Notes under the pieces: model-generated
What the model saw: only the letters and a program-made list of their open reading frames with translations
Databases searched by the model: none
What the model was told of the DNA's origin: nothing
Part shown: positions 1 to 64,000 of the stretch, piece by piece
How the letters are laid out: each line of letters opens with the position of its first letter
How positions within the stretch are numbered: position 1 is the stretch's first letter
Program-made: the position numbers and the translations under genes
Source: Paenibacillus stellifer
GTDB lineage: Bacteria; Bacillota; Bacilli; Paenibacillales; Paenibacillaceae
Assembly (NCBI RefSeq): GCF_000758685.1
Contig: NZ_CP009286.1
Location: forward strand, 898,501 to 962,500
Reading direction: 5' to 3'
Length of the DNA: 64,000 bases

Positions 1-1
1 T

Positions 2-1045
2 CTTGCTTTTGCAGAACAGGCCCATGAGGGGGCGGTCGTCAGACAGCAACCTTCCCTGTCCGGATATGACGGACTGCTCGAAGAGGAGAGCTTCAATGCA
101 GCATTCAGGGGGGCGGAGGCCAGCCATGTCAGCGTGACCCAACTGGAACGGTATGCGGAATGTCCGCGCCGGTTCTTTTACCAGTCGGTGCTGAGGATCA
201 AGCCGAAGGAATCTCCGGTATTCGAACGTTCGGCGTGGCTGAATCCCGCCGAACGGGGAAGCCTGCTTCATCAAGTTTTTGACCGGTATTTGCGCGAAAC
301 GGTAGCTCAGAATCCCGTTGGAGAGCCGATGCATGATTGGCAGCGTCTTTCTTTGCTCACCGAAGCCGTTATCCGGGAATTTGCAGACAAAGTGCCTCCG
401 CCAAGTCCGCATATCTTGGGCAAAGAATCCGAGGCGATCCGCAGAGATATCCGGGTGTTCTACCAAATGGAGACGGAACGGATGACCCGGCCCCGGTATT
501 TTGAGCTGGATTTGACGATAGGCGGCGAACCGATGACTGTTGATCTTGGAGAAGGGCTGACGATTCGTCTGAAAGGTTTTATTGACCGGGTTGACGAGAT
601 CCGTCCGCATGAATATAAAATCATCGATTACAAGACCGGTAATCCAAAGAAATACAGCGAGGGTGCTTATTTTGCTCGGGGTACCCAGCTGCAGCATTCC
701 CTGTATGCCGCGGCTTTGGAGCAGTGGATGAGAATAACCGGAACCGATCTGGAGGCCAAGGTGGTGGAGTCGGCTTACTGTTTTCCAACCGAACGGGGGA
801 AAGGGGAAGAGGACGTACGCCTGCAGAACCGGCGGGACGATCTTCGCAAGGTGCTGGGCGCTTTGCTGGATTCGCTCGAGAACGGTATCTTCATTACAAC
901 CAATGACCCGGTCCGTTCTCACTGCAACAGCTGTGATTACCAGAATGTTTGCGGTGGTGAAGCTGAGCTGATGCAGTCCAAATGGGAACAGGTGGCGGAC
1001 GATCCGAAACTCAAAGCGATCAGGGAGGTGTGGGCCGTTGATTAA
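2..1045 (+). CDS. AddB-like PD-(D/E)XK nuclease, C-terminal part (5' end outside window)
   Basis: The frame is open from the first bases of the window, so only the C-terminal ~347 residues of a longer protein are seen. They carry a nuclease core with the motif IIDYKTGNP, and a probable iron-sulphur cluster built from an early Cys (AECPRRF) and a late CNSCDYQNVC set (Cys-x2-Cys-x5-Cys). This four-cysteine layout is typical of AddB-type subunits that process DNA ends with an AddA helicase-nuclease. The stop overlaps the next gene by 8 bases, which implies translational coupling. An internal ATG at 134 is not the true start, because the homologous reading continues upstream of it. Identity as the main AddB or as a second AddAB-like system cannot be settled from the fragment. 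Confidence 0.8.
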   Translation, partial: LAFAEQAHEGAVVRQQPSLSGYDGLLEEESFNAAFRGAEASHVSVTQLERYAECPRRFFYQSVLRIKPKESPVFERSAWLNPAERGSLLHQVFDRYLRETVAQNPVGEPMHDWQRLSLLTEAVIREFADKVPPPSPHILGKESEAIRRDIRVFYQMETERMTRPRYFELDLTIGGEPMTVDLGEGLTIRLKGFIDRVDEIRPHEYKIIDYKTGNPKKYSEGAYFARGTQLQHSLYAAALEQWMRITGTDLEAKVVESAYCFPTERGKGEEDVRLQNRRDDLRKVLGALLDSLENGIFITTNDPVRSHCNSCDYQNVCGGEAELMQSKWEQVADDPKLKAIREVWAVD

Positions 1046-4000
1046 CGACCGGCTGGCAAGAGAACGGATAGTAAGGGATTTGGACATAAACTTTCTGGTG
1101 GAGGCGGGCGCAGGCTCGGGAAAAACTACGTCGCTCGTAGGACGAATGATCGCATATATTGAAACGGGCGCCGCAGAGATCCAGCAAATTGCGGCCATTA
1201 CTTTCACCCGGAAGGCGGCGGACGAACTGCATGGGCGCTTCCGCCTGGAGTTGGAGAAAAGGCTGCCGGCCGCCCAGCCGCCGGTGTCTGGGCGTCTTTC
1301 CAATGCTCTCAGGGATGTGGATCAATGCTTTATCGGCACGATCCACTCGTTCTGCGGCAGGCTGCTGCGGGAGCGGCCGATCGAGGCGGGAGTCGATCCT
1401 CTTTTTCGGGAAATAGAGGAAGAAGAGGCGAAAGTCTTTCGCGACCAGTGCTGGGACGAGTATTTGATGGCTTTGGCGGAGAACGGGGAAGATCGCTCGA
1501 TTGCGGATATGGAAGCTCTTGGGCTGACGGTGGAGGATCTGCGCGAAGTATATCACAAGGTGTCGCTCTATACCGATGTGAAGATTGAAACCCAGCCTTC
1601 TCCGCGTCCCGATTTTGATCTCATCCGGCTGTCGCTTCCCCGCTTGATGGAGCAGGCGGCTCTCTATATCCCTTCGGCAAGGCCTGAAGCGGGCTGGGAT
1701 TCGCTGCAGCAGATGATCAAGGATGGGAGTAGACTGGTCCGGATGCATGGACTGGAAGATGACATGCAGATGCTGAGACTGGCTCAGCTGTTTGACAAGA
1801 GTATCAAAGTCACCCAAAACCGCTGGACGGACAAAGCGGCGGCCAAGGAGAGCGCTACTACCTTTACAGATTGGCAGAAGACTGTTCTGAAGCCGTTTCT
1901 GGCCTCCTGGCGGGAATACCTGTATCCGCAGCTCATTTCCTTTGTGCTGCCGGCCGCCGAGTTCTGCGCCGACCGGCGTAGAGAAGCGGGACTGCTCGAC
2001 TTTGAGGACCTGCTGATGCGATCTACGGAGATGTTGCGCAAGTATCCCGAAGTTGGCAGATCCTTCTCCCGCCGGTACACGAAGCTGCTTGTGGACGAGT
2101 TTCAGGATACCGATCCTGTGCAGGCGGAGCTGATGTTCCAGTTATGTGGAGAGCCGGACGCTGCCGGCGACTGGCGGAAGATCCGGCCGAAACCGGGTTC
2201 GCTGTTCGTTGTCGGCGATCCGAAGCAGTCCATCTACCGGTTTAGACGGGCTGATATTTCCCTCTACAACCAGGTCAAAGCGATGCTGACCAACTGCGGG
2301 GAAGTGCTTCAGCTCACCGCCAATTTCCGGTCTGTTCATGCCATCGGGGAATTCGTGAACGATACGTTTATCCGGACGTTTCCCGGGAAAGAGACGGAGC
2401 ATCAGTCCTCTTTTGTCGCCATGGATACGGTCACGCTGAATCCAACACTTACGAATCATGAGGAGAAGGCGACCTTTGGCGTGAGGACATTGACATTGCC
2501 CAAGATGGCGGGTGGCAAAGCCGCTATCTCTAAGACGGATGCCGAGCAGGTCGCGGCATATCTTGCCTGGGCCTGTTCCGGGAACCTGCAGATTCAGGAT
2601 AAGGATGAAACGGGGGAGCTGCTTATGCGTGAAGCGGTCCCGGGTGATTTTCTCATTCTGCTTAAGAAAAGAGAGTTCATCTCCCTGTATGCGCAAAAGC
2701 TTGAATCTTACGGAATCCCAGCGATTACCTCCGGCAGTTCGGCCATGTATGGGGAAATTGCGGCCCTGGCGATGCTGGCACAATGTCTTAACGATCCGGA
2801 CGACCGGATTGCGCTACTGGCCGTGCTGAGAGGACCGTTGTTCGGCCTGAGCGACCAGTCGCTGTACGCCTTTACGCAGGAGGGACGCCGGCTCGGTTTT
2901 CGCGGACTTGGGGAGCGAGAGGAAATGCCTGCAGGGCACCTGCTTCAGGTTTACGCTACTTTAGCGAAGCTGTCTGAGTTCGATCGGAAGGTCCGGGAGC
3001 TTCCGGCTCTGGCGGCCTTGCTATCGATCATGGAGGAGATGGGGCTGATTCCTCTTGCGGCCGTCAGGGAGAATGGATTGAGCCGGTCCGGGACTTTGCT
3101 GAATGTCGTTCAGCTGCTCCAGCGAAACCCGGTTCAAGCTGGCAGTTGGGCGGATTTGACCGTGGCGCTGAACCGTATGGCGGAAAAGGAGGCGTTGGAA
3201 GGCGGCAATCTGTTCGCCGGACAGCTGGACGCGGTGCGGATTATGAATCTACATAAAGCCAAAGGGCTTGAGGCGCACGTAGTCTTTCTTGCTTGTCCGG
3301 TGGGGGAGTGCAGCCATGAGGCTTCCGAATATATCGATCGGTCCGGGGAGACGGTTAAAGGTTACTTCAGCATCAGTCGGCAGAAAGGCTACCAAACGGA
3401 GCTGCTAGCCCATCCGCCGGGATGGGCGGAGCTCAGCGGCAAGGAGCGGCTGTTCATGGAAGCCGAGAAGGAGCGGCTGCTGTACGTTGCGGCGACAAGG
3501 GCCAAGCAACTGCTCGTTATTTCCCGTTATCCGGACAAGCCGGCTGCCGATCCCTGGAGCGGTTTAGTGGACAGTCTTCCGGATGCCGCGGAGCTGCCAG
3601 CTGTTTCAGCGGTTAAGGCCGTGCCTGCGATCTATGAAGATGAGCACGATCGAACCGCGGATGAAGAAGAAAGCCAAGCGATGCGGAGCCGCTTAGCCCG
3701 GCCGACTTACCGGGTGGCTTCGGTTACGGAACTGGCCAAGCAGAAGGGAGAACACCCGCCTCGTCCGCTTGAGGGAAGAGGGATGGCTTTTGGCAGCACA
3801 GTTCACCGCTGTATCGAGCTTTTGGGCAGAGGGCAGTCCCTTGAAGAGCTCGAAGACGAGATTAAATGGATTGCGGGCGAGGAACAAATCGAAGAGCGGT
3901 TGATACCCGAAGTCAAGGCGATGCTTCGGGAAGTGGAGAGGCATGAACTGTGGAACAGAAGCCGGAGAGCCCAGCGCTGTCTGCATGAGCTGCCGATCCG

Positions 4001-4241
4001 GACCCGCTCAGAGAACTTGCTTATCAAGGGAGTCGTTGACTTTCTGTTCGAGGAGGAAGACGGCTGGGTGGTCGTCGATTTCAAGACCGATGTGTATGAG
4101 CAGCAGCAGCGGCAAGCTTTTGTGGACTTTTACCGTCCGCAGGTTGAGGCCTACCGTAATGAACTGGAGCGTGCCTTCGGGATGAAGGTCAAAGAGTCGG
4201 GGCTGTATTTTCTGCACGGAAACGAGTATGTGACGCTGTGA
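1038..4241 (+). CDS. UvrD/AddA-like helicase with C-terminal nuclease domain
   Basis: A 1067-residue superfamily-1 helicase that should unwind and degrade DNA ends together with the upstream AddB-like subunit. Visible motifs are Walker A GAGSGKTT near residue 23, LLVDEFQDTDP near 350, VVGDPKQSIYRFRRAD, LTANFRS, MNLHKAKGLE near 735 and LYVAATRAK near 815. The C-terminal nuclease shows GVVDFLFEEEDG and VVVDFKTD near 1010. The start is a TTG at 1038, seven bases after GGAGGTG. It is shorter than typical AddA (about 1230 residues), so it may be a distinct AddA-like branch. All helicase motifs and the DFKTD nuclease motif look intact. Confidence 0.88.
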   Translation: MINDRLARERIVRDLDINFLVEAGAGSGKTTSLVGRMIAYIETGAAEIQQIAAITFTRKAADELHGRFRLELEKRLPAAQPPVSGRLSNALRDVDQCFIGTIHSFCGRLLRERPIEAGVDPLFREIEEEEAKVFRDQCWDEYLMALAENGEDRSIADMEALGLTVEDLREVYHKVSLYTDVKIETQPSPRPDFDLIRLSLPRLMEQAALYIPSARPEAGWDSLQQMIKDGSRLVRMHGLEDDMQMLRLAQLFDKSIKVTQNRWTDKAAAKESATTFTDWQKTVLKPFLASWREYLYPQLISFVLPAAEFCADRRREAGLLDFEDLLMRSTEMLRKYPEVGRSFSRRYTKLLVDEFQDTDPVQAELMFQLCGEPDAAGDWRKIRPKPGSLFVVGDPKQSIYRFRRADISLYNQVKAMLTNCGEVLQLTANFRSVHAIGEFVNDTFIRTFPGKETEHQSSFVAMDTVTLNPTLTNHEEKATFGVRTLTLPKMAGGKAAISKTDAEQVAAYLAWACSGNLQIQDKDETGELLMREAVPGDFLILLKKREFISLYAQKLESYGIPAITSGSSAMYGEIAALAMLAQCLNDPDDRIALLAVLRGPLFGLSDQSLYAFTQEGRRLGFRGLGEREEMPAGHLLQVYATLAKLSEFDRKVRELPALAALLSIMEEMGLIPLAAVRENGLSRSGTLLNVVQLLQRNPVQAGSWADLTVALNRMAEKEALEGGNLFAGQLDAVRIMNLHKAKGLEAHVVFLACPVGECSHEASEYIDRSGETVKGYFSISRQKGYQTELLAHPPGWAELSGKERLFMEAEKERLLYVAATRAKQLLVISRYPDKPAADPWSGLVDSLPDAAELPAVSAVKAVPAIYEDEHDRTADEEESQAMRSRLARPTYRVASVTELAKQKGEHPPRPLEGRGMAFGSTVHRCIELLGRGQSLEELEDEIKWIAGEEQIEERLIPEVKAMLREVERHELWNRSRRAQRCLHELPIRTRSENLLIKGVVDFLFEEEDGWVVVDFKTDVYEQQQRQAFVDFYRPQVEAYRNELERAFGMKVKESGLYFLHGNEYVTL

Positions 4242-4449
4242 CGGCTAGGTAGCCAGTCCAAGCAGGCGCCCCAGCTGGCTGAAAGGAGATAAGCTTCTGA
4301 ACCGGTGGAATATACGAGGCAGGTAGATCCAAAGATTTCACATTTCTGGCTGGTTCTGACTACGGTTTCTAGGCTCTTCAGCAGGGTCAGCATAATTTGG
4401 GCCAGTGACATGAGATTGTTGCGAAATTTCTATTTGAGGAGGAATAGTA

Positions 4450-4728
4450 ATGGGGGTTCTGATATGGTCAGTTCTTGTTCTGGGTTTAATCATCAATTTA
4501 TTAGTGTTTCTGAAATATGAGAAAAAAACTTACTGGGAACGTGCATCCGGGTATCCGACATCGATTAGTTTTCTCACGCTTATTATGGGCTTCTCAGGGA
4601 TTGGTTCCTTTGACCAAGTCTACAAACTTGATAACTCTACTTATAAAATGGCCTTAGGTTATCTTTTTTCTGGAGTCATGGTGATGTATATTGTTCTTTT
4701 GATTACAAGATTAAAAAGATACTCTTAG
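4450..4728 (+). CDS. Small membrane protein, paralogue of the IS630-interrupted gene at 7824
   Basis: A 92-residue protein with an N-terminal hydrophobic helix (residues ~2-20) and two more hydrophobic stretches near 38-52 and 66-86. A good AGGAGG site sits about 8 bases before the ATG. The order of helices, and C-terminal words such as YLFSGVMVMYIVLLI, match the reconstructed protein at 7824-7991 plus 9131-9247. That other copy is preceded by an XRE-type regulator gene; this one is not. Small HTH plus membrane-protein pairs of this kind are common in Bacillales. The function is unknown. Confidence 0.75.
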   Translation: MGVLIWSVLVLGLIINLLVFLKYEKKTYWERASGYPTSISFLTLIMGFSGIGSFDQVYKLDNSTYKMALGYLFSGVMVMYIVLLITRLKRYS

Positions 4729-4842
4729 TCACCTCTATTTGTTAATACCATTTCCGAATGTTTGTTCGCTGACCGCTATATGGCATTATCTAAAGTCATA
4801 ATGTAACCAACGAACATGTTATTGAATTCGGAGGTGATAGCA

Positions 4843-5133
4843 ATGGCCTTGCGGCGTGTACAACGTGTTGTTATCAGTCATTTAAAATGTCCCCATTGCA
4901 GCAATGTGTTTCCTATAGCTAGAAAGGCAAATCGGCAGAAGGAACCTAATCATATCAAACATCTGTGGTGTATTCGCTGCCGAGATGTTACGGGGCATTT
5001 AGAAAATATCAAACCGGTTCCCAAACCCGATGCAAGTCTTCCCTATTGGATAAGGCTCAAGTATGAAAACTTGCAGATGGTAGATGATGTGCAGTACTGG
5101 ATAAATGTCTTTTCTTCAGGGGGAGTACTTTAA
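4843..5133 (+). CDS. Small zinc-ribbon protein, function unknown
   Basis: A 96-residue basic protein with two Cys pairs, CPHC near residue 16 and CIRC near residue 45, which should bind one zinc ion. The start is taken at the ATG at 4843 because GGAGGTGATAG lies just before it; an in-frame ATG at 4816 has no ribosome site. The C-terminal half is acidic to neutral with Trp and Tyr residues. No enzymatic motif is seen. I do not recognise a named family. It stands alone between two small genes of equally unclear role. Confidence 0.65.
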   Translation: MALRRVQRVVISHLKCPHCSNVFPIARKANRQKEPNHIKHLWCIRCRDVTGHLENIKPVPKPDASLPYWIRLKYENLQMVDDVQYWINVFSSGGVL

Positions 5134-5314
5134 TTGATGGCAAGATATTGGTCAAAGAGACGAGGACGGGGAACGTTCATTCTCTTGATGATCACATCTT
5201 AGTAGCTATTGATTATCCATATTAAGCGCATAGACCGAATATTAATCGACTAGGAGATTTTGTTAAGGCGTAATTAAACGATTGAACAAGGGAAGAAATG
5301 AAGGGAGCTAACCA

Positions 5315-5668
5315 ATGGAAATCACTCTAGATATGAGCAAAGGAGCATTAATAATTGCGAAAAAAGTATTTTCAGGAGAATTAACAAGAAGTGAAGGGAA
5401 AATTGAAATTAATAAGCGTACGGGTATGAATGAAGGATCGGCACAGGATTTTATTACAATTTTTTTGGCTATGATGAGTGGGAAAGTGTATAAGAGAACC
5501 TTCAATAATGTTACCAATAAATTTCTGCTTGAAAGTATCAGACAAGAGTTTGGCGACGAATCCTACAGAAAGGCTTTAAACGCTGTTCAGCAGCATATAG
5601 AATATTACTCTACTTTGGGTAAAGGAAATTTAACAGGTTTACAACAGATTATAAATCAAATGAAATAA
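5315..5668 (+). CDS. Orphan head-domain protein resembling the N-terminus of ScoMcrA-type endonucleases
   Basis: A 117-residue protein. The central block NEGSAQDFITIFLAMMSG, followed by YKRT and a QQHIEYY segment, resembles (from memory) the small helical head domain that precedes SRA and HNH domains in ScoMcrA-like type IV restriction enzymes. No SRA or HNH domain follows: the frame ends at 5668 and the next 280 bases are non-coding. It is therefore either a stand-alone domain protein or the front end of a lost enzyme. A weak GGGAG site precedes the ATG. The family match is tentative. Confidence 0.55.
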   Translation: MEITLDMSKGALIIAKKVFSGELTRSEGKIEINKRTGMNEGSAQDFITIFLAMMSGKVYKRTFNNVTNKFLLESIRQEFGDESYRKALNAVQQHIEYYSTLGKGNLTGLQQIINQMK

Positions 5669-5956
5669 CACCAGAACCCAATAATATAAAATTTTTGTAA
5701 TACGCGAGCGTTTTTCATGTGGAACATGAGGTAATGAACATAGGCATCATTGCCGTAAAACTGCCGCAAAAATATGTGATAAAGTATAGTAAAGAAAAAG
5801 AATCCTAAGACAACTGATTGCAAGAACCTTGATTCTATGCGATATTAAGCAACTATAAACAGATGCCGTGGAAATGAGATTGCTTCCCGCATACGGTGAA
5901 TATGGAGTCGGTAGCAGTGTTGTATCGGAATTGAACTTAACATGCTGAATTACAAT

Positions 5957-5976
5957 ACCTCCTTCGGGAGGTTTTT
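5957..5976 (+). terminator. Rho-independent terminator
   Basis: Six-base stem ACCTCC / GGAGGT around a TTCG tetraloop, followed by a T run. It lies about 290 bases after the 5315 gene. The 5669-5956 stretch before it holds no gene that I can support, only AT-rich sequence. Confidence 0.7.
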
Positions 5977-5986
5977 CGTATTATCA

Positions 5987-6200
5987 GGTCAGCCAGAGAT
6001 TTCTGGTTGGCCTATTTTTGTGGGCGTTCTATGATGGCGGTAGCCGGGAGAACGTGGCGGTTTTAGGGGCACAGACCCCGTCACAAAAACTGTTCTCCCA
6101 CTACCTCCAATGACCATGTTTGAGCTGGTTGGGGCATTTGACCTCGTATCACAAGCGAAGCTATGGGTTTGGAACCATCGTGGGAGTGCCGGCAAATACG
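5987..6200 (+). ncRNA. Candidate IS110 bridge-RNA region
   Basis: The non-coding leader of the IS110 transposase gene is densely structured. An 11-bp hairpin spans 5987-6012. A long stem-loop pairs GGTAG (6039-6043) plus GGGAGAAC (6046-6053) with GTTCTCCC (6092-6099) plus CTACC (6101-6105), and has an inner GGGG/CCCC hairpin at 6066-6079. A second stem-loop pairs TGGTT (6126-6130) with AACCA (6173-6177). IS110 elements encode, upstream of the transposase, a bridge RNA with two internal loops that pair with target and donor DNA; this leader fits in place and form. The exact ends and loop-guide pairing are not determined. Confidence 0.5.
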
Positions 6201-6216
6201 GATTTAGGAGGTTGTT

Positions 6217-7363
6217 ATGGGACCTGTAGTGGGAGTCGATGTAGCTAAGGGATTCAGTGTGGTACAAGCTTTTTTAAAGCGAAATGAATCTTGGGGGCAG
6301 GCAATAAGCATCTCGCATGAGGCAGGTGGATATGAGCAATTAGGCAGGCTACTGACAGAACTGCAGAAACAGACAGCACAATCGCCAGTCGTTGTTCTGG
6401 AAGCGACCGGTCACTATCATCGTGGACTCGTCGCCTATCTGGAACGCAGCGGTTGGACGTATTTTATTGTCAATCCCTTGCAGGCTAAGCGGGCCAAAGG
6501 CACCCAGTTAAGAAAGGTGAAGACGGATGCCGCAGATGCATGGCATTTAGCCGAGATGTACTACCGGGGAGATGTGAATCCACATCGGACTTGGGAGGAG
6601 GGATATACGGAGCTTCGGCATGTAACGAGGCAGCATGAGTTTGTAACCGGGATGTTTGTGCAAGCGAAGTTAAACATGAGGGCCTTGCTGGATCAAGTTT
6701 TTCCGGAATAAGAGAAGGTCTTTGGCAATCTATTCTCGGTGACGTCTCTACACGTACTTGCCAGTTGCTTAGTGGATCAAGTAGAGGATCTTCATGGTGT
6801 CATCCAAAAAAACACTGGGAAATCACATTCTAAGAAGTGGGCGGAAGCTAAAGGCAGAACACCTTAGGGAAGTGTTGTCCCGCTGGAGTGAAGAATTCAG
6901 GAGTCCTGCGCAGACCTCAGTTTTATGCAGTATGGTGGGCTTAGTTCTTGCCTTCACCGAACAATTGAGCATATTGGAGAAGCAGATGGATGAGCTGAGC
7001 ATCCCGGGGATCGGGGATAAACTGGCAGCCGCAATGGTCGCAGAGATCGGAGATGTGCGGCAGTTTAAAGAAGCTAAACAACTGGTGGCTTTTGCAGGAT
7101 TAGACCCTGGCATATTCAGCTCGGGTAAATTCACAGCAACCAGTTCCCGGATCACCAAACGAGGCTCCAAAAGGCTTCGCAGAGCGTTATATTTGGCTGT
7201 ACAGTGTGGGATTCGAGGAGGCACCAATCCTAAGATTCGGGAGTACTACGAGAAAAAAAGAAAAGAGGGCAAGCCCTACAAGGTGGTCGTGATCGCCTGC
7301 GCCAACAAGCTACTCCGTCACGTATACGCCATCCTTAGTAAACAGCAGCCCTTCCAACCATAA
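6217..7363 (+). pseudogene. IS110-family DEDD transposase, broken
   Basis: The front part (6217-6711) carries the RuvC-like DEDD domain, with VGVDVAKG, a VVLEATGHYH segment and KTDAADAWHLAE. It ends at a TAA (6709-6711) where the family normally has a coding codon; the same frame then continues with recognisable transposase sequence to a stop near 6868. The back part (6794-7363) is in another frame and contains the conserved SIPGIGDKLAAAMVAEIGD and CANKLLRHVYAIL segments. Between LEKQMDEL and SIPGIG about a dozen residues common in the family seem to be missing. One stop, one frameshift and one small deletion make it inactive, while the C-terminal domain is well preserved. Confidence 0.85.
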
Positions 7364-7376
7364 TCCATAATTATCC

Positions 7377-7404
7377 AAAACCTTCACGCCAATGAAGGTT
7401 TTTT
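7377..7404 (+). terminator. Rho-independent terminator after the IS110 element
   Basis: Ten-base stem AAAACCTTCA / TGAAGGTTTT with a six-base loop and a trailing T run. Confidence 0.75.
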
Positions 7405-7588
7405 GCCATGCTATAAAAATAGTATACCAAGAGAAACGTGAATCACCAATACAAAATCCTTGACAAGTATTAGCTGGTTTTTGTGAGGAGAGTGTGCATT
7501 GGTGTCTTATATATGAAACAAAATGTTATATACAATTTACATTATGTTTGTTTTATATTACAATAGATTCAAAGGAGGATTCCCAAGC

Positions 7589-7822
7589 ATGCATTATTTT
7601 GGAATTGTAAATAACAAGGTTTATTTACTTCGAGCAGAGAAAAGATGGACGCAAACCGATTTAGCAAAAGTACTAGGCGTAACGAGACAAACCATTGCAT
7701 CGATTGAGAATAACAAATTTATTCCATCGCTTGAGCTTGCATTTGCAATAGCACATATATTTGGTAAAAACATTAATGAAGTCTTTTATTTTGAACCTTA
7801 CGAAGAAGAGGAGGAAGAATAA
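7589..7822 (+). CDS. XRE-family small transcriptional regulator
   Basis: A 77-residue protein that is nearly all helix-turn-helix. The recognition region reads WTQTDLAKVLGVTRQTIASI, followed by ENNKFIPSLELAFAIA and an acidic tail. The ATG at 7589 follows AAAGGAGG with good spacing. Such short regulators are usually encoded just before a small membrane protein and control that pair or competence and toxin-like functions. Here the partner begins one base after the stop (7824) and is interrupted by an IS630 element. The regulator itself is intact. Confidence 0.85.
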   Translation: MHYFGIVNNKVYLLRAEKRWTQTDLAKVLGVTRQTIASIENNKFIPSLELAFAIAHIFGKNINEVFYFEPYEEEEEE

Positions 7823-7993
7823 AATGGATAATTGGATTGCGATTGTGATTGCATGTGGATTGCTTTTAAATATCATATTATCTTTTAGAGAAGGAAAAGA
7901 CGAACGTTGGAAGCATATCACTAACAGACCGCTAAATTATGCATTTTCATTATTATTTTTTGGCTACGCTTTGAGCCCATTTATCTCTATATA

Positions 7994-9128
7994 GAACGCA
8001 TTTAAGAAACTACCAAAGTCAATTCAATGGCCAAATCGGGTAAAGAATAGTAATAACTTACCTGAAGGCGGCGATGAAAATGAGAAACGAAGAAATCGAG
8101 CAGTTGAATGCAGCGATGAAACAGACATCGGATAAACGACTCTATGAAAGGTACCTGGCAGTTCGTCTTCGTCTGGAAGGACATACGTTTGAGGAGATCG
8201 GTGATCTACTCAGCCGCGCGCGTCAAACCATCGGCCTCTATTGGAAATCCTACCAGACACAAGGACTGTCTGGCCTAAAGATGGATTATTCCCCTGGACA
8301 ACCGACAAAACTCACGGAGGAGCAACGCCATCAGTTAGCGGCTATGCTGGAACAGCAGCAGCCCGCCGACGTAGGCTTTGAGGCACACTATACCTGGACT
8401 CTGCCACTTGTAGCGGAATGGATCGAGCGAGAATTTGGGGTCACGATGAGTGTGCGCGGAATCAGTGCCATGCTAAAACGCATGAACTTCAGCTTCACCA
8501 AAGCTACGTATACACTGGCTAAAGCCGACGAGGAAGCCCAAGCCTTTTTCCGGAAGTACACCTTCGCTCAACTGAAAAAGCAGGTGGAAGCCGAAGAAAT
8601 CGAACATCTGCTGTTTGAAGATGAATCGATGATCCGTTCCTATCAAGCGCTGCAATACAACTGGTTTCCGCGAGGCAAGCAGCGTAAAGTTCCCACGTAC
8701 GGCAAGCATGAAGGAGCCAAGCTGTTTGGCGCAATCAATTACGAGACTGGACAGGTGCATCACCGTGAAGAAGAAAAGGCCGATGTAGATGCGTTTATTC
8801 GCTTCCTTCAGGATCTTCTTTCGGCGTACCCGAACGGAAAAATAGCGATCATCCTGGACAACAGCCGGATTCATCATGCTACTGGGCTACAACCTTTTTT
8901 GAAGGAACATCCACGCTTGCATCTGGTCTTTCTTCCGCCGTACAGCCCCAACCTGAATCCGGTCGAGGGGCTATGGCTGTGGTTGAAATCCGATGTAGTC
9001 AATAATGTGTTTTTTGAGAAGTTCTATAAGATCAAGCTTCATGTCGGCCAATTTATGAAGCGAATCAACAAACAACCAATGGAAACGATTGACCGTTTAC
9101 TGATTAGGTTATGATCTTAATTGCGGTT
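7994..9128 (+). mobile_element. IS630-family insertion sequence
   Basis: The element is 1135 bp long. Its left end (7994-8007) and the reverse complement of its right end (9115-9128) match at 11 of 14 positions (GAACGCATTTAAGA against AACCGCAATTAAGA). TA flanks both sides (7992-7993 and 9129-9130), as expected for IS630 target duplication. The local sequence is TATATA-rich, so a 4-base TATA overlap is also compatible, and it is the 4-base version that restores the host reading frame. The single transposase gene looks intact, so the element may be active. Confidence 0.88.
8074..9114 (+). CDS. IS630-family transposase
   Basis: A 346-residue DDE transposase. The N-terminal third carries helix-turn-helix segments (EEIGDLLSRARQTIGLYW). 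The catalytic domain shows LLFEDESMIR near residue 180, IILDNSRIHH near 260 and LPPYSPNLNPVEGLW near 290, the three acidic positions of the family. Start at ATG 8074 after GAAGGCGG; a second ATG two codons later is possible. The full length and intact motifs suggest a functional enzyme that cuts at TA and moves the flanking element. Confidence 0.92.
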   Translation: MKMRNEEIEQLNAAMKQTSDKRLYERYLAVRLRLEGHTFEEIGDLLSRARQTIGLYWKSYQTQGLSGLKMDYSPGQPTKLTEEQRHQLAAMLEQQQPADVGFEAHYTWTLPLVAEWIEREFGVTMSVRGISAMLKRMNFSFTKATYTLAKADEEAQAFFRKYTFAQLKKQVEAEEIEHLLFEDESMIRSYQALQYNWFPRGKQRKVPTYGKHEGAKLFGAINYETGQVHHREEEKADVDAFIRFLQDLLSAYPNGKIAIILDNSRIHHATGLQPFLKEHPRLHLVFLPPYSPNLNPVEGLWLWLKSDVVNNVFFEKFYKIKLHVGQFMKRINKQPMETIDRLLIRL

Positions 9129-9379
9129 TATATAGATATTATAAATATGATTTGAATACATACAAAACTTATTTTGGATACCTCTTTGCTGGTGTGCTCG
9201 TAGTTTACATAGTTCTTTTGCTTATTGAGAAAAAGAAGCTGTCTTAACGGGGAGGTACTGAAACTCAGCAGCGTATGGCTGTATTTGTATCGGCACAGGA
9301 GATATCTGGTAATTCAATCCGTTGTCGGAACCATTTTGGTGCCCTTATTAGATTGTTGCCGTAGCAGCGAATACTGTTA

Positions 9380-9611
9380 ATCCAGACTGCAACTGACGAA
9401 TCTCTGACGGCAGAACAAGAGCAGCAAGCCGTCGCTGAGCTGAAACGCAGAGGGGAAGCAGGCAATATCCGGCTGATCTACCCCCGAAGATATTCTGGAC
9501 ACAGTCTGCCAGATGAAGAAAGACGGAAAGCTGATTCTGGCAATCAAGCTCATCCGCCAGCATACCGATTTGTCTCTGGGTGAGGTGAAACAGTATGTTG
9601 AGAAGCTGTAA
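9380..9611 (+). pseudogene. Remnant of a ribosomal L7/L12 C-terminal-like small protein
   Basis: The tail reads KLILAIKLIRQHTDLSLGEV and ends with QYVEKL and a stop at 9609-9611. This is the helix-helix pattern of the L7/L12 C-terminal domain that also occurs in stand-alone small proteins of Paenibacillus. The preceding piece (TAEQEQQAVAELKRRGEAG) is in another frame, with the shift near 9482. No start with a ribosome site remains. It is a decayed gene, not the ribosomal protein itself. Confidence 0.5.
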
Positions 9612-9619
9612 GGATGACA

Positions 9620-10018
9620 AGTAGCGAGGCCTAACTGCTTCATAAACCGGCAGATGCCTGTAACGATTCGTTTTGCATTGTGCTCTCGGCAGCATAAGCT
9701 GTTCGAGCTGGAGTTTCAAGAGGAAGCCGAGGAGCCGACGAAGGTCATGCTGCACCGGGACTTAGTGACCGGCGACCCTGGGGAATGGCAGAACCTAATG
9801 CTGATGCTGGTGGACAAGATGCTGGTCGATACCAAATGTGAAAAGGATACGGTCATTACCTTCGTTCGTGGGCAGTATCACCGGCCGACGAAGGCTAAAA
9901 ACGAGGAATCAGAAGAGAGTGAGAAGAACGAGACGTATGCGCATCGATTCATCCTGTACAGTGTGAACTCCACGGAGCAGCAGCAGAAAAACCTTATGTT
10001 CGATTATTGTAGAGCGGG
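9620..10018 (+). pseudogene. Truncated duplicate of the DUF4317 gene at 12717
   Basis: The DNA from about 9620 repeats the leader of the intact copy (from about 12571), then jumps over roughly 270 bases into its coding part at KLFELEFQEEAEEPTK. It follows that copy nearly base for base as far as NLMFDY. An extra T near 10008 shifts the frame, and similarity stops shortly after. The promoter-proximal part, the start codon and the last two thirds are missing, so this copy cannot make the protein. Confidence 0.8.
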
Positions 10019-10032
10019 AGCTCAACTAATCA

Positions 10033-10063
10033 CGCTTCAGAGACTATCTCTGAGGCGTTTTTT
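10033..10063 (+). terminator. Rho-independent terminator
   Basis: Eleven-base stem CGCTTCAGAGA / TCTCTGAGGCG (one G-T pair) with a CTA loop and TTTTTT. The following 10064-10364 stretch holds no supportable gene. It ends with the leader of the CAP-domain gene. Confidence 0.8.
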
Positions 10064-10364
10064 ATTGAGGAGGTGGCTAACGATTAAACTCAAGTTCGCA
10101 CATGACCCGTTTCATAATCGATCACTGCGAACAGCTTAGTACCCTGATGTTGGCCATAGGCCTTTAATCTTGATTTTTCACTGCTTTCCTTTCGGAAACC
10201 AATTGTACTGTAAGACCAGATAGGCCGAATAGCTTACTCGTCTTCACACAGCAAATCCTCCTTTTTTCCTTGATCTAACTCGGACTCCTCAAGCAGTTCA
10301 ACTTATTTAAAGGGAAAATATTGAAAAATGTCGAATTAATATCTTTAAAAGAAGGGGGATAATC

Positions 10365-12473
10365 ATGCTTTTTGTCAGAAAAAATCGAAATCAGGCAGTT
10401 CGCAGCCAAGGTGTACGCTTGTTACGGTATGCCGTGGTCTTTGCTCTGCTCACCGGAATTGTAAGCTCAGGATTATTCAGTGCAACCAGCACTACTATTG
10501 TTGCAGCAGATGCAGCCAGTGAGGGCGCAGGGTATACTTCAGACCAACTGGAAGCTCTAAACTTCCTCAACGAGGTGCGCAGCCGCACCGGTGTTCAGTC
10601 CGTTCAATTGAGCGCGACCATTACCAAGGCGGCAATTGCGCATGCTGAATTTTATAATGCCAATAAATCGGATCTTCCAGGTCTCAGTGCTCACTCTGAA
10701 ATTTCAGGAAGGCCTGGTTATACGGGGAAGTCGGCATTCGAACGGATGACGGCGGCTGGTTGGGTGTCGGGTGCACGGGGGTACAGCTACGGAGAGGTTA
10801 TGTATTTTGGTCAGACGAGCGGTAAAGCAGCTATTCAAGCTTGGCTCGATACAGCGTATCACCGTTCTATTATTCTAGACCCCGGCTTCACTGAGATTGG
10901 AATTGCAATAGTTGGGGGAACGGCAGTGTTGGATGCCGGAGGTCCTGGGGAGAGCCAGCAGGCCAAAGTGGGGATCACTGTGTACCCCTACGATCAGCAG
11001 ACCAATGTTCCCGTCGGGTTCTATGGAGGCGAAATTCCGGACCCGCTTAGCCAGTTTGCTGTCGAACGGACAGGTTATATTATCTCGACCCATACCGATA
11101 AGGACATAACCTCGCATACAGCGAAAATAACTGATGAGATGGGAACGGAGATTCCTTTTTATGAAGAAGTAAAGGGCGATGATCTATATATTTTTCCTAA
11201 GCCTATATTAAAGGGTAATCACAGGTACACTGTATCTCTGGAATATCAGGTGGAAAGTTCTGCGGACACCCTGAAGAAGGTATGGTCTTTCACAACCGGC
11301 AAAGGGCATGCTCTAACTGGGCTGACGCCAGCTTACACGGAAATTGTGCTGAATGAAGGCGGGCAATTCCAGCTGCAGGTAGAAGGCGGCTTTGATGATG
11401 GAACCACAGAAGTGCTGCCGGGCAGTGAGGTTAAGTATACGGTTAAGCAGAATAATGGTCTAAAGGTCTCATCCACCGGAGCGATATCGGGGGTCAAATC
11501 AGGGGATTATCTCCTTACTGTATCTTCAGGGTCTGTATCTTCACAAGTAAAAGTAAAGGTGTATCCTAAATTAAAAACAAAAGTCTATCCTGCGACGAAC
11601 CCGGGCAAGCTGACAGACATTACGGGGAACAAGGCGCTGCCAGCCATCGAATGGGCACTGCGGGCAGGCGTCATGACCGAAGCCAGCAAGGGACTTTTCA
11701 AGCCTGAGGCGGCGGTAAGCGAGGCTGAATTCTGGACCATGCTTCTAAGAGCGTATAATGTCAATATTGAAGCTTATCAGCCTGCTAAAACAAAGCATTG
11801 GGCAGACGCCGCCTATCTGATTGCCAAGGACCGCAACTTCCCGCTTAATGGTTTATCCAATGTGAGTGCAAGAGATAGCCGGATCACGCGGTTGAAGATC
11901 GCTGAGATTATAGCCGCAGCAGATGGGCTGAACGTCAAGAATAATGATGCTGTGAAGCTCGTCCTTGGTAAGGATTATGTTAGATGTGAAACGGAGCTTT
12001 CAATATCAGGTTATCAGGGTGGAAAATGGATTACCCGTGCCGAGGCTGCACAGATTCTTCAGTATTTGCGGCCTAAGCTTACTGAATTGCGGGGACGTCC
12101 GGTTAGTGCAACACCAAGCTCAAGTATACCGGCACTTCCTCCCAAACAAGTGTATGTTGAGCCGTTAACGCTCGAAGACCGGACATTCTTTGCGAAATTC
12201 GCTGAAGATCATACACTCGTGATTAAAGGGAAATTCACACAATTTGCCGGCCAGACGCTCAAAGTGCAGGTGCAAACAGGCATCAAGCCTCTTAAAGTGA
12301 TAGACAATGTGAGTGTGACCTTAGACAGCGAAGGGAAGTTCCAGATCGACTGCGGGCCTTACGAACAGGAGGCGCTGAATCTGTATCTGGTAACGCCTAA
12401 AGGCAGGTTTTATTTGAATATCCAATATAAGACGATGAATTACACGAAGTATTCCAGTTCATACAACGCATAA
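10365..12473 (+). CDS. Secreted CAP-domain protein with SLH-like cell-wall anchor region
   Basis: A 702-residue exported protein. A signal peptide with a basic start and hydrophobic core occupies residues ~1-48. A CAP/SCP domain spans ~60-210 and has the typical His and Glu positions in AHAEFY, YSYGEV and AYHRSIILDPGF. Beta-rich segments follow (Ig-like near 310-400). An SLH-like region at ~410-570 (AIEWALRAGVM, ITRAEAAQILQYL) is expected to bind cell-wall polysaccharide. A C-terminal beta domain closes the protein. GAAGGGGG precedes the ATG. CAP proteins in bacteria are often wall-associated, with unknown substrates. The gene sits between the broken and the intact DUF4317 copies. Confidence 0.82.
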   Translation: MLFVRKNRNQAVRSQGVRLLRYAVVFALLTGIVSSGLFSATSTTIVAADAASEGAGYTSDQLEALNFLNEVRSRTGVQSVQLSATITKAAIAHAEFYNANKSDLPGLSAHSEISGRPGYTGKSAFERMTAAGWVSGARGYSYGEVMYFGQTSGKAAIQAWLDTAYHRSIILDPGFTEIGIAIVGGTAVLDAGGPGESQQAKVGITVYPYDQQTNVPVGFYGGEIPDPLSQFAVERTGYIISTHTDKDITSHTAKITDEMGTEIPFYEEVKGDDLYIFPKPILKGNHRYTVSLEYQVESSADTLKKVWSFTTGKGHALTGLTPAYTEIVLNEGGQFQLQVEGGFDDGTTEVLPGSEVKYTVKQNNGLKVSSTGAISGVKSGDYLLTVSSGSVSSQVKVKVYPKLKTKVYPATNPGKLTDITGNKALPAIEWALRAGVMTEASKGLFKPEAAVSEAEFWTMLLRAYNVNIEAYQPAKTKHWADAAYLIAKDRNFPLNGLSNVSARDSRITRLKIAEIIAAADGLNVKNNDAVKLVLGKDYVRCETELSISGYQGGKWITRAEAAQILQYLRPKLTELRGRPVSATPSSSIPALPPKQVYVEPLTLEDRTFFAKFAEDHTLVIKGKFTQFAGQTLKVQVQTGIKPLKVIDNVSVTLDSEGKFQIDCGPYEQEALNLYLVTPKGRFYLNIQYKTMNYTKYSSSYNA

Positions 12474-12590
12474 GTTTCGGTAGCGTATCAGCATCTGTAC
12501 TCCCCTGGACCGGGAGAAAGGAGGCTTATGTCTATGAAGAAAAATGCCAAGGCGAGTACGGATAATTTAGCCTAACTGCTTCATTAACCG

Positions 12591-12626
12591 GCAAATGCCT
12601 GTAACGATCCGTTACGGGCATTTTGC
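12591..12626 (+). terminator. Terminator-like inverted repeat upstream of the DUF4317 gene
   Basis: GCAAATGCCTGTAACG pairs with CGTTACGGGCATTTTGC around a three-base loop, giving a long, nearly perfect stem with a T run inside its 3' arm. It should end transcription from the 10365 gene. Part of the same segment is present at 9650 in the decayed duplicate, where the 3' arm is lost. Confidence 0.65.
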
Positions 12627-12716
12627 ATTGTACCATCGGCAATAAACTTACCAAATCCCGCCCCGTCCTTTATACTGGATGAAGCACAATTCTTCGAAGG
12701 AGCCGCTGAACCCATT

Positions 12717-13883
12717 ATGAATAAAAAAGAAGTAGCACACATACGCAAGCAGTTTAAGCTGGACCATGATTTGCTGAACTTATACGACATTCTGAACGTG
12801 TATATTATGAAGGACAGCAGCGAGATCTATCATTGGGAGCGTCTGCCGTTTGGCCTCGTGGACCGGGAGAAGCAGGAGCTGTATATGGGCAATTTCAAAA
12901 AACTGCTGACCGGCGAGCTTGATCATAAGCTGTTCGAGCTGAAGTTTCAGGAGGAAGCCGAGGAGCCAACGAAGGTCATGCTGCACCAGGGTTTAGTGAC
13001 CGGCGACCCGGAGGAATGGCAGGACCTGATGCTGATGCTGGTGGATAAGATGCTGGTCGATACCAAATATGAAAAGGATACGGTTATTACCTTCGTTCGC
13101 GGGCAGTATCACCGGCCGACGAAGGCTAGGAGCGAAGAATCGGAAGAGAGTGAGAAGAACGAGACGTATGCGCATCAATTCATCCTGTGCAGTGTGAACT
13201 CCACGGAGCAGCAGCGGAAAAACCTTATGTTCGATTATGTAGAGCGGGAATTCAAGTATAATGTCATCGTCGATCCGATTGTTAAGCTAAGCTCGCCGGA
13301 GCAGGGGTTCTTCTATCCAAGTGTGACCGACAACTATTCCGATGTGAACCGCATTCTGTATTGTACGGGTAAATCGAATTATCCCGATGCGCGATTCATC
13401 GAGCAGGTTTTGAATGCAGAGACATCGGTAACGGCCTTGGAGGAGAGATCCTATTTTGAGGACATCGTGAAGGAATTGGCGGGCGAACAGCTCGATACGA
13501 CGACGATTGCCCAGGTGTATGAGCAGATCCAACAGGTCATCGAAGATGGAGCAGGGGAGGAAGAGCCGCCTACGCTTGATTTCAAGGATGTAGAACGCGT
13601 CCTGCAGGCGAGCGGAATAGAGAATGTGACGGCCGAGAAGGTGGAGCGGGCGTTCGAAACGATCCTCGATGACCGCAACTATGAAATGAAGGCAACCAGC
13701 GTGATCCCGAAATTCACCTCGAAGTCGATCAAGATCGAGACTAAGGTGGCCACCATTTCCGTCAGCCCGCAGGATCTGCGGTATGTGAAGCAGGTGAACT
13801 ATCAGGGGAAACGCTGCATCATGATCGAGGTTGACGAGGATGTCGTGATTGAGGGCTTTACGCTGAGTACGGAAATATTGTAG
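12717..13883 (+). CDS. DUF4317 family protein
   Basis: A 388-residue soluble protein beginning MNKKEVAHIRKQFKLDHDLL, the usual opening of DUF4317 proteins in Firmicutes. It has no signal peptide or membrane segment and is acidic, with a charged Glu/Lys middle (residues ~140-160). The ATG at 12717 follows GAAGGAGC at a somewhat long distance. The family has no established function. A deleted second copy lies at 9620. The next gene, a Fic protein, starts 58 bases after the stop and may be co-transcribed. Confidence 0.82.
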   Translation: MNKKEVAHIRKQFKLDHDLLNLYDILNVYIMKDSSEIYHWERLPFGLVDREKQELYMGNFKKLLTGELDHKLFELKFQEEAEEPTKVMLHQGLVTGDPEEWQDLMLMLVDKMLVDTKYEKDTVITFVRGQYHRPTKARSEESEESEKNETYAHQFILCSVNSTEQQRKNLMFDYVEREFKYNVIVDPIVKLSSPEQGFFYPSVTDNYSDVNRILYCTGKSNYPDARFIEQVLNAETSVTALEERSYFEDIVKELAGEQLDTTTIAQVYEQIQQVIEDGAGEEEPPTLDFKDVERVLQASGIENVTAEKVERAFETILDDRNYEMKATSVIPKFTSKSIKIETKVATISVSPQDLRYVKQVNYQGKRCIMIEVDEDVVIEGFTLSTEIL

Positions 13884-13941
13884 GTTGGCTTGACATACAC
13901 AACGGAACATGCAGTAATGAAAAAGGAAAGGAGTGAGCAGG

Positions 13942-14688
13942 ATGAACTACTCTGAATTACTGCGTAAAAAAGTCTTATATGAACAAGCTAAAGACACACT
14001 CCCGGACATTACCGTCAAAAGCTACGTACAGGCCTTCGAACTGGAATATACGCATAACTCGACCGCTATTGAGGGCAACACGTTAACCCTTCTGGAAACC
14101 AAGGTTGTTTTGGAGGAAGGACTGTCTGTGGGTGGCAAGAAGCTTCGGGAAATTTATGAGGTCATTAATCATAATAAAGCTTACCAGCATGTTAAAGCCA
14201 GCATTGCCCAGAGGCAGCCTTTGGGTGAAGCGATTATCAAGGACATCCACGCTATACTGACAGAGAATATAATGGTGGGTGGCATCTATCGGAATATGGA
14301 GGTATATATTTCGGGTGCTGCTCATACTCCGCCTGCGCCTAATGAGATGTATCGTCAGGTGGAAAATTTCTACGCCGATCTGGCTGAGAAAAATACTGCC
14401 AACGCTATCGAGCTTGCGGCATGGACCCATGCCGAGTTTGTCCGAATTCACCCGTTCGCTGATGGGAATGGCAGAACCTCACGGCTGATTATGAACTATC
14501 AGTTGCTAGCGAACGGCTTTCTCCCCGTCTCCATTGCTAAGGAAGCCCGGCTGGATTACTTCAATGCGCTGGAAGCCTACGCCGTGCATCGGGACCTGCA
14601 GCCCTTCGCCGACATGATCGCCTCGCTGGAAGAGCAGCAACTTGATCGCTATCTGGGGATGATCGAACGGCAAGAGCAGCAGGAGTAA
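13942..14688 (+). CDS. Fic-domain protein (AMPylation-type), self-inhibited class
   Basis: A 248-residue protein with the Fic signature HPFADGNGRTSR near residue 170, complete with catalytic His and the anion-binding loop. An N-terminal motif STAIEGN (near residue 36) fits the (S/T)xxxE(G/N) inhibitory helix, so the domain is of the type whose active site is blocked by its own N-terminus. The family transfers AMP or similar groups onto Ser, Thr or Tyr of target proteins. The ATG at 13942 is preferred, because AAGGAG lies 9 bases upstream; the GTG at 13933 directly abuts that site. No antitoxin gene is adjacent. Confidence 0.88.
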   Translation: MNYSELLRKKVLYEQAKDTLPDITVKSYVQAFELEYTHNSTAIEGNTLTLLETKVVLEEGLSVGGKKLREIYEVINHNKAYQHVKASIAQRQPLGEAIIKDIHAILTENIMVGGIYRNMEVYISGAAHTPPAPNEMYRQVENFYADLAEKNTANAIELAAWTHAEFVRIHPFADGNGRTSRLIMNYQLLANGFLPVSIAKEARLDYFNALEAYAVHRDLQPFADMIASLEEQQLDRYLGMIERQEQQE

Positions 14689-14829
14689 GGACAACACCGG
14701 AGCGGAGCGAGGATAAGTCCGAACCCAAAGCCATCACATTTCAAAGTGTGGAGGCCACGCAAGTTTCGAATGAACTGGCTGAAGTTTGATGACGCATAAT
14801 GACCAGGAACGCTGTTTCCGCCGAACGAA

Positions 14830-14858
14830 GACCCGCCATCGCCGAATGACGGGTCTTT
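14830..14858 (+). terminator. Rho-independent terminator
   Basis: GACCCG / CGGGTC stem with further CAT/ATG pairing and a short T run. It lies between the Fic gene and the convergent AraC gene. Confidence 0.5.
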
Positions 14859-14955
14859 GTAGCTGGAATCGGTGGAAAAATCTACTCGGTGACAATAATC
14901 GATGGAAGTATTTTGACTTTCTTTGGGGGCTGGTAATGGCCAACCACTGAACGTA

Positions 14956-15873
14956 TTAATACGCTCTATTCCTTTTTCGGAAATCTTTCGGCGACAGATT
15001 GAAATGATGGGCGAAGACTTTTGTGAAATAACTGGCATTATTAAAACCGCATTGAAACGCGATTTCTGATATATTTTTGACGGAATCGTTCTTCAACATA
15101 AGGGCTGCCTGGCTTAGACGATAATGGAGCAAATACTGTATCGGTGAAGTCTTGATCGTATGCTTAAAGCAGCGCAGGCATTCTCTGGTGCTTATGGCAG
15201 CGGCATCTGCAATATCGGTTAATGAGATATTCTCTGCAAAATTGGCGTGAATGTATGCAATCATTTTCTTTGAGCGTGACGTGTCAATTGAGCAGCTCCC
15301 TTTAGCTGCCTCTTTTCTTGAAGTCTTCCAGATGGTCAGACAGATTCTGGACAAATCTTCTCGTATGGTAAATTCCATTCCTTCTTCCATAACATTATTC
15401 TGGTAATTCATTAATCCTTCAAAGGATGTCGTAAACCATTCTGCAATTGGCTTGGATGTGTCTGGGTGCAGAAGGAGTGATTCCAGTTCATAATCGGTGA
15501 TCAGAGGGCCAACATATTTGGTGTAGTAGAGACTCTCCTTATTGCCACTGATCAGATCTGGATGAAATAAGACCGAACATATGGTGCAGACAGGTGATGC
15601 AACAGCATAATGAAGAACACCGGAATTAATGAAGACCCCTTCTCCTTTGGTCAGTGTAAAAGAACTGGACGGTGTCTGTAGTTTCAACTCCCCGTCTATT
15701 ATGTAGATTAGCTCCAGCTCATCATGCCAGTGCCAGGGAATGTCATCTCCGTCTTCATTCGTGAAAGTGGTGGAATAGGCGGCGCATGGAAAATCGGTTG
15801 TTCCGTGGTGTCTTACTTCTCTTTTATTGTGGTCCAAATAGATATGGCAATCTGTAGAGTCTGCATGATTCAT
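14956..15873 (-). CDS. AraC-family transcriptional regulator with cupin domain
   Basis: A 305-residue regulator. The N-terminal cupin-like sensor (residues ~40-110) has WHWHDELELIYIIDGE. The C-terminal ~100 residues carry two helix-turn-helix motifs (ISLTDIADAAAISTRECL and ISEIAFQCGFNNASYFTKVF). GAAGGA precedes the ATG. It is divergent from the SnoaL-like gene at 16006, with 132 bases between them, and probably controls it. AraC proteins of this form sense small molecules, often sugars. Confidence 0.88.
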   Translation of the reverse strand: MNHADSTDCHIYLDHNKREVRHHGTTDFPCAAYSTTFTNEDGDDIPWHWHDELELIYIIDGELKLQTPSSSFTLTKGEGVFINSGVLHYAVASPVCTICSVLFHPDLISGNKESLYYTKYVGPLITDYELESLLLHPDTSKPIAEWFTTSFEGLMNYQNNVMEEGMEFTIREDLSRICLTIWKTSRKEAAKGSCSIDTSRSKKMIAYIHANFAENISLTDIADAAAISTRECLRCFKHTIKTSPIQYLLHYRLSQAALMLKNDSVKNISEIAFQCGFNNASYFTKVFAHHFNLSPKDFRKRNRAY

Positions 15874-16005
15874 TTTTACATTCTTCCTTCAAAACCAAGT
15901 GATGGCGATTTATTTATAGTATATGGCGAAAATATAATAGAATCAAGACAACGATGGCGATATAATCATATTGTAAATAAAATACAGGCATCATGGAGGT
16001 GTCTT

Positions 16006-16410
16006 ATGACAAATAAAGAGATTGTAAAAGGATTTTTTGTAGAAAGTTATCAGAATCATAATTATGATTTTGTGCTGCAATATGTAGCCAAAGATTATGT
16101 GGATCACAGTCCGGCTAATGCAAGAAGTAATGAAGAAGCAGTTGGAATTCTTAAGTTAGTGGAAAATATGTTTTCAGATATGAAAATAGAGGTTTTAGAC
16201 CTGTTTGAAGAAGCGGATATGGTAGCCACCAGAATAAGATATACCGGAATTCATACCGGCGAATGTATGGGGATAGCAGCTACAGGAAGAAAAATCAGTT
16301 TTGAGGCGCTGGAGAATTTTAAAGTAGTGGATGGTCAGATCACAGAATCGTGGGGATATTGGCCGGATCTTTATATTAAGAGTTGTCTGAGCCGATCCAC
16401 TCCCGGATGA
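16006..16410 (+). CDS. SnoaL-like / ester cyclase family small protein
   Basis: A 134-residue cone-shaped SnoaL/NTF2-like fold protein, with YVAKDYVDHSP near residue 30 and the closing segment FEALENFKVVDGQITESWGY. The start is the ATG at 16006 after GGAGGTGTCTT; longer in-frame extensions upstream lack a ribosome site and overlap the AraC promoter region. Family members are often annotated as ester cyclases or polyketide-like cyclases, but most have no known substrate. The divergent AraC gene is its likely regulator. Confidence 0.8.
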   Translation: MTNKEIVKGFFVESYQNHNYDFVLQYVAKDYVDHSPANARSNEEAVGILKLVENMFSDMKIEVLDLFEEADMVATRIRYTGIHTGECMGIAATGRKISFEALENFKVVDGQITESWGYWPDLYIKSCLSRSTPG

Positions 16411-16474
16411 AAGTCGTCCTTGCCTGACTTCATTTTGGGAACATGACCTGAATGAACCGGGAGATAACAATACA

Positions 16475-16871
16475 ATGGCGGACATTCTTTTTAAAACAGA
16501 TGAGCATGTGTTCAGTTACAGAGTTGCCGGGATTTTGATCAGAAATGGAAGCGTTCTCTTACAAAAGCCTGTCCATGATCCCGGATATGTTGTTCCCGGT
16601 GGGCATGTCGGCTTCGGCGAAACTAATGAAGAAACTCTTATTCGAGAATTCCGGGAAGAACTGGCTGCGGATATCACCGTGAACGGACTGAGATGGGTTG
16701 GCGAGATCTTTTTTCCTTGGGGAGGCAAGCCCTGTCATCAAATTTGCTTGTATTACGAGGTGGATCAAGATGGATCGGATTGCAGAGCTTGAATTGTACC
16801 CGGTCAATGCCAAGGAGCTGCTGAAGCATTACAGTTCTGAAGTGAGACACTTTGTGTACAAGGAGCAGTGA
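16475..16871 (+). pseudogene. NUDIX hydrolase gene with internal deletion and frameshift
   Basis: The front encodes a good Nudix box (GHVGFGETNEETLI followed by REFREEL), which would hydrolyse nucleoside diphosphate-linked compounds. After YYEVDQDGSD the frame ends at 16792. The expected C-terminus (ELELYPVNAKELLKHY and HFVYKEQ) continues in another frame to a stop at 16869-16871. About 25 residues normally found between these parts are absent. The short product might still fold, but the gene looks damaged. Confidence 0.7.
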
Positions 16872-16872
16872 A

Positions 16873-17295
16873 ATGGAGATCAGACTTGCTAACCCAAACG
16901 ATGCGGCTTCCTTATTTGAAATGAACGAACGCTTTAATGGTGCAGGCAGTACGTCACAAGAACTTCTCGAGGACTCCATTGCCAACAATGGTCAGGAAGC
17001 GGTTTTTATTGCGACTGTTGATGGCGCGGCAGCGGGCTTCTGTTGTGCGCAGCTTTTTAAGTCCATGTGTTATCGTTCATTCTATGTGGAGATAACGGAG
17101 CTTTTTGTAGAAGAAAAGTATCGCAAGCAAGGGGTTGCCACGGCACTAATGGGATTCGCAGAGGATTATTTCAAGGACAAGAATGTGAAGGGCTATCAGC
17201 TGTTTACGGGGAAGCAGAATGAAATTGCCCAAGCATTTTACGAGAAGAATGGGTATGCAAAATCGGAAGAGCAGATGTACAGAAAGAGGCTGTGA
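16873..17295 (+). CDS. GNAT-family N-acetyltransferase
   Basis: A 140-residue acetyltransferase. The acetyl-CoA binding motif A is seen as EITELFVEEKYRKQGVATAL (R-x-x-G-V/A pattern) near residue 75, and the C-terminal FYEKNGYAKSEEQMY is typical. The ATG at 16873 follows AAGGAGCAG, and the gene begins one base after the decayed NUDIX frame ends, so the two were probably an operon. The acyl acceptor cannot be told from sequence. Confidence 0.85.
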   Translation: MEIRLANPNDAASLFEMNERFNGAGSTSQELLEDSIANNGQEAVFIATVDGAAAGFCCAQLFKSMCYRSFYVEITELFVEEKYRKQGVATALMGFAEDYFKDKNVKGYQLFTGKQNEIAQAFYEKNGYAKSEEQMYRKRL

Positions 17296-17349
17296 ACCAG
17301 AAGTTTCGCAGCTGATTGATCAAATACCGAAACAGCAGGAGGCCGAACA

Positions 17350-17631
17350 ATGACGTACATATATTTGATGAACAATGTAAAGCCAATGAATAAGGAACTC
17401 ATCAAGAGCCATGTGGAACACTTAAAAGAGTTAAAGAATCAAGGTAAACTTGTATTTTGCGGGCCTTTTACGGATTATCCCGGAGGCATGGTCATCTTTT
17501 TGGCTGAAGATATGGAGGAAGCAATGAAGATTGCAAAGTCAGATCCTTTCATTGCTTCAGGATGTAAATCTTTTGAAATCAGAACGATAGAGCCAGCCAA
17601 TGACCAAAACAATTACCTATTAGAAGAATGA
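17350..17631 (+). CDS. YciI-like family protein
   Basis: A 93-residue protein with the ferredoxin-like YciI pattern: a His/Glu region HVEHLKELKNQGKLVFCGPF and DPFIASGCKSFEIR. AGGAGG precedes the ATG. These small proteins form dimers and are thought to be enzymes, but few substrates are known. It lies just after the GNAT gene and may be co-transcribed with it. Confidence 0.75.
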   Translation: MTYIYLMNNVKPMNKELIKSHVEHLKELKNQGKLVFCGPFTDYPGGMVIFLAEDMEEAMKIAKSDPFIASGCKSFEIRTIEPANDQNNYLLEE

Positions 17632-17712
17632 CTTAAAACAGGGCGCCTATTCCCCAAGATTATTGAGGCGTATATGAAACGGAGGCTCATGGAGTTATGC
17701 GCTGGGCTGCTG

Positions 17713-18135
17713 TTACAGCGGATATAAGCTATCCTGGTAATTCTGCACATAGTATCGGACGTTGCTTCTTCCGCGCTGAATGATGGTGTGGCCCTCTGCC
17801 TCAAGCTTCTGCTTTTGCTTCCCAACACCGCCTGGATATTTTGGATTTAGCTCACCGTCCGCTTTAAGCGTCCTCCAATACGGTGTTTTATCGTCATTCC
17901 TTTGCTCACTTGCCCATGCTGCAATGGAAACAAAGATTCCTGCGGTGATCGGATCGGTAAAATCCGCATGGTTTGCCTTGGCGAAGGCATCTCTGATTTG
18001 CCCCGTTGTAATAACTTTGCCTAATGGCACGGCTTTCATCACCCGGTCGTAATCCACAGGCGGTGCAAAATACATCCGCTCGCCGCCATACTTTTCAATG
18101 CTTCTCTTATCCGTAATCACTTGTACTTTCGGCAT
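17713..18135 (-). CDS. MGMT-like (alkyltransferase-fold) protein without cysteine
   Basis: A 140-residue protein of the O6-methylguanine methyltransferase fold, with VPLGKVITTGQIRDAFAK, AGIFVSIAAWASEQR and PYWRTLKADGELNPKYPGG. The acceptor Cys of true alkyltransferases is absent, and the whole protein contains no cysteine. It therefore cannot repair alkylated guanine by transfer and may only bind DNA, as alkyltransferase-like proteins do. The start at 18135 (MPKVQV) is chosen over 18156 because a weak AAGAAAG lies just upstream; the longer form is possible. Upstream, 18157-18412 is AT-rich with nothing recognised. Confidence 0.72.
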   Translation of the reverse strand: MPKVQVITDKRSIEKYGGERMYFAPPVDYDRVMKAVPLGKVITTGQIRDAFAKANHADFTDPITAGIFVSIAAWASEQRNDDKTPYWRTLKADGELNPKYPGGVGKQKQKLEAEGHTIIQRGRSNVRYYVQNYQDSLYPL

Positions 18136-18430
18136 GTCTTTCTTATTTTGCAGCATGGCATTGAAATCTTTGTAATGAGGCAGTTTTGAAATAGATTATA
18201 TTTATTTGGTTGATTGCTCAGCCCTCGCTATGCGCCCGTTTTAACCCATACTCGTTCCATATTCAATGACCTCCATTTGAAGTTATCAAACAGCCGCATG
18301 ATTATCATGAGGTATTATAGACTTTTGAGTGTTTCCTTCTCTTCATTAAATTGACCAACTTACCGTTATATAAAGTAATTTAAAAATACAATTTTAAGTT
18401 TCAAAATTCCGAATGATGGGGAAGAGGCCG

Positions 18431-21400
18431 ATGAAGAACCTATTGCGAAAATCGAAGATGATGATTGCCATTGTATTGATCCTTCAAATGGGTCTGGGAA
18501 ATTTCATGACGCCAACAACCTTCGCAGCCTCGGGTCCTGAGGTGTCCACAAATGCAGGTTCGGTTTCATTCGTGGCGGGAGATAACAGTGCCTCGACTCC
18601 GGTCGCTATCGACTCCGGTATAACGGTAACCGATGACAGCAGCACTACGCTTGCAAGCGCAACAGTAGCGATTACGGGCAATTTTCATGCTGGAGAAGAT
18701 GTGCTGATGTTCGTCAATGACGGGGCGACCATGGGGAATATTACGGCCAGTTATGATGCAGCCACTGGCGTGCTGACGCTGACGTCGGCGGGTGCATCAG
18801 CGACTTTAGCGCAGTGGCAAAGCGCGTTGAGATCGATTACTTATACGGATACAGCGATCACGCCGAATACGGCAACGCGTACGATTAGCTTCACCATAGT
18901 AGACGGCGCAGGTACTACAAGCAATACGGCAACGCGAACCGTAACGGTGGCGGATACGGACCAGACACCTATTGTAACAACGAGCGGCGGTTCGACTACC
19001 TACATAGCCGGCACAACGGGAGCCACATTGGACTCCGGGGTGACGATATCCGATCTGGATAACACAACGCTGGCAGGCGCGACCGTATCCATCTCGGGCG
19101 GCCTTCAACCCGGCGATACACTTAGCTATACCAATACTAGCTCGGTCCTATACGGCAACATTGTCGCAAGTTATAACTCAGGCACCGGTGTATTGACACT
19201 GACGTCCTCAGGCGCAACGGCCACCTTGGCGCAGTGGCAGAGTGCGTTGAGGGCGACTACGTTCTCGAGTCTGAGCGCCACGCCAGGGAACCGCATCATT
19301 AGCTACGCCGTGAGCGACGGTACGAAAACAAGCTCCGCTGCTGTAAAAACAGTGAATGTGATGAACGGACCTCCGAACTTGACCACGAGCGGCGGTTCAG
19401 CTTCATTTGTGGCGGGAGATAACATGATCTCGACTCCTGTCGTTATCGACTCCGGTATAACGGTGACCGATGGAAGCAGCGCTACGCTTGCAAGCGCAGT
19501 AGTGGCGATCACGGGCAACCTTCATTCGGGAGAAGATGTGCTGACTTTCACCAATGACGGTTCGACCATGGGCAATGTTACGGCTAGTTATAATGCACTC
19601 ACGGGTGTGCTGACGCTGACGTCGGCGGGTGCAACAGCGACTTTGGCGCAGTGGCAAAGCGCGTTGAGATCGATAACTTATACGGATACAGCGATCACGC
19701 CGAATACGGCAACGCGGATGATCAGCTTCACTGCGACTGACGGCGCAAGTAATACAAGCAATACGGCAACGCGAACCGTAACGGTGGCGGATACGGACCA
19801 GACACCGATCGTGACCACGAGCGGCGGTTCGGCTGACTATGTAGCCGGTACAACGGGAATCACATTGAATTCCGGCGTGAGCGTATCCGATCTGGATAAC
19901 ACAACGCTGGCAAGCGCGACAGTATCCATCTCGAACGGTCTTCAATTCGGAGATGTACTGGCTTTCACCAATGACGGAGCGACTATGGGCAATATTACGG
20001 CCAGTTATGATGCCGTCACTGGCGTACTGTCGCTGACGTCCTCAGGTGCAACAGCAACTTTGGCACAGTGGCAGAATGCGTTGAGGGCGATTACGTTCTC
20101 GAGCACGAGCACCACGCCAGTGAACCGCATCATTAGTTACACCGTAAGCGATGGAACGAAGATCAGCGCTGCTGCTACGCATATAGTAGAAGTGACTGTG
20201 ACCCTGCCTCCGAATCTGACCGTGAGCGGCGGTTCGGCTTCATTCGTGGCGGGAGATAACACATCCTCGACTCCGGTCGTTATCGACCCCGATATCACGG
20301 TAGCCGCTGGAAGCAGCATAACGCTGGCAAGCGCAGCAGTGGGGATCACAGGCAACTTCCGTGCTGGAGAAGATGTACTGATCTTCGCCAATGACGGAGC
20401 GACAATGGGGAATGTTGCGGCCAGTTATGATGCAGTCACAGGCGTGCTGACGCTGACGTCAGCAGGCGCAACAGCGACATTGGCGCAGTGGCAAAGCGCC
20501 TTGAGTTCGATTACTTATGCGAATACGGCTATCACACCGAATACGGCAACGCGTATAATCAGCTTCACTGTAATTGACGGTGCAGGCAATACAAGCAATA
20601 CAGCAGCGCGAGCAGTAACGGTGACGGCGACGAACCAGACACCAGTCGTGACCACGAGCGGCGGTTCAACACACTTCACATCGGGGGATAGCAGGACTTC
20701 GATTCCTGTCGTTATTGACAGCGGTCTGGCGATTACGGACCTGGATAATACAACTTTGGCAAGCGCAACGATTGCCATTACGGACCACTTCAATGCTGGA
20801 GAAGATGTCCTGGCATTCGCCAACGTCAGCGAGGCCACATACGGCAATATTACGGCCGGTTATTTGAGCGCCAGCGGCGTGCTGACGCTGACGTCAGCGG
20901 GCGCAGCGGCTACCTTGGAGCAGTGGCAAAACGCTCTGCAAGCAGTCACCTATAACAACACAGCCGTCACCCCGAATACGGCGACGCGCATGATTAGCTT
21001 CATCGTAAACGATGGCACGAATAACAGCCACAGTGCGATGAAGAGCATTACTTTGAAGTCATTAAGCAGCTTAAGCGCTAGTCCGAAAACATTAAGCATT
21101 CTGGCCGGACAAACGGCTTCCGTGGCCATTACGGCCATGTATTCAGACCTGTTCCAAGCAGATGTGACCTCATCGGTATCCTGGTCCGTTCAGAATCCCG
21201 CAATCGCCAGTATTTCCGGCGGGACGATTACAGGTCTCCAGGCAGGCAGCACTGTCGTTACGGCTGTCTACGGAACGAAATCGGCGGATATAAGCGTGAC
21301 GGTAAACGGATCTACAACTTCGGGGTCTGAATCGTCTCCGACCACTCCGACTCCAAGCGTTCCGAGCACTCCAACGCCTTCGGCTCAGGAGGTAAAGGCT

Positions 21401-22021
21401 TTTTACGATCTCGTTGATACCAATCGGCTCGCAGCTTATATTCAGGACGCATTGGCTGCCGGGAAATCGGCAACTTTCCAGGATGCGGCGTCCCACTGGG
21501 CTTCCAAAGATATTTCGACTGCTGCCAAGCTAGGCATAATCAACGGCTATCCAGACGGCAGTTTCAGACCGGATGCCTCGATTACGAGAGCTGAGTTCAG
21601 CACACTGGTCGTCAAAGCATTCGCCTTGCGCCTCGGAAACGGAACGAATGCGTTCCAGGATATCCAGACCTCCTGGGCACGAGAGTCTATTGAAATTCTT
21701 GCTTCCAATGGGGTCATCAACGGTTACTCCGATGGAACGTTCCGCGCAGATCGCAAGACTACACGCGCCGAGATGGTTGCGATGATCTCGAAGATCTTGA
21801 TATTACAAGAAAGCAAGTCTGGCGAAGCCAATATGTTCGTTGATGTTGCACCTCAGCATTGGGCTAACAAGATCATTGAAGAAGCCACAACGGCCGGAAT
21901 AATTCAAGGCAAGGGCCAGAACCGGTTCGAACCGGACGCTAACCTTACGAGAGCGGAGGCCTTGACTGTTATAATGCGCGTGCTGAGGGAAGATCCAATC
22001 ATAAATAACTTGCTGGGTTAA
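18431..22021 (+). CDS. Large repetitive S-layer-homology surface protein
   Basis: A protein of about 1196 residues: a signal peptide ending near TTFAASG, then six ~100-residue beta-sandwich repeats. Each begins like TTSGGSASFVAGDN and contains TLASA and TASYN words and an ATLAQWQSALR segment. A Big_2-like domain follows (LSILAGQTASVAITAMYSDL), then a Thr/Pro/Ser linker and three SLH domains from about residue 1015 (ITRAEFSTLVVKAF, TTRAEMVAMISKI, LTRAEALTVIMRV). The SLH part should hold it on pyruvylated wall polymers while the repeats extend outward. The ATG at 18431 follows GGAAGAGG; a longer form from 18413 lacks a site. Confidence 0.82.
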   Translation: MKNLLRKSKMMIAIVLILQMGLGNFMTPTTFAASGPEVSTNAGSVSFVAGDNSASTPVAIDSGITVTDDSSTTLASATVAITGNFHAGEDVLMFVNDGATMGNITASYDAATGVLTLTSAGASATLAQWQSALRSITYTDTAITPNTATRTISFTIVDGAGTTSNTATRTVTVADTDQTPIVTTSGGSTTYIAGTTGATLDSGVTISDLDNTTLAGATVSISGGLQPGDTLSYTNTSSVLYGNIVASYNSGTGVLTLTSSGATATLAQWQSALRATTFSSLSATPGNRIISYAVSDGTKTSSAAVKTVNVMNGPPNLTTSGGSASFVAGDNMISTPVVIDSGITVTDGSSATLASAVVAITGNLHSGEDVLTFTNDGSTMGNVTASYNALTGVLTLTSAGATATLAQWQSALRSITYTDTAITPNTATRMISFTATDGASNTSNTATRTVTVADTDQTPIVTTSGGSADYVAGTTGITLNSGVSVSDLDNTTLASATVSISNGLQFGDVLAFTNDGATMGNITASYDAVTGVLSLTSSGATATLAQWQNALRAITFSSTSTTPVNRIISYTVSDGTKISAAATHIVEVTVTLPPNLTVSGGSASFVAGDNTSSTPVVIDPDITVAAGSSITLASAAVGITGNFRAGEDVLIFANDGATMGNVAASYDAVTGVLTLTSAGATATLAQWQSALSSITYANTAITPNTATRIISFTVIDGAGNTSNTAARAVTVTATNQTPVVTTSGGSTHFTSGDSRTSIPVVIDSGLAITDLDNTTLASATIAITDHFNAGEDVLAFANVSEATYGNITAGYLSASGVLTLTSAGAAATLEQWQNALQAVTYNNTAVTPNTATRMISFIVNDGTNNSHSAMKSITLKSLSSLSASPKTLSILAGQTASVAITAMYSDLFQADVTSSVSWSVQNPAIASISGGTITGLQAGSTVVTAVYGTKSADISVTVNGSTTSGSESSPTTPTPSVPSTPTPSAQEVKAFYDLVDTNRLAAYIQDALAAGKSATFQDAASHWASKDISTAAKLGIINGYPDGSFRPDASITRAEFSTLVVKAFALRLGNGTNAFQDIQTSWARESIEILASNGVINGYSDGTFRADRKTTRAEMVAMISKILILQESKSGEANMFVDVAPQHWANKIIEEATTAGIIQGKGQNRFEPDANLTRAEALTVIMRVLREDPIINNLLG
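18530..21060 (+). repeat. Tandem ~300-bp coding repeats, alternating A/B types
   Basis: Six in-frame units within the surface protein. Units 1, 3 and 5 share the FVAGDN..STPV opening; units 2 and 4 share the AGTTG opening; unit 6 is more divergent. Units 1 and 3 keep long stretches of the same DNA, for example around 18790-18870 and 19620-19700. This points to recent duplication of an A-B pair of about 840 bp. Confidence 0.8.
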
Positions 22022-22063
22022 AAATAAGATAGCTTCTGAACTTAGCAGGTGTAAGACAAAGAT

Positions 22064-22130
22064 ATGCTCCCCTTACGGCAGACAGGTGAAATAATCAAAA
22101 CCTGCTGCTGTGAGGGGAGCATTTATTTTT
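22064..22130 (+). terminator. Rho-independent terminator after the surface protein
   Basis: ATGCTCCCCT (22064-22073) pairs with AGGGGAGCAT (22113-22122), with inner CAG..CTG pairing, and is followed by TTATTTTT. Confidence 0.75.
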
Positions 22131-22263
22131 AAGCTCTCCGAAGAGAATATGATGGTCATGTTGGCGTCAAAGGCGCGGTCAAAAGATTTGGCATATCGAA
22201 ATCAGTGTTGGTAAAATGGGCGACGCCGGTATGAGACGTATCGAAGTAGTTCCGCAGTGAACG

Positions 22264-22476
22264 GAGAATATCACAAACGGCACGCTTGGCGATCGCTATT
22301 TGCTCTCGCTGTTCTCCTTTAATGGAGTAGAACTGGGGCAGTTGGCCGTCCTGGTAGTTCTGCTTCCGCTGCTGCTGTGGGCGGCGAGGTTCAAATCGTA
22401 TAAAAGGGTCAGCTTCGGCCTGTCGGCGGTCATCGGTCTGATTGGGCTGTATTGGTTCGTCACGCGGCTGTTCTGA
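22264..22476 (+). pseudogene. HupE/UreJ-like membrane protein, C-terminal fragment
   Basis: A frame of ~70 residues with no start site ends at 22476. It reads SLFSFNGVELGQLAVLVVLL, then a basic break, then a final hydrophobic helix ending FVTRLF. The FNxGVExGQL pattern is characteristic of the last helices of HupE/UreJ-family proteins. The N-terminal part is missing, and 22131-22263 shows nothing recognisable. It is followed directly by a terminator. Confidence 0.6.
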
Positions 22477-22489
22477 TTATCCATGTGCG

Positions 22490-22520
22490 CCTCGCTTCGC
22501 AAGAAGCGGGGTTTCTTTTT
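22490..22520 (+). terminator. Rho-independent terminator
   Basis: CCTCGCTTC / GAAGCGGGG stem around GCAA, then TTTCTTTTT. It insulates the following RNA-repair leader from upstream transcription. Confidence 0.75.
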
Positions 22521-22559
22521 GCGATCATCTAATTAATTACCCCGGAGGGACCTAGGTGA

Positions 22560-22627
22560 AATGGAAAACTTTATACCTGTCGTAATACTTTCGCCATGTT
22601 CGATCCGCTTGAAATGAGCGATTATAG
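22560..22627 (+). promoter_or_regulatory. RNA-repair leader element, copy A
   Basis: The first of three related ~70-base segments in the window. It shares 24 identical bases (22579-22602) with copy B at 38382-38405, a 14-base AATGGAAAACTTTA block with the same copy, and the core GTAATACTTT with copy C. An inverted TCGC..GCGA pair spans its second half. It ends 10 bases before the tRNA-like sequence at 22638 and lies upstream of the slipin-rtcB genes. Confidence 0.7.
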
Positions 22628-22637
22628 AACCTGTAAG

Positions 22638-22741
22638 ACGCACTGTGCAAGTTGGTAGACGCTGATGGCGTTCATCATACATCGGTTCTTATGCGGACGG
22701 TCGTAACGAGGCGGGGATATCGGTTTATCCCGCAGTGCCGT
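22638..22741 (+). ncRNA. tRNA-like (class II cloverleaf) RNA candidate
   Basis: The segment can be folded by eye into a complete cloverleaf of ~104 nt. Acceptor-like stem: ACGCACTG (22638-22645) with CAGTGCCGT (22733-22741, one bulge). D-arm: GTG/CGC stem with loop CAAGTTGGTAGA, the Leu-tRNA type with G18G19. Anticodon-like arm: TGATG (22663-22667) / CATCA (22673-22677). Long variable arm: TTATG / CGTAA (22689-22706). T-like arm: 22711-22733, GCGGGGATA with TATCCCGC. It lacks a normal seven-base anticodon loop and the TTCRA T-loop, so it should not decode. The position upstream of slipin-rtcB suggests an RNA partner or decoy of the repair system. Confidence 0.5.
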
Positions 22742-22817
22742 GCCTGTTAGGTTACGGTATCCTGTACGATCGGATCGGTAAGAATCCACTATTTGGGGTT
22801 CGATTCCCCAATCGCCT
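22709..22817 (+). ncRNA. Second tRNA-like segment with canonical T-arm
   Basis: TGGGG (22794-22798), loop TTCGATT and CCCCA (22806-22810) form a textbook tRNA T-arm, followed by a seven-base ATCGCCT. That 3' strand can pair with AGGCGGG at 22709-22715 (six of seven positions, one wobble). A GATA-TCGGTT-TATC D-like arm lies at 22716-22729. The middle is longer than in a normal tRNA and no clear anticodon arm is seen. Its 5' part overlaps the T-like arm of the first candidate, so the two folds are alternatives or the segments are rearranged tRNA pieces. Confidence 0.4.
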
Positions 22818-22897
22818 TGGGAGCGATTCTGGTAGAGCACTCGACTTTCAATCGAGCGAAAGTTGATCAAAAGACCAAAGGATAGAATCCCTGGCGG
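22812..22897 (+). ncRNA. Third tRNA-like segment with perfect anticodon arm
   Basis: CTCGA (22840-22844), loop CTTTCAA and TCGAG (22852-22856) form an exact 5-bp/7-nt anticodon arm with U33 and anticodon TTC (Glu). A D-loop-like CTGGTAGAGCA precedes it. The end strands TCGCC (22812-22816) and GGCGG can pair. The D-stem has only two pairs and the T-arm (AGGATAGAATCCCT) has lost the TTCRA loop, so a charged, translating tRNA is unlikely. Confidence 0.4.
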
Positions 22898-22989
22898 CTA
22901 TTTATGCGCACTGTAGGAAAAGGCTTTGCAATCCGTGGATACCGATGATGCGAAATTCCGGAGGCTTTTCTGGGATGGAAGAGGAAGAA

Positions 22990-23100
22990 GGGTAGCTGAA
23001 GCTGAGTTAACTTTCTGACTCGAATCTCCTTGGAAATTCCTGGCAGCCCGCTGATCTAAAACGCGATTCCGCCCAAACCGCAGAGGGATTCTAATTCCAA
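22990..23100 (+). other. Possible Leu-tRNA-like relic before slipin
   Basis: Words such as GAAATTCCTGGCAG, CGCTGATCTAAAACGC and GGGATTCTAATTCC appear in the order and spacing of the D-arm, anticodon region (TAA, Leu) and T-arm of a class II tRNA, but stem pairing is poor. From 22898 to 22989 nothing definite is seen. This may be a more decayed member of the same tRNA-like series. Confidence 0.25.
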
Positions 23101-23128
23101 TGGTGAAACAATGAGGGGGTTAACGATT

Positions 23129-23765
23129 ATGTTTAAAAAAATAACCATTCAAGCTGACCAGCGCGGTCTGCTCTTTCATAAAGGCAGCTATGTGAAAAAG
23201 CTCGCTCCGGGGACCTATCATTTTGTACCGTGGTCGCAAACGACTGTTGTGGTGTTGAATATCGCCAAGCCGTTCGCTGTTGAGGGCAAGGACTTACAGC
23301 TGTTCCTTCAGGATGAAGAGCTCATGCGGGAGCTCGATGTCGTACGGGTGCAAGATCATGAATACGTGCTGCATTACGAGGACGGCCAATTCGTGCAGCT
23401 GCTTAAGCCGGGCGTCTACGCCTACTGGAATATGCTGAAACAACATACCTTTTTGCATGCGGATATCAGACAGCCTGAATTGCCTGCTGAGATAGACCGT
23501 TCGATTGTACCGAAGCTTGCGGTCCATTTGCAGTCCTGCGAGATCGCGAGTTACGAAACCGGTTTTTTGTTCTATGATCATGTGCTGCAGCCTGCTGAAT
23601 ACCGCCAAGCTGATGGACGAGAATCAGACGCTGTTCCGCCTGAAGGAGCTGGAGTTCCTTGAGAAAATATGCGAGAAAATCGGCTCCATCTCGGTAACGG
23701 GCGGCGGAGATTTGCTGGAGCGGTTAAGCTCTTTGCTCGGTGAGAAGAAAGCGTCAGGCCAGTAA
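23129..23765 (+). pseudogene. Slipin (SPFH/Band 7) gene with large internal deletion
   Basis: The first ~150 residues (MFKKITIQADQRGLLFHKG onward) match the N-terminal part of the long slipins found beside RtcB. After YETGFLFYDHV the frame runs into unrelated residues, because the DNA jumps at about 23590. The real C-terminus (TAKLMDENQTLFRLKELEFL, then ISVTGGGDLLERL) follows in another frame to 23765. The whole central SPFH domain is lost. Slipins are membrane-associated scaffolds; in RNA-repair operons they lie next to rtcB, as here. The start at 23129 follows GAGGGGGT. Confidence 0.8.
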
Positions 23766-23822
23766 TGAACACCAATGGCTCTAAACTTAGAAAATATATT
23801 TATGTAGGAGTTGAACGACCTA

Positions 23823-25049
23823 ATGGCTTATCAAAATATAGATGGCGTGCGTGTCTGGGGCAATCCTGACAGCGGTGCGCTTGCTCAAGCGAGAACCTGT
23901 GCAGAAACCGGCAATGTGGTTCAAACACTGCTGATGGCGGATCATCATAAAGGGTACAGTCAGCCGATCGGCGGGGTTGTCGTGTATGACGGGCAAATCT
24001 CGCCTTCCGGCGTTGGCTATGATATTGCATGCGGAAATAAAGCAGTGAGAACCAGTCTGACTGCCGAAGACATAAAGCCAGGATTGGCGAAGATTATGGA
24101 TAAGATTGCCCGTAAAATCTCCTTCGGGGTGGGACGGGTCAATAAGGAGAAGGTCGATCATGACCTCTTCGATGATCCGGATTGGGCCGTTTACCAAGCG
24201 ATCGGCAAGCAGGAGCATGACAAGCTGAAAGCACTGGCGCAAAGCCAGCTCGGCACGGTCGGCAGCGGCAATCACTTCGTTGACCTGTTTGAAGAAGCGG
24301 GAACCGGCCGTTTGTGGATCGCGAATCATTTTGGAAGCCGGGGCTTCGGGCATAAGACGGCAAGCGGATTTATCAATCTGGCTGCCGGCAGAGAGTTCCT
24401 CGCGAACGCCCCCGGTGAGAAAATGGACCAGCCGCCTGTACTGCTTGATCTGAGCAGTGAGCTTGGCGACCTGTATTACAGAGCGATGAGGCTGGCCGGA
24501 CGTTATGCGTATGCCGGAAGGGATTACGTGATTCAGCAAGTATTAGCCATTCTGGGAATGGAAGCGGACCTTGAAGTGCATAACCATCATAACTATGCAT
24601 GGAAGGAGATACACAACGGGAAAGAAGTCGTTGTCGTTCGTAAAGGGGCGACCCCATCCGCGCCCGGTCAAGTTGGTTTTATCGGCGGCAGTATGGGGGA
24701 TATTTCCGTTATCGTTAAAGGGAAGGACAGTATAGAGAACAAGGAGTCTTACTACAGCACCGTTCATGGAGCGGGACGAATCATGAGCCGAACCCAGGCG
24801 GCAGGCAAAATGAATTGGAAAACCCGCACCCGCAGCGGCGGCCAAATCAGCACCGCACAAATGATGAATGCCGTTCGGAATTTCGGTGTTGAGCTGCGCG
24901 GCGCAGGGACGGACGAGAGTCCTTTTGTATACCGGAAGCTTCAGGAAGTGCTGGATGCACATGCGGAAACGATTGAGGTCATGCATGTGCTGAAGCCGAT
25001 TGGTGTATGCATGGCTGGAGCGGATGAGTTCGATCCGTATAAGGATTAG
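23823..25049 (+). CDS. rtcB: RNA-splicing/repair ligase RtcB
   Basis: A 408-residue GTP- and Mn-dependent RNA ligase that joins 2',3'-cyclic phosphate or 3'-phosphate ends to 5'-OH ends. The metal and active-site motifs are all visible: GVGYDIACGNKAVRT (Asp, Cys), GSGNHFVDL, NHFGSRGFGHK, HNHHNYAW, and the guanylylated-His region TVHGAGRIMSR near residue 320. It begins in the usual way, MAYQNIDGVRVWGNP. AGGAG lies 12 bases before the ATG, a little far; a TTG at 23811 is the alternative. It is one of only two clearly intact enzymes left in the RNA-repair island, and follows the broken slipin by 57 bases. Confidence 0.95.
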   Translation: MAYQNIDGVRVWGNPDSGALAQARTCAETGNVVQTLLMADHHKGYSQPIGGVVVYDGQISPSGVGYDIACGNKAVRTSLTAEDIKPGLAKIMDKIARKISFGVGRVNKEKVDHDLFDDPDWAVYQAIGKQEHDKLKALAQSQLGTVGSGNHFVDLFEEAGTGRLWIANHFGSRGFGHKTASGFINLAAGREFLANAPGEKMDQPPVLLDLSSELGDLYYRAMRLAGRYAYAGRDYVIQQVLAILGMEADLEVHNHHNYAWKEIHNGKEVVVVRKGATPSAPGQVGFIGGSMGDISVIVKGKDSIENKESYYSTVHGAGRIMSRTQAAGKMNWKTRTRSGGQISTAQMMNAVRNFGVELRGAGTDESPFVYRKLQEVLDAHAETIEVMHVLKPIGVCMAGADEFDPYKD

Positions 25050-25194
25050 TGGGGCTTCGGCAGTCCATTAAGCTTGTAGTTTTATCACGTGTGGTCTGTA
25101 AGAGATGATGTAAAAACTCTGACTCTTTGCAGACTGTGTCTTTCTAAGTTGCCGAGTTACCCCAAACCTAATAAATCTGTCCAAAGCATGTACA

Positions 25195-25224
25195 AGCCGT
25201 TTTCTTCGACGGCTTTTTCTTTTT
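25195..25224 (+). terminator. Rho-independent terminator after rtcB
   Basis: AGCCGT / ACGGCT stem with loop TTTCTTCG, then TTTTTCTTTTT. The rest of 25050-25328 shows no gene. Confidence 0.8.
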
Positions 25225-25328
25225 AAGGGGAGGTGACTTTTTCCACTCTGTCGAATTAACATAATAATTGTCATCGTTCTGAAAGCTGGTTCATAAACTC
25301 AAAATAATTATTTTTAGGAGTTTCATCT

Positions 25329-25652
25329 ATGCCCACTTATAACAAACTCGTCCGCGATAAAATTCCTGAGATCATACGAGGTTCCGGTAGAGATTGTGCT
25401 TTTACTACTTTAGATCAAGAATCCTATGTTGTTGAACTTAGAAAGAAGCTCCGAGAAGAGACAGAGGAGTATTTTCAAACCATGAACGACTCGGATGCAC
25501 TTGAAGAATTAGCGGATATGCTTGAACTTCTTTATGCTCTTGCTGAAGTACATAAGGGTTCGCCAGAGAAACTGGAAGAAGTTCGTGCCAAGAAAGCAGA
25601 AGAGCGCGGAGGGTTCACGGAAGCTGTCTTCCTTATAGAAGTTGGAGAATAA
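25329..25652 (+). CDS. MazG-like nucleoside triphosphate pyrophosphohydrolase
   Basis: A 107-residue all-helical protein starting YNKLVRDKIPEII, the opening of a widespread MazG/PRA-PH-like family. Metal-binding acidic residues are seen in LREETEEYF and LEELADMLELLYAL (E-x-x-E/D arrangement). It should hydrolyse a nucleotide triphosphate to monophosphate. TAGGAG precedes the ATG. It is 25 bases upstream of the McrB-like gene and so probably part of that operon; such enzymes recur next to restriction and defence genes. Confidence 0.8.
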   Translation: MPTYNKLVRDKIPEIIRGSGRDCAFTTLDQESYVVELRKKLREETEEYFQTMNDSDALEELADMLELLYALAEVHKGSPEKLEEVRAKKAEERGGFTEAVFLIEVGE

Positions 25653-25677
25653 ATCATTTTCGGGGGAGTAACATCAC

Positions 25678-27915
25678 ATGCCACTACCGGAATCACTTAC
25701 TCAAATTTTTAAGAGAAAGCAAAAATCCTATAAGATGGTTCTGATCCTATCCTTAATTCAAGAGCTGAGAGCATCCAATCAGGAGAGGGTTTCATTCGAT
25801 AGAGTTAAAGAGCTTTTCCTTAGATACTTTATTGCCGAACAAGAAAGAGGAAATCGGGTGGATAAGCCACCAGGGCGGGAGTTATGGATGGAGGCAACCC
25901 CAAGCCAGCTTAAAGATATCGTAAACAGCCCAGTTAATGCGCTCTCGCATATTTTGTTTGTGAATTCGGAGGATAATTCAATAGGTTTTCACAACCAGAT
26001 TCAACAACAGCTAGGAGAAGAAGAGCTCTTTCAGTTGGAACAAATGGCGAACAAAGAACTACAGGAATACAATGCTGCATTGCAGCACTTTTCCCTACAA
26101 GGTCATCTGGAGAAGATACTGGCGGAGTACACCTTTGCTAAAAGAGAAACCTTCGCTGGTCACCCGTTAGGAACCCAATTTAGGCAGACACTCCCTTCTG
26201 AGCTCAAAACGCTGCCATTCTTAGATGAGCAGTATAAAATTCAGGGTTCTGTTGGGCAGGGGAATTGGGCGACAATACCTTGGCTCGCCATATTGGATAA
26301 ACGAATCACAGAAACGACTCAACGCGGAGAGTACGTCGTATATTTATTTGCAGAGGATATGAGTGCCGTTTACCTAACACTTGCTCAGGGAGTGACTATT
26401 CCTGTACAAGAGAAGGGGCGTAAAGAGGCATATGTATATCTGCGCAATAAAACGAAAGAAATTCGAGAACTTGTTCCGCTTGCTAATATGAATAAAGATG
26501 AAGACATTCATCTGATGAGTAGTGGTTTGGGACAGGATTATCAGGTGTCCACTGTTGCTTATATCAAGTACGAAAGAGGTAACGTGCCGGATGATGAGCG
26601 GCTCATTGAAGATCTACAGAACGTAATGGAAAACTACCGTCTGTATGTGGAAAGTCTCTCATCTTCAGATGAGGAAACAAATGAAGTGAGGGGTGAAGCA
26701 TTGTTAAGTGAAATAGAACCACTACAGGATGAACAACTAGCTGGTGTTCTTCAACAGATCCAATTCTTCATCATCCAAAAAGGCTTCTTCTTCCCTGAGC
26801 ATCTCATCGAGAACTTCTACCTCTCTCTAAAAACGAAGCCCTTCGTTATCTTGGCAGGGATATCGGGTACGGGAAAGACCCGTTTGGTTAAGCTATTCGC
26901 GGAAGCACTCGGATCGACGGTGGAGAATGGTCAGTTTACCTTAATTCCAGTCCGTCCGGATTGGAGTGACCCTTCTGATCTGCTCGGATACAAGGACCTT
27001 ACAGGCAGGTTCAAGCCAGGCCCATTAACTGAGGTGCTAGCGGAAGCAAGAAAGCCAGAGAATCAGCATAAGTCTTATTTTGTTTGCCTAGATGAAATGA
27101 ACTTGGCTCGAGTGGAGCATTATTTTTGCGATTTGTTAAGTGTATTGGAGACGCAAGATTGGCATGAGGGTAAGATTCGGACTCAAGGTTTAATCTCCTC
27201 CACCATGCTGGATATGCCTAATGATCAGGCGAAGTACGGTAATCTTTCAATACCAGAGAATGTCTTCTTGATCGGAACGGTGAACATGGACGAAACGACG
27301 TACCCTTTTAGCAAAAAAGTACTGGACCGAGCCAATACATTAGAATTTAACTATATCAATCTTGAACAGTATCCGGATTCCAATGAATCTTTGAACCTTA
27401 GTGAGACTTTCGATCTTTCTGAAATGAACCATTTGCTTCTGCGCTCGGATTATTTGCAACTGGTTGACGCTTATGATGCTAATAAAGAGCTCATCATTCG
27501 CACAACGGAAAGATTAGTTAAGATCAATGTTTTACTCGAGGACATCCATGCTCATGTGGGCTTTCGGGTGCGCGACGCGATTTGCTTCTACATGATCTAT
27601 AACGATCGGTTCAACCTCATGAGTGAAGAAGAAGCCTTTGATTGGCAACTGCTCCAAAAGATTCTACCGCGAATCCAAGGGAGTCATGCCTCGGTCCGTC
27701 GAGTTTTGCTAAACCTAATTAAAGGTGCTCTTGGTAACGGAAGCGGCATTTCGGTCAATATTCAAGACCTCATGGAGGATACATCACCGTTGTACACGAG
27801 ATGGAACGCAGGTCAGACTCCACCCATGGCCAAGCATCCTCAAAGTGCACGGAAATTGGCTTTTATGCTGAGGAGGCTCGAAGAAGATGGATTCACTTCC
27901 TACTGGCTCTCTTAA
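25678..27915 (+). CDS. McrB-like AAA+ NTPase of a type IV restriction system
   Basis: A 745-residue protein. The middle (residues ~180-300) has the MrcB_N-type domain (GSVGQGNWATIPWLAILDKR). The AAA+ domain starts near 390 with Walker A GISGTGKTR. It continues with RPDWSDPSDLLGYKDL, Walker B FVCLDEMNLARVEHYF and the McrB signature GTVNMDETT. The N-terminal ~170 residues are helical and probably recognise DNA or a partner. McrB uses GTP to translocate modified DNA toward its McrC-type nuclease. GGGGGAG precedes the ATG. The end overlaps the next gene by 29 bases, so the two are translated as a pair. No damage is seen. Confidence 0.9.
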   Translation: MPLPESLTQIFKRKQKSYKMVLILSLIQELRASNQERVSFDRVKELFLRYFIAEQERGNRVDKPPGRELWMEATPSQLKDIVNSPVNALSHILFVNSEDNSIGFHNQIQQQLGEEELFQLEQMANKELQEYNAALQHFSLQGHLEKILAEYTFAKRETFAGHPLGTQFRQTLPSELKTLPFLDEQYKIQGSVGQGNWATIPWLAILDKRITETTQRGEYVVYLFAEDMSAVYLTLAQGVTIPVQEKGRKEAYVYLRNKTKEIRELVPLANMNKDEDIHLMSSGLGQDYQVSTVAYIKYERGNVPDDERLIEDLQNVMENYRLYVESLSSSDEETNEVRGEALLSEIEPLQDEQLAGVLQQIQFFIIQKGFFFPEHLIENFYLSLKTKPFVILAGISGTGKTRLVKLFAEALGSTVENGQFTLIPVRPDWSDPSDLLGYKDLTGRFKPGPLTEVLAEARKPENQHKSYFVCLDEMNLARVEHYFCDLLSVLETQDWHEGKIRTQGLISSTMLDMPNDQAKYGNLSIPENVFLIGTVNMDETTYPFSKKVLDRANTLEFNYINLEQYPDSNESLNLSETFDLSEMNHLLLRSDYLQLVDAYDANKELIIRTTERLVKINVLLEDIHAHVGFRVRDAICFYMIYNDRFNLMSEEEAFDWQLLQKILPRIQGSHASVRRVLLNLIKGALGNGSGISVNIQDLMEDTSPLYTRWNAGQTPPMAKHPQSARKLAFMLRRLEEDGFTSYWLS

Positions 27916-30310
27916 TCAGACGGTTGAATTGCTCCGTGTAGACACGGAGCTTTTTACACTCTATCTTCAAGGACGCCCCTACCATCCGACAGTGGAGACA
28001 TTGCAGCTTCATCGGTCTTCTAATCAGGAATGGGTGAATGCGCAGCTTGGTCTCACATGTTCTGATAAAGTCGGCGAAGCTCAGATTAAAGTTTTTTCCC
28101 CTAACGTAATGGGATTGGTAGATTGGCAGCCAGGAGAATCTACGTTTCCTTGTTTCTACGAAACTCAATCGTATGAGTTGGTCATCCAAAAGAAAAATGT
28201 ATCGGGCATTCTTTCATACTATCATGAAAATATACTTCTCCGGCAAGCCATCAAGCCTTTAGGCGATTCCATTATTGCGGGTGTTTTGAATTTTGGAAAT
28301 GAGGTCGGTCTGACCGAATGGGAGATTCGTAACGAGGGGCAGACCTTGCTGCGGGTCGAGATGGAGATTTTCCCTTCTAAGATGGATTACAAGCAGGATT
28401 ACCAGAATATTTTGAATGAAGTGAATGAGCAGATCTATAACCTGGCGTTTGATTTCTTACGTAGAACCTACCAAATGACAGGGCTGCGGGAGACACAATA
28501 TCAGAGCTTGACAGAGTTTTTTACCATTCTACAGCACATATTTAGTCAGCTACTGGATGCAGTGGGGCGGATTCAAAACAACCCCCATCACACGCTTCTT
28601 CAGGACCGCCGTTTGGTTGATGCCAATCGGGTGAAGAAAGCGGGAAGGGAGAATGCAAGAGAGCTGGCAAGACATCCCGAGCGATTAAGAGAAGACATGA
28701 CCTATGGATTTTTGACGATTGGGGACCGAAAATACACAGCTACTCATTTACTGGAGACGCGAAGGAATCTCTCCTATGATACAAATGAGAACCGGTTCAT
28801 TCGCTGGATGCTGGAACGAATACTTGGGAAGCTCAAGGAGTTGAAGGCTCGTTGGCATGAGAAAAACCGCACACAAGACCCGCTGCTGGTAAAGCGGATA
28901 GAGAATATGATTGTTCAATTGGAGCGGTTATTGAAAGTGGATTTTTTGCGAGAGGTCGGGTTATTGAAACAGATGTCCGTTACGCTTGTTCTGCAAATGG
29001 CGCCAGGATATCGAGAAGTGTATCGCTGTTATTTGATGCTTTTGAAAGGCTTATCTATCCAAAGTGACTTGTTCCGATTGTCCATGAAAGATGTGGCTCA
29101 ACTCTATGAGTATTGGTGCTTCTTAAAGCTTAATCAATTGCTTGGACGGAAGTATAAGTTGGTGAAGCAGGATATTATCAAGGTTAATCGCAATGGTATA
29201 TTCGTGACCTTGGATCGATCGCGGAGTGCTCAGATGGTCTATGAGAATCCGACAAACGGAGAACAGTTTATTTTGTACTATAATGCAATTCCTAGCTCTG
29301 AACAGACTCCCACTCTAAGCCAGCGTCCGGATAATGTCCTGACACTGAAGAAGAAGGATGCAGGTAGTGTCAAAGAGTACAAGTATGTGTTCGATGCGAA
29401 ATATCGTCTGAATTCAGCGTATGAGGGAACTCCCTATCACAAAGCATATGGACAACCCGGACCTGAAGAGGAAGATATTAATACAATGCACAGGTATCGC
29501 GACGCTATTGTCTATCAGGAGAAAGGCTCGGGAGAATATGAGCGAAGCATGTTTGGTGCCTATGTCTTATTTCCTTATCCAGACGAAGAGCGGTTTAAGA
29601 GCCACCGATTCTATAAAAGCATCGAGCTTTTGAATATAGGAGCTTTGCCGTTCTTGCCTAATTCTACAAGCTTGGTGGAGCAATTCTTAAATGAAATCAT
29701 CCAAGATAGTCCGGAAAAAGCATTTGAACGCTCTACAGGTTCACGTGGGACGAAGGAATACTACGCGAACAAGCTCACAGGTAAAAATGTATTAGTGGGG
29801 TCTGTGCGAGGACCTGAGCAAGTCGAGACCGCATTAAGACACTCATTCTATCACGTTCCCTTAAAGAACCTTGATGTCAAGATCCTAACCCAAATCGAAT
29901 ATGTAGCCATGTGCCAATCCAGAAAGAAATTTAATGATACCGCTAAAACAGGAATCCACTGGGTAGGCAAGATTGTAGATTGGAAGGTGCTACGGCGTAA
30001 GGAAATCAGGGAGATTCCTCCTCGTCCCGGGACAGGTGAAAGGCTGTTTGTGCGATTCACGGTTGAGAAATGGATGAGCCGAGAGACTCCCATTGCGCTT
30101 GGAGGACAGAGCATTTACACGCTTCTGTTCACGAGTAAGTATATCCTCGATCGTGCTCTGGAAATCGCTGAGCTTCGCCTAGATACGGAAGAAGACATTC
30201 GTGAATGGCGTGAGAAGCGCAGAAAGGGTAGAGTAAAAGTTAAACTCGACCATGAACAATATGTAGATTTGGGTAGGGTTGTGGAGGTTCAGTATACTGA
30301 AATGGAGTAG
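27887..30310 (+). CDS. DUF2357 restriction-endonuclease-like protein (McrC-type partner)
   Basis: An 807-residue protein of the DUF2357 family, which pairs with McrB-like NTPases. The C-terminal nuclease fold shows SQRPDNVLTL followed by the catalytic YKYVFDAKYRL (PD...D-x-K) near residues 480-510. The N-terminal half is mainly beta, then long helices (residues ~170-430) likely to bridge to the NTPase ring. The ATG lies inside the McrB gene after CGAAGAAG. Together the pair forms a predicted type IV system that cuts modified DNA. The gene is intact. Confidence 0.87.
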   Translation: MDSLPTGSLNQTVELLRVDTELFTLYLQGRPYHPTVETLQLHRSSNQEWVNAQLGLTCSDKVGEAQIKVFSPNVMGLVDWQPGESTFPCFYETQSYELVIQKKNVSGILSYYHENILLRQAIKPLGDSIIAGVLNFGNEVGLTEWEIRNEGQTLLRVEMEIFPSKMDYKQDYQNILNEVNEQIYNLAFDFLRRTYQMTGLRETQYQSLTEFFTILQHIFSQLLDAVGRIQNNPHHTLLQDRRLVDANRVKKAGRENARELARHPERLREDMTYGFLTIGDRKYTATHLLETRRNLSYDTNENRFIRWMLERILGKLKELKARWHEKNRTQDPLLVKRIENMIVQLERLLKVDFLREVGLLKQMSVTLVLQMAPGYREVYRCYLMLLKGLSIQSDLFRLSMKDVAQLYEYWCFLKLNQLLGRKYKLVKQDIIKVNRNGIFVTLDRSRSAQMVYENPTNGEQFILYYNAIPSSEQTPTLSQRPDNVLTLKKKDAGSVKEYKYVFDAKYRLNSAYEGTPYHKAYGQPGPEEEDINTMHRYRDAIVYQEKGSGEYERSMFGAYVLFPYPDEERFKSHRFYKSIELLNIGALPFLPNSTSLVEQFLNEIIQDSPEKAFERSTGSRGTKEYYANKLTGKNVLVGSVRGPEQVETALRHSFYHVPLKNLDVKILTQIEYVAMCQSRKKFNDTAKTGIHWVGKIVDWKVLRRKEIREIPPRPGTGERLFVRFTVEKWMSRETPIALGGQSIYTLLFTSKYILDRALEIAELRLDTEEDIREWREKRRKGRVKVKLDHEQYVDLGRVVEVQYTEME

Positions 30311-30508
30311 CAATCGATCTCTGAACCGCCCCAAACTCAAAAATGTAGTGAGCAGGCAAAACTTCTACTTACTAACTGAGTAGAAACATTTTCACCAATG
30401 AAAAAGGGGTACCATCAGTTATGATATGACATTTGGCGGCCTCATTTACGATTATATAGGTACCTCAACTTTGTGTTCCGAGGATTGGTGAGAATAGTTG
30501 TTCTTGTA

Positions 30509-31660
30509 TCAGTCCATCCGAAACACCTTCCCCTTCGGCACGAACGGCAGGTGCTGGCCCTTGGGGATCAGGAACGCGTGCTCCCGGTGGATGCGCAGCC
30601 GGTCGCAGTAGCCGTCCGTTATGATCAATAACGGGCCGGTCTTTGGGAAGTCCTCGGCATGCTCCAGCAGGTCGATGGCCGGCTGGAGCATGGTGCCGCC
30701 CCGGCCCTTGACAGACATGCGGTCCGCGATGACCTCCGGGGCGATATAGCCCTGGTCGTACACGCCCGCGTCGCAGAAGATGACGCGCACCAGCGGAACA
30801 TCCCTGGCCATGCTGTAACTGGCAATGGTCCCGAGGGCCTTGCCCAGCTGCTTGGTGTCCATGGAGCCGGACGTGTCCAGGACGACGCCGAAGGTGCGTC
30901 CGTCCTCGTCGCCGGAGTCCGGCACCCAGCGGGTCCCCGGGATATCCGGCGTGGAGGATTGTCTGCGGCTGATCCGCGAGTAGGTGCGGACCTTCTCCAG
31001 CTCTACATCCCAGAGAATCGGCGGCTGGGAGAGCGCCCGGATTTCTTCAACCAGGCCGGCGAGAAGGAAGCCGCGATTCTGGTCGTAATGGTAATCCAGT
31101 CAGGTAAAATTCATCGAGCGTCAGTCCGCTCCCACCAATCGGGAACGCGCGGGGGCAGAATATCGCCCATGCCGACTCCACGGAATGTGGCGACCTGCGG
31201 TACAGCCGCATATTGGTAACGATGCGGTCATAGACCGATTCCGCCGACAGTCCCTTCATCTCCGGATCATGAAGTCCTCCGATCCTCGGAAAAGCCCCAT
31301 TTCTATCAGCCATTGATTGATCACATAATCGCAGGCGACATTCCACAGGTACGGGTCGCGTCCCTCGGCGCAGGCATGATGCCTTAAGCCCACATGCAGA
31401 AATTCATGAGCAAGCACGAACCGGCATTCCTGCTCGTCGAGGCCGGCTGCCGGGTCCATGAAGATTTCTTTGGCCTCTGCGTCGACAGCGGCAACCGAAA
31501 TCGAGAGCCGGTTGCACAGCACAGGGTCCTCAATGATGCGGAAATCGGCCGCCATCGCTCCCATCAGCGGATAGCTGCTGATGAACCAGTTGCGGGCTTT
31601 GATGGCCGGCGTTAGAATGTCCGGATTAGCCCCCAGATACACTTCATAGCCCGCCGTCAC
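30509..31660 (-). pseudogene. DUF2201 VWA-like metallopeptidase-domain protein, multiple frameshifts
   Basis: The N-terminal part (31660-31256) has the zinc motif HEFLHVGLRHH and VACDYVINQWLIEMG. The frame then breaks near 31268; MKGLSAESVYDRIVTN continues in another frame, and a further segment (TFRGVGMGDILPPRVPDWW) lies in a third. The C-terminal VWA domain (to 30509) has the MIDAS motif VLDTSGSMD. About ten residues usual after WDVELE are missing. At least three frameshifts make it non-functional. In intact systems this protein works with a MoxR AAA+ ATPase, whose remnant lies just upstream on the same strand. Confidence 0.8.
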
Positions 31661-31734
31661 ATTTAACGGCGCTCATTACAGCGAGGGTCAAGCCTTTGCC
31701 CAAGCAGTCCTGCCAATTCACCTAATTGCTGTTC

Positions 31735-32175
31735 CAGTAGGAGGGGGTGGACCCCCGGGGATTCAGGATCATGTCCTGGAAGCCGTGTCCGGCTGTGCCC
31801 AGGCTATGCAGCGAAGCCAGAAGCCCTCTCTCCATGAAGCTCCGCACGGCCATCCATCTCCGCAGGAAGCTGGGCTTTGAACTGTCCTGCATGATGCGGA
31901 GACAGACATCCAGTCGCGAGAACATCCAGCGTCTCGGGCTGAAGCCGGTCGCCGTATTCCTTGAGGGCATCGCTTAGCATATGCCAGGAGCGGGGAGTGG
32001 AGAAGGACTCTTCATGCTTCGGAGGCTGTACCCATAGATGGTCCGGGCGGGTTTCGATATAAGGAGATGGACAGGGGATGGATGCATGTGCCATTAACAA
32101 TGCATCAAGGAATGTGAGGGAGTTATATTGGCGTTCAGAAAAGCTTTCATTGTAAACATTTCGCAAATAATACAT
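31735..32175 (-). pseudogene. MoxR-like AAA+ ATPase, C-terminal remnant
   Basis: The recognisable part is TPRSWHMLSDALKEYGDRL followed by LATGCLSPHHAGQFKA, the lid/C-terminal region of MoxR ATPases that partner DUF2201 proteins. No Walker A or B is present, so the ATPase core is gone. After QFKA the frame degenerates; a further piece in another frame runs to about 31735. A 13-base ATTATTTGCGAAA at its 5' end (minus strand, 32159-32171) also occurs in leader element copy C. Confidence 0.65.
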
Positions 32176-32320
32176 ATTCCCCTAATTACCATTTTAATGA
32201 ATTAATGATAATATCAAGAATATACTTGGAATATTTTGATAGTTACAGCTTTCTTCACGATTGTTATGGGCCAAGCCCTTAGCAATAAATACATTCAAAA
32301 TGAAGAAAGAAGGAGTATGA

Positions 32321-33039
32321 ATGGGAAAAAGGAAGAGTTGGAAATTACTAAGTTTGACAGTGGGGGTGGCTTTGACAACACAGCTTTTCGGAGCAGTGGC
32401 ATATGCCGTGCCGTCTACATCAAGCGCTACATACTCGATTTCAAATTACATTCCTCCACAAATGAGCATCTCGGAAAGTGAGAAGCCGATCATTAAAGAG
32501 GCAAATCGAAATTTTTGACCTCATCCGACACTGACTACGCGAATGATTGCGCAGTTGTTGCCACGCTAGAAATTATGGGCTACAAATGGGGCAGTTTAAC
32601 GAACACTCAAAAAAGGACCGCTTACAATGCTATTGTAAATTCGAGCTATTTCAGCTCGTCCAGCGGTGTAGGCTATGACAAAAATGATCAAATTTTCAAA
32701 GTCGGATCGGAAGCGATCGGCAAGCCAACCCAGGTTACAAGTGATGATCCTGAAAAATTTACCAATGTCAATAATTATTCCACGTTAAAATCGTATTTGC
32801 AAAGCTATGGGCCTTATTACCTCAGCTTTAACCAAAACCCTTACGGGTCTCATACGGTAACCGTGAAAGGAATCAGAAAGTATAATCTGACCATCAATTA
32901 TACGACGGGAGGAAGCGACAATTACTCCGAAGGCTTTATCGCCATCAATGACCATTGGCAATCGGATGGCGTTGACGCTTTCATGAACATCGACGGCCTT
33001 AGCATTACAACCTATCTTACAGCGATTGTGGCGAATTGA
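32321..33039 (+). pseudogene. Secreted C39/papain-like cysteine peptidase-like protein, frameshifted
   Basis: A signal peptide (MGKRKSWKLLSLTVGVALTT to AYA) leads into ISESEKPIIKEANRNF, then a stop. One extra T in the T run near 32512 would restore the frame into TSSDTDYANDCAVVATLEIM. The second part (32515-33039) has the Cys in NDCAVVA, a His in GSHTVTVKG and an Asn/Asp in FIAINDHW, in the order of papain-like or C39-like peptidases. The two parts together make about 238 residues. A single base loss could also be a sequencing error. The next gene starts five bases after the stop. Confidence 0.65.
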
Positions 33040-33043
33040 TTGC

Positions 33044-33616
33044 ATGAAGCTTAAGAAAACGATCCTAATCCTCATCGTTATTGGCATTGCTGGCGCTGCG
33101 CTATGGCTGGCCAGGAACGAGATCACGACGCTGATGTTAGATCAGTTCCGTGATCACAGGCCTGAGCCCAAAATAAGCAGCATCAAAGAACATTTTCATG
33201 CGGATCAAGTTACGAAAATTGGCCCTTTTTCAACGGACCTGGTCAGAACATCGCCGTACATGTACGGATATCTTTTGAAGAAGGGAGCGGAATCCTCTGT
33301 CATAGTGCTTGACCAATACTGGGGCAGAACGGGAAATTCCGATTACTACATTACCATTCTTCCGGGACAAAAAATAACGCTGGATGATCGGGAAGCGATT
33401 GTCGCACTCGTCAAACATGCGCCGGCGAGCATGAACTTGCAGGCAAGCGATATTGTTGGAAAAAACCTAGTGGAAGTCCACCAGGACTCGTCGGTTACAA
33501 AGTTGCCTGCATACAAGCTGAAGGCGTATAGCAGCGGGAATTTACAGTGGCTGACGAAGAATTTGCAGCAGGTCCTCACCTACAAGGAAGGCTTAGAGGC
33601 TCTGCGGGATTATTAA
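33044..33616 (+). CDS. Single-pass membrane or exported protein, unknown
   Basis: A 190-residue protein with a hydrophobic N-terminal helix (residues ~4-24, LILIVIGIAGAALWLA) and a hydrophilic remainder predicted to lie outside the cell. The sequence is mixed alpha/beta with no motif I recognise. It follows the peptidase-like gene by five bases, so it may be the membrane partner or immunity protein of that secreted product. The ATG at 33044 is chosen at the point where the basic MKLKKT start precedes the helix; the ribosome site is weak. Confidence 0.7.
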   Translation: MKLKKTILILIVIGIAGAALWLARNEITTLMLDQFRDHRPEPKISSIKEHFHADQVTKIGPFSTDLVRTSPYMYGYLLKKGAESSVIVLDQYWGRTGNSDYYITILPGQKITLDDREAIVALVKHAPASMNLQASDIVGKNLVEVHQDSSVTKLPAYKLKAYSSGNLQWLTKNLQQVLTYKEGLEALRDY

Positions 33617-33667
33617 CACGCCAATTCGTCTTCGACAAGTGGTTAGTTTTGGGTGTGATGTAAAAAC

Positions 33668-33699
33668 AAAATCCCGAGCTCTTCTGAGCTCGGGATTTT
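33668..33699. terminator. Bidirectional terminator, perfect 14-bp stem
   Basis: AAAATCCCGAGCTC (33668-33681) and GAGCTCGGGATTTT (33686-33699) pair perfectly around TTCT, with A and T runs on the two sides. Confidence 0.85.
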
Positions 33700-33813
33700 G
33701 GGCTACTGGCAAAACCGCACCACCGCAATATTGAGCAGCACAACCATCAATTGCTTAGGGATTCCTTCCATAAAGTTAACGTTAAGGAAATCATATCATA
33801 GATTTATGGGGCG

Positions 33814-33882
33814 TTTGGAATATTTTCGGGACTTGTAATACTTTTTCCCTGTTCGGAGCTTCCATTATTTGCGAAAATACAA
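33814..33882 (+). promoter_or_regulatory. RNA-repair leader element, copy C
   Basis: The more diverged copy. It keeps TTGGAA, the core GTAATACTTT (33835-33844), CTGTTCGG, ATTATTTGCGAAAATA and the same spacing as copies A and B. It ends 44 bases before the Hen1-like start codon at 33927. Confidence 0.6.
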
Positions 33883-33926
33883 GCAGAAATAATGATTCGC
33901 AATATGAAGCTTAGGAGTAGATGGAG

Positions 33927-34325
33927 ATGGCGATTGTCCAGGTGAGTTCCACCAATCCGCAGTTCTCTTTTTTGATCAAGAAGAATCCGAATTCCGGCAT
34001 GCAGCTGCGCTCGGTCCGCAAGGGGATGGCTTACGGCTGGTACACGAATGAACAGACCTACAACGTGTATTTCAAGGACGCGGATAATGAAATTTCCTAT
34101 AAACAGCATGCACAGGAAGACTTTGAGTATTTGAATGTGTCGAGGTACAACACGCCTTTGTTCCCGCTGAATGCGATTAACGATTTCTTCTCTGCCCCCC
34201 TTAAGGCGCAGGATGAGCGGGATACGGAAGGCTATGAGCATACCTTGTTTATCAATATGATTCATATCGAGCGCGAGCGGGTTCGAGAAGGACCAGTATC
34301 ATTTGCCCAAATCGGCTCTAAGTGA
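33927..34325 (+). pseudogene. Hen1-like N-terminal domain fragment (RNA 3'-end methyltransferase system)
   Basis: The first ~115 residues (VQVSSTNPQFSFLIKKNP, then GMAYGWYTNEQTYNVYFKDA and YNTPLFPLNAINDFF) resemble, from memory, the ligase-associated N-terminal domain of bacterial Hen1-type 2'-O-methyltransferases. These protect repaired RNA ends. The methyltransferase domain is absent: near 34280 the DNA passes directly into the RNA-ligase fragment in another frame, and this frame ends at 34325. The ATG at 33927 has AGGAG nine bases upstream. Family assignment is moderate; the truncation is clear. Confidence 0.5.
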
Positions 34326-34962
34326 CAAATACGGTTCATTCATATACCAGAACTACAAGCATATTCATGACATTCAGGGAAGCTATGTGCCTCTGGCCGA
34401 GCATCTGGAAGCCTATTACACGTATCAACAACAAATGGAGCTCTACGCGCAGGACGAAGACATGGTGTATAAGCCGTTTGCCTTGCTGAAGCTCGTATAT
34501 GAGGACGGACATGAGGAAATTCCGGACTGGAAGACCTCGGAGATGTACGGGTTCCTGTCGGAGGATGAGGCGCTTACGCTCGATCTGTCTGAGCCGGACG
34601 CTCTGGAGAAGGCCGAGTCGTATTTTTCCAGGCTGACGCTGGAGAACGGGATGGAAGGGATCGTTATCAAGCCGGAGGTCTGGGACGGATCAACGGTACC
34701 CTATATGAAGGTGCGCAATCTGGATTATCTCTCTATTATCTATGGCTATGACTACAAGTTCCCGTATAAATACCGGAAGCTGCTTAAGCAAAAAATGTAA
34801 GTCAGAAGCTGCGCACCTCGCTGAGCGAATATCAGCTTGGCATGAGGATGCTGGCGGTCCCATTTGATCAGATCGCTCCGGAGCATGACTCCTATAAGGA
34901 GATTGCAGCCAAACTGCTGTTTGAAGTAGCGAAAGAGCGGGAGATCGACCCGCGGCTGTAGC
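34280..34962 (+). pseudogene. ATP-dependent RNA ligase (Pnkp-like ligase domain), C-terminal half
   Basis: The piece reads KDQYHLPKSALSDKYGSFIY onward and contains VYKPFALLKLVYEDG, motif IV MEGIVIKPE and motif V VPYMKVRNLDYLSIIYGYDY. This is the nucleotidyltransferase ligase domain of polynucleotide kinase-phosphatase-ligase proteins. Motif I (K-x-D-G), which carries the AMP, and any kinase or phosphatase domains are missing. The frame ends at 34800, but the natural C-terminus (LRTSLSEYQLGMRMLAVPF to ERE and DPRL) continues in another frame to a stop at 34960-34962. It is inactive. Confidence 0.75.
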
Positions 34963-34966
34963 TGTA

Positions 34967-35071
34967 GATGAGGTGTCTGACAGAAAGGGGTCTACCTTTT
35001 ACTATGCGGGCAATGAAGTGTGGCTGGCTGACCGGGTGCCGAGTGAGAGTTTGATGGTGATGGAGTTATAG
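34967..35071 (+). pseudogene. KptA/Tpt1 RNA 2'-phosphotransferase, C-terminal tail
   Basis: A 34-residue frame reads GSTFYYAGNEVWLADRVPSE with a short tail and a stop at 35071. The pattern FY..x.N.VWL...VP is the conserved end of KptA/Tpt1 proteins, which remove 2'-phosphates left by RNA ligation. The rest of the gene is lost. The short length limits certainty, but the position between RNA-repair genes supports the call. Confidence 0.45.
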
Positions 35072-35081
35072 GGGGGATATA

Positions 35082-36325
35082 TTGTTAATCAGACGATTTC
35101 GGTATGATTTGGCGCGTGGGCTAGGGAGCATCATCCTTTATCTGAGGCAGTCTCCGGCACTTACGGAGAAGCACATTGATGCCATATACGATGCCTGCAT
35201 CAAGAACACTGCATATGATCCTCAGTGCGAAACAAGCAGAGAAGATTATCTCTGGGAGAATATTCAGCTGTCCGGACATCGGCTCTGCTGCAAGAGCGAA
35301 TACTCCTGGCGTTGGGGACCCAAGAGGGATGGGACCTGTTACAGGTATATCGGCTGGCGAAGATATTTGCCTTGAACGGCAACCCAAATGCATTAGCAGC
35401 CATGAAAAAAGGATTTGGTTATCACGAGGAATGGAACAGTTTCATCGGGGATGAGGAAATCATAGATGCTGGTGGAGAGCAGGGCTTCTTATTTGTAGCG
35501 GATCAAATCGGCAGGAAAATACGTTCCTCCGACTATGAAGAGTTTGGGTTTCTGTTGAAGCATGCCTATGAATCCTTGGGAGAGGACAAAGTAATCGCTC
35601 TGCTGGAAGGCATTCGTGACGCGAATATTCAAGCCTTTATACAGTCCTCCTCCGTTGAGCAGAGCCATGTTCCATCGCAACCTGTTGAGGTCTCCTATGC
35701 TGAATTGAAATCATCCATTAGGTCCAAGCCGGGACCGCTTTATCCGTACTTTAGTTGGGGAAGGAAAGCTTCCGAGGCGGATCTGGTAAAGGCGGCTGAT
35801 GATCTGCTGGATGAAGAGGACCCCAGGAGGCTGGAGGCTTATTTGCAAATATTTAGAACCAGGGCTTTTCCACATGATCCGCAAAAAATGATGGACTTGG
35901 CGAAGTCGGGTAACGGGCGGCTGCGCTCAGCGGCCATTCGTGCTCTAAGCAAGATCAAGGTGAAGGACGAACGCATTCGTCAGCTCGGCATTGAGCTTAT
36001 CCGTCAGCCAAATACTGAAATTGAAGCTCTTGACCTGTTCATACACCATTACCGGGAAGAAGACTTGCCGCTGCTGGAGCATGTGGTGTTCAAGAAGCGC
36101 AGCAAATATTCATTTCATAGTATTGGGTCTAGTATTACGGATATCTTTACCGAGCGTCCATCTCCCTTATGTCAGAACATTCTTGTTGAGCTGTATAAAA
36201 AGGGCTGCTGCTCTATATGCCGCAAGAAATTCGTACAAATCATGCTGTCGAGTCATGTGCTGCCATTAACCATTCGGGATGAAATGCAGTATGATTGCAA
36301 CCCGGCCATTCGCACTTTACGGTAA
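35082..36325 (+). pseudogene. HEAT-like repeat protein, frameshifted
   Basis: A TTG start at 35082 follows AGGGGGG and gives MLIRRFRYDLARGLG through YDPQCETSREDYLWEN. The frame then changes near 35265, and the long second frame (SAVRTSALLQERILLALGTQ to 36325) continues. The C-terminal part consists of short paired helices typical of HEAT repeats (SAAIRALSKIKVKDERIRQL). One frameshift separates N- and C-terminal parts that fit a single ~410-residue protein. HEAT proteins act as docking scaffolds, and neighbours are RNA-repair genes. The family is otherwise unrecognised. Confidence 0.65.
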
Positions 36326-36328
36326 AAT

Positions 36329-36370
36329 ACCAAGAAAGCCGGGCTTCCCTGTCCGGCTTTCTTGGTTATT
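36329..36370. terminator. Bidirectional terminator, perfect 14-bp stem
   Basis: ACCAAGAAAGCCGG (36329-36342) and CCGGCTTTCTTGGT (36353-36366) pair perfectly and serve the two convergent genes. T-rich sequence follows on the plus strand. Confidence 0.85.
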
Positions 36371-36653
36371 TTCTTCTAAAGGACTGCTCCCAATCGTTAA
36401 TTAATTCAGCGCGGGTTAAGGAACGATTACATGGATAGGACGACGTTTCCCATTCCCATATCGCCTGCTGTCGTGTCTTGAAGAAACGGTAATCGCAAAT
36501 AGTCCAGGAACAGTACAATTTCCGGTACCATTTGCCGTGCGGGATATCGCCTGTATAGCGGCGTACGGTCTTGCTCGCCTGTTGTTTGCACCAGCGGGTG
36601 ACTGGGGTGCTATGATCTGTGAATGCCGGTGTTTTTTTGACACTTCTGCTCAT
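36366..36653 (-). CDS. Small conserved-type hypothetical protein
   Basis: A 95-residue basic protein rich in Trp, Tyr and Arg (MSRSVKKTPAF start). The ATG at 36653 is preferred because AAGGAGG lies upstream at normal distance; the longer frame from a GTG at 36710 has no clear site. Short proteins beginning with the same S-R-S-V-K-K-T-P pattern occur, as far as I recall, in Bacillales near accessory genes. No catalytic motif is visible and the function is unknown. Confidence 0.65.
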   Translation of the reverse strand: MSRSVKKTPAFTDHSTPVTRWCKQQASKTVRRYTGDIPHGKWYRKLYCSWTICDYRFFKTRQQAIWEWETSSYPCNRSLTRAELINDWEQSFRRK

Positions 36654-36870
36654 AAGCTCTCTAACCTCCTTGGGGGAAGCTAGAGACCGTCTAAGTGTTT
36701 CATCATTCACCTCTTATTAGAGTTTTGCTGTTGTCTGAAGATATAGACGCAAAAGAATGAAATAGGTTCCTTGAATTTAGGTGCATAGACCGTTATTTGT
36801 AACCAGGATATGGTACAGTTTGGTTAAGATGATTTACTGGGGGAGCGCACATGAAGATTTTATCTAAAAA

Positions 36871-36919
36871 GCCGAGAAGACTCCTTCCTCAATAGGGAGG
36901 AGTCTTCTCGGCGGTTTTT
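36871..36919 (+). terminator. Strong terminator upstream of the tnpB element
   Basis: An 18-bp stem (GCCGAGAAGACTCCTTCC with GGGAGGAGTCTTCTCGGC, one G-T) with TCAATA loop and TTTTT. A 12-codon frame starting at ATG 36851 ends inside it, possibly the start of a gene cut off by later changes. Apart from that, 36654-36927 holds nothing recognisable. Confidence 0.8.
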
Positions 36920-36981
36920 GCACCTAAAAGCGAACATATGTGCTATAATGGGAATATCCTACCGAAAGGAGGCCCCGTGGC

Positions 36982-38070
36982 ATGTTGGTACATAAAGCTT
37001 ACAAATATCGGATCTATCCGAACCCGAAACAACGTCAACTCATCCATCAAATGTTTGGCTGTTGCCGCTTTGTCTTCAATCATTTCTTAGTCAAATGGAG
37101 CGAAACCTATGCGGCAACCGGTAAAGGGTTGTCCTATAACGCCTGTGCCACGCAGCTTCCTGCACTCAAACAGCAATTTGAATGGCTAAAATCGGTAGAT
37201 AGCATTGCTCTGCAATCGGCGGTGCGAAACGTGGCAGACAGCTTTGAACGTTTCTTCAAGAAACAAAATCAGGCCCCACGCTTCAAAAGCCGAAAGCATC
37301 CTGTTCAAAGCTACACCACCAAATACACCAATGACAACATTGCGATGAACGGAAACCGACTGAAGCTTCCGAAGCTTGGCTGGCTTCGCTTTGCCAACTC
37401 CAGAGCGTGTGAAGGTCGCATTCTTTCGGCTACCCTGCGGCGAAATGCGGCAGGCAAGTATTTTGTATCCATCCTCTGCGAAGTGGAAATGAACCCTCTG
37501 CCACAGACCGATAAGGAGATCGGCATTGACCTTGGACTCAAGGAATTAGCGGTCTGCTCGGATGGGAGGCGGGTTGCCAATCCTAAAGTGTTTCGCAAAT
37601 ATGAGCAAAAACTGGCATTTTGGCAACGCCGCATGGCTCGCCGTAACCAAGGGGGCTCCAATTGGCAGAAAGCCAAACAGAAGGTTGCCCAAATCCATGA
37701 AAAGATTGTGGGCAGCCGCCATGATTTTTTGCATCAACTCACCACGAAGCTGATTCGTGAAAACCAAACGATCAGCATCGAAAATCTGAGAGTGGCGAAC
37801 ATGCTCAAAAATCACCGGCTGGCCAAATCCATCGCCGATGCGTCGTGGGGTGAATTTGCCCGTCAGCTTGCGTATAAAGCGGAATGGTATGGACGGACGG
37901 TGAAGGTAGCGGATACATTCGCTCCAACGAGCCAAAGGTGTCATGTATGCGGCACGATCCACCCCGAAGCAAAGAAATTGTCTGTGCGAGAATGGACATG
38001 CCCATCATGCCATACCCATCATGATCGAGATGAAAATGCCGCACATAACATCAAAAGCCTTGGTGTTTAA
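36982..38070 (+). CDS. tnpB: TnpB RNA-guided nuclease (IS605/IS1341 type)
   Basis: A 362-residue TnpB, the compact RuvC nuclease related to Cas12. RuvC motifs are present: [11 protein letters not shown] (Asp) near residue 178, ISIENLRV (Glu) near 262, and [11 protein letters not shown] (Asp) near 347. The zinc finger is CHVCG ... CPSC. The N-terminal part ([13 protein letters not shown]) is the usual opening. AAAGGAGG precedes the ATG. TnpB cuts DNA next to a short motif, using the omega RNA from its own 3' region as guide. All key residues are present. Confidence 0.92.
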
Positions 38071-38284
38071 ACATCAAGACCACCGTTCCTTAGATATTTG
38101 GCTAAGGCATCATACAACGGTCGGAATGACCCGTACAGATGTTCCTTTGGAAAACTGCGGGAACCGCAGGGATCGCTTGGTATACGATTTTTCATGAGAA
38201 AATATCGATATAAATTCCCTTCAGTAGAAGGGATTACCCAAGAATCCCCCACTTCAAGTGTTAGCTAAGTGGGGGAACGTTCAA
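38020..38284 (+). ncRNA. Candidate omega RNA (TnpB guide scaffold)
   Basis: The region from the end of tnpB to the right end of the element contains consecutive hairpins: ACCACCGTTCC.. paired around 38080-38110, AAAACTGCGGGAACCGCAG near 38152, and CCCTTC / GAAGGG at 38218-38233. The scaffold should end at the right-end palindrome, and the guide would then be the host sequence beyond ~38284. Boundaries are inferred from the known arrangement in the family. Confidence 0.5.
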
Positions 38285-38360
38285 CAAAGCTCTCTTTAGC
38301 CACACTAATCCCCCGTTCCAGACCTCTCTCTTCATTGTAACAGGGGCGGGATTTGGGCGG

Positions 38361-38432
38361 AATGGAAAACTTTAGTTCAGCGTCGTAATACTTTCGCCAT
38401 GTTCGCCGTCTCCATAATGAGCGAAGATAGAA
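38361..38432 (+). promoter_or_regulatory. RNA-repair leader element, copy B
   Basis: The closest relative of copy A: AATGGAAAACTTTA, then a 24-base block (38382-38405) identical to 22579-22602, then AATGAGCGAAGATAGAA. The TTCGC / GCGAA inverted pair is exact here. It lies 55 bases before the RlaP-like start codon. The 38285-38360 stretch before it shows no gene. Confidence 0.7.
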
Positions 38433-38486
38433 GGGCTTCGTTTAGACGATTAAGGGAAAAATAGATGGATAAGGAGGAGGACACCC

Positions 38487-39269
38487 ATGTCCGATATAAA
38501 CCAGGTCATTCTGGAAGAGTTAAGAAGCATCGAAGAGGAAGAAGGGGTTCGGATTCTGTATGCCTGTGAATCGGGCAGCCGTGCATGGGGGTTCCCCTCC
38601 AAGGACAGCGACTACGACGTCAGATTTCTCTATATCCGGCCTGTGGATTGGTATTTATCGATTTTTGATAAACGGGATGTCATTGAACGGCCGATCAGCG
38701 ATAGGCTCGATATCAACGGCTGGGATTTGAGAAAGGCGCTGAACCTATTCCGCAAGTCGAACCCGCCTCTCTTGGAGTGGCTTCAATCGCCGCTCGTGTA
38801 CAAGGAGAACCGTCTGATAACCGAACAAATCCGGGAAATCTCGCCCTTAACTTTTTCTCCCAAGTCGTGCATTCATCATTATCTGCATATGGCCAAGGGG
38901 AACTACCGCGACTACCTGCAAGGGGATCAGGTCAAGATCAAGAAGTATTTCTATGTTCTCCGTCCGATTTTGGCCTGTGAATGGATTGAGAAGTACGACG
39001 CCATGCCACCAATCGAATTTGACCGGCTTGTCGAAGAACTGGTGCCGGCGGAGAGCTTGCTACGGACAGTTATTGACGGACTCCTGGTTCGCAAAAGAGC
39101 AGGCGACGAGATGGATTTTGAAGCCAGAATCAACCCGATCAATGACTTTTTGGAGGAGAAAATAGCGTATTATGAGCGGACGGCATCCGGAATGCGGCCC
39201 GGTGACGGCAACCAGGATCAGCAGCTTGACGATTTGTTCCGGACCATGCTCCATGACGTGTGGGGATGA
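38487..39269 (+). CDS. RlaP-type nucleotidyltransferase (DNA polymerase beta family, RNA-repair associated)
   Basis: A 260-residue protein of the family often annotated YcgL/RlaP. The nucleotidyltransferase motif is visible as ACESGSRAWGFPSKDSDYDVRFLY (G-S plus D-x-D) near residues 27-50, followed by helical segments such as HHYLHMAKGNYRDY. RlaP proteins are predicted to add nucleotides at RNA ends and occur next to RNA ligases. TAAGGAGGAGG precedes the ATG. The gene appears complete, and its stop is followed at once by the truncated aldo/keto reductase. With rtcB it is a surviving intact enzyme of the island. Confidence 0.85.
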   Translation: MSDINQVILEELRSIEEEEGVRILYACESGSRAWGFPSKDSDYDVRFLYIRPVDWYLSIFDKRDVIERPISDRLDINGWDLRKALNLFRKSNPPLLEWLQSPLVYKENRLITEQIREISPLTFSPKSCIHHYLHMAKGNYRDYLQGDQVKIKKYFYVLRPILACEWIEKYDAMPPIEFDRLVEELVPAESLLRTVIDGLLVRKRAGDEMDFEARINPINDFLEEKIAYYERTASGMRPGDGNQDQQLDDLFRTMLHDVWG

Positions 39270-39882
39270 GGCAATTTGTATTCCGCATGCTTACCGGGAG
39301 GCGCTGGAGACCATTGAGGAGTCGGTCTACCGCGCCGGCTTGGATTATTACGATCTGTATTTGATTCATTGGCCCAATCCTCGGGTCGGCCAGTATGTGG
39401 AGGCGTGGGAGGCGATGATTGAAGCCCGGAAGCGGGGGCTGCTGCGTTCGATCGGCGTCTGCAACTTCCTGCCGGAGCATACGGAGACGCTGATCCGCGA
39501 GACGGGCGTCAAGCCGAGCATCAACCAGATCGAGCTGCATCCTTACTTTAACCAGCAGGATCAGCGGCAGTGGGATGCCGGTCAGGGCATCACGGTGGAA
39601 TCGTGGAGTCCGCTCGGCCGCAACACCGATTTACTGGGACAGGAGATTCTGTCCGACATTGCCAATGCCCACAACAAGGGCGTGTCGCAGGTTGTGCTGC
39701 GCTGGCATGTGCAGCTCGGCGCGATTCCGATTCCGAAGGCGTCCTCCGCAGGGCATCAGCGGGATAATTTGAATATTTTTGACTTCGTATTGTCGGCGGA
39801 CGAGATGGAGCGCATCAACGGACTTAGCCGCGCATCCGGCCGCATTAATGATCAGGACCCGGCGGTATACGAAGAATTTTAA
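39270..39882 (+). pseudogene. Aldo/keto reductase, N-terminally truncated
   Basis: The frame reads YREALETIEESVYRAGLDYY, LIHWPNPRVG, SIGVCNFLPEHTETL, INQIELHPYF, VESWSPLGR and IPIPKASS, the central and C-terminal signatures of aldo/keto reductases, to a stop at 39882. The first ~80 residues, with the catalytic Asp and Tyr, are absent, and the sequence joins the end of the RlaP gene. The junction looks like a deletion end point. No product is expected. Confidence 0.85.
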
Positions 39883-39896
39883 GGGAGCTTAATTCA

Positions 39897-39938
39897 AGGT
39901 CCCCGGGTTCATGGCTTCATGGACCGGGGGTCTTTTTT
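39897..39938 (+). terminator. Rho-independent terminator
   Basis: GGTCCCCGG with CCATGG-like inner pairing and CCGGGGGTC, followed by TTTTTT. Confidence 0.75.
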
Positions 39939-39988
39939 CGTTGTGACCGATTGTCCGGAGGCCTTCTTGTCCCTGAAGAGGGAGTTTG

Positions 39989-40236
39989 TCATGATGCGTT
40001 ATCCGCCGGCGCCGCCGGTGCCGGACTTTTCCGCTGTCTCCACTTTCCGGCGATGAGCAGGAGCAGGGGCAGACCAAGCATATTGACGGGCATAGCGACC
40101 GGCACCCAGTAATTTTGCAAATAATGAGTGGAAGCTTGTGTAACATCTTGCGGAATTAACGCAAAGATAAAAATGACCGGAGCAACAAACCAGATCATCT
40201 TCTTCCAGTTGCGGACGTTCAGGAATTGGCGGCGGC
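39989..40236 (-). pseudogene. Spore-germination permease (GerAB-like), C-terminal fragment
   Basis: About 80 residues: KKMIWFVAPVIFIFALIPQD, then a QNYWVPVAMPVNMLGLPLLL helix and a basic tail. This is the end of GerAB-type spore germination permeases, including the last membrane helix. The earlier helices are missing. Upstream on the same strand the sequence changes at about 40236 into a different gene and frame. Confidence 0.7.
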
Positions 40237-40637
40237 AGTACCCCAAGATCCACTTTCAATTCCTCCAGCATCTCAAGCACACGGATACGGTCGGCAGGAG
40301 ACAGCGAGGCGAACAGGCTGACCTCCCGGACCGGATAACAGGGGGCATATTGTGCCTGCCTCTTGGCAATGAATTGAACGGCCGCTGCATTCAGCATTCC
40401 GGCAGTGGAAGCGGATAGCGGCATAATGGTCAAATTAAGTCCGCTTACAATTGAAAGGCTGTGGTCCAATTCCCAGATCATGTATTCATGAACGCATAGA
40501 TCGGCAGCGCCACAGGTTTGCCAGGGTCCGTACACAGCAAGTACCGGGGTGTTCGGAACGATCGCTTCGACAAGCGCCCGGAATGTGGCCAGGACCCGGG
40601 GATCGGCATCGGCGCAACCGGATGGAACGGTATTCAA
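40237..40637 (-). pseudogene. N-terminal part of an unrecognised protein, fused to the GerAB tail
   Basis: A TTG start at 40637 follows AGGAGGG with good spacing. About 130 residues look native: DPRVLATFRALVEAIVPNTP, then LDHSLSIVSGLNLTIMPLSA and LFASLSPADRIRVLEMLEEL. After LGVLPPP the frame enters out-of-frame GerAB DNA and ends at 39999. The pattern is somewhat like small subunits that accompany membrane-bound sugar or alcohol dehydrogenases, but I do not claim that. The gene has lost its C-terminus by deletion. Confidence 0.55.
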
Positions 40638-41059
40638 GAGAGCATCCCTCCTTGAGAATTTGTAATGTGACAGTCTTGGAAGCCTGATAACTCATATCTA
40701 TTCGGTCCGTGGGGGAAACAGACGGTGCAGTAGAATAAGGTTTCCACAGATGGACCATAACTTGATAATTTTCGCAAATGCGAAAGCTAGATATGATTGG
40801 TAACCGCCCTTTGTACAGCATCATGTTTGGCTACCGTTGATCAATGTCCGCTACGTATGTTTCGTTTCCTTGCAATTACGCAATCTATGAGACGATATGG
40901 CGAACTGTTCGGCTATAGCCATACGAAAGCAGCCGGGCGAAGAAGGCGGATTCATTTGCATCATTTTTTGGAAAAACCTATATCGCTAGTCCTATAGTCA
41001 TGGTAAAATTGGTGCATTAGTATGAGTGGCCTTCGAATGGGCATTGGGGAGGGATCGCA
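40638..41059. other. Non-coding stretch between TTG-start fragment and diguanylate cyclase
   Basis: I see no supportable gene, terminator or repeat here. It should hold the divergent promoters of the minus-strand fragment and of the plus-strand cyclase; TATAGTCATGGTAAAAT near 40994 is a weak candidate for the latter. Confidence 0.4.
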
Positions 41060-42049
41060 ATGATCGAGTTTATAACGGGAGTACTGGCGGGGGCAGTGCT
41101 GGCCTTTGCCTGTTTCCGTTACGCCGCTGCCAGAGGCAGCCGGCTGCAGGCGGTGATCCCAACCGATGAGAACGAGAAACGGCTGCTCGGGCTGGTGGAG
41201 AATACGAAGGATGTTATTTATTATTTTGAGCTTCAGCCCAAATGGCGTTACTGCTATGCCTATCCTCCCTTTGAGCAGATGTTCGGTGAGGAGAAGGGGA
41301 AGCTGGTATATGACCATCCCGAGATGGCTTTTGAGCGTGTGCACCCGGATGACCGGGAAATGCTGCTGAAGAAGCTGCGCGGCGAAGTGGATTATAATCT
41401 CCCTATCATCTATCGGATGGCGATGGGGAATGAGGCGGCCCGAAAGGGCGAATATACTTTGTTCGAAGAATACACGACACCGGTCTACAAGGATGGAGAG
41501 CTGGTGGCGCTCCAGGGGATTCTGCGCGATATTACCGAGAAGCATGAACTCCAGAAGCAGCTTGAGTACCGCATCTCGCATGATACGCTGACCGGACTGT
41601 ATAACCGGGATTATTTTGAGAAATGGAAGGAGACCTACGACAAGACCGATGATACCGCGGTAGCCCTTGTCGTCATTGATCTGGATAATCTGAAGATTGT
41701 GAATGATACGAAGGGGCACCGGACAGGGGACACCTTGATTAAGGCGGCTGCTGAATTCATGAAGGCCTATTCTTCGGATATGGTTCAAGCCGCTAGAATC
41801 GGCGGAGATGAGTTCGCCTTCATGATTGCGGACCTAGGGCGGGAGGAACTGGAGGAATGGCTGCAGAGCTTGGTTCGGGACTTGTCATTTTATAATGAAG
41901 GAAGGGATATTCCGCTCGAGCTGTCGGTCGGCTTCGCGTTCAGCGAAGTATCTATTGGCCGCATGGAGACTCTTTATGCCGAGGCGGACCGGCGGATGTA
42001 CGAAGACAAGCACAGGAGAAAAGGCGGCGCCGCGTCCTGTGAATTCTAG
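41060..42049 (+). CDS. Membrane-tethered PAS-GGDEF diguanylate cyclase
   Basis: A 329-residue protein. It has one N-terminal membrane helix (residues 1-22), a PAS domain (~40-165, with KDVIYYFELQPKWRYCYAYP and FEEYTTPVYKDGELVALQGI) and a GGDEF domain (~175-325). The active site RIGGDEFAFM is intact, as are DTLTGLYNRDYF and DLDNLKIVND. It should make cyclic di-GMP in response to a signal sensed by the PAS domain. No inhibitory RxxD site is obvious five residues before GGDEF. GGGAGGGATCGC precedes the ATG. It is a single gene with its own terminator. Confidence 0.9.
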   Translation: MIEFITGVLAGAVLAFACFRYAAARGSRLQAVIPTDENEKRLLGLVENTKDVIYYFELQPKWRYCYAYPPFEQMFGEEKGKLVYDHPEMAFERVHPDDREMLLKKLRGEVDYNLPIIYRMAMGNEAARKGEYTLFEEYTTPVYKDGELVALQGILRDITEKHELQKQLEYRISHDTLTGLYNRDYFEKWKETYDKTDDTAVALVVIDLDNLKIVNDTKGHRTGDTLIKAAAEFMKAYSSDMVQAARIGGDEFAFMIADLGREELEEWLQSLVRDLSFYNEGRDIPLELSVGFAFSEVSIGRMETLYAEADRRMYEDKHRRKGGAASCEF

Positions 42050-42107
42050 GGTAAAGAATGATCTCCATATCTCCCGATGTTTCTGGGGGAAAAAGGATCG
42101 GCAAAGA

Positions 42108-42137
42108 GGGATTGCCCAAACGGGGCAATCCCTTTAT
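42108..42137 (+). terminator. Rho-independent terminator
   Basis: Perfect 10-bp stem GGGATTGCCC / GGGCAATCCC followed by TTTATC. Confidence 0.8.
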
Positions 42138-42191
42138 CATTGTTTCTAAATATTTAACCATTAAACAGATGAACTGACAGAGGTGGAACGG

Positions 42192-44420
42192 GTGAAAAAT
42201 TGGTATCAAAAACAGCTTCTGTCCTATTTTCCGATTTTTCTGTTAACGATCACGGTGATCGTGCTGATCGGGATGGTCACGGTCTCGGACATTTCCCGGC
42301 GGGAGACCGAGCGGGCCAATGAAATTTTTGCCAAGTATATCTCGGAGATGATCGTCGGCTCCCTGGATGAAGTGGAGCAGGCGTTCCTGAAAGAGTTCAC
42401 GCTGAATGATGGCGTCATGGACTTTCTGGACGGCAAGTCAACCTCCCGGCAGGAGGATATCCAGCTCTATGAAGTCGCCTCTTCCCTCCGCTCGCTGAAG
42501 AATGATTATTCTCTCATTCAATCCATTTATTTGTACCGGGCCAGCGACGGACTGGTCATTATGTCAGACGGCAAATCCGAGATCAGCCAGTTCTACGACC
42601 GGGATTTCCTGAAGCGCCAGCTGGCAGGCTCCCCGAACACGGAAGAATGGTCGGAGGTCCGCACCGTTCCGAGCTATTACGATGACCAGCACATTCCGGT
42701 GATTTCGCTCGTGAAGCGCCTGCCGATCCCCTTCGGCCAGGACGGCCTCGCCGTCATCAATGTGAATGTGGAAGGCTTCGCAAATGACATCCAGATGGGC
42801 AAGAACCGGAATCTCACTTATCTGGATGTTGTGGACCGGGACGGGCGGGTCGTGCTGACGTCAGAGAAGACCGTGCAGAGTGAAGAGGACCGGAGCAAGA
42901 TTGTCTTTCTCGCGCAGCAACCGATTGACAATACAAGCTGGACGATCCGCAGCGGCATCAAATCCGGCCAATTCTTTCAATGGTTCGAGCTGATTTCCTA
43001 CACCTGGATCGTGGTCGGTGTGGCGGTGGTCGTGCTCAGCACGATTTACGTGGTGTATATCTCCAAACGGAATTACAAGCCGATCGCCCTTATTCTGAAC
43101 AAGCTGGAGACGATCCAGCTGAAGTCCGCTCTGAACAAGACCGAGGAAGGCGACGTGCGGTTCATCGAGCATGCGCTGGAGGATTTGACCGACCAGATGA
43201 AGCAGTATGAGCGGGAGAGCCAGGACAATCTCCTGACGAGGAAACGGCAGCTCTTTATCGATCTGATCGAAGGCTCCGTCACCGAGTTCGATGACTTCTG
43301 GCGGGAGCAGATTCCCCTGCTTCAGGAGGAGACCGCAGACCAGTACAAGCTGTTCCTCGTTGCGGATATCGAGCTTGAGAGCTTGAATCTGGATGCGGAG
43401 GGACAATCCCTGGTCCGGCTCGCGCTGCAAAATATGCTGCTGGACTTCTTCAGCAGCGAGGAGTCGCCTTCCTGGTGCGAATGGATATACGGGAACCGTC
43501 TCGGCATTATCGCGCCTACCGGAAGCAGCCCATATTCGGAAGCCGACATTATCGCGCTGACCGGCAAATGCTATGACTGGGTGAAGGGCCAGTTCGATCT
43601 CGCCTTTACGTTCGGGGCAGGGTATGCCTTCCAGCAGTGGCGTGACGTTCCGCGTTCCTACCTGGGGGCCAAGGAAGCGCTGGATTACCGCCTGACCCGG
43701 CGCTGCGCGACCGTCATTTTTGCAGACCGCATTCAAGAAGAAGCGCAGCACAAATGGGTACAGCTCTGGCCGGCGGTCACGGAGATCGCGGAAATGTTCC
43801 AGATGCGCAATGATGGCTGGTCCGGCAAGGTGGAGCTCCTCTTCGAGCAGTTCAAATCGCAGAGCATGAACGACCAGACGATCTTCATGATGCTCGGATC
43901 GCTGATGAAATGGATACAGAAGAAAGCGGGAGAAGGAATACTCGTTCTGGACGACAACTCTTCCCTGTGGAACGGCGGGAGCGAGCCGGGGGCCCGGCTG
44001 AAGTTCGACGATCTGAATGCGCTGCAGGATGAGGTGCAGGAGATTTTGCATGCCGCGTATGGGGAGTATGTTGCGATCTATGAAGGCGGCGGCTTCCATT
44101 CGACCATGCTTGAAATCCGCGAGTATATCATGGCGCATTTCGATGACCCGGATTTGTCTCTGAAGCACTTAAGCGACCGGTTCCAACTGAACGGGAAAAA
44201 TGTAAGCCAGCTCTTCAAAGAAGCCTTCGGCGAGAACTTCGGCGACTTCGTTCTGCAGCTGCGAATCGGGAAGGCGAAGCATCTGCTTCTGGAGTCCGAA
44301 ATGCAGCAGCAGGAGATTGCTACGCTCGTGGGCTACTCCAACTCCATTACGTTCGGGCGGATGTTCAAGCGCGTAACCGGGATGACACCGGGTGAATTCC
44401 GCAGGCAAAATGCCGGTTAA
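42192..44420 (+). CDS. Membrane-anchored AraC-type sensor/regulator for the sugar-uptake operon
   Basis: A 742-residue one-component regulator. A first membrane helix (~12-35) and a second (~270-295, ISYTWIVVGVAVVVLSTIYV) enclose an extracellular Cache-like sensor domain. A cytoplasmic linker follows, and a C-terminal AraC DNA-binding domain occupies about the last 100 residues (LSLKHLSDRFQLNGKNVSQL and EIATLVGYSNSITFGRMFKR). This architecture is common in Paenibacillus beside LplABC-type importers. The GTG at 42192 is chosen for its spacing from AGAGGTGG. The adjacent downstream operon is the likely target. Confidence 0.88.
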   Translation: MKNWYQKQLLSYFPIFLLTITVIVLIGMVTVSDISRRETERANEIFAKYISEMIVGSLDEVEQAFLKEFTLNDGVMDFLDGKSTSRQEDIQLYEVASSLRSLKNDYSLIQSIYLYRASDGLVIMSDGKSEISQFYDRDFLKRQLAGSPNTEEWSEVRTVPSYYDDQHIPVISLVKRLPIPFGQDGLAVINVNVEGFANDIQMGKNRNLTYLDVVDRDGRVVLTSEKTVQSEEDRSKIVFLAQQPIDNTSWTIRSGIKSGQFFQWFELISYTWIVVGVAVVVLSTIYVVYISKRNYKPIALILNKLETIQLKSALNKTEEGDVRFIEHALEDLTDQMKQYERESQDNLLTRKRQLFIDLIEGSVTEFDDFWREQIPLLQEETADQYKLFLVADIELESLNLDAEGQSLVRLALQNMLLDFFSSEESPSWCEWIYGNRLGIIAPTGSSPYSEADIIALTGKCYDWVKGQFDLAFTFGAGYAFQQWRDVPRSYLGAKEALDYRLTRRCATVIFADRIQEEAQHKWVQLWPAVTEIAEMFQMRNDGWSGKVELLFEQFKSQSMNDQTIFMMLGSLMKWIQKKAGEGILVLDDNSSLWNGGSEPGARLKFDDLNALQDEVQEILHAAYGEYVAIYEGGGFHSTMLEIREYIMAHFDDPDLSLKHLSDRFQLNGKNVSQLFKEAFGENFGDFVLQLRIGKAKHLLLESEMQQQEIATLVGYSNSITFGRMFKRVTGMTPGEFRRQNAG

Positions 44421-44494
44421 CTGCCTTGTATCGGAGACGGATTTCAGCGAATAGGCCTCATTAACCCTCTCATTATTATGTTATATAATGTTAC

Positions 44495-44540
44495 ATAAAC
44501 CGAAAAAAACCGCGTGGTTATGCGATTTTTTTCGGTTTAT
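44495..44540 (+). terminator. Long A/T-rich hairpin (terminator or attenuator)
   Basis: ATAAACCGAAAAAA pairs with TTTTTTTCGGTTTAT. The arms themselves provide A and T runs. It lies between the regulator stop and the lipoprotein start, so it either ends the regulator message or lies in the leader of the uptake operon. A TTATATAATG box precedes it at ~44480. Confidence 0.65.
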
Positions 44541-44717
44541 TGCTTAAATTCGATTTATCGCGTCATGAATAGTGACACTCATTCCGGTTTAGCGGCGGAA
44601 AACAAGTTTATTGATCCTTTTTCATGTGAGACTCCATACTGTGGATATTCCGAATGCGCCGTGACAGGCGGCAGCCGGGACAGACAAACAAACAATCGGA
44701 TAGGGGAGTGTAGTGGC

Positions 44718-46328
44718 ATGGTACAACGCAAGAGCAGGTTCAAGCAGGTAACGAAGATGATGGTTCCTTTGACTTTGAGCGCATCCTTATTATTATCCGC
44801 GTGTTCCAAGTCGGAGGATTCGGCGACTGAAGCCAGCGGCGGTTCGTCGGAGAAGGTTAAGCTGAAAGTAGAAGTCTTCGACCGGGGCAACTCTCCTTCG
44901 GGGATGACGATCAGCGACAACTATATGACGAACTATGTGCAGGAGAAATTCGGCACCCCGAACAACATCGATGTGGAGTATGTTCCGGTTCCCCGCTCCG
45001 AAGAGACGCAGAAGCTGAACGTGATGATGGCGAGCGCCAACGACGTTCCCGACATTGTGTTCACCTATGATTCCGGTACGTTCTACCGCTATGCGACCCA
45101 AGGCGGGCTGACGGATGTGACGAAGCTGCTCGATGAGTACGGCCCCAATCTGAAGAAGTTCCTGGGTGAAGACACGCTGGCTTACGGCCAGGTGGACGGA
45201 GCTCAGCTGTCGATTCCCGGAAGACGCCTCGTGCTGGGCAAATATGCTTCCTATATCCGCCAGGACTGGCTGGACGCGTTGAATCTGCCGGTGCCGAAGA
45301 CGGCCGATGAGCTGTACAACACACTCGTAGCGTTCAAGGAGAAAGACCCCGGCAAGACAGGCGGCAAAGTCATCCCGCTCGGCATGAGCATCGCTCCGGC
45401 GCAGTTCGAGCCGCTGCTCTGGTCCTTCATTGAGCCGCTTACCGAGGAACAGAAGTACACCTTGACGCAGAAGCTCGGCTCCGGCGACGATCCGATTCTG
45501 CTGCCCGGCTTCAAGGAAGGCCTGCGCTATATGAATAAACTGTACAACGCAGGATTGATCAGCAAGGATTTTGCGCTCGACGAAGACAAGAAGCAGCTGT
45601 GGCAGGACGTGCAGAACGGACTGGTCGGCGCTTATACGGAGGATGCGGGCGAGCTGTATTTTGAATACAACAACACGAACAAGAACCTCGAGACGAATGT
45701 GGCCGGTGCGAAGCTGACGCCGATCGATCTCTATACGAATTCCGAAGGAGTAACGGCTAAGCCGGGCTACACTCCGAACGCCATGTACATCATGATCCCG
45801 AAATCGAGCAAGCATGCGGTAGAGGCGATCAAATATCTCGACTGGATGGCCTCGGGCAACAACCTGTTCTTCATGCAAAATGGCGTGGAAGGCGAGAACT
45901 ACACCATGGTTGACGGTATCCCGGTAGCGAAGGCTGATGCCCCGCAGGAGATTACCGACCGGTTGTACAACTACGGCGATATGGCGATCATCGTGAACGG
46001 CAAATATATCGGCGATGACAAGAGCAATGCCGAAGCCTATATCCGCCAGGTTCCGGAAGAATATCAGGATCTGATGAGAACATCCGTCGAAATCTCCAAC
46101 ACGAACAAGATCGAGCCGGTCGTTATGCCGGTGCCGATCGAAGCTGAATCGAAGTACGGCAGCGGCCTCGAGAGCAAATATAAAGAAATCGTCGTCAAGG
46201 CGACCATGGTCAGCACCGACAAATTTGACAGCACCTACGACTCGCTGATGAAGGAATACATGGCGGGCGGCGGACAGGCTATCCAGGATGAGCGCACGAA
46301 AGTCTACAACGAAATGATTAAGAAGTAA
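44718..46328 (+). CDS. LplA-like solute-binding lipoprotein
   Basis: A 536-residue substrate-binding protein. The signal peptide ends in the lipobox LLLSACSKSED, so it is lipidated and held on the outer face of the membrane. The mature part (VPDIVFTYDSGTFYRY, YIRQDWLDALNLPVPKTADE, MYIMIPKSSKHAVEAI) fits the LipO/LplA family that feeds oligosaccharides to LplB-LplC permeases. The ATG at 44718 follows AGGGGAG; a longer frame upstream lacks a signal-peptide start. It is the first gene of the operon. Confidence 0.9.
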   Translation: MVQRKSRFKQVTKMMVPLTLSASLLLSACSKSEDSATEASGGSSEKVKLKVEVFDRGNSPSGMTISDNYMTNYVQEKFGTPNNIDVEYVPVPRSEETQKLNVMMASANDVPDIVFTYDSGTFYRYATQGGLTDVTKLLDEYGPNLKKFLGEDTLAYGQVDGAQLSIPGRRLVLGKYASYIRQDWLDALNLPVPKTADELYNTLVAFKEKDPGKTGGKVIPLGMSIAPAQFEPLLWSFIEPLTEEQKYTLTQKLGSGDDPILLPGFKEGLRYMNKLYNAGLISKDFALDEDKKQLWQDVQNGLVGAYTEDAGELYFEYNNTNKNLETNVAGAKLTPIDLYTNSEGVTAKPGYTPNAMYIMIPKSSKHAVEAIKYLDWMASGNNLFFMQNGVEGENYTMVDGIPVAKADAPQEITDRLYNYGDMAIIVNGKYIGDDKSNAEAYIRQVPEEYQDLMRTSVEISNTNKIEPVVMPVPIEAESKYGSGLESKYKEIVVKATMVSTDKFDSTYDSLMKEYMAGGGQAIQDERTKVYNEMIKK

Positions 46329-46433
46329 GCATTGATCTAAAGTTCTAAGTTCTAAAGTTCAAGTCCGGCGGGGCTGGCGCCCGCGAATGTGGCAGTCAGC
46401 CCTTAAGGACCGTTCAAGAAGGAGGCGTCCCCC

Positions 46434-47336
46434 GTGAGAGCGAGCATTTACTACAAGAGATACTGGCGTCTGTATGCCATGCTGCTGTTCCCTCTGATTT
46501 ATTTCTTCATCTTCAAATACGGCCCGATGTACGGCGTGCAGATTGCATTCAAGGATTTCAACTTCTTCCAGGGCATTTCCGGCAGCAAGTGGATCGGCCT
46601 GGACGGATTCCGTGAAGTATTTAACAATCAGGAGTTCTTCAAAACACTGCGCAATACGCTGATGCTGAACTTTCTGGATCTGCTGGTTTCCTTTCCGGCT
46701 CCGCTGATCCTCGCCATTATGCTCTATGAACTGAATATCAACTGGTTCAAGCGTCTGTCGCAGACCATTCTGTACATTCCGCACTTTATCTCCTGGGTGA
46801 TCATCGGCGGTATCGTCTATCAGGTGTTCGGCACCCAATCCGGCATGATCAACAATATGCTTGGAGCGTTTGGCATGGATGCCATTCCTTTTCTCACGGA
46901 AAAACAGAGCTGGCTGATCACCTATCTCATCACAGGCGTCTGGCAGAGCGCAGGCTGGGGAACCATTCTGTATCTGGCCGCTCTGACCGGCATTAACCGC
47001 GAATTGTTCGAGGCGGCCGAGATCGACGGTGCGAACCGCTTCCAGCGCATCTGGAACATCTCGATTCCGGGATTGAAGACCACGATTGTCACCCTGCTCA
47101 TTATCCAGCTTGGCAATATGATCAGCATCGGCTTCGAACGCCCTTACGTTATCGGCAATATGGCGGTGCGCGACTACTCGGATGTGCTCAGCACCTTTGT
47201 ATACCGAATGGGCATCGAGTCCGGACAGTATACGATTGCGACGGTTGTCGGCTTGTTCCAGGCGGTTGTCGGTCTGATCTTCCTGCTGATCGCGAACTTC
47301 GCATCGAAGAGGCTGACGGGCGACGGCATTATCTAA
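46434..47336 (+). CDS. ABC sugar permease, LplB type
   Basis: A 300-residue permease with six membrane helices. The EAA loop that contacts the ATPase is REFLFEAAEIDGANRFQRIW in type: ELFEAAEIDGANRFQRIW near residue 190. The GTG start at 46434 has AAGGAGGCG upstream. It forms a heterodimer with the next permease. No ATPase gene is present in the window, as usual for this class, where a shared MsmX-like ATPase is used. Confidence 0.93.
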   Translation: MRASIYYKRYWRLYAMLLFPLIYFFIFKYGPMYGVQIAFKDFNFFQGISGSKWIGLDGFREVFNNQEFFKTLRNTLMLNFLDLLVSFPAPLILAIMLYELNINWFKRLSQTILYIPHFISWVIIGGIVYQVFGTQSGMINNMLGAFGMDAIPFLTEKQSWLITYLITGVWQSAGWGTILYLAALTGINRELFEAAEIDGANRFQRIWNISIPGLKTTIVTLLIIQLGNMISIGFERPYVIGNMAVRDYSDVLSTFVYRMGIESGQYTIATVVGLFQAVVGLIFLLIANFASKRLTGDGII

Positions 47337-47369
47337 AGACAGCTAATAGAGATACAGGGAGTGGGATTC

Positions 47370-48242
47370 ATGAGTGAAAAACATGCCAATCGCCTATTCG
47401 ATATTTCGAATATCGTACTCATTACGTTGGCCGTAGTGATTTGTATTGCACCTTTCTTCCATATTATTGCGATATCCCTTAGTTCGTCCCGGTCGATCAT
47501 GTCGGGCAAAGTTACGCTGTTCCCGATGGAGATTACCTTTGAAGCGTACAAGCAGGTGTTCGGCGACAGCTCCATGCTGCGCTCGCTCGCCTACACGATC
47601 TTTCTTACGCTGGTCACGACCGTTTCCAGTATGCTGATGACGATTCTCGCGGCATACCCGCTCGCGAAATCGAGTCTGCGCTGGAAAAGCCTGTTCATGC
47701 TCATTATCGTCATCACGATGTTCTTCAGCGGCGGCATGATTCCGGAATATTTGCTGATCCGTGATCTGGGACTGGTCAACACCACCTGGTCGCTCGTGCT
47801 GCCGAATCTGATCAGCCCGTTCTACCTCATCATTCTGATTACCTTCTTCAAGGGAATTCCGGAATCGCTGGAGGAAGCGGCCGAAATCGATGGAAGCAAC
47901 CACTTCAGAACGCTGTGGAACGTCATTCTTCCGCTGTCCGCTCCGGTACTGGCCACGCTCAGCCTGTTCTATGCCGTGAACCGGTGGAACGGATTTCAGG
48001 ATACGCTCATGTACATCACGAAGCCCGAACTGTACCCGCTGCAGCTGAAGCTGTATCAGATTGTGAGCAATGCCCAGGCCAGCGACCTGATGCGCAGCGA
48101 AGGGGTTGGCATGTTCAAGGTTTTGCCGGAAGGGATTAAAGCGGCAAGCGTCATTTTTGCAACCATTCCGATTCTGCTCGTGTATCCGTGGCTGCAGCGT
48201 TACTTCGTGAACGGAACCATGGTTGGCGCAGTGAAGGGATAA
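47370..48242 (+). CDS. ABC sugar permease, LplC type
   Basis: A 290-residue permease with six membrane helices and the EAA loop ESLEEAAEIDGSNHFRTLW near residue 170. The C-terminal FVNGTMVGAVKG is the typical end of LplC. ATG 47370 is preferred because AGGGAGTG lies upstream; a GTG at 47361 is possible. It starts 33 bases after the previous permease and completes the transmembrane channel. Confidence 0.93.
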   Translation: MSEKHANRLFDISNIVLITLAVVICIAPFFHIIAISLSSSRSIMSGKVTLFPMEITFEAYKQVFGDSSMLRSLAYTIFLTLVTTVSSMLMTILAAYPLAKSSLRWKSLFMLIIVITMFFSGGMIPEYLLIRDLGLVNTTWSLVLPNLISPFYLIILITFFKGIPESLEEAAEIDGSNHFRTLWNVILPLSAPVLATLSLFYAVNRWNGFQDTLMYITKPELYPLQLKLYQIVSNAQASDLMRSEGVGMFKVLPEGIKAASVIFATIPILLVYPWLQRYFVNGTMVGAVKG

Positions 48243-48268
48243 TGAATGTCAAATAGAAGGTGTGCATA

Positions 48269-49483
48269 ATGACAAGGCCGACAATGACAAGGCCAACATG
48301 GCTGCAAGGCTTTCCTAGCGTTTTATTTCGCCTGCGGGGATTTTATCTGCTGACCGGGCTGGCCGGAGGACTGCTGAATCCGTATATCAGCACGATTTTT
48401 ATCGATCAGGGCTTGAACCGGGACCGGGTGGGCATGATCATGGCGGTCTCCTCGTTTCTCGTTATCGCTGCCCAGTTGTTCTGGGGAAGGATGGCGGACA
48501 AGTACCGCATGACCAAGCTGATTCTCATATTGAGTCTGGGCGTTCCGGCTATCGCCGCTCTGCTGTTCCAATTGCCGTCGGTCACGCTGATGATTATGAG
48601 CTATATGATCTATATTGCTTTTACCGCGCCGCTTGCCCCGGTGAGTGACGCCTACGCTGTAACGGCGGCTTATGCCGCAGGTTCATCTTATGGAACGATC
48701 CGCTGCTTCCAGAGCATCGGGAACGCGTTCGGCGGCTATATCGCAGGGTCGTTCGTTGCGGCCTATGCGCCGAAATATCTGGGCATCCCGTTTCTCCTGT
48801 TTACCGTAATCGGGATTCTCATCATTCTTGGCTTTCCCAAGCAGTCGGAGGTCAAGGTCAAGACCAAGAGCTTCTCCGGCGGAATGTCCGGGCTGCTGAA
48901 CAATAAGACGGTGCTGCTGTTTCTGCTGGCCTGCCTGCTCATCAATCAGACGCTGACTGCGTTTAACACCTATTTTGTGGTGGTCTTTCAGATGGCGGGC
49001 GGCAGCTACCAATGGTCGGGCATCGCCCTGATGATTGCCGCTTTCTCCAATGTTCCCTCCATGTTCCTGTCGGCGTATATCATCAGACTCTTCGGTGTGG
49101 AAAAAACGATGCTTCTCGGAGCACTCGCCTATATTTTGCGTTGGGGCATCCAGTTCATGTTCCCGGTCCCGTCCGTGATGGTGGGCGTGCAGGTGCTGCA
49201 AGGCCTGTCCTTCGGTCTTCTGTACGTGACGGCGGTGGAATTCATGGTGCGGATCGTGCCGGAGGAATTGCGCACGACCGGGCAGAGCATCCTGTCGATT
49301 GTCTTCTCCGGACTTGCCGGCATGATCGGCAATCTGCTGAACGGCTATTTGCTGGAAGCGGGCGGACCGTCCGCCATGAACCTGGCCTGTACGATCAGCG
49401 CTGCGCTCGGCGCGCTGCTGCTGCTTGTCATTACGAGAACACAGAAAGGGACGATGACAGATGCCGAGCAATCCCCGTCTTGA
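48269..49483 (+). CDS. MFS transporter
   Basis: A 404-residue major-facilitator protein with twelve predicted helices. The loop motif between helices 2 and 3 is seen as FWGRMADKYRMTK. The central loop (KQSEVKVKTKSFSGG) divides two six-helix halves. It is most like the MFS_1-like/LacY-NupG branch. It starts 26 bases after the permease gene, so it is part of the operon and may move a breakdown product of the imported sugar. AGAAGGTG precedes the ATG at 48269. The substrate is unknown. Confidence 0.87.
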   Translation: MTRPTMTRPTWLQGFPSVLFRLRGFYLLTGLAGGLLNPYISTIFIDQGLNRDRVGMIMAVSSFLVIAAQLFWGRMADKYRMTKLILILSLGVPAIAALLFQLPSVTLMIMSYMIYIAFTAPLAPVSDAYAVTAAYAAGSSYGTIRCFQSIGNAFGGYIAGSFVAAYAPKYLGIPFLLFTVIGILIILGFPKQSEVKVKTKSFSGGMSGLLNNKTVLLFLLACLLINQTLTAFNTYFVVVFQMAGGSYQWSGIALMIAAFSNVPSMFLSAYIIRLFGVEKTMLLGALAYILRWGIQFMFPVPSVMVGVQVLQGLSFGLLYVTAVEFMVRIVPEELRTTGQSILSIVFSGLAGMIGNLLNGYLLEAGGPSAMNLACTISAALGALLLLVITRTQKGTMTDAEQSPS

Positions 49484-51128
49484 GATGACGGAACAACAGC
49501 TGTACCTAGTCGCTCAGGCGATGAAGGAAATGGACGCCCATTTTGACCGGAAAGGATATATGGTCTGCGAAGAGGTGAAGGGCGAGTGGTGTCATGCGAC
49601 AAGAGAAAGCGCCCACTACGCCCTGGGCCTGCTGCTGAGAGATGAAGGGGAGGATGCCGAAACCGCCGTCAAGGTAATTGATCGCGTGCTGGATATGCAG
49701 CTTACAGCCGACGGTGAAATCTATGACGGCACGTTCGTTCAGTCCCCGCAGCGGCCCCGGCCTCCTGTCGGCTATACGGCCTGGGGAGTCTTCCCGCCGG
49801 GTTACGGGTATGCCAATTCGGATGCGATGGATGAGGTGTACCGGCGTTTTGCACAGTATGCGGGCCTCAAGGACCCGGAGCTCTTCGGAGCGTTCCGCCG
49901 AGCGGCGGATGAAGTCTATCCCAGAGTGTGGAGAAGCTTCGACCCGAACTGGCGGGAGTTCATTGCGTGTACGTTCGCGCTGATTCTGGAGCATTTTGAA
50001 GAGAAGCTGCCGGCAGAGCAGGTGGAGGAGATCGACCGTGCCATGAAGCGGACCGTCTCGGCCTCGCTCGAACGATTCCTGTCGCAATCGATTCCTACGA
50101 ATACCAATATCGAGCTGATGCATCTGTTCATCTCGCATTACTACGGACACCGGTATGAGCGGCTGGAATGGACGGTGCATGCCGAGCTCGGCGCCATGCG
50201 GCTGCTGCAGGATTATCGGGAGTTTCACTCGTTCGCCGAGTTTAACTCCAGCACGTATTACGGCGTCGATCTGACCGTGCTGGGGATGTGGCGGCGCTAC
50301 AGCCGGACCGATTCCTTCAAGGGAATCGGGCAGGAGCTGGAGCATGGCCTGTGGGAGGATATCGCCGATTTCTACGAGCCGAATCTGGAGAATCTCTGCG
50401 GTCCCTTTGCCCGCAGCTATGAGAATGAAATCACCGAGCACAGCTCAATCGGAGTGTTCCTGTATCTGGCGCTCGGGGAGGATTACCGGCATTTGACCGG
50501 GGTGAATTGCGAGACAAGCCATGACCCGATGATTGCCCTGGTCGGCACCGATGTGCCGGAGGCCGTGCGCATGAAGCTGTGCGCCTCCCAAGGGGAGCGA
50601 ACCGTCCTCAGAAGGTTCAAGGAGCTGTGCGAGCGGGATCTGCCCGGCCATAACCGCCATGTCTGCGCGGCGAGCGCCTGGATCACCCCGGCGCTGATGA
50701 TCGGCGGCATGTCCGGCAGCTGGAACACGAACGGGCAGATGCATAACGCCACCGCCCATTGGCTCGCGGGCGACGGCAAGCGGTATACGATGCGCATGGT
50801 CCGCCGGGCGGCCGGCGAGACATGGAACTCGCATCTGCGCGGCATGGCCTTTAACGCGGAGGCCTCGGAGCGGCGGCTCGACATCGCCGCGGAATTCCAC
50901 AGCGAGACTCCGGTCGAGCTCGTCTTCGAAATCGGCGGCGAGGACGTCAGCGGCGTGGAGATTGCGCCGGGCCGGTGGAATCTGCCCGGCCTCACGGTCG
51001 CCGTCGAGGCCGACGCCCCCGAGCCGGTGCTGCTGCATACCGGCACGAAGGCGGAGATCGTCTATCCCGTGCATGCCGGGGACCTTGTGTGGGAGAAGAT
51101 GAAGTTTGTGTTGAGGTTTGAGGAGTAG
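49461..51128 (+). CDS. Uncharacterised protein of the uptake operon, possible toroid-fold glycan lyase/hydrolase
   Basis: A 555-residue cytoplasmic protein without a signal peptide. The N-terminal two thirds are helical with many Trp/Tyr and acidic residues (EWCHATRESAHYALGLLL, YTAWGVFPPGYGYANSDAMD, TNTNIELMHLFISHYYGHRY, FNSSTYYGVDL), an appearance typical of (alpha/alpha)6-toroid carbohydrate enzymes. The last ~120 residues are beta-rich. I do not recognise a named family. It overlaps the MFS gene by 23 bases, so it is translationally coupled, and probably processes the sugar brought in by the transporter. Confidence 0.75.
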   Translation: MPSNPRLEMTEQQLYLVAQAMKEMDAHFDRKGYMVCEEVKGEWCHATRESAHYALGLLLRDEGEDAETAVKVIDRVLDMQLTADGEIYDGTFVQSPQRPRPPVGYTAWGVFPPGYGYANSDAMDEVYRRFAQYAGLKDPELFGAFRRAADEVYPRVWRSFDPNWREFIACTFALILEHFEEKLPAEQVEEIDRAMKRTVSASLERFLSQSIPTNTNIELMHLFISHYYGHRYERLEWTVHAELGAMRLLQDYREFHSFAEFNSSTYYGVDLTVLGMWRRYSRTDSFKGIGQELEHGLWEDIADFYEPNLENLCGPFARSYENEITEHSSIGVFLYLALGEDYRHLTGVNCETSHDPMIALVGTDVPEAVRMKLCASQGERTVLRRFKELCERDLPGHNRHVCAASAWITPALMIGGMSGSWNTNGQMHNATAHWLAGDGKRYTMRMVRRAAGETWNSHLRGMAFNAEASERRLDIAAEFHSETPVELVFEIGGEDVSGVEIAPGRWNLPGLTVAVEADAPEPVLLHTGTKAEIVYPVHAGDLVWEKMKFVLRFEE

Positions 51129-51157
51129 GAGATACTCTTGGATACGAAGAGATATGC

Positions 51158-51181
51158 CCCGGACGAAATGTCCGGGTTTTT
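51158..51181 (+). terminator. Rho-independent terminator closing the uptake operon
   Basis: CCCGGAC / GTCCGGG stem, GAAAT loop, TTTTT. Confidence 0.85.
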
Positions 51182-51640
51182 GTGTGAAATGAAGGAAGCC
51201 AGTCCGGAATTAGAGATACTCCTCACTTCCGTATAGGAATCATCACGCATTCATCCAACACATACGCAGCATTCGCATGCCCTTGATCTCCACGTATTCG
51301 AGAATTTTTTCAATGGCAATAGCGGACCGGCACTTTTTAGAGCGAAGTCATAGATTTTATATTGTTAAGGAAATGTGTGATAAGAAGAAAGACTTTGTGC
51401 CAATAGATATAACATAGAAGTTCACTTAATTATCATATTATGGATATAAAACACTAAATTACAGCACAGCCACTTCTAAGAGTGGAAGGCTTAATAAGTT
51501 TACTCCCTAAACAGGACCGCTTTCTTTGCCAGGGCGGCCTATTTCTTTTTTTGTCGAATTCTCTATGAAAACGCCTCTAATTTTGCGGGTATCGGCTCCC
51601 ATCGATCTGGCTTACAATACGCCTGAAGGAGTTGATAGCG
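51182..51640 (+). other. Leader region of the GH3 gene
   Basis: No gene is seen. A second weak terminator-like structure (GGACCGC..GCGGCC, then TTTCTTTTTTT) lies at 51512-51553, and the promoter of the GH3 gene should be near its 3' end. The middle part is AT-rich without repeats. Confidence 0.4.
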
Positions 51641-54553
51641 ATGTCTGCACTAACTGAATTTCCATTTCAAAATACTTCCCTGCCGCTCGAAGAGCGGGTA
51701 AATGACCTGGTCTCCCGCTTCACGCTGGAGGAAAAGGTAGAGCTGATGGTTCAATATCAGGCTGCTGTCGAGCGGCTTGGTGTGAAAGCGTATAAACACG
51801 GAACGGAAGCGGCGCATGGCATGGCCTGGCTCGGAGAGGCTACGGGCTTCCCGCAGCCGATCGGTCTCGGATGCACCTGGGACACGGAGCTGATGAAGCG
51901 CATTGGCAGCGTGATCGGCGACGAGGCGCGAGGCTTCTACCGGCGCAATCCGGAGATCAACGGACTGACGCTGTGGGCGCCGACGGTGGATCTGGAGCGC
52001 GATCCGCGCTGGGGACGCACGGAAGAAGCGTATGGCGAAGACCCGATCCTGACCGGCAAGCTGGCATCCGCGCTCGTTCAAGGTATCCAGGGCGATCATC
52101 CCGTTTACTTGAAAGCGGTTGCTACGCTGAAACACTTTATAGCGAACAACAACGAGGTGGGCCGGGGCGACGCTTCGGTCAGCATCGATCCCCGCAATAT
52201 GCGCGAATATTATTTGAGAGCATTTGAAATTCCGTTCAAGGAAGGCGGCGCCCAGTCGATGATGACGGCCTACAATGCCATCAACGGTGTGCCTGCCAAC
52301 CTGAGCACGGATGTGAAAGCGATCGTGAAGCAGGAATGGGGCCTGGACGGCTTCGTCGTGAGCGACGCCTTTGACGTAACGGGCACAGTGCGCGACCATG
52401 GCTACCTCGATTCGTTACAGGAAGCGGTCGCCCGTTCGGTCAAGGAAGGTGGCATTGACAGCATCACGGACGATTCGGTCGTGATCAAGCAGGCGCTGCG
52501 CGAGGCTCTTGAGGAAGGACTGCTGGACGAGGGCGACCTGGACGAGGCGCTTCGCAACACGTTCCGCGTCCGCTTCCGGCTCGGCGAGTTCGATCCCGAG
52601 GAAGGCAATCCGTATGCGGCGATCGATGAGTCTGTCATCCTGCGTCCGGAGCATGCCGAGCTGTCCCGGGAAGCCGCACGCAAGGCGGCGGTGCTGCTGA
52701 AGAATGACAGCGGACTGCTTCCGCTTCAGGCGGATAAGCTTAGCAAGGTCGCCGTCATCGGGCCGCTCGGCGGCACCGTATACCGCGACTGGTACAGCGG
52801 CTCGCTGCCGTATGCGGTAACGCCGCTTCAGGGCATCCAGGAGAAGCTGGACGGAGCTGGCACAGCCGGGAAGACGCTCTTCGCCGGCGGAACGGACCGC
52901 ATCCGGCTGAAGTCGAAGAAGACCGGCAAGTATGTGCGGATTCAGGCCGGAGAGCAGGCGGCATTGGCGGCTGCAGCGGATAATGCGGAAGAGGCTTCGG
53001 TATTTGAGATGACCGATTGGGGCTGGGGCAGCCACACGCTGATCGCTGAAGAGAACGGCCGCTATCTCACAACTGACGATCGTATCGTGAAAGCGTCGGC
53101 GGATCAGATTTGGGAGTGGTTCACGAAGGAAGTCTTCCTGGTGAACCCGGCAGCGGGCGAGCCGAAGAGTGTAACCTTCTCGACGTGGAACGGTACTCCG
53201 GTGACGGTGAACGCCGAATCGGGCGAGCTGCTGGTTGGCGACGGCCAGGCTGCGGAGACGGCGAACGAGATTAACGTGGCAGGTGCCGCCGAAGTGTCAG
53301 ACGAGGAAGAGAAGGCGATCAGCGCCGAAGTGTTCGAAGTCGAAATGATCACGGACAAGCTGGAAGCCGCGAAGGAAGCGGCGGGCGAAGCGGATTTGGC
53401 GATCGTATTCGTCGGCAACCACCCGCTGATCAACGGCAAGGAGACGATCGACCGGCCGGACATCACGCTGCCCGAATCGCAGGAGAAGCTGATTCAGGAA
53501 GTGTATGCCGCCAACCCGAATACGGTTGTCGTTGTCGTGGGCAGCTATCCGTACGCCCTGAACTGGGTGGACGCCAATGTGCCTGCCATTCTGTATACGA
53601 CCCATGTCGGTCAGGAGCTCGGCCATGCGCTGGCCGATGTGCTGTTCGGTAATGCGAACCCGGCCGGACGCCTTAACATGACGTGGTATAAATCCGTTAA
53701 CCAGCTGCCGGACTTCATGGATTACGATATTATCAAGAACGGCAGAACGTATCAGTATTTCGAAGGAGAAGCTTTGTATCCATTCGGACACGGCTTATCT
53801 TACACCTCTTTCCGCTATGATGAGCTTCGCCTTGCCGAGGATCATCTATCGGCCGGGGCAGATCAGGGGATCAATCTGACCTGCCGGGTAACCAACACCG
53901 GCAGCCTGCCGGGCGAAGAAGTGGTGCAGCTCTACGGGCGCGCAGAGCAATCCCGCGTGAAGCGTCCGCGCAAGCAGCTGCTGGCTTTCCGCCGGGTGCT
54001 GCTGGAGCCGGGCGAGTCGGCGGATGTAGCGTTCACGATTCCGCTGGCACAGCTGGCGATGTGGGACGTGACCCGGGAGCGCTACTGCATCGAGAACGGC
54101 CTGTACACGATCATGGCTGGCGCCTCCTCGGAGAATCTGCCGCTTGCGGCCGCGCTGGATGTTGATGGCGAGATCATTCCGCCGCGCGACCTGAAGCAGA
54201 CGACCAAGGCGATTAATTACGACAACTATGAAGGCATGCTGATCGGAGAATGCGCCGAAGGCGGCAGCGCGGTTGAAGTGAAGGACCGGAGCGGCTGGAT
54301 CGGCTTCGCGGATGCGGAATTCGAAGACGGCGCAGGCACTCTGCAGGTCCGGGCGGCAAGCACGGCGGATGCCGTGATCGAGGTCCGGCTGGGGTCTCCG
54401 GAAGGTCCGCTCGCGGGACAGACGGCTCTGAAAGCCGGCGGCGCCCAGGAGTGGCACGACTACACCTGCGAGCTGAGCGGCGTAAACGGGCGGCAGAACG
54501 TGTATCTCGTAGTAGCCGGTACCGCTTCGATCAGCCGTTTGCAGTTCGCTTGA
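51641..54553 (+). CDS. Glycoside hydrolase family 3 with beta-trefoil insert and C-terminal binding module
   Basis: A 970-residue enzyme without a signal peptide, so probably cytoplasmic. The catalytic barrel shows GLTLWAPTVDLERDPRWGRT, TLKHFIANNN and the nucleophile region GFVVSDAFDV near residue 240. Between the two GH3 domains lies an insert of ~170 residues beginning RIRLKSKKTGKYVRIQ (about 420-590), like a fascin/beta-trefoil fold. GRLNMTWYKS and the FnIII-like domain follow, then a CBM6-like end (AVIEVRLGSPEGPLAG). It likely removes terminal beta-linked glucose or xylose from imported oligosaccharides. The ATG at 51641 follows GAAGGAG. Confidence 0.92.
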   Translation: MSALTEFPFQNTSLPLEERVNDLVSRFTLEEKVELMVQYQAAVERLGVKAYKHGTEAAHGMAWLGEATGFPQPIGLGCTWDTELMKRIGSVIGDEARGFYRRNPEINGLTLWAPTVDLERDPRWGRTEEAYGEDPILTGKLASALVQGIQGDHPVYLKAVATLKHFIANNNEVGRGDASVSIDPRNMREYYLRAFEIPFKEGGAQSMMTAYNAINGVPANLSTDVKAIVKQEWGLDGFVVSDAFDVTGTVRDHGYLDSLQEAVARSVKEGGIDSITDDSVVIKQALREALEEGLLDEGDLDEALRNTFRVRFRLGEFDPEEGNPYAAIDESVILRPEHAELSREAARKAAVLLKNDSGLLPLQADKLSKVAVIGPLGGTVYRDWYSGSLPYAVTPLQGIQEKLDGAGTAGKTLFAGGTDRIRLKSKKTGKYVRIQAGEQAALAAAADNAEEASVFEMTDWGWGSHTLIAEENGRYLTTDDRIVKASADQIWEWFTKEVFLVNPAAGEPKSVTFSTWNGTPVTVNAESGELLVGDGQAAETANEINVAGAAEVSDEEEKAISAEVFEVEMITDKLEAAKEAAGEADLAIVFVGNHPLINGKETIDRPDITLPESQEKLIQEVYAANPNTVVVVVGSYPYALNWVDANVPAILYTTHVGQELGHALADVLFGNANPAGRLNMTWYKSVNQLPDFMDYDIIKNGRTYQYFEGEALYPFGHGLSYTSFRYDELRLAEDHLSAGADQGINLTCRVTNTGSLPGEEVVQLYGRAEQSRVKRPRKQLLAFRRVLLEPGESADVAFTIPLAQLAMWDVTRERYCIENGLYTIMAGASSENLPLAAALDVDGEIIPPRDLKQTTKAINYDNYEGMLIGECAEGGSAVEVKDRSGWIGFADAEFEDGAGTLQVRAASTADAVIEVRLGSPEGPLAGQTALKAGGAQEWHDYTCELSGVNGRQNVYLVVAGTASISRLQFA

Positions 54554-54621
54554 TACGGTTGAACTTTGCTTGTCCTGTCCTAAAAGTCATAATGGCTCTA
54601 TCGCAATAAGCCAGACCTGCA

Positions 54622-54654
54622 AGCCGCTTCCGGTGATCGCCGGAAGCGGCTTTT
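54622..54654 (+). terminator. Rho-independent terminator after GH3
   Basis: Perfect 12-bp stem AGCCGCTTCCGG / CCGGAAGCGGCT with TGATCG loop, then TTT. From 54655 to 55083 I see no supportable gene; a frame at 54837-55088 has no ribosome site. Confidence 0.88.
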
Positions 54655-55083
54655 CGAATTATCGAAGAGCCGAGCTGCCCGGGCAGGGTCCAGCAATTGT
54701 CTCGGTTTCTCTGCGCTTAGGCAGAACAATATCAATTAAGCTAGGGGAATATAGAGTCACAACTCCATTAAGGGAGCAGCCCCACATTCCTTCATAAGAC
54801 AGATCTGTTCTGTAAAAATATTTTTTCACCCATATATTGACAAGGTTTTCAAAGCATGATATTTTCTTGTTGGAAAACCGGTTTCCCTTGGGGCAGTTCA
54901 TTTTCGGAATTCGGAAGGTACTGAATGCTGGCGGCACGGTCACGATCTTCAGCAGGCAAGCCGGAGAAGACGGGCAGACAGAAGATCAGGTTCGTAAGAA
55001 ACCAGGGGCGAAAGGGGGACAAGCAGCAGCAAGGAGGACGGGCATAGGAAAAAGGCCAGGCGGCAGTAAAGAAGGCGACTTAA

Positions 55084-55097
55084 TGTAAGCGCTTCAA
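55084..55097. promoter_or_regulatory. Catabolite-responsive element (cre) or LacI-type operator
   Basis: TGTAAGCGCTTCAA is a near-palindrome around CG and fits the CcpA-binding consensus (TGWAARCGYTWNCW). It lies 27 bases before the amylase start, where binding would block transcription when glucose is present. The LacI regulator encoded at 58522 may bind the same type of site. Confidence 0.7.
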
Positions 55098-55123
55098 AAT
55101 AAAAATGAGGAGGAATTGAATTG

Positions 55124-58100
55124 ATGATTCGCAAGCGTTGGTTACCGCAAATCCTTAGTGCTGTTATGTTTCTGTCAATCATCATGAATGTCTTCATCAT
55201 TCCGCCGAAGCAGGTGCAAGCGGCAAGTATCGGCACTGTAGATGAGAACGACACGATCTACCAGATTATGGTCGACCGGTTCTACGACGGCGATCCGTCG
55301 AACAATGCGACTGGCTCCGCCATCCGGTACACTGAGGACTCCGAGGAAGATTTCCGTTATATGAAAGGCGGAGACTGGCAAGGAGTTATCGACAAACTTC
55401 CCTACATCCACGACATGGGTTATACAGCGATCTGGATCTCGCCTGTCGCTGAACCGCAGGTGACGAACCGCGATAACAACGGCACTGGCCGCAACACGGC
55501 CTATCACGGGTATAACGTGAAGGACCCGAACGCAGCGAATCCTTACTTCGGCACGAAGGAGAAGCTGAAGGAGCTTGTAGACAGTGCGCATGCGCTCGGC
55601 ATCAAAGTCGTCATTGATGTTGTTCCCAATCATATCGGCGATTACATGCTGGGAACCCAAGCTTACTACGATATCTCCAGCCTGCAGCCGGCCGCACCGT
55701 TCAACAACCCGGCCTGGTACCACCACAACGGGGACATTAACTGGTCTCTAGTTGACGGCAACTACACGCAGTGGGCTCAGGATTATATGGAAAATCACGA
55801 CTTGGCCGGACTCGACGATATCGACTTCGACGTACCTGCGGCGAAATCTGCAATCTTCAGTTCGATCAAGGGCTGGTTCGACTACACGGGAGCCGATGGC
55901 GCCCGCGTCGATGCGGCCAAGCTGATGAAGCCGACCGACATCGGCGATCTGCAAAACCTGCTCGGCGTGAACACATTCGGGGAGAACTTCGACGGCAACG
56001 CGGAATTCGTCTCGCGCTGGGTTGGCGCGAACAAGGAATGGGGTATGCTTGACTTCCCGCTGTTCTTCTCCGTTCTGAACAGCTTCGCTTATGGTCAATC
56101 ATTCGATTCGAACATCAAGAGCACACTGGCTTTGGACTCATACTATAACGGCAATGCCAACCATATGGTCACATTCATCGACAACCATGACCGCAACCGG
56201 TTCCTGACCGAAGCGGGTGGAAGCGTAGCTAAACTGCAGAACGCCCTGACCTTCATTTTCACGGTTCGCGGTGTGCCGGTAGTCTTCCAGGGTACGGAGC
56301 AGAATAAAGGCAACGGCAACGGCTCCATCATCAGCGGCGGCATCGCTGATACCTGGAACCGCTGGTCAATGGTTAAGCGTGACGCGAACGGCAACGTCGT
56401 TCAGAACTACTTCAATGAGAATACGGACACCTATCAATACGTAGCCAAGCTGAATCAAATTCGCAAAAACTACGAGGCTCTGCGCAAAGGAACCCAGCGT
56501 GAGATGTGGTCGGCACAGAACCTGTACGCGTTCTCCCGCCGGGTGGACAGCGGAACGAATACCGGACAGGAAGTCATCTCGGTGTTCAGCAATGCTTCCA
56601 GCGGTACGCAGACGGTCACGATCCCGCTTCGCACGGAGAGCACGCTGCCGGTGGGTACGGTTCTCGTGAACCAGCTGAACCCTTCGGATACGGTAACCGT
56701 TGCTTCCGGAGGCACAACAGGCAAGCAAATTACGGTAAGCGTCGGAGCAAATGCGGCTAAAATCTATGCGAAGGCATTGGCGGACACGACAGCTCCATCC
56801 GTGCCGGCGAATGTTGCAGTAACTGCACTTAGCGCTTCCAGCTTGAAGGTGAACTGGACGGCATCGACGGACAACGTCGCGGTCACCGGTTATGAAGTGT
56901 ATCGCGACGGTACGCTTGTAGGCACAACGAGCAGCACCTCGTATACGGACAGCAATCTTGCGGCAAGTACCACTTATTCCTATACGGTGAAGGCTTACGA
57001 TGCGGCGGGGAACAAATCTGCGGCGAGTTCACCGGCGGCAACGGGGACCACTTTGACCCCGGATACGGAAGCACCGAGCGTGCCGCAGAATGTAACCGCG
57101 ACATCGTCTTCATCTTCATCAGCAACGGTCACATGGAGCGCGTCGACAGACAATGTTGGGGTGACGGGCTATGAAGTGTACCGGGATGGCGTCAAGGTCG
57201 GCACGACCGCTACGACTTCGTATACGGATACGGGGCTTGCGGCGAGTACGTCATACTCGTACACGGTAAAAGCTTACGACGCAGCTGGCAATCTGTCGGC
57301 ATTTAGCGCGGCGGCTTTGGCCACGACAGCGGCTGGCAATAATGTAACGATCTACTACAAGCAAGGTTACACGACGCCATATATTCACTATCGTCCGGCA
57401 GGAGGAACATGGACGACTGCTCCGGGCGTGCCGATTCCGGCTTCGGAATATACCGGATACAACAAGATCACGATCAACATTGGCACAGCAACACAGCTTG
57501 AAGCATGCTTCAACAACGGCAGCGGTACATGGGACAGCAATAACGGCAGCAACTACCTGTTCGGAGTCGGCACATGGACCTACACGCCGACAGGCAGCAT
57601 CGTGTCAGGCAAGCCGAACGTTGATACGACTGCACCAAGCGTACCTCAGGGCGTAACCGCGACATCGTCTTCAGCTTCGTCTGCAACGATCACATGGACC
57701 GCGTCGACGGACAACGTGGCGGTGACCGGCTATGAAGTGTACCGCGACGGCACCAAGGTTGGAACTACGGCTACAACGAGCTACACGGATACGGGCTTGG
57801 CTGCGAGTACGACCTACACTTACACAGTGAAGGCGTACGATGCAGCGGGTAACCTATCCGCGGCGAGTGGAGCGGCAACAGCCACGACTTCGGCTGGCAG
57901 TACGGCAACGATCTATTACAAGAATGATTCGTTCGCCTCGAAGTACATTTATTACAAGCTGGACGGAGCTTCGACCTGGACGACATCGCCGGGCGTCCAG
58001 ATGAACTCGTCCTCGTACTCCGGTTACAGCGTTGCTACGATTCAACTCGGCACGGCGACCGGTCTGACTGCGGCGTTCAACAACGGCAGCGGTACATGGG

Positions 58101-58495
58101 ATAACAACGGCAGCAACAACTATCACTTTGGAACCGGTGCATCCAGCTTGGTGAACGGCAACCTGTACAGTGGAGAGCCGCAATCTGACAGCGTGACGTT
58201 CCGGGTGACGGTGCCATCGAATACGCCGGCCAGCGGTCCGGTGTATATCTCAGGCAGCTTCAACAGCTGGAACGCGGCAGATAGCGCCTACCAGCTGACC
58301 AAAGGCAGCGACGGCGTGTACAGCATTACGCTGAACTTGCCGGCGGGAACGGCAGTAACATACAAATTCACGAGAGGCTCGTGGACGAGTGTGGAATCGA
58401 CGTCCAGCGGAGCGGACATCTCGAACCGGACACTGACGCCGTCCGGCGGTCCGCAGACCGTCCAGATTACGGTCGCTCGTTGGAAGGATCTATAA
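55124..58495 (+). CDS. Secreted multimodular GH13 alpha-amylase
   Basis: A 1123-residue exported enzyme with a signal peptide (IIPPKQVQAAS). The GH13 domain occupies ~35-540, with nucleophile Asp in GARVDAAKL (~258), acid Glu in FGENFDG (~286) and transition-state Asp in FIDNHDRNRF (~353). Then come two FnIII domains (~560-735), a CBM25-like starch-binding module (~742-835, VTIYYKQGYTTPYIHYR), a third FnIII, a second CBM25-like module (~926-1015) and a CBM20-type C-terminus (VYISGSFNSWNA). It should cut internal alpha-1,4 links of starch outside the cell. GAGGAGG precedes the ATG at 55124; a TTG at 55121 is less likely. Confidence 0.95.
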   Translation: MIRKRWLPQILSAVMFLSIIMNVFIIPPKQVQAASIGTVDENDTIYQIMVDRFYDGDPSNNATGSAIRYTEDSEEDFRYMKGGDWQGVIDKLPYIHDMGYTAIWISPVAEPQVTNRDNNGTGRNTAYHGYNVKDPNAANPYFGTKEKLKELVDSAHALGIKVVIDVVPNHIGDYMLGTQAYYDISSLQPAAPFNNPAWYHHNGDINWSLVDGNYTQWAQDYMENHDLAGLDDIDFDVPAAKSAIFSSIKGWFDYTGADGARVDAAKLMKPTDIGDLQNLLGVNTFGENFDGNAEFVSRWVGANKEWGMLDFPLFFSVLNSFAYGQSFDSNIKSTLALDSYYNGNANHMVTFIDNHDRNRFLTEAGGSVAKLQNALTFIFTVRGVPVVFQGTEQNKGNGNGSIISGGIADTWNRWSMVKRDANGNVVQNYFNENTDTYQYVAKLNQIRKNYEALRKGTQREMWSAQNLYAFSRRVDSGTNTGQEVISVFSNASSGTQTVTIPLRTESTLPVGTVLVNQLNPSDTVTVASGGTTGKQITVSVGANAAKIYAKALADTTAPSVPANVAVTALSASSLKVNWTASTDNVAVTGYEVYRDGTLVGTTSSTSYTDSNLAASTTYSYTVKAYDAAGNKSAASSPAATGTTLTPDTEAPSVPQNVTATSSSSSSATVTWSASTDNVGVTGYEVYRDGVKVGTTATTSYTDTGLAASTSYSYTVKAYDAAGNLSAFSAAALATTAAGNNVTIYYKQGYTTPYIHYRPAGGTWTTAPGVPIPASEYTGYNKITINIGTATQLEACFNNGSGTWDSNNGSNYLFGVGTWTYTPTGSIVSGKPNVDTTAPSVPQGVTATSSSASSATITWTASTDNVAVTGYEVYRDGTKVGTTATTSYTDTGLAASTTYTYTVKAYDAAGNLSAASGAATATTSAGSTATIYYKNDSFASKYIYYKLDGASTWTTSPGVQMNSSSYSGYSVATIQLGTATGLTAAFNNGSGTWDNNGSNNYHFGTGASSLVNGNLYSGEPQSDSVTFRVTVPSNTPASGPVYISGSFNSWNAADSAYQLTKGSDGVYSITLNLPAGTAVTYKFTRGSWTSVESTSSGADISNRTLTPSGGPQTVQITVARWKDL

Positions 58496-58503
58496 GGAAG
58501 TGA

Positions 58504-58540
58504 GAAAGCCGGACTGGAGCGTTACTCCAGTCCGGCTTTC
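58504..58540. terminator. Bidirectional terminator, perfect 16-bp stem
   Basis: GAAAGCCGGACTGGAG (58504-58519) and CTCCAGTCCGGCTTTC (58525-58540) pair perfectly. The structure overlaps the 3' end of the convergent LacI gene. Confidence 0.9.
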
Positions 58541-59550
58541 TTATTGAGAGTTGATTCGCGTACGATCAGTTTGGAGTGAAGAAGCAGAGATGAAGACGGC
58601 AGATCGGGCTTATCTATTCGCTCGATCAGCGTCCGCGCAGCCGTAGCGCCGAGTTCAAATGTGTCGATGAAGAGGCTCGTTAGCGGCGGATGCGTATACG
58701 GTGAGAACGGGTAGTCGTCGAACGTCGCGATTCCGAGCTGTCCAGGTATGGCAACGCCTAACTGTTGAGCCGCTTTGAGCGCCCCAAACGCGACGTAGTT
58801 GTTCATGCATACGAACGAATCCGGCGGATGATGACTTTGCAGCAGCTCAAGCGCCGACTGATAGCCGAGATTCTCGTCCGCTACGCCGTTAATCGTCCGG
58901 TCCTCCCGATACCCGATTCCCGCTTCCAGAAGCGTCTGCCTGTAGCCTTGATGACGCTTCGAGAAGATATCCTCCCCTCGTTCGCCTCCGATGAACGCGA
59001 CATCTGAGTAGCCTTCCGCAAGCAGATGGCCGGTGAGCATACGGCCCCCTTCGGCATTGTCATAGTCGATCCACGATACCGGCGTTGAAAGGTATTCACC
59101 CATCGATACGAACGGGAAGTCGAGGCTGTTCAAGGTCTCGATCATCTCATCGTTCAGAATGATGCTGTTCGTAATCAGTCCGTCGATGCGTCCGCTTCGG
59201 ACGAGCCGGTCGATGACGCTAAGTTCCGTAGCTTCCTGCTGCAAATTAGCGATCGTTAATTCATATTTTAACGGGCTGATGACGCTCTCGATTCCGACTA
59301 TGATGTTATAGAAGAAGGGGTTCGTATTCTCGTTCTCCTTGGAGATGTCGAATAGTATCCCGATATTATGACTCTTTCGCTTCGCGAGACGGGTCGCGAT
59401 GCTGCTTGGCGTGTAATTCATCTGCTTCATGATTTCCCGGACTCTCGCCTTCGTCTCATCGGAAATCCTGGGGGAATCGTTCAGCACTTTGGATACGGTG
59501 GATTTTGCAACATTGGCCGCCTTGGCGATATCTTGTATCGTAACCTTCAT
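58522..59550 (-). CDS. LacI/GalR-family transcriptional repressor
   Basis: A 342-residue repressor. The N-terminal helix-turn-helix reads TIQDIAKAANVAKSTVSKVL, followed by the hinge region SSIATRLAKRKSHNIGILFD. A periplasmic-binding-protein-like sensor domain follows (SGRIDGLITN, WIDYDNAEGGRMLTGHLLAE, FVCMNNYVAFGALKAAQQL, IATFDDYPFSPYTHPPLTS). It is convergent with the amylase gene and likely controls amylase or maltodextrin genes. A palindrome upstream of its own start suggests autoregulation. AGAGGGTGG precedes the ATG. Confidence 0.92.
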   Translation of the reverse strand: MKVTIQDIAKAANVAKSTVSKVLNDSPRISDETKARVREIMKQMNYTPSSIATRLAKRKSHNIGILFDISKENENTNPFFYNIIVGIESVISPLKYELTIANLQQEATELSVIDRLVRSGRIDGLITNSIILNDEMIETLNSLDFPFVSMGEYLSTPVSWIDYDNAEGGRMLTGHLLAEGYSDVAFIGGERGEDIFSKRHQGYRQTLLEAGIGYREDRTINGVADENLGYQSALELLQSHHPPDSFVCMNNYVAFGALKAAQQLGVAIPGQLGIATFDDYPFSPYTHPPLTSLFIDTFELGATAARTLIERIDKPDLPSSSLLLHSKLIVRESTLNKKAGLE

Positions 59551-59578
59551 GAGCCACCCTCTCAGTAATAGGTAAGTA

Positions 59579-59596
59579 GGGAAACCGCTTTCGCTA
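59579..59596. promoter_or_regulatory. LacI-type operator upstream of the repressor gene
   Basis: GGGAAACCGCTTTCGCT contains the near-palindrome GAAACCGCTTTC. It lies about 30 bases before the repressor start codon, a position fit for autorepression or CcpA control. Confidence 0.6.
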
Positions 59597-59783
59597 ATAG
59601 GGAAAATAATACCTTATACACCAATATAACATATCCGGTTTGGAACGACTACGAACATTCACAGTGTGAATCCTCCCCAAGAGAGATCAAGCTGGCTGCT
59701 CCGCTCCGGAATGAAGGCTGGTTCGCATGAACACGGGAACTTGGGAACCTTTCTCGGTTCTGCTCTGTTTTTTTCTGAAAAAG

Positions 59784-59815
59784 TGTAAGGTCTCCGGCAG
59801 CCTCTTCGTCTATAA
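59784..59815 (+). promoter_or_regulatory. ECF-type (autoregulated) promoter
   Basis: TGTAAG (59784-59789) and CGTC (59807-59810) are separated by 17 bases and precede the sigma gene. A TATAAT overlaps the -10 side (59811-59816), so sigma-A use is also possible. Confidence 0.5.
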
Positions 59816-59837
59816 TGCGTGAAGGAGGTGCACAAGA

Positions 59838-60371
59838 TTGGTTGATCATCCAGGCTCCCGGATTGAACAATGGTTTCGGGCCTACAGCAATGATGTATAT
59901 CGCTTCCTCGTCTACTATACAGGGAGAACGGATCTGGACGATCTCGTGCAGGAGACGTTCATCCGCGCGCTTAAGGCCATCCGGCATACGGAGGTTGAGA
60001 ACCCCAAAACCTGGCTCCTGTCCATTGCCCGGAATGCGGCGATTGACGACAGACGCAGGGCAAGGCTGATCGGATGGCTGCCGGACACGGTTCTTCAGCA
60101 TATGGTGTCGCGGGACCGCACTCCGGAAGAATCATTGGAACTCAGCGAGGACAAGCGTATGCTCTACGACCTCATCAACCGGCTTAAGCGATCCTATCGG
60201 GATGTCCTGATCCTGCGCGGCATCAAGGGGCTGTCCAGCAAGGAGACGGCGGAGGTGCTCGGATGGAGCGAGTCCAAGGTGAATGTGACGATGCATAGAG
60301 CGATGAAGGCGGTTCAGCACAAAAGGAAGATTTCGGGATCGGAGGTGATTCGGGATGCCGTCATTCGATGA
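59838..60371 (+). CDS. ECF RNA polymerase sigma factor
   Basis: A 177-residue sigma-70-family factor with region 2 (AYSNDVYRFLVYYTGRTDLD, DLVQETFIRALKAIR) and region 4 (YRDVLILRGIKGLSSKETAE, VLGWSESKVNVTMHRAMKAV). The start is a TTG at 59838 after GGAGGTG. The next gene overlaps it by 17 bases and encodes a membrane protein, the usual place for the anti-sigma factor. The signal and regulon are unknown. Confidence 0.9.
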   Translation: MVDHPGSRIEQWFRAYSNDVYRFLVYYTGRTDLDDLVQETFIRALKAIRHTEVENPKTWLLSIARNAAIDDRRRARLIGWLPDTVLQHMVSRDRTPEESLELSEDKRMLYDLINRLKRSYRDVLILRGIKGLSSKETAEVLGWSESKVNVTMHRAMKAVQHKRKISGSEVIRDAVIR

Positions 60372-61422
60372 ACAGATCGTCTTGAACGAACTGCGAAGCT
60401 TTCCGGAGCAGAGACTTACCGACGAACGCAGCGAGATGATTCTGGAGAAAATACGGGGGCAGCAGCCGCGAGTCGAGAAAGCGCATCGGCGCGGGACACA
60501 TTTGGGATGGACGGTGACCGTACTTATCACCTGTCTCGTATTCGCCGCATTGATCGGGGTGAAGCCGCTGGGCTCCCTGCTGGAGCCGAAGGGCAAGATG
60601 TCCGCTGTCGACCCCGAGTATGTAACGGCTGCAAGGAAGGCTGTGCAATCGCTCGGCGTAGAGCGTAAATTTCGTTTTGACGTAATGGAGCGTGAATCGG
60701 ATTACTGGATTGTGCGGACTGAGAACCGCGAGGCGATTGTAACGTTTACGCCAAACACGACCAAAGTGCGTACTACCTCGGTTACGGTGAAGACCGGCGA
60801 TCTGCCGGAGCTATACAAGCCCTTCGAGGAGACGGCGCGCGCTGAGCTGCAGCAGACGAAGCTGCCGCTTCGCTTTCAAACCGTTAACCTGTTCCGCAAT
60901 ACGTATGGCACAAGTCTATACTTCCAGACTGAAGACTACCATTATGTGAGTGTTGATCCGTCGAACCAGGTGAACGGTTACTCCCTGAACTTCAATCCGG
61001 AAGACATGGACCGGGAGCTTGTATCTGCCGCAGAGCAGGCCCTCTCACCTCTGGCGGGGGGTCAGACTCTATCCTTTACCACAGTCCAGAAATACTCGGA
61101 TAAACGGGAGGACATGTGGAAACTTGCCAATGAAGAGCAGAAATATTCCGTCATTCTTGGAGCGGTCACGCATCAAATCTATGAGGTGCAGTATTTCTCG
61201 GAGCAGTACCAGCACCACATCAAGTCGGCAGACGAAGCGGTAACGGTATCGAGGCCGCTGATTCAGGCTATTTTTGGCACGGATATTACGGGCTATAAAG
61301 TATATGGCGGAAGAAGCTGGGGCGGGTATGTGCTGGTAAGCACCGGAAAGCCGAGCTTCTCGGTGATTCTCGGTGACTTTGAGACCGGCGGGATTCTCGG
61401 TATCCACCTGAACGCGCAATAG
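60355..61422 (+). CDS. Probable membrane anti-sigma factor
   Basis: A 355-residue protein. The short cytoplasmic N-terminus (~1-48) is rich in charge, one membrane helix follows (~50-70, WTVTVLITCLVFAALIG), then a large extracytoplasmic domain with repeated YSxxFxP-like beta strands. The ATG at 60355 follows GGAGGTGATTCGGG and lies inside the sigma gene, so the two are translationally coupled. The role is inferred from topology and position. No zinc-binding HxxxCxxC motif is seen. Confidence 0.78.
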   Translation: MPSFDEQIVLNELRSFPEQRLTDERSEMILEKIRGQQPRVEKAHRRGTHLGWTVTVLITCLVFAALIGVKPLGSLLEPKGKMSAVDPEYVTAARKAVQSLGVERKFRFDVMERESDYWIVRTENREAIVTFTPNTTKVRTTSVTVKTGDLPELYKPFEETARAELQQTKLPLRFQTVNLFRNTYGTSLYFQTEDYHYVSVDPSNQVNGYSLNFNPEDMDRELVSAAEQALSPLAGGQTLSFTTVQKYSDKREDMWKLANEEQKYSVILGAVTHQIYEVQYFSEQYQHHIKSADEAVTVSRPLIQAIFGTDITGYKVYGGRSWGGYVLVSTGKPSFSVILGDFETGGILGIHLNAQ

Positions 61423-61460
61423 GCGTGGGGGAATGATCGGATTGACTTGTTAACGAGCGG

Positions 61461-61515
61461 GCGCTGCTTGCCCCGGGGGATAATCCTCGGGCGCAGGGGC
61501 GTCTTTTTATATGCT
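61461..61515 (+). terminator. Probable terminator
   Basis: A GC-rich inverted sequence (CCCGGGGGA with TCCTCGGG, nested in GCGCT..AGGGGCGTC) is followed by TTTTT at 61503-61507. Confidence 0.5.
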
Positions 61516-61591
61516 GGTTAAGTATAACCTCTGGCTTTCCGCTCAAATACCCGAGGCCGCTTTGAACCTACGCTCCACTTTGTGGGGCTGC

Positions 61592-61723
61592 TTAACCCTC
61601 CAGCCTGTACCGCCGCGGCGAGCAGCCGATCGCTTTGATAAATTCCCGATTGAAGTAGCTGATATTGTTAAAGCCCACCATTCGTGCGATTTCGGCGATT
61701 TTGAGCAGGTCGGGCGCCGAGAC
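61592..61723 (-). pseudogene. AraC-family regulator, C-terminal fragment
   Basis: On the minus strand, [20 protein letters not shown] followed by [18 protein letters not shown] and a stop is the second helix-turn-helix and end of an AraC regulator. About 44 residues remain. The break at ~61725 joins it to plus-strand glycosidase fragments. Confidence 0.75.
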
Positions 61724-61730
61724 GTTCTAG

Positions 61731-61836
61731 ATCGAGCCCTGGGGCGAGAACTCCCTGCGTGTCCTCATGACGAAGGAAGCGGCAATGGACCCGAACGATT
61801 GGGCGCTGACGGACATTCCCAGGGAGACAAACCTAT
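61731..61836 (+). pseudogene. GH31-like glycosidase, short N-terminal-region fragment
   Basis: In one frame the DNA reads IEPWGENSLRVLMTKEAAMD followed by DWAL, which resembles the beta-sandwich start of GH31 alpha-xylosidases/glucosidases. Only ~30 residues are left before similarity ends. The call rests on one motif. Confidence 0.4.
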
Positions 61837-62077
61837 GGAGGGAAGCGGGCTCAAAACCCTGTTCACCAGCGGGACGATCCAAGGTGAATACGGCTTCTAC
61901 CGTTCGCATGATGGCGGCGTGAACTGGATACGCATCAATGACGACCGCCACCAGTATGGAGATATCCGCTCCATTTCGGGCGACCCCCGGGTGTTCGGGC
62001 GCATCTATGTCGCCACCGGCACAAGAGGGCTGGTGTATGGGGACATTGATGAACAGGAAGAAGGATTAATTGAATAA
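61837..62077 (+). pseudogene. GH74-like xyloglucanase, C-terminal fragment
   Basis: About 80 residues: SGLKTLFTSGTIQGEYGFYR, then SHDGGVNWIRINDDRHQYGD, then ISGDPRVFGRIYVATGTRGL and YGDID, ending at 62077. The FYRSxDGGxxWxRINDDxHQYG and GDPRVxGRxY patterns are the end of the beta-propeller of GH74 enzymes. The rest of the enzyme is lost. Confidence 0.65.
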
Positions 62078-62116
62078 AGAAGCATGAAATCGGGCGAATG
62101 CCCATGCTGAATTAGT

Positions 62117-62144
62117 GACGCCGGTCTGGTTACCGGCGTCTTTT
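62117..62144 (+). terminator. Rho-independent terminator
   Basis: Perfect 9-bp stem GACGCCGGT / ACCGGCGTC, loop CTGGTT, then TTTT. Confidence 0.8.
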
Positions 62145-62314
62145 CGTGTGCCGCTGTAAGTTTCTTTTGAGCTGTGCCAATTACATATAGACGGTTATAG
62201 GTCAAACGGAGCAAAAATCTGCTTCCTAATAACTAAAAATTTTCGACAAATTCTCACAAATGACCGGAGTTATTCCGATATTATGTGATAATTCCACTTG
62301 AAAGAAGGCAATGC

Positions 62315-64000
62315 ATGGGTAGACAGAAGCGATATAAAAGTAAAAAATCATCAAGCCGCCGCCTACAGGCTTCGTTCCTGGCCGGTACGCTGCTGGCCGG
62401 TTCACTTCCGGGCCTTACATATGCCGCAGCGGATTCGATAATAACAGCCGTTCCCACTGGCGTTGACCTTTCTAGTTTTGCCGATCTGGCCAAGGCTTCA
62501 AGCGCCAAGCAGAGCGCCATTAATGAAGCCAAGCAGCAGGGACTGCTTACCGGCGATTCCTCGGGGCAGTTCCGCCCGCTCGATGCTCTGACCCGACAGG
62601 AACTGGCGGCCTTGCTCGTGAGGGCGCTCGGGCTTCCGCTTTCGGATGCCAAGGCTTCGTCCTTCTCCGATGTGCCGGCTGCGGGCTGGGGAGCTTCGGC
62701 GGTTGAGGCCGTCTACCGCGCCGGTCTGATGACGGGCCGAAGCGGCGGTTCTTTCGCTCCGAATGATTCCGTATCACGCGAGGAACTGGCGGCTGTATTT
62801 GTTCGGGCCGTTAACGGAGTCGGCGCGCGGGGCGGCGCGGTGCCTCCCGTCCAGGATATGAAGCAGGTGTCCTCCTGGGCGGCGGATGCGGTGTCTACGG
62901 CTCTGCGATTGAACTTGATCGACACACCGAATGAGGAATTGAATCCGAAGAATCCGGTTCTGCGTGAGGATATTGCGGGATTTTTGCTGAACATTTTCCA
63001 GAAGCAGGATCGTATGGCTGTCATCACACAGGTGGACGGCGATGTAATTACGATCGACGGCATCCCCTATCTGGCGACAGGCAAGCTTAAGGAGTTGTTA
63101 GGCGGGCAGAATGCGGATGCGCTGGAAGGAGCCGTCTTGACCTTCAAATCGGCCAACCGGAACATCGGCGATCTGACTAATCTGGAAATCGTGAAGAACG
63201 GGACCGTGCTTAATACGGGCGGGACCTCCTATGCGGGAGCCCTGGAGATTTCCGCCAGCGGAGTTACGGTCAAGGGCGGCTCTTTGGACCAATTGACGAT
63301 CGGCCAAGGGGTGACCAGTGTGGTGGTCGATGCGCAACTGAAGCGTCTCGTTGTGGACGGCGGCCAGGCGGTGGAATTGAAGGGAAGCGGGAAGTTCGAT
63401 GTGCTGGCGGTAACCAATCCGCAGACGAGACTCACGCTTGATCCCAATATGCAGGTGGGCACTCTGGAACTGCCGGCGGGCGTGGATTTGACGCAGATTA
63501 TCGCGAACTGGAGCCAGGTCCAGGGCCGGATTCAGAACGTTCTTGGCGGCTTCGACAACCGGGCCGCTGCGACGCCGGTTCCTCAAGAGACGGCAACCGC
63601 TGTAACTGGGCCATCCGCTGAGCCGACACTTGAACCGGCACCAACTCCTGTTGTCGAGCCGACGCCAACTCCGGTCGCCGAGCCGACACCAACGCCGACG
63701 CCGGAACCAACACCTACGCCAACACCAGAACCGACACCGACGCCAACTCCGGTCGCCGAGCCGACACCAACGCCGACGCCGGAACCAACACCTACGCCAA
63801 CACCAGAACCGACGCCAACGCCGATACCAATGCCAACACCAATAATTCCAATACCAACACCAATAATACCAACGCCTATTCCGACTCCGATCCCAACGCC
63901 TGCGAATCATGATCCGGTAGCCATCGATAGCATTGCGACGCTTGCGATTCGCTTGACCGATGGAGCCCGGACCATCGATCTTGCGAGTGCTTTCTGGGAC
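62315..64000 (+). CDS. SLH-domain surface protein with Pro-Thr linker (3' end outside window)
   Basis: The frame is open from ATG 62315 (after AAGAAGG) to the last base, 562 codons. It starts with a basic signal peptide ([20 protein letters not shown]). Three SLH-type segments follow at ~50-225 ([51 protein letters not shown]), then a beta-helix-like region ([18 protein letters not shown]). A long Pro-Thr-Glu linker (~445-530) leads into a new domain ([17 protein letters not shown]) cut by the window end. It should be wall-anchored by the SLH part. The N-terminal SLH position differs from the 18431 protein, where it is C-terminal. Confidence 0.88.
63640..63890 (+). repeat. Low-complexity Pro-Thr repeat in the SLH protein
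   Basis: Repeats of PTPTPEP and PTPIP units encoded by CCAACACC/CCGACGCC-like hexamers. One block containing [15 protein letters not shown] is present twice, about 72 bases apart. It is a flexible wall-spanning linker. Confidence 0.8.

Follow-up and report, generated by a model that had tools for sequence, protein, structure and literature searches.

What kind of RNA, if any, precedes the slipin-rtcB unit of Paenibacillus stellifer? The original prediction placed a non-decoding class II tRNA-like RNA at positions 22638 to 22741 of the window (the whole stretch of 64,000 nucleotides that we analyzed) and drew it as a cloverleaf with five arms. The locus does encode a tRNA mimic upstream of slipin-rtcB, with covariation and no sign of a decoding role, and to this extent the prediction was right. 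The RNA itself is larger, about 430 nt, and is one of a class of tRNA mimics that are linked to slipin and found in RNA-repair loci; its genuine tRNA-like part (22795-22856) falls outside the segment first drawn.

The letters quoted for 22638-22741 are present as given. The cloverleaf built on them is not real: its fold is only marginally better than that of shuffled sequence (-36.2 kcal/mol versus a shuffle mean of -31.9, SD 3.18, z = -1.34, with 18 of 200 shuffles folding at least as well), the minimum-energy fold is not the one drawn, and most arms are not kept in relatives. We tested the arms on an alignment of 18 sequences (the window and 17 relatives), from which the divergent rows L016, L030, L031, L035, and L041 of a set of 23 were left out. 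Seven pairs of the acceptor stem were tested, the eighth being omitted because it shares a base with the T-like arm; one side of the stem is gapped in 5 to 12 of the 18 sequences, and of the 7 sequences with letters at the innermost pair tested, 1 forms it. In the long variable arm, TTATG/CGTAA, the last pair forms in 1 of 18. The hairpin at 22659-22671 keeps its four pairs in the 7 sequences that have them, but these pairs are invariant and show no covariation. The stretch around 22638-22678 is itself present, in full or in part, in 7 of the 18 aligned sequences. What survives is the "T-like" hairpin at 22711-22733, which is conserved, with 97.9% of cells paired and two pairs showing double changes. 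It is this real hairpin that carries the score of the whole drawing, 87.7% of cells paired against 85.6% in shuffles and at most 55.2% with slid partners. Thus, covariation across relatives holds for this hairpin and for the larger RNA described below, but not for the rest of the cloverleaf.

A structured RNA with strong covariation spans about 22680 to 23105 (Table 1). Two alignments define it: one of 23 motif-to-slipin stretches (the window and 22 relatives), and one of 80 sequences (the window and 79 named loci) made by MAFFT without structure. RNAalifold recovered largely the same helices from both, with many compensatory changes. The 5' domain (window 22679-22861) has 56 pairs in the 23 sequences, and its statistics overstate independence because the sequences are related and the structure was derived from them: 93.3% of 1235 cells are paired, versus 87.2% in shuffles and at most 47.6% with slid partners; 25 pairs show double changes, versus 8.9 in shuffles; the covariation score is 0.218 versus 0.118; and none of 500 shuffles reaches the observed pairing or double-change values. 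The slid controls fall far below the observed pairing despite the kinship of the sequences. The 3' domain is closed by GACC/GGTC in most relatives; its outermost pair is unformed in the window.

Table 1. Features of the RNA locus and of the rlaP locus in the window.
Feature	Position	Strand	Evidence or remark
Promoter-type element, whole	22562-22629	+	Nearly fixed spacing; upstream of the RNA
Upstream box TGGAAAACTTT	22562-22572	+	Promoter-type element
22-mer CGTAATACTTTCGCCATGTTCG	22581-22602	+	Promoter-type element
Downstream box AATGAGCGATTATAGAA	22613-22629	+	Promoter-type element
Lineage-specific 5' stretch (5' strand of the predicted acceptor and "D-arm")	22638-22678	+	Pairs not kept
Rod domain	22684-22786	+	Covariation (23 sequences), recovered on 80
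Rod helices	22684-22696/22775-22786; 22698-22710/22762-22772	+	Covariation
Rod hairpins	22711-22733; 22735-22760	+	Covariation
T-arm GGGG-TTCGATT-CCCC	22795-22809	+	Paired in 23/23 sequences; 80-sequence alignment
Acceptor-like hairpin AATCGC-CTTGGGA-GCGATT	22810-22828	+	Covariation
D-loop remnant TGGTAGAGCA	22830-22839	+	5' strand of the D-stem absent in the window
Anticodon-like arm CTCGA-CTTTCAA-TCGAG	22840-22856	+	Covariation
3' domain, long irregular rod	22873-23105	+	RNAalifold covariation on 23 and 80 sequences
Slipin (SPFH/Band 7) gene, broken	23129-23756	+	Pieces 23129-23593 and 23589-23756
rtcB, RNA ligase gene	23811-25049	+	PF01139, E = 2e-70
Second exact copy of 22-mer CGTAATACTTTCGCCATGTTCG	38384-38405	+	Upstream of rlaP
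rlaP, RNA-repair nucleotidyltransferase gene	38487-39269	+	PF10127, E = 5e-96

The core of this RNA is a circularly permuted tRNA mimic, in which a T-arm is followed by a capped acceptor hairpin, a D-loop remnant, and an anticodon-like arm. The tRNA is permuted because the 3' half of the acceptor comes before its 5' half; the resulting order is what a tRNA would show if it were cut open in its variable region and joined at its acceptor end, with TGGTAGAGC between the 5' acceptor strand and the anticodon-like arm. The TTCRA T-loop, which had been reported missing, is present as TTCGATT at 22799-22805. One pair of the acceptor hairpin is C-G in 59 sequences and U-A in 19 of the 80-sequence alignment, and in distant loci the hairpin has other sequences that are still complementary.

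To describe the arms across the class, we took a census of 83 RNAs (the 80 plus L056, L071, and L072), which is regex based and approximate and whose T-arm search required TTCRA. A T-arm with the loop TTCRANN is found in 78 of the 83, and 77 of these form 4 or more of the 5 stem pairs; L143, L177, L183, L187, and L193 lack a T-loop recognizable to this census. The acceptor hairpin has at least 4 bp in 76 RNAs. Among the 78 with a T-arm, 24 have an intact D-arm of the GCTC..GAGC type. An anticodon-like arm of 5 bp and 7 nt occurs in 60 of the 83, and 54 of these have U33, a share biased by a script that favored U33. The commonest loops are CTTTCAA (15), CTTTTAA (11), and CTTCCAA (7), and their triplets vary by lineage (UUC, UUU, UCC, GGU, and GUU type). 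In L161-type members every arm is intact, the D-arm included, and we take some members of the class to resemble tRNA-Lys(UUU). A functional tRNA gene would show linear order, a CCA site, and an ARAGORN call; the window RNA is permuted and capped, and ARAGORN calls neither a tRNA nor a tmRNA within the window, although a stray tRNA-Arg call overlaps the RNA in the related loci L015 and L149. Rfam, at gathering score, gives no match in the window or in nine related loci. A permissive Rfam scan of 22400-23150 returned one match to a piece of a lncRNA (E = 4.6), which we took as chance.

Next, we determined which gene the RNA accompanies. Slipin loci were collected by scanning contigs with an intact slipin (L067), and the best 80 of 188 relatives were kept, a set that favors close relatives. 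A covariance model of the 5' domain, R1, matches upstream of slipin in 79 of these 80 loci; the sole miss, L184, has a truncated slipin. In seven extra slipin loci, R1 matches L090 and L091 and misses L092, L093, L094, L096, and L097; L093 nonetheless has a T-arm and capped acceptor element, and L090 (genome G029) has an acceptor under 6 bp. In a survey of 198 genomes of the order (R1 at E <= 1e-8, slipin at E <= 1e-40), R1 was found in 70, slipin in 74, and both in 69. In all 69, the RNA and slipin are on the same strand, with the RNA 231 to 513 nt (median, 287 nt) upstream. Five of the 74 slipin genomes have no R1 match (G004, G023, G055, G120, and G127), and G256 has a partial RNA and no slipin. 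Among 398 genomes sampled from the phylum, three (G000, G029, and G505) give strong R1 matches, and all three bear slipin; G669, G749, G645, and G725 have a slipin below E = 1e-60 and no R1 match.

Of the best 80 of 188 loci, 35 encode RtcB in the flanks that were fetched (up to 3 kb), and 18 carry rlaP by our count. The RNA is thus tied to slipin more than to rtcB: of the slipin-rtcB unit to which the original prediction linked it, it is slipin rather than rtcB that the link concerns. We propose to define the class by a conserved, structured RNA that immediately precedes slipin and is encoded on its strand, and the window contains such an RNA. The window slipin is nonetheless damaged: the central part of the protein is gone and the reading frame changes (the intact relative L067 has 371 amino acids and matches Band_7 at 7e-23), and rtcB and rlaP look intact. 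Since slipin is broken, yet the RNA scores 201.6 bits with R1 (best in the 80 loci, 203.8 bits; the window is among the 23 training sequences), either slipin was lost recently or the RNA can do without it. The only matches of the slipin protein are to SPFH proteins (stomatins, QmcA, HflK, and an unnamed membrane protein) and to Band_7, with no RNA-binding family among them. An AlphaFold2 model from 23 sequences (mean pLDDT, 69.8; pTM, 0.48) predicts, with modest confidence, three repeated beta modules before the SPFH core.

Slipin also occurs outside this group. A protein search found it in nine plasmid records and in no phage record; we examined seven of the nine (all except H3 and H6), namely, one from Citrobacter, two from Escherichia coli, two from Burkholderia, one from Photobacterium, and one from Subdoligranulum. 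In 12 distant loci, with the second E. coli copy not counted, we looked in the 600 nt upstream of slipin for a T-arm and, behind it, a capped acceptor of 6 bp or more. Five contain this pair and so have a similar permuted element (Citrobacter, E. coli, Subdoligranulum, and two other Bacillota, G749 and G505), each with a different acceptor sequence. By comparison, 50 of the best 80 of 188 Paenibacillus-type loci pass this test, as do 1 of 1516 control windows and 2 of 4000 first-order shuffles. Three of the seven misses, two Burkholderia and one Photobacterium, have unpermuted tRNA-like units instead. With the Rfam tRNA model, one Burkholderia scores 44.0 bits and the Photobacterium units score 54.1 and 46.4 bits; in the second Burkholderia locus (L205) there is an odd ARAGORN call only and no Rfam tRNA match. 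By eye, the anticodon arm of both Burkholderia loci ends in a loop of 3 or 4 nt. ARAGORN reads the second of the Photobacterium units as tRNA-Met, and this one might decode. Neither form is found in the 600 nt before the match in L092, L094, L096, and L097, in three of which the tested stretch is partly coding because the match begins inside the gene. In Citrobacter, rtcR is divergent from slipin and a nucleotidyltransferase gene. A TGGCACG element, presumably of sigma54 type, lies upstream in the enterobacterial and Burkholderia slipin loci. At the DNA level, 1624 of 5426 complete E. coli genomes (about 30%) contain this RNA region, once each, and it has no annotated feature among the 12 matches listed. 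In one E. coli locus (L207), the RNA-slipin-nucleotidyltransferase cassette occupies 3501-5706 next to yjbD; in K-12 MG1655, yjbD adjoins lysC, with no slipin between them.

These distributions bear on two readings in which the permuted order would be a relic or a processing intermediate. Decayed tandem tRNA genes, with the T-half of one and the 5' half of the next left without function, could give such an order. Weak R1 matches of the phylum search (about 28 to 33 bits), which we rejected as members, indeed fall on tandem tRNA genes at all 17 loci fetched (L073-L089), and the units of Photobacterium are in tandem. However, the acceptor halves remain complementary while their sequence changes, a covariation that contradicts decay; several hundred nucleotides of covarying structure surround them; and the RNA is kept in nearly all slipin loci of the best 80 of 188. 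We consider decay extremely improbable. Alternatively, the RNA could be a permuted tRNA precursor whose open ends are joined by RtcB into a circular or mature tRNA-like molecule. The arm order, the RtcB genes in 35 of the 80 loci, and the complete L161-type members would agree with this. On the other hand, the RNA lacks a CCA end and a normal acceptor length, no bulge-helix-bulge was noticed outside any dedicated search, the E. coli and Citrobacter members are by eye without D- and anticodon arms, and RNA-slipin pairs are found with no RtcB nearby, so that a precursor seems very unlikely.

The RNA is preceded by a 22-mer, CGTAATACTTTCGCCATGTTCG, which in its own genome recurs only upstream of rlaP when up to 3 mismatches are allowed. 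A DNA search with the leader (22540-22640) gave matches in 43 of 118 genomes of the family. At <=2 mismatches the 22-mer is present in 221 of 392 genomes of the order, compared with 3 of 392 for a reversed-pattern control by our reading. We assigned 61 sites in the fetched loci, not counting the window's first site, to their downstream genes: slipin or what remains of it follows 23 of them, rlaP 14, a Ro60-like gene 15 (in 13 loci), a gene of the RtcB family 5, and a Hen1-like gene 1, with 3 unassigned. In the Ro60 class of 13 loci, a protein search confirmed 8, and the rest were judged by their N terminus. Where the boxes are present at these 61 sites, the spacing from the 22-mer to TGGAAAACTTT on the 5' side and to a AGCGAAGATAG-like box on the 3' side is nearly fixed, and we therefore read the whole as a probable promoter or activator site. 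With up to 4 mismatches allowed, 53 of the best 80 of 188 slipin loci have the 22-mer no more than 1 kb upstream; in 19 of the other 27, by our reading, an RtcB gene precedes the RNA. Judging from sequence, this nearly invariant 22-mer, which marks RNA-repair genes, suggests an unknown regulator of the response to tRNA damage in Paenibacillus relatives. A helix-turn-helix regulator gene (L065, 3-674, minus strand) is divergent from a Y RNA-Ro60-rlaP cluster and is a candidate for the protein that binds the 22-mer; a search without a positive control found no counterpart in the P. stellifer genome.

The sites upstream of Ro60-like genes bring in a second group of RNAs. In part of the order, the 22-mer stands before a run of one to three such RNAs, counted by eye, and then a TROVE and vWA_Ro60 gene pair. 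An RNA with permuted T-arm, capped acceptor, and D-arm precedes the Ro60-like gene in 9 of 13 loci scanned (L019, L020, L022, L023, L024, L026, L037, L039, and L049), and L014, L028, L042, and L046 fail the scan. Their acceptor pairs include TTCCTCC/GGAGGAA, TTCCGCC/GGCGGAA, and CCTCACC/GGTGGGG. By position and form these are probably Y RNAs; Rfam at gathering score gave no match in the five loci scanned (L019, L024, L026, L037, and L049). The mention of Y-RNA-like RNAs in the original prediction was therefore well placed, as RNAs with a tRNA domain precede Ro60 genes in the same order and behind the same promoter-type motif.

Is the slipin-linked RNA itself an ordinary Y RNA of the YrlA class whose Ro60 partner has been lost or replaced? 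Its permuted domain has the T, D, and acceptor features seen before Ro60 in the order, it has the promoter-type motif in common with the Ro60-linked RNAs, and Y RNAs are known in RNA-repair operons (PMC7790460). A tRNA-like module with these features and a setting in such operons are likewise what it shares with YrlA and bacterial Y RNAs as described in PMC7790460 and PMC8394870. Yet a Y RNA with Ro60 had to be rejected for the genome of the window, where a protein search found no TROVE (Ro60) match, and among 23 genomes with the slipin-linked RNA, Ro60/Rsr is absent in 20, broken in 1, and intact in 2. R1 gives no clear match in the Ro60-linked loci searched (L020, 13.7 bits); a match in L028 (17.1 bits) falls on tandem tRNA genes and was discarded. 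In addition, the RNA differs from YrlA in its partner (slipin, not Ro60), in its large 3' domain, and in its anticodon-like arm, an element that the YrlA description in PMC8394870 does not list. Thus, of the hallmarks of a Y RNA, the T and acceptor arms and the D-loop module are present, and the Ro60 partner gene and a curated Rfam match are absent. We regard this reading as improbable. Because the slipin-linked RNA is found mostly without Ro60, slipin-RNA and Ro60-Y RNA look like alternative modules, possibly of one regulon.

What, then, might the RNA do? We favor, at a probability of about 0.5, a trans-acting mimic of the tRNA elbow that is held by slipin and serves as bait or scaffold for repair enzymes or nucleases. 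On tRNA damage, the common promoter would turn on RNA and slipin, RlaP, and RtcB. The RNA would fold as a tRNA-like elbow, non-decoding and without a free CCA end; it would work in trans, anchored at a membrane-bound SPFH assembly of slipin, and could there capture tRNA-handling proteins, either RlaP and RtcB or a tRNA-cutting nuclease. A role in trans is favored because Burkholderia and Photobacterium hold near-complete tRNA-like units in the same place, which would be excisable as separate RNAs. In its favor are the covarying structure, the linkage to slipin, the distant loci with a T-arm and capped acceptor, and the promoter-type motif common to rlaP, rtcB, and Ro60 genes. We count against it that a full D-arm is found in only 24 of 78 RNAs and that 5 of 83 lack the T-loop, and likewise the broken slipin of the window, the want of an RNA-binding family among the slipin matches, the 5 of 74 slipin genomes with no R1 match, the partial RNA without slipin in G256, and the four distant loci with neither form.

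The main rival is a cis-acting leader, in which the RNA would be the slipin 5' untranslated region, sensing a tRNA-binding or tRNA-cutting protein and altering slipin translation or mRNA stability. This also fits. In each of the 69 genomes that have the two together, the RNA is 5' of slipin on the same strand, at a gap of 231 to 513 nt, and its 3' domain stops close to the ribosome-binding site (in the window, 23 nt short of the start codon of slipin); a scan of the window found no terminator-like site on the plus strand between RNA and slipin. However, the Y RNAs of the same regulon sit likewise before Ro60, and Y RNAs elsewhere are known as separate RNAs (PMC7790460, PMC8394870). The unpermuted units of Burkholderia and Photobacterium, which look excisable, also speak against a leader. 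On balance we hold a leader to be possible though rather unlikely. In a further reading, the RNA would be a sacrificial damage sensor whose anticodon-like loop is cut by whichever anticodon nuclease is active, after which RtcB and RlaP would act on the cleaved RNA within a membrane-bound cage of slipin. We think this unlikely; were it true, bacteria of several phyla would have arrived at one and the same bait-and-repair assembly centered on an imitation of tRNA, in permuted and unpermuted form.

The original prediction held that the mimic could be a ligase substrate, a sensor, or a decoy for tRNA-cutting toxins. The idea of a decoy is not new, since it was proposed for YrlA, whose tRNA-like domain may competitively inhibit an anticodon nuclease according to Hughes et al. 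(PMC7790460), and since a substrate or guide was suggested for an RNA of Pelobacter carbinolicus (PMC3543383). The latter, the "mutant tRNA" Pcar_R0061 published in 2012, lies directly 5' of stomatin-like-rtcA-rtcB and was judged unable to translate (PMC3543383). As a non-translating tRNA mimic directly upstream of a stomatin-like gene, we count it as an independent published case for the slipin-linked mimic. It is described there as an unpermuted cloverleaf derived from tRNA-Asn in one species, unlike the present RNA, which is permuted, embedded in a larger RNA, and found in 70 of 198 genomes of the order. In Anabaena, one regulator, TrcR, is reported to control the trn tRNA array, rtcB, and a slipin gene in translational stress (PMC10272220); that account concerns ordinary tRNA genes on a megaplasmid and another binding sequence and describes no permuted RNA. 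These two cases are the only directly relevant ones among the papers listed for slipin, SPFH, or stomatin with RNA repair, RtcB, or noncoding RNA.

Two-piece tmRNA and permuted tRNA genes also have tRNA halves in rotated order; the slipin-linked RNA differs from them in having no CCA end, no known tag sequence or splicing motif, and, in the window, no ARAGORN call. The class of RNA, the permuted form of its members, and their tight association with slipin look new, in a literature covered thinly for subscription journals. The tasks of slipin and other SPFH proteins in bacterial RNA repair, like the substrates of bacterial RtcB and RlaP, are poorly understood, and a noncoding tRNA mimic tightly tied to slipin, with counterparts in other phyla, offers a concrete RNA partner. 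The idea of tRNA mimics in repair operons is thereby widened beyond Ro60 and Y RNA, and the common promoter-type motif predicts a tRNA damage regulon in Paenibacillus relatives.

Other genes of the window deserve mention. Next to rtcB, 25678-30310 encodes an McrB-like AAA protein and a DUF2357/PD-(D/E)XK_7 protein, a pair that matches the candidate defense pair PDC-M26A/B, the B match being weak. A gene for a TnpB/Cas12f-like transposon protein (36982-38070) lies shortly upstream of the rlaP promoter element. Finally, remnants of Hen1 (PF22032; 33921-34325) and of a Pnkp ligase domain (PF16542; 34303-34800) apparently represent a second, decayed RNA-repair system in the same island.
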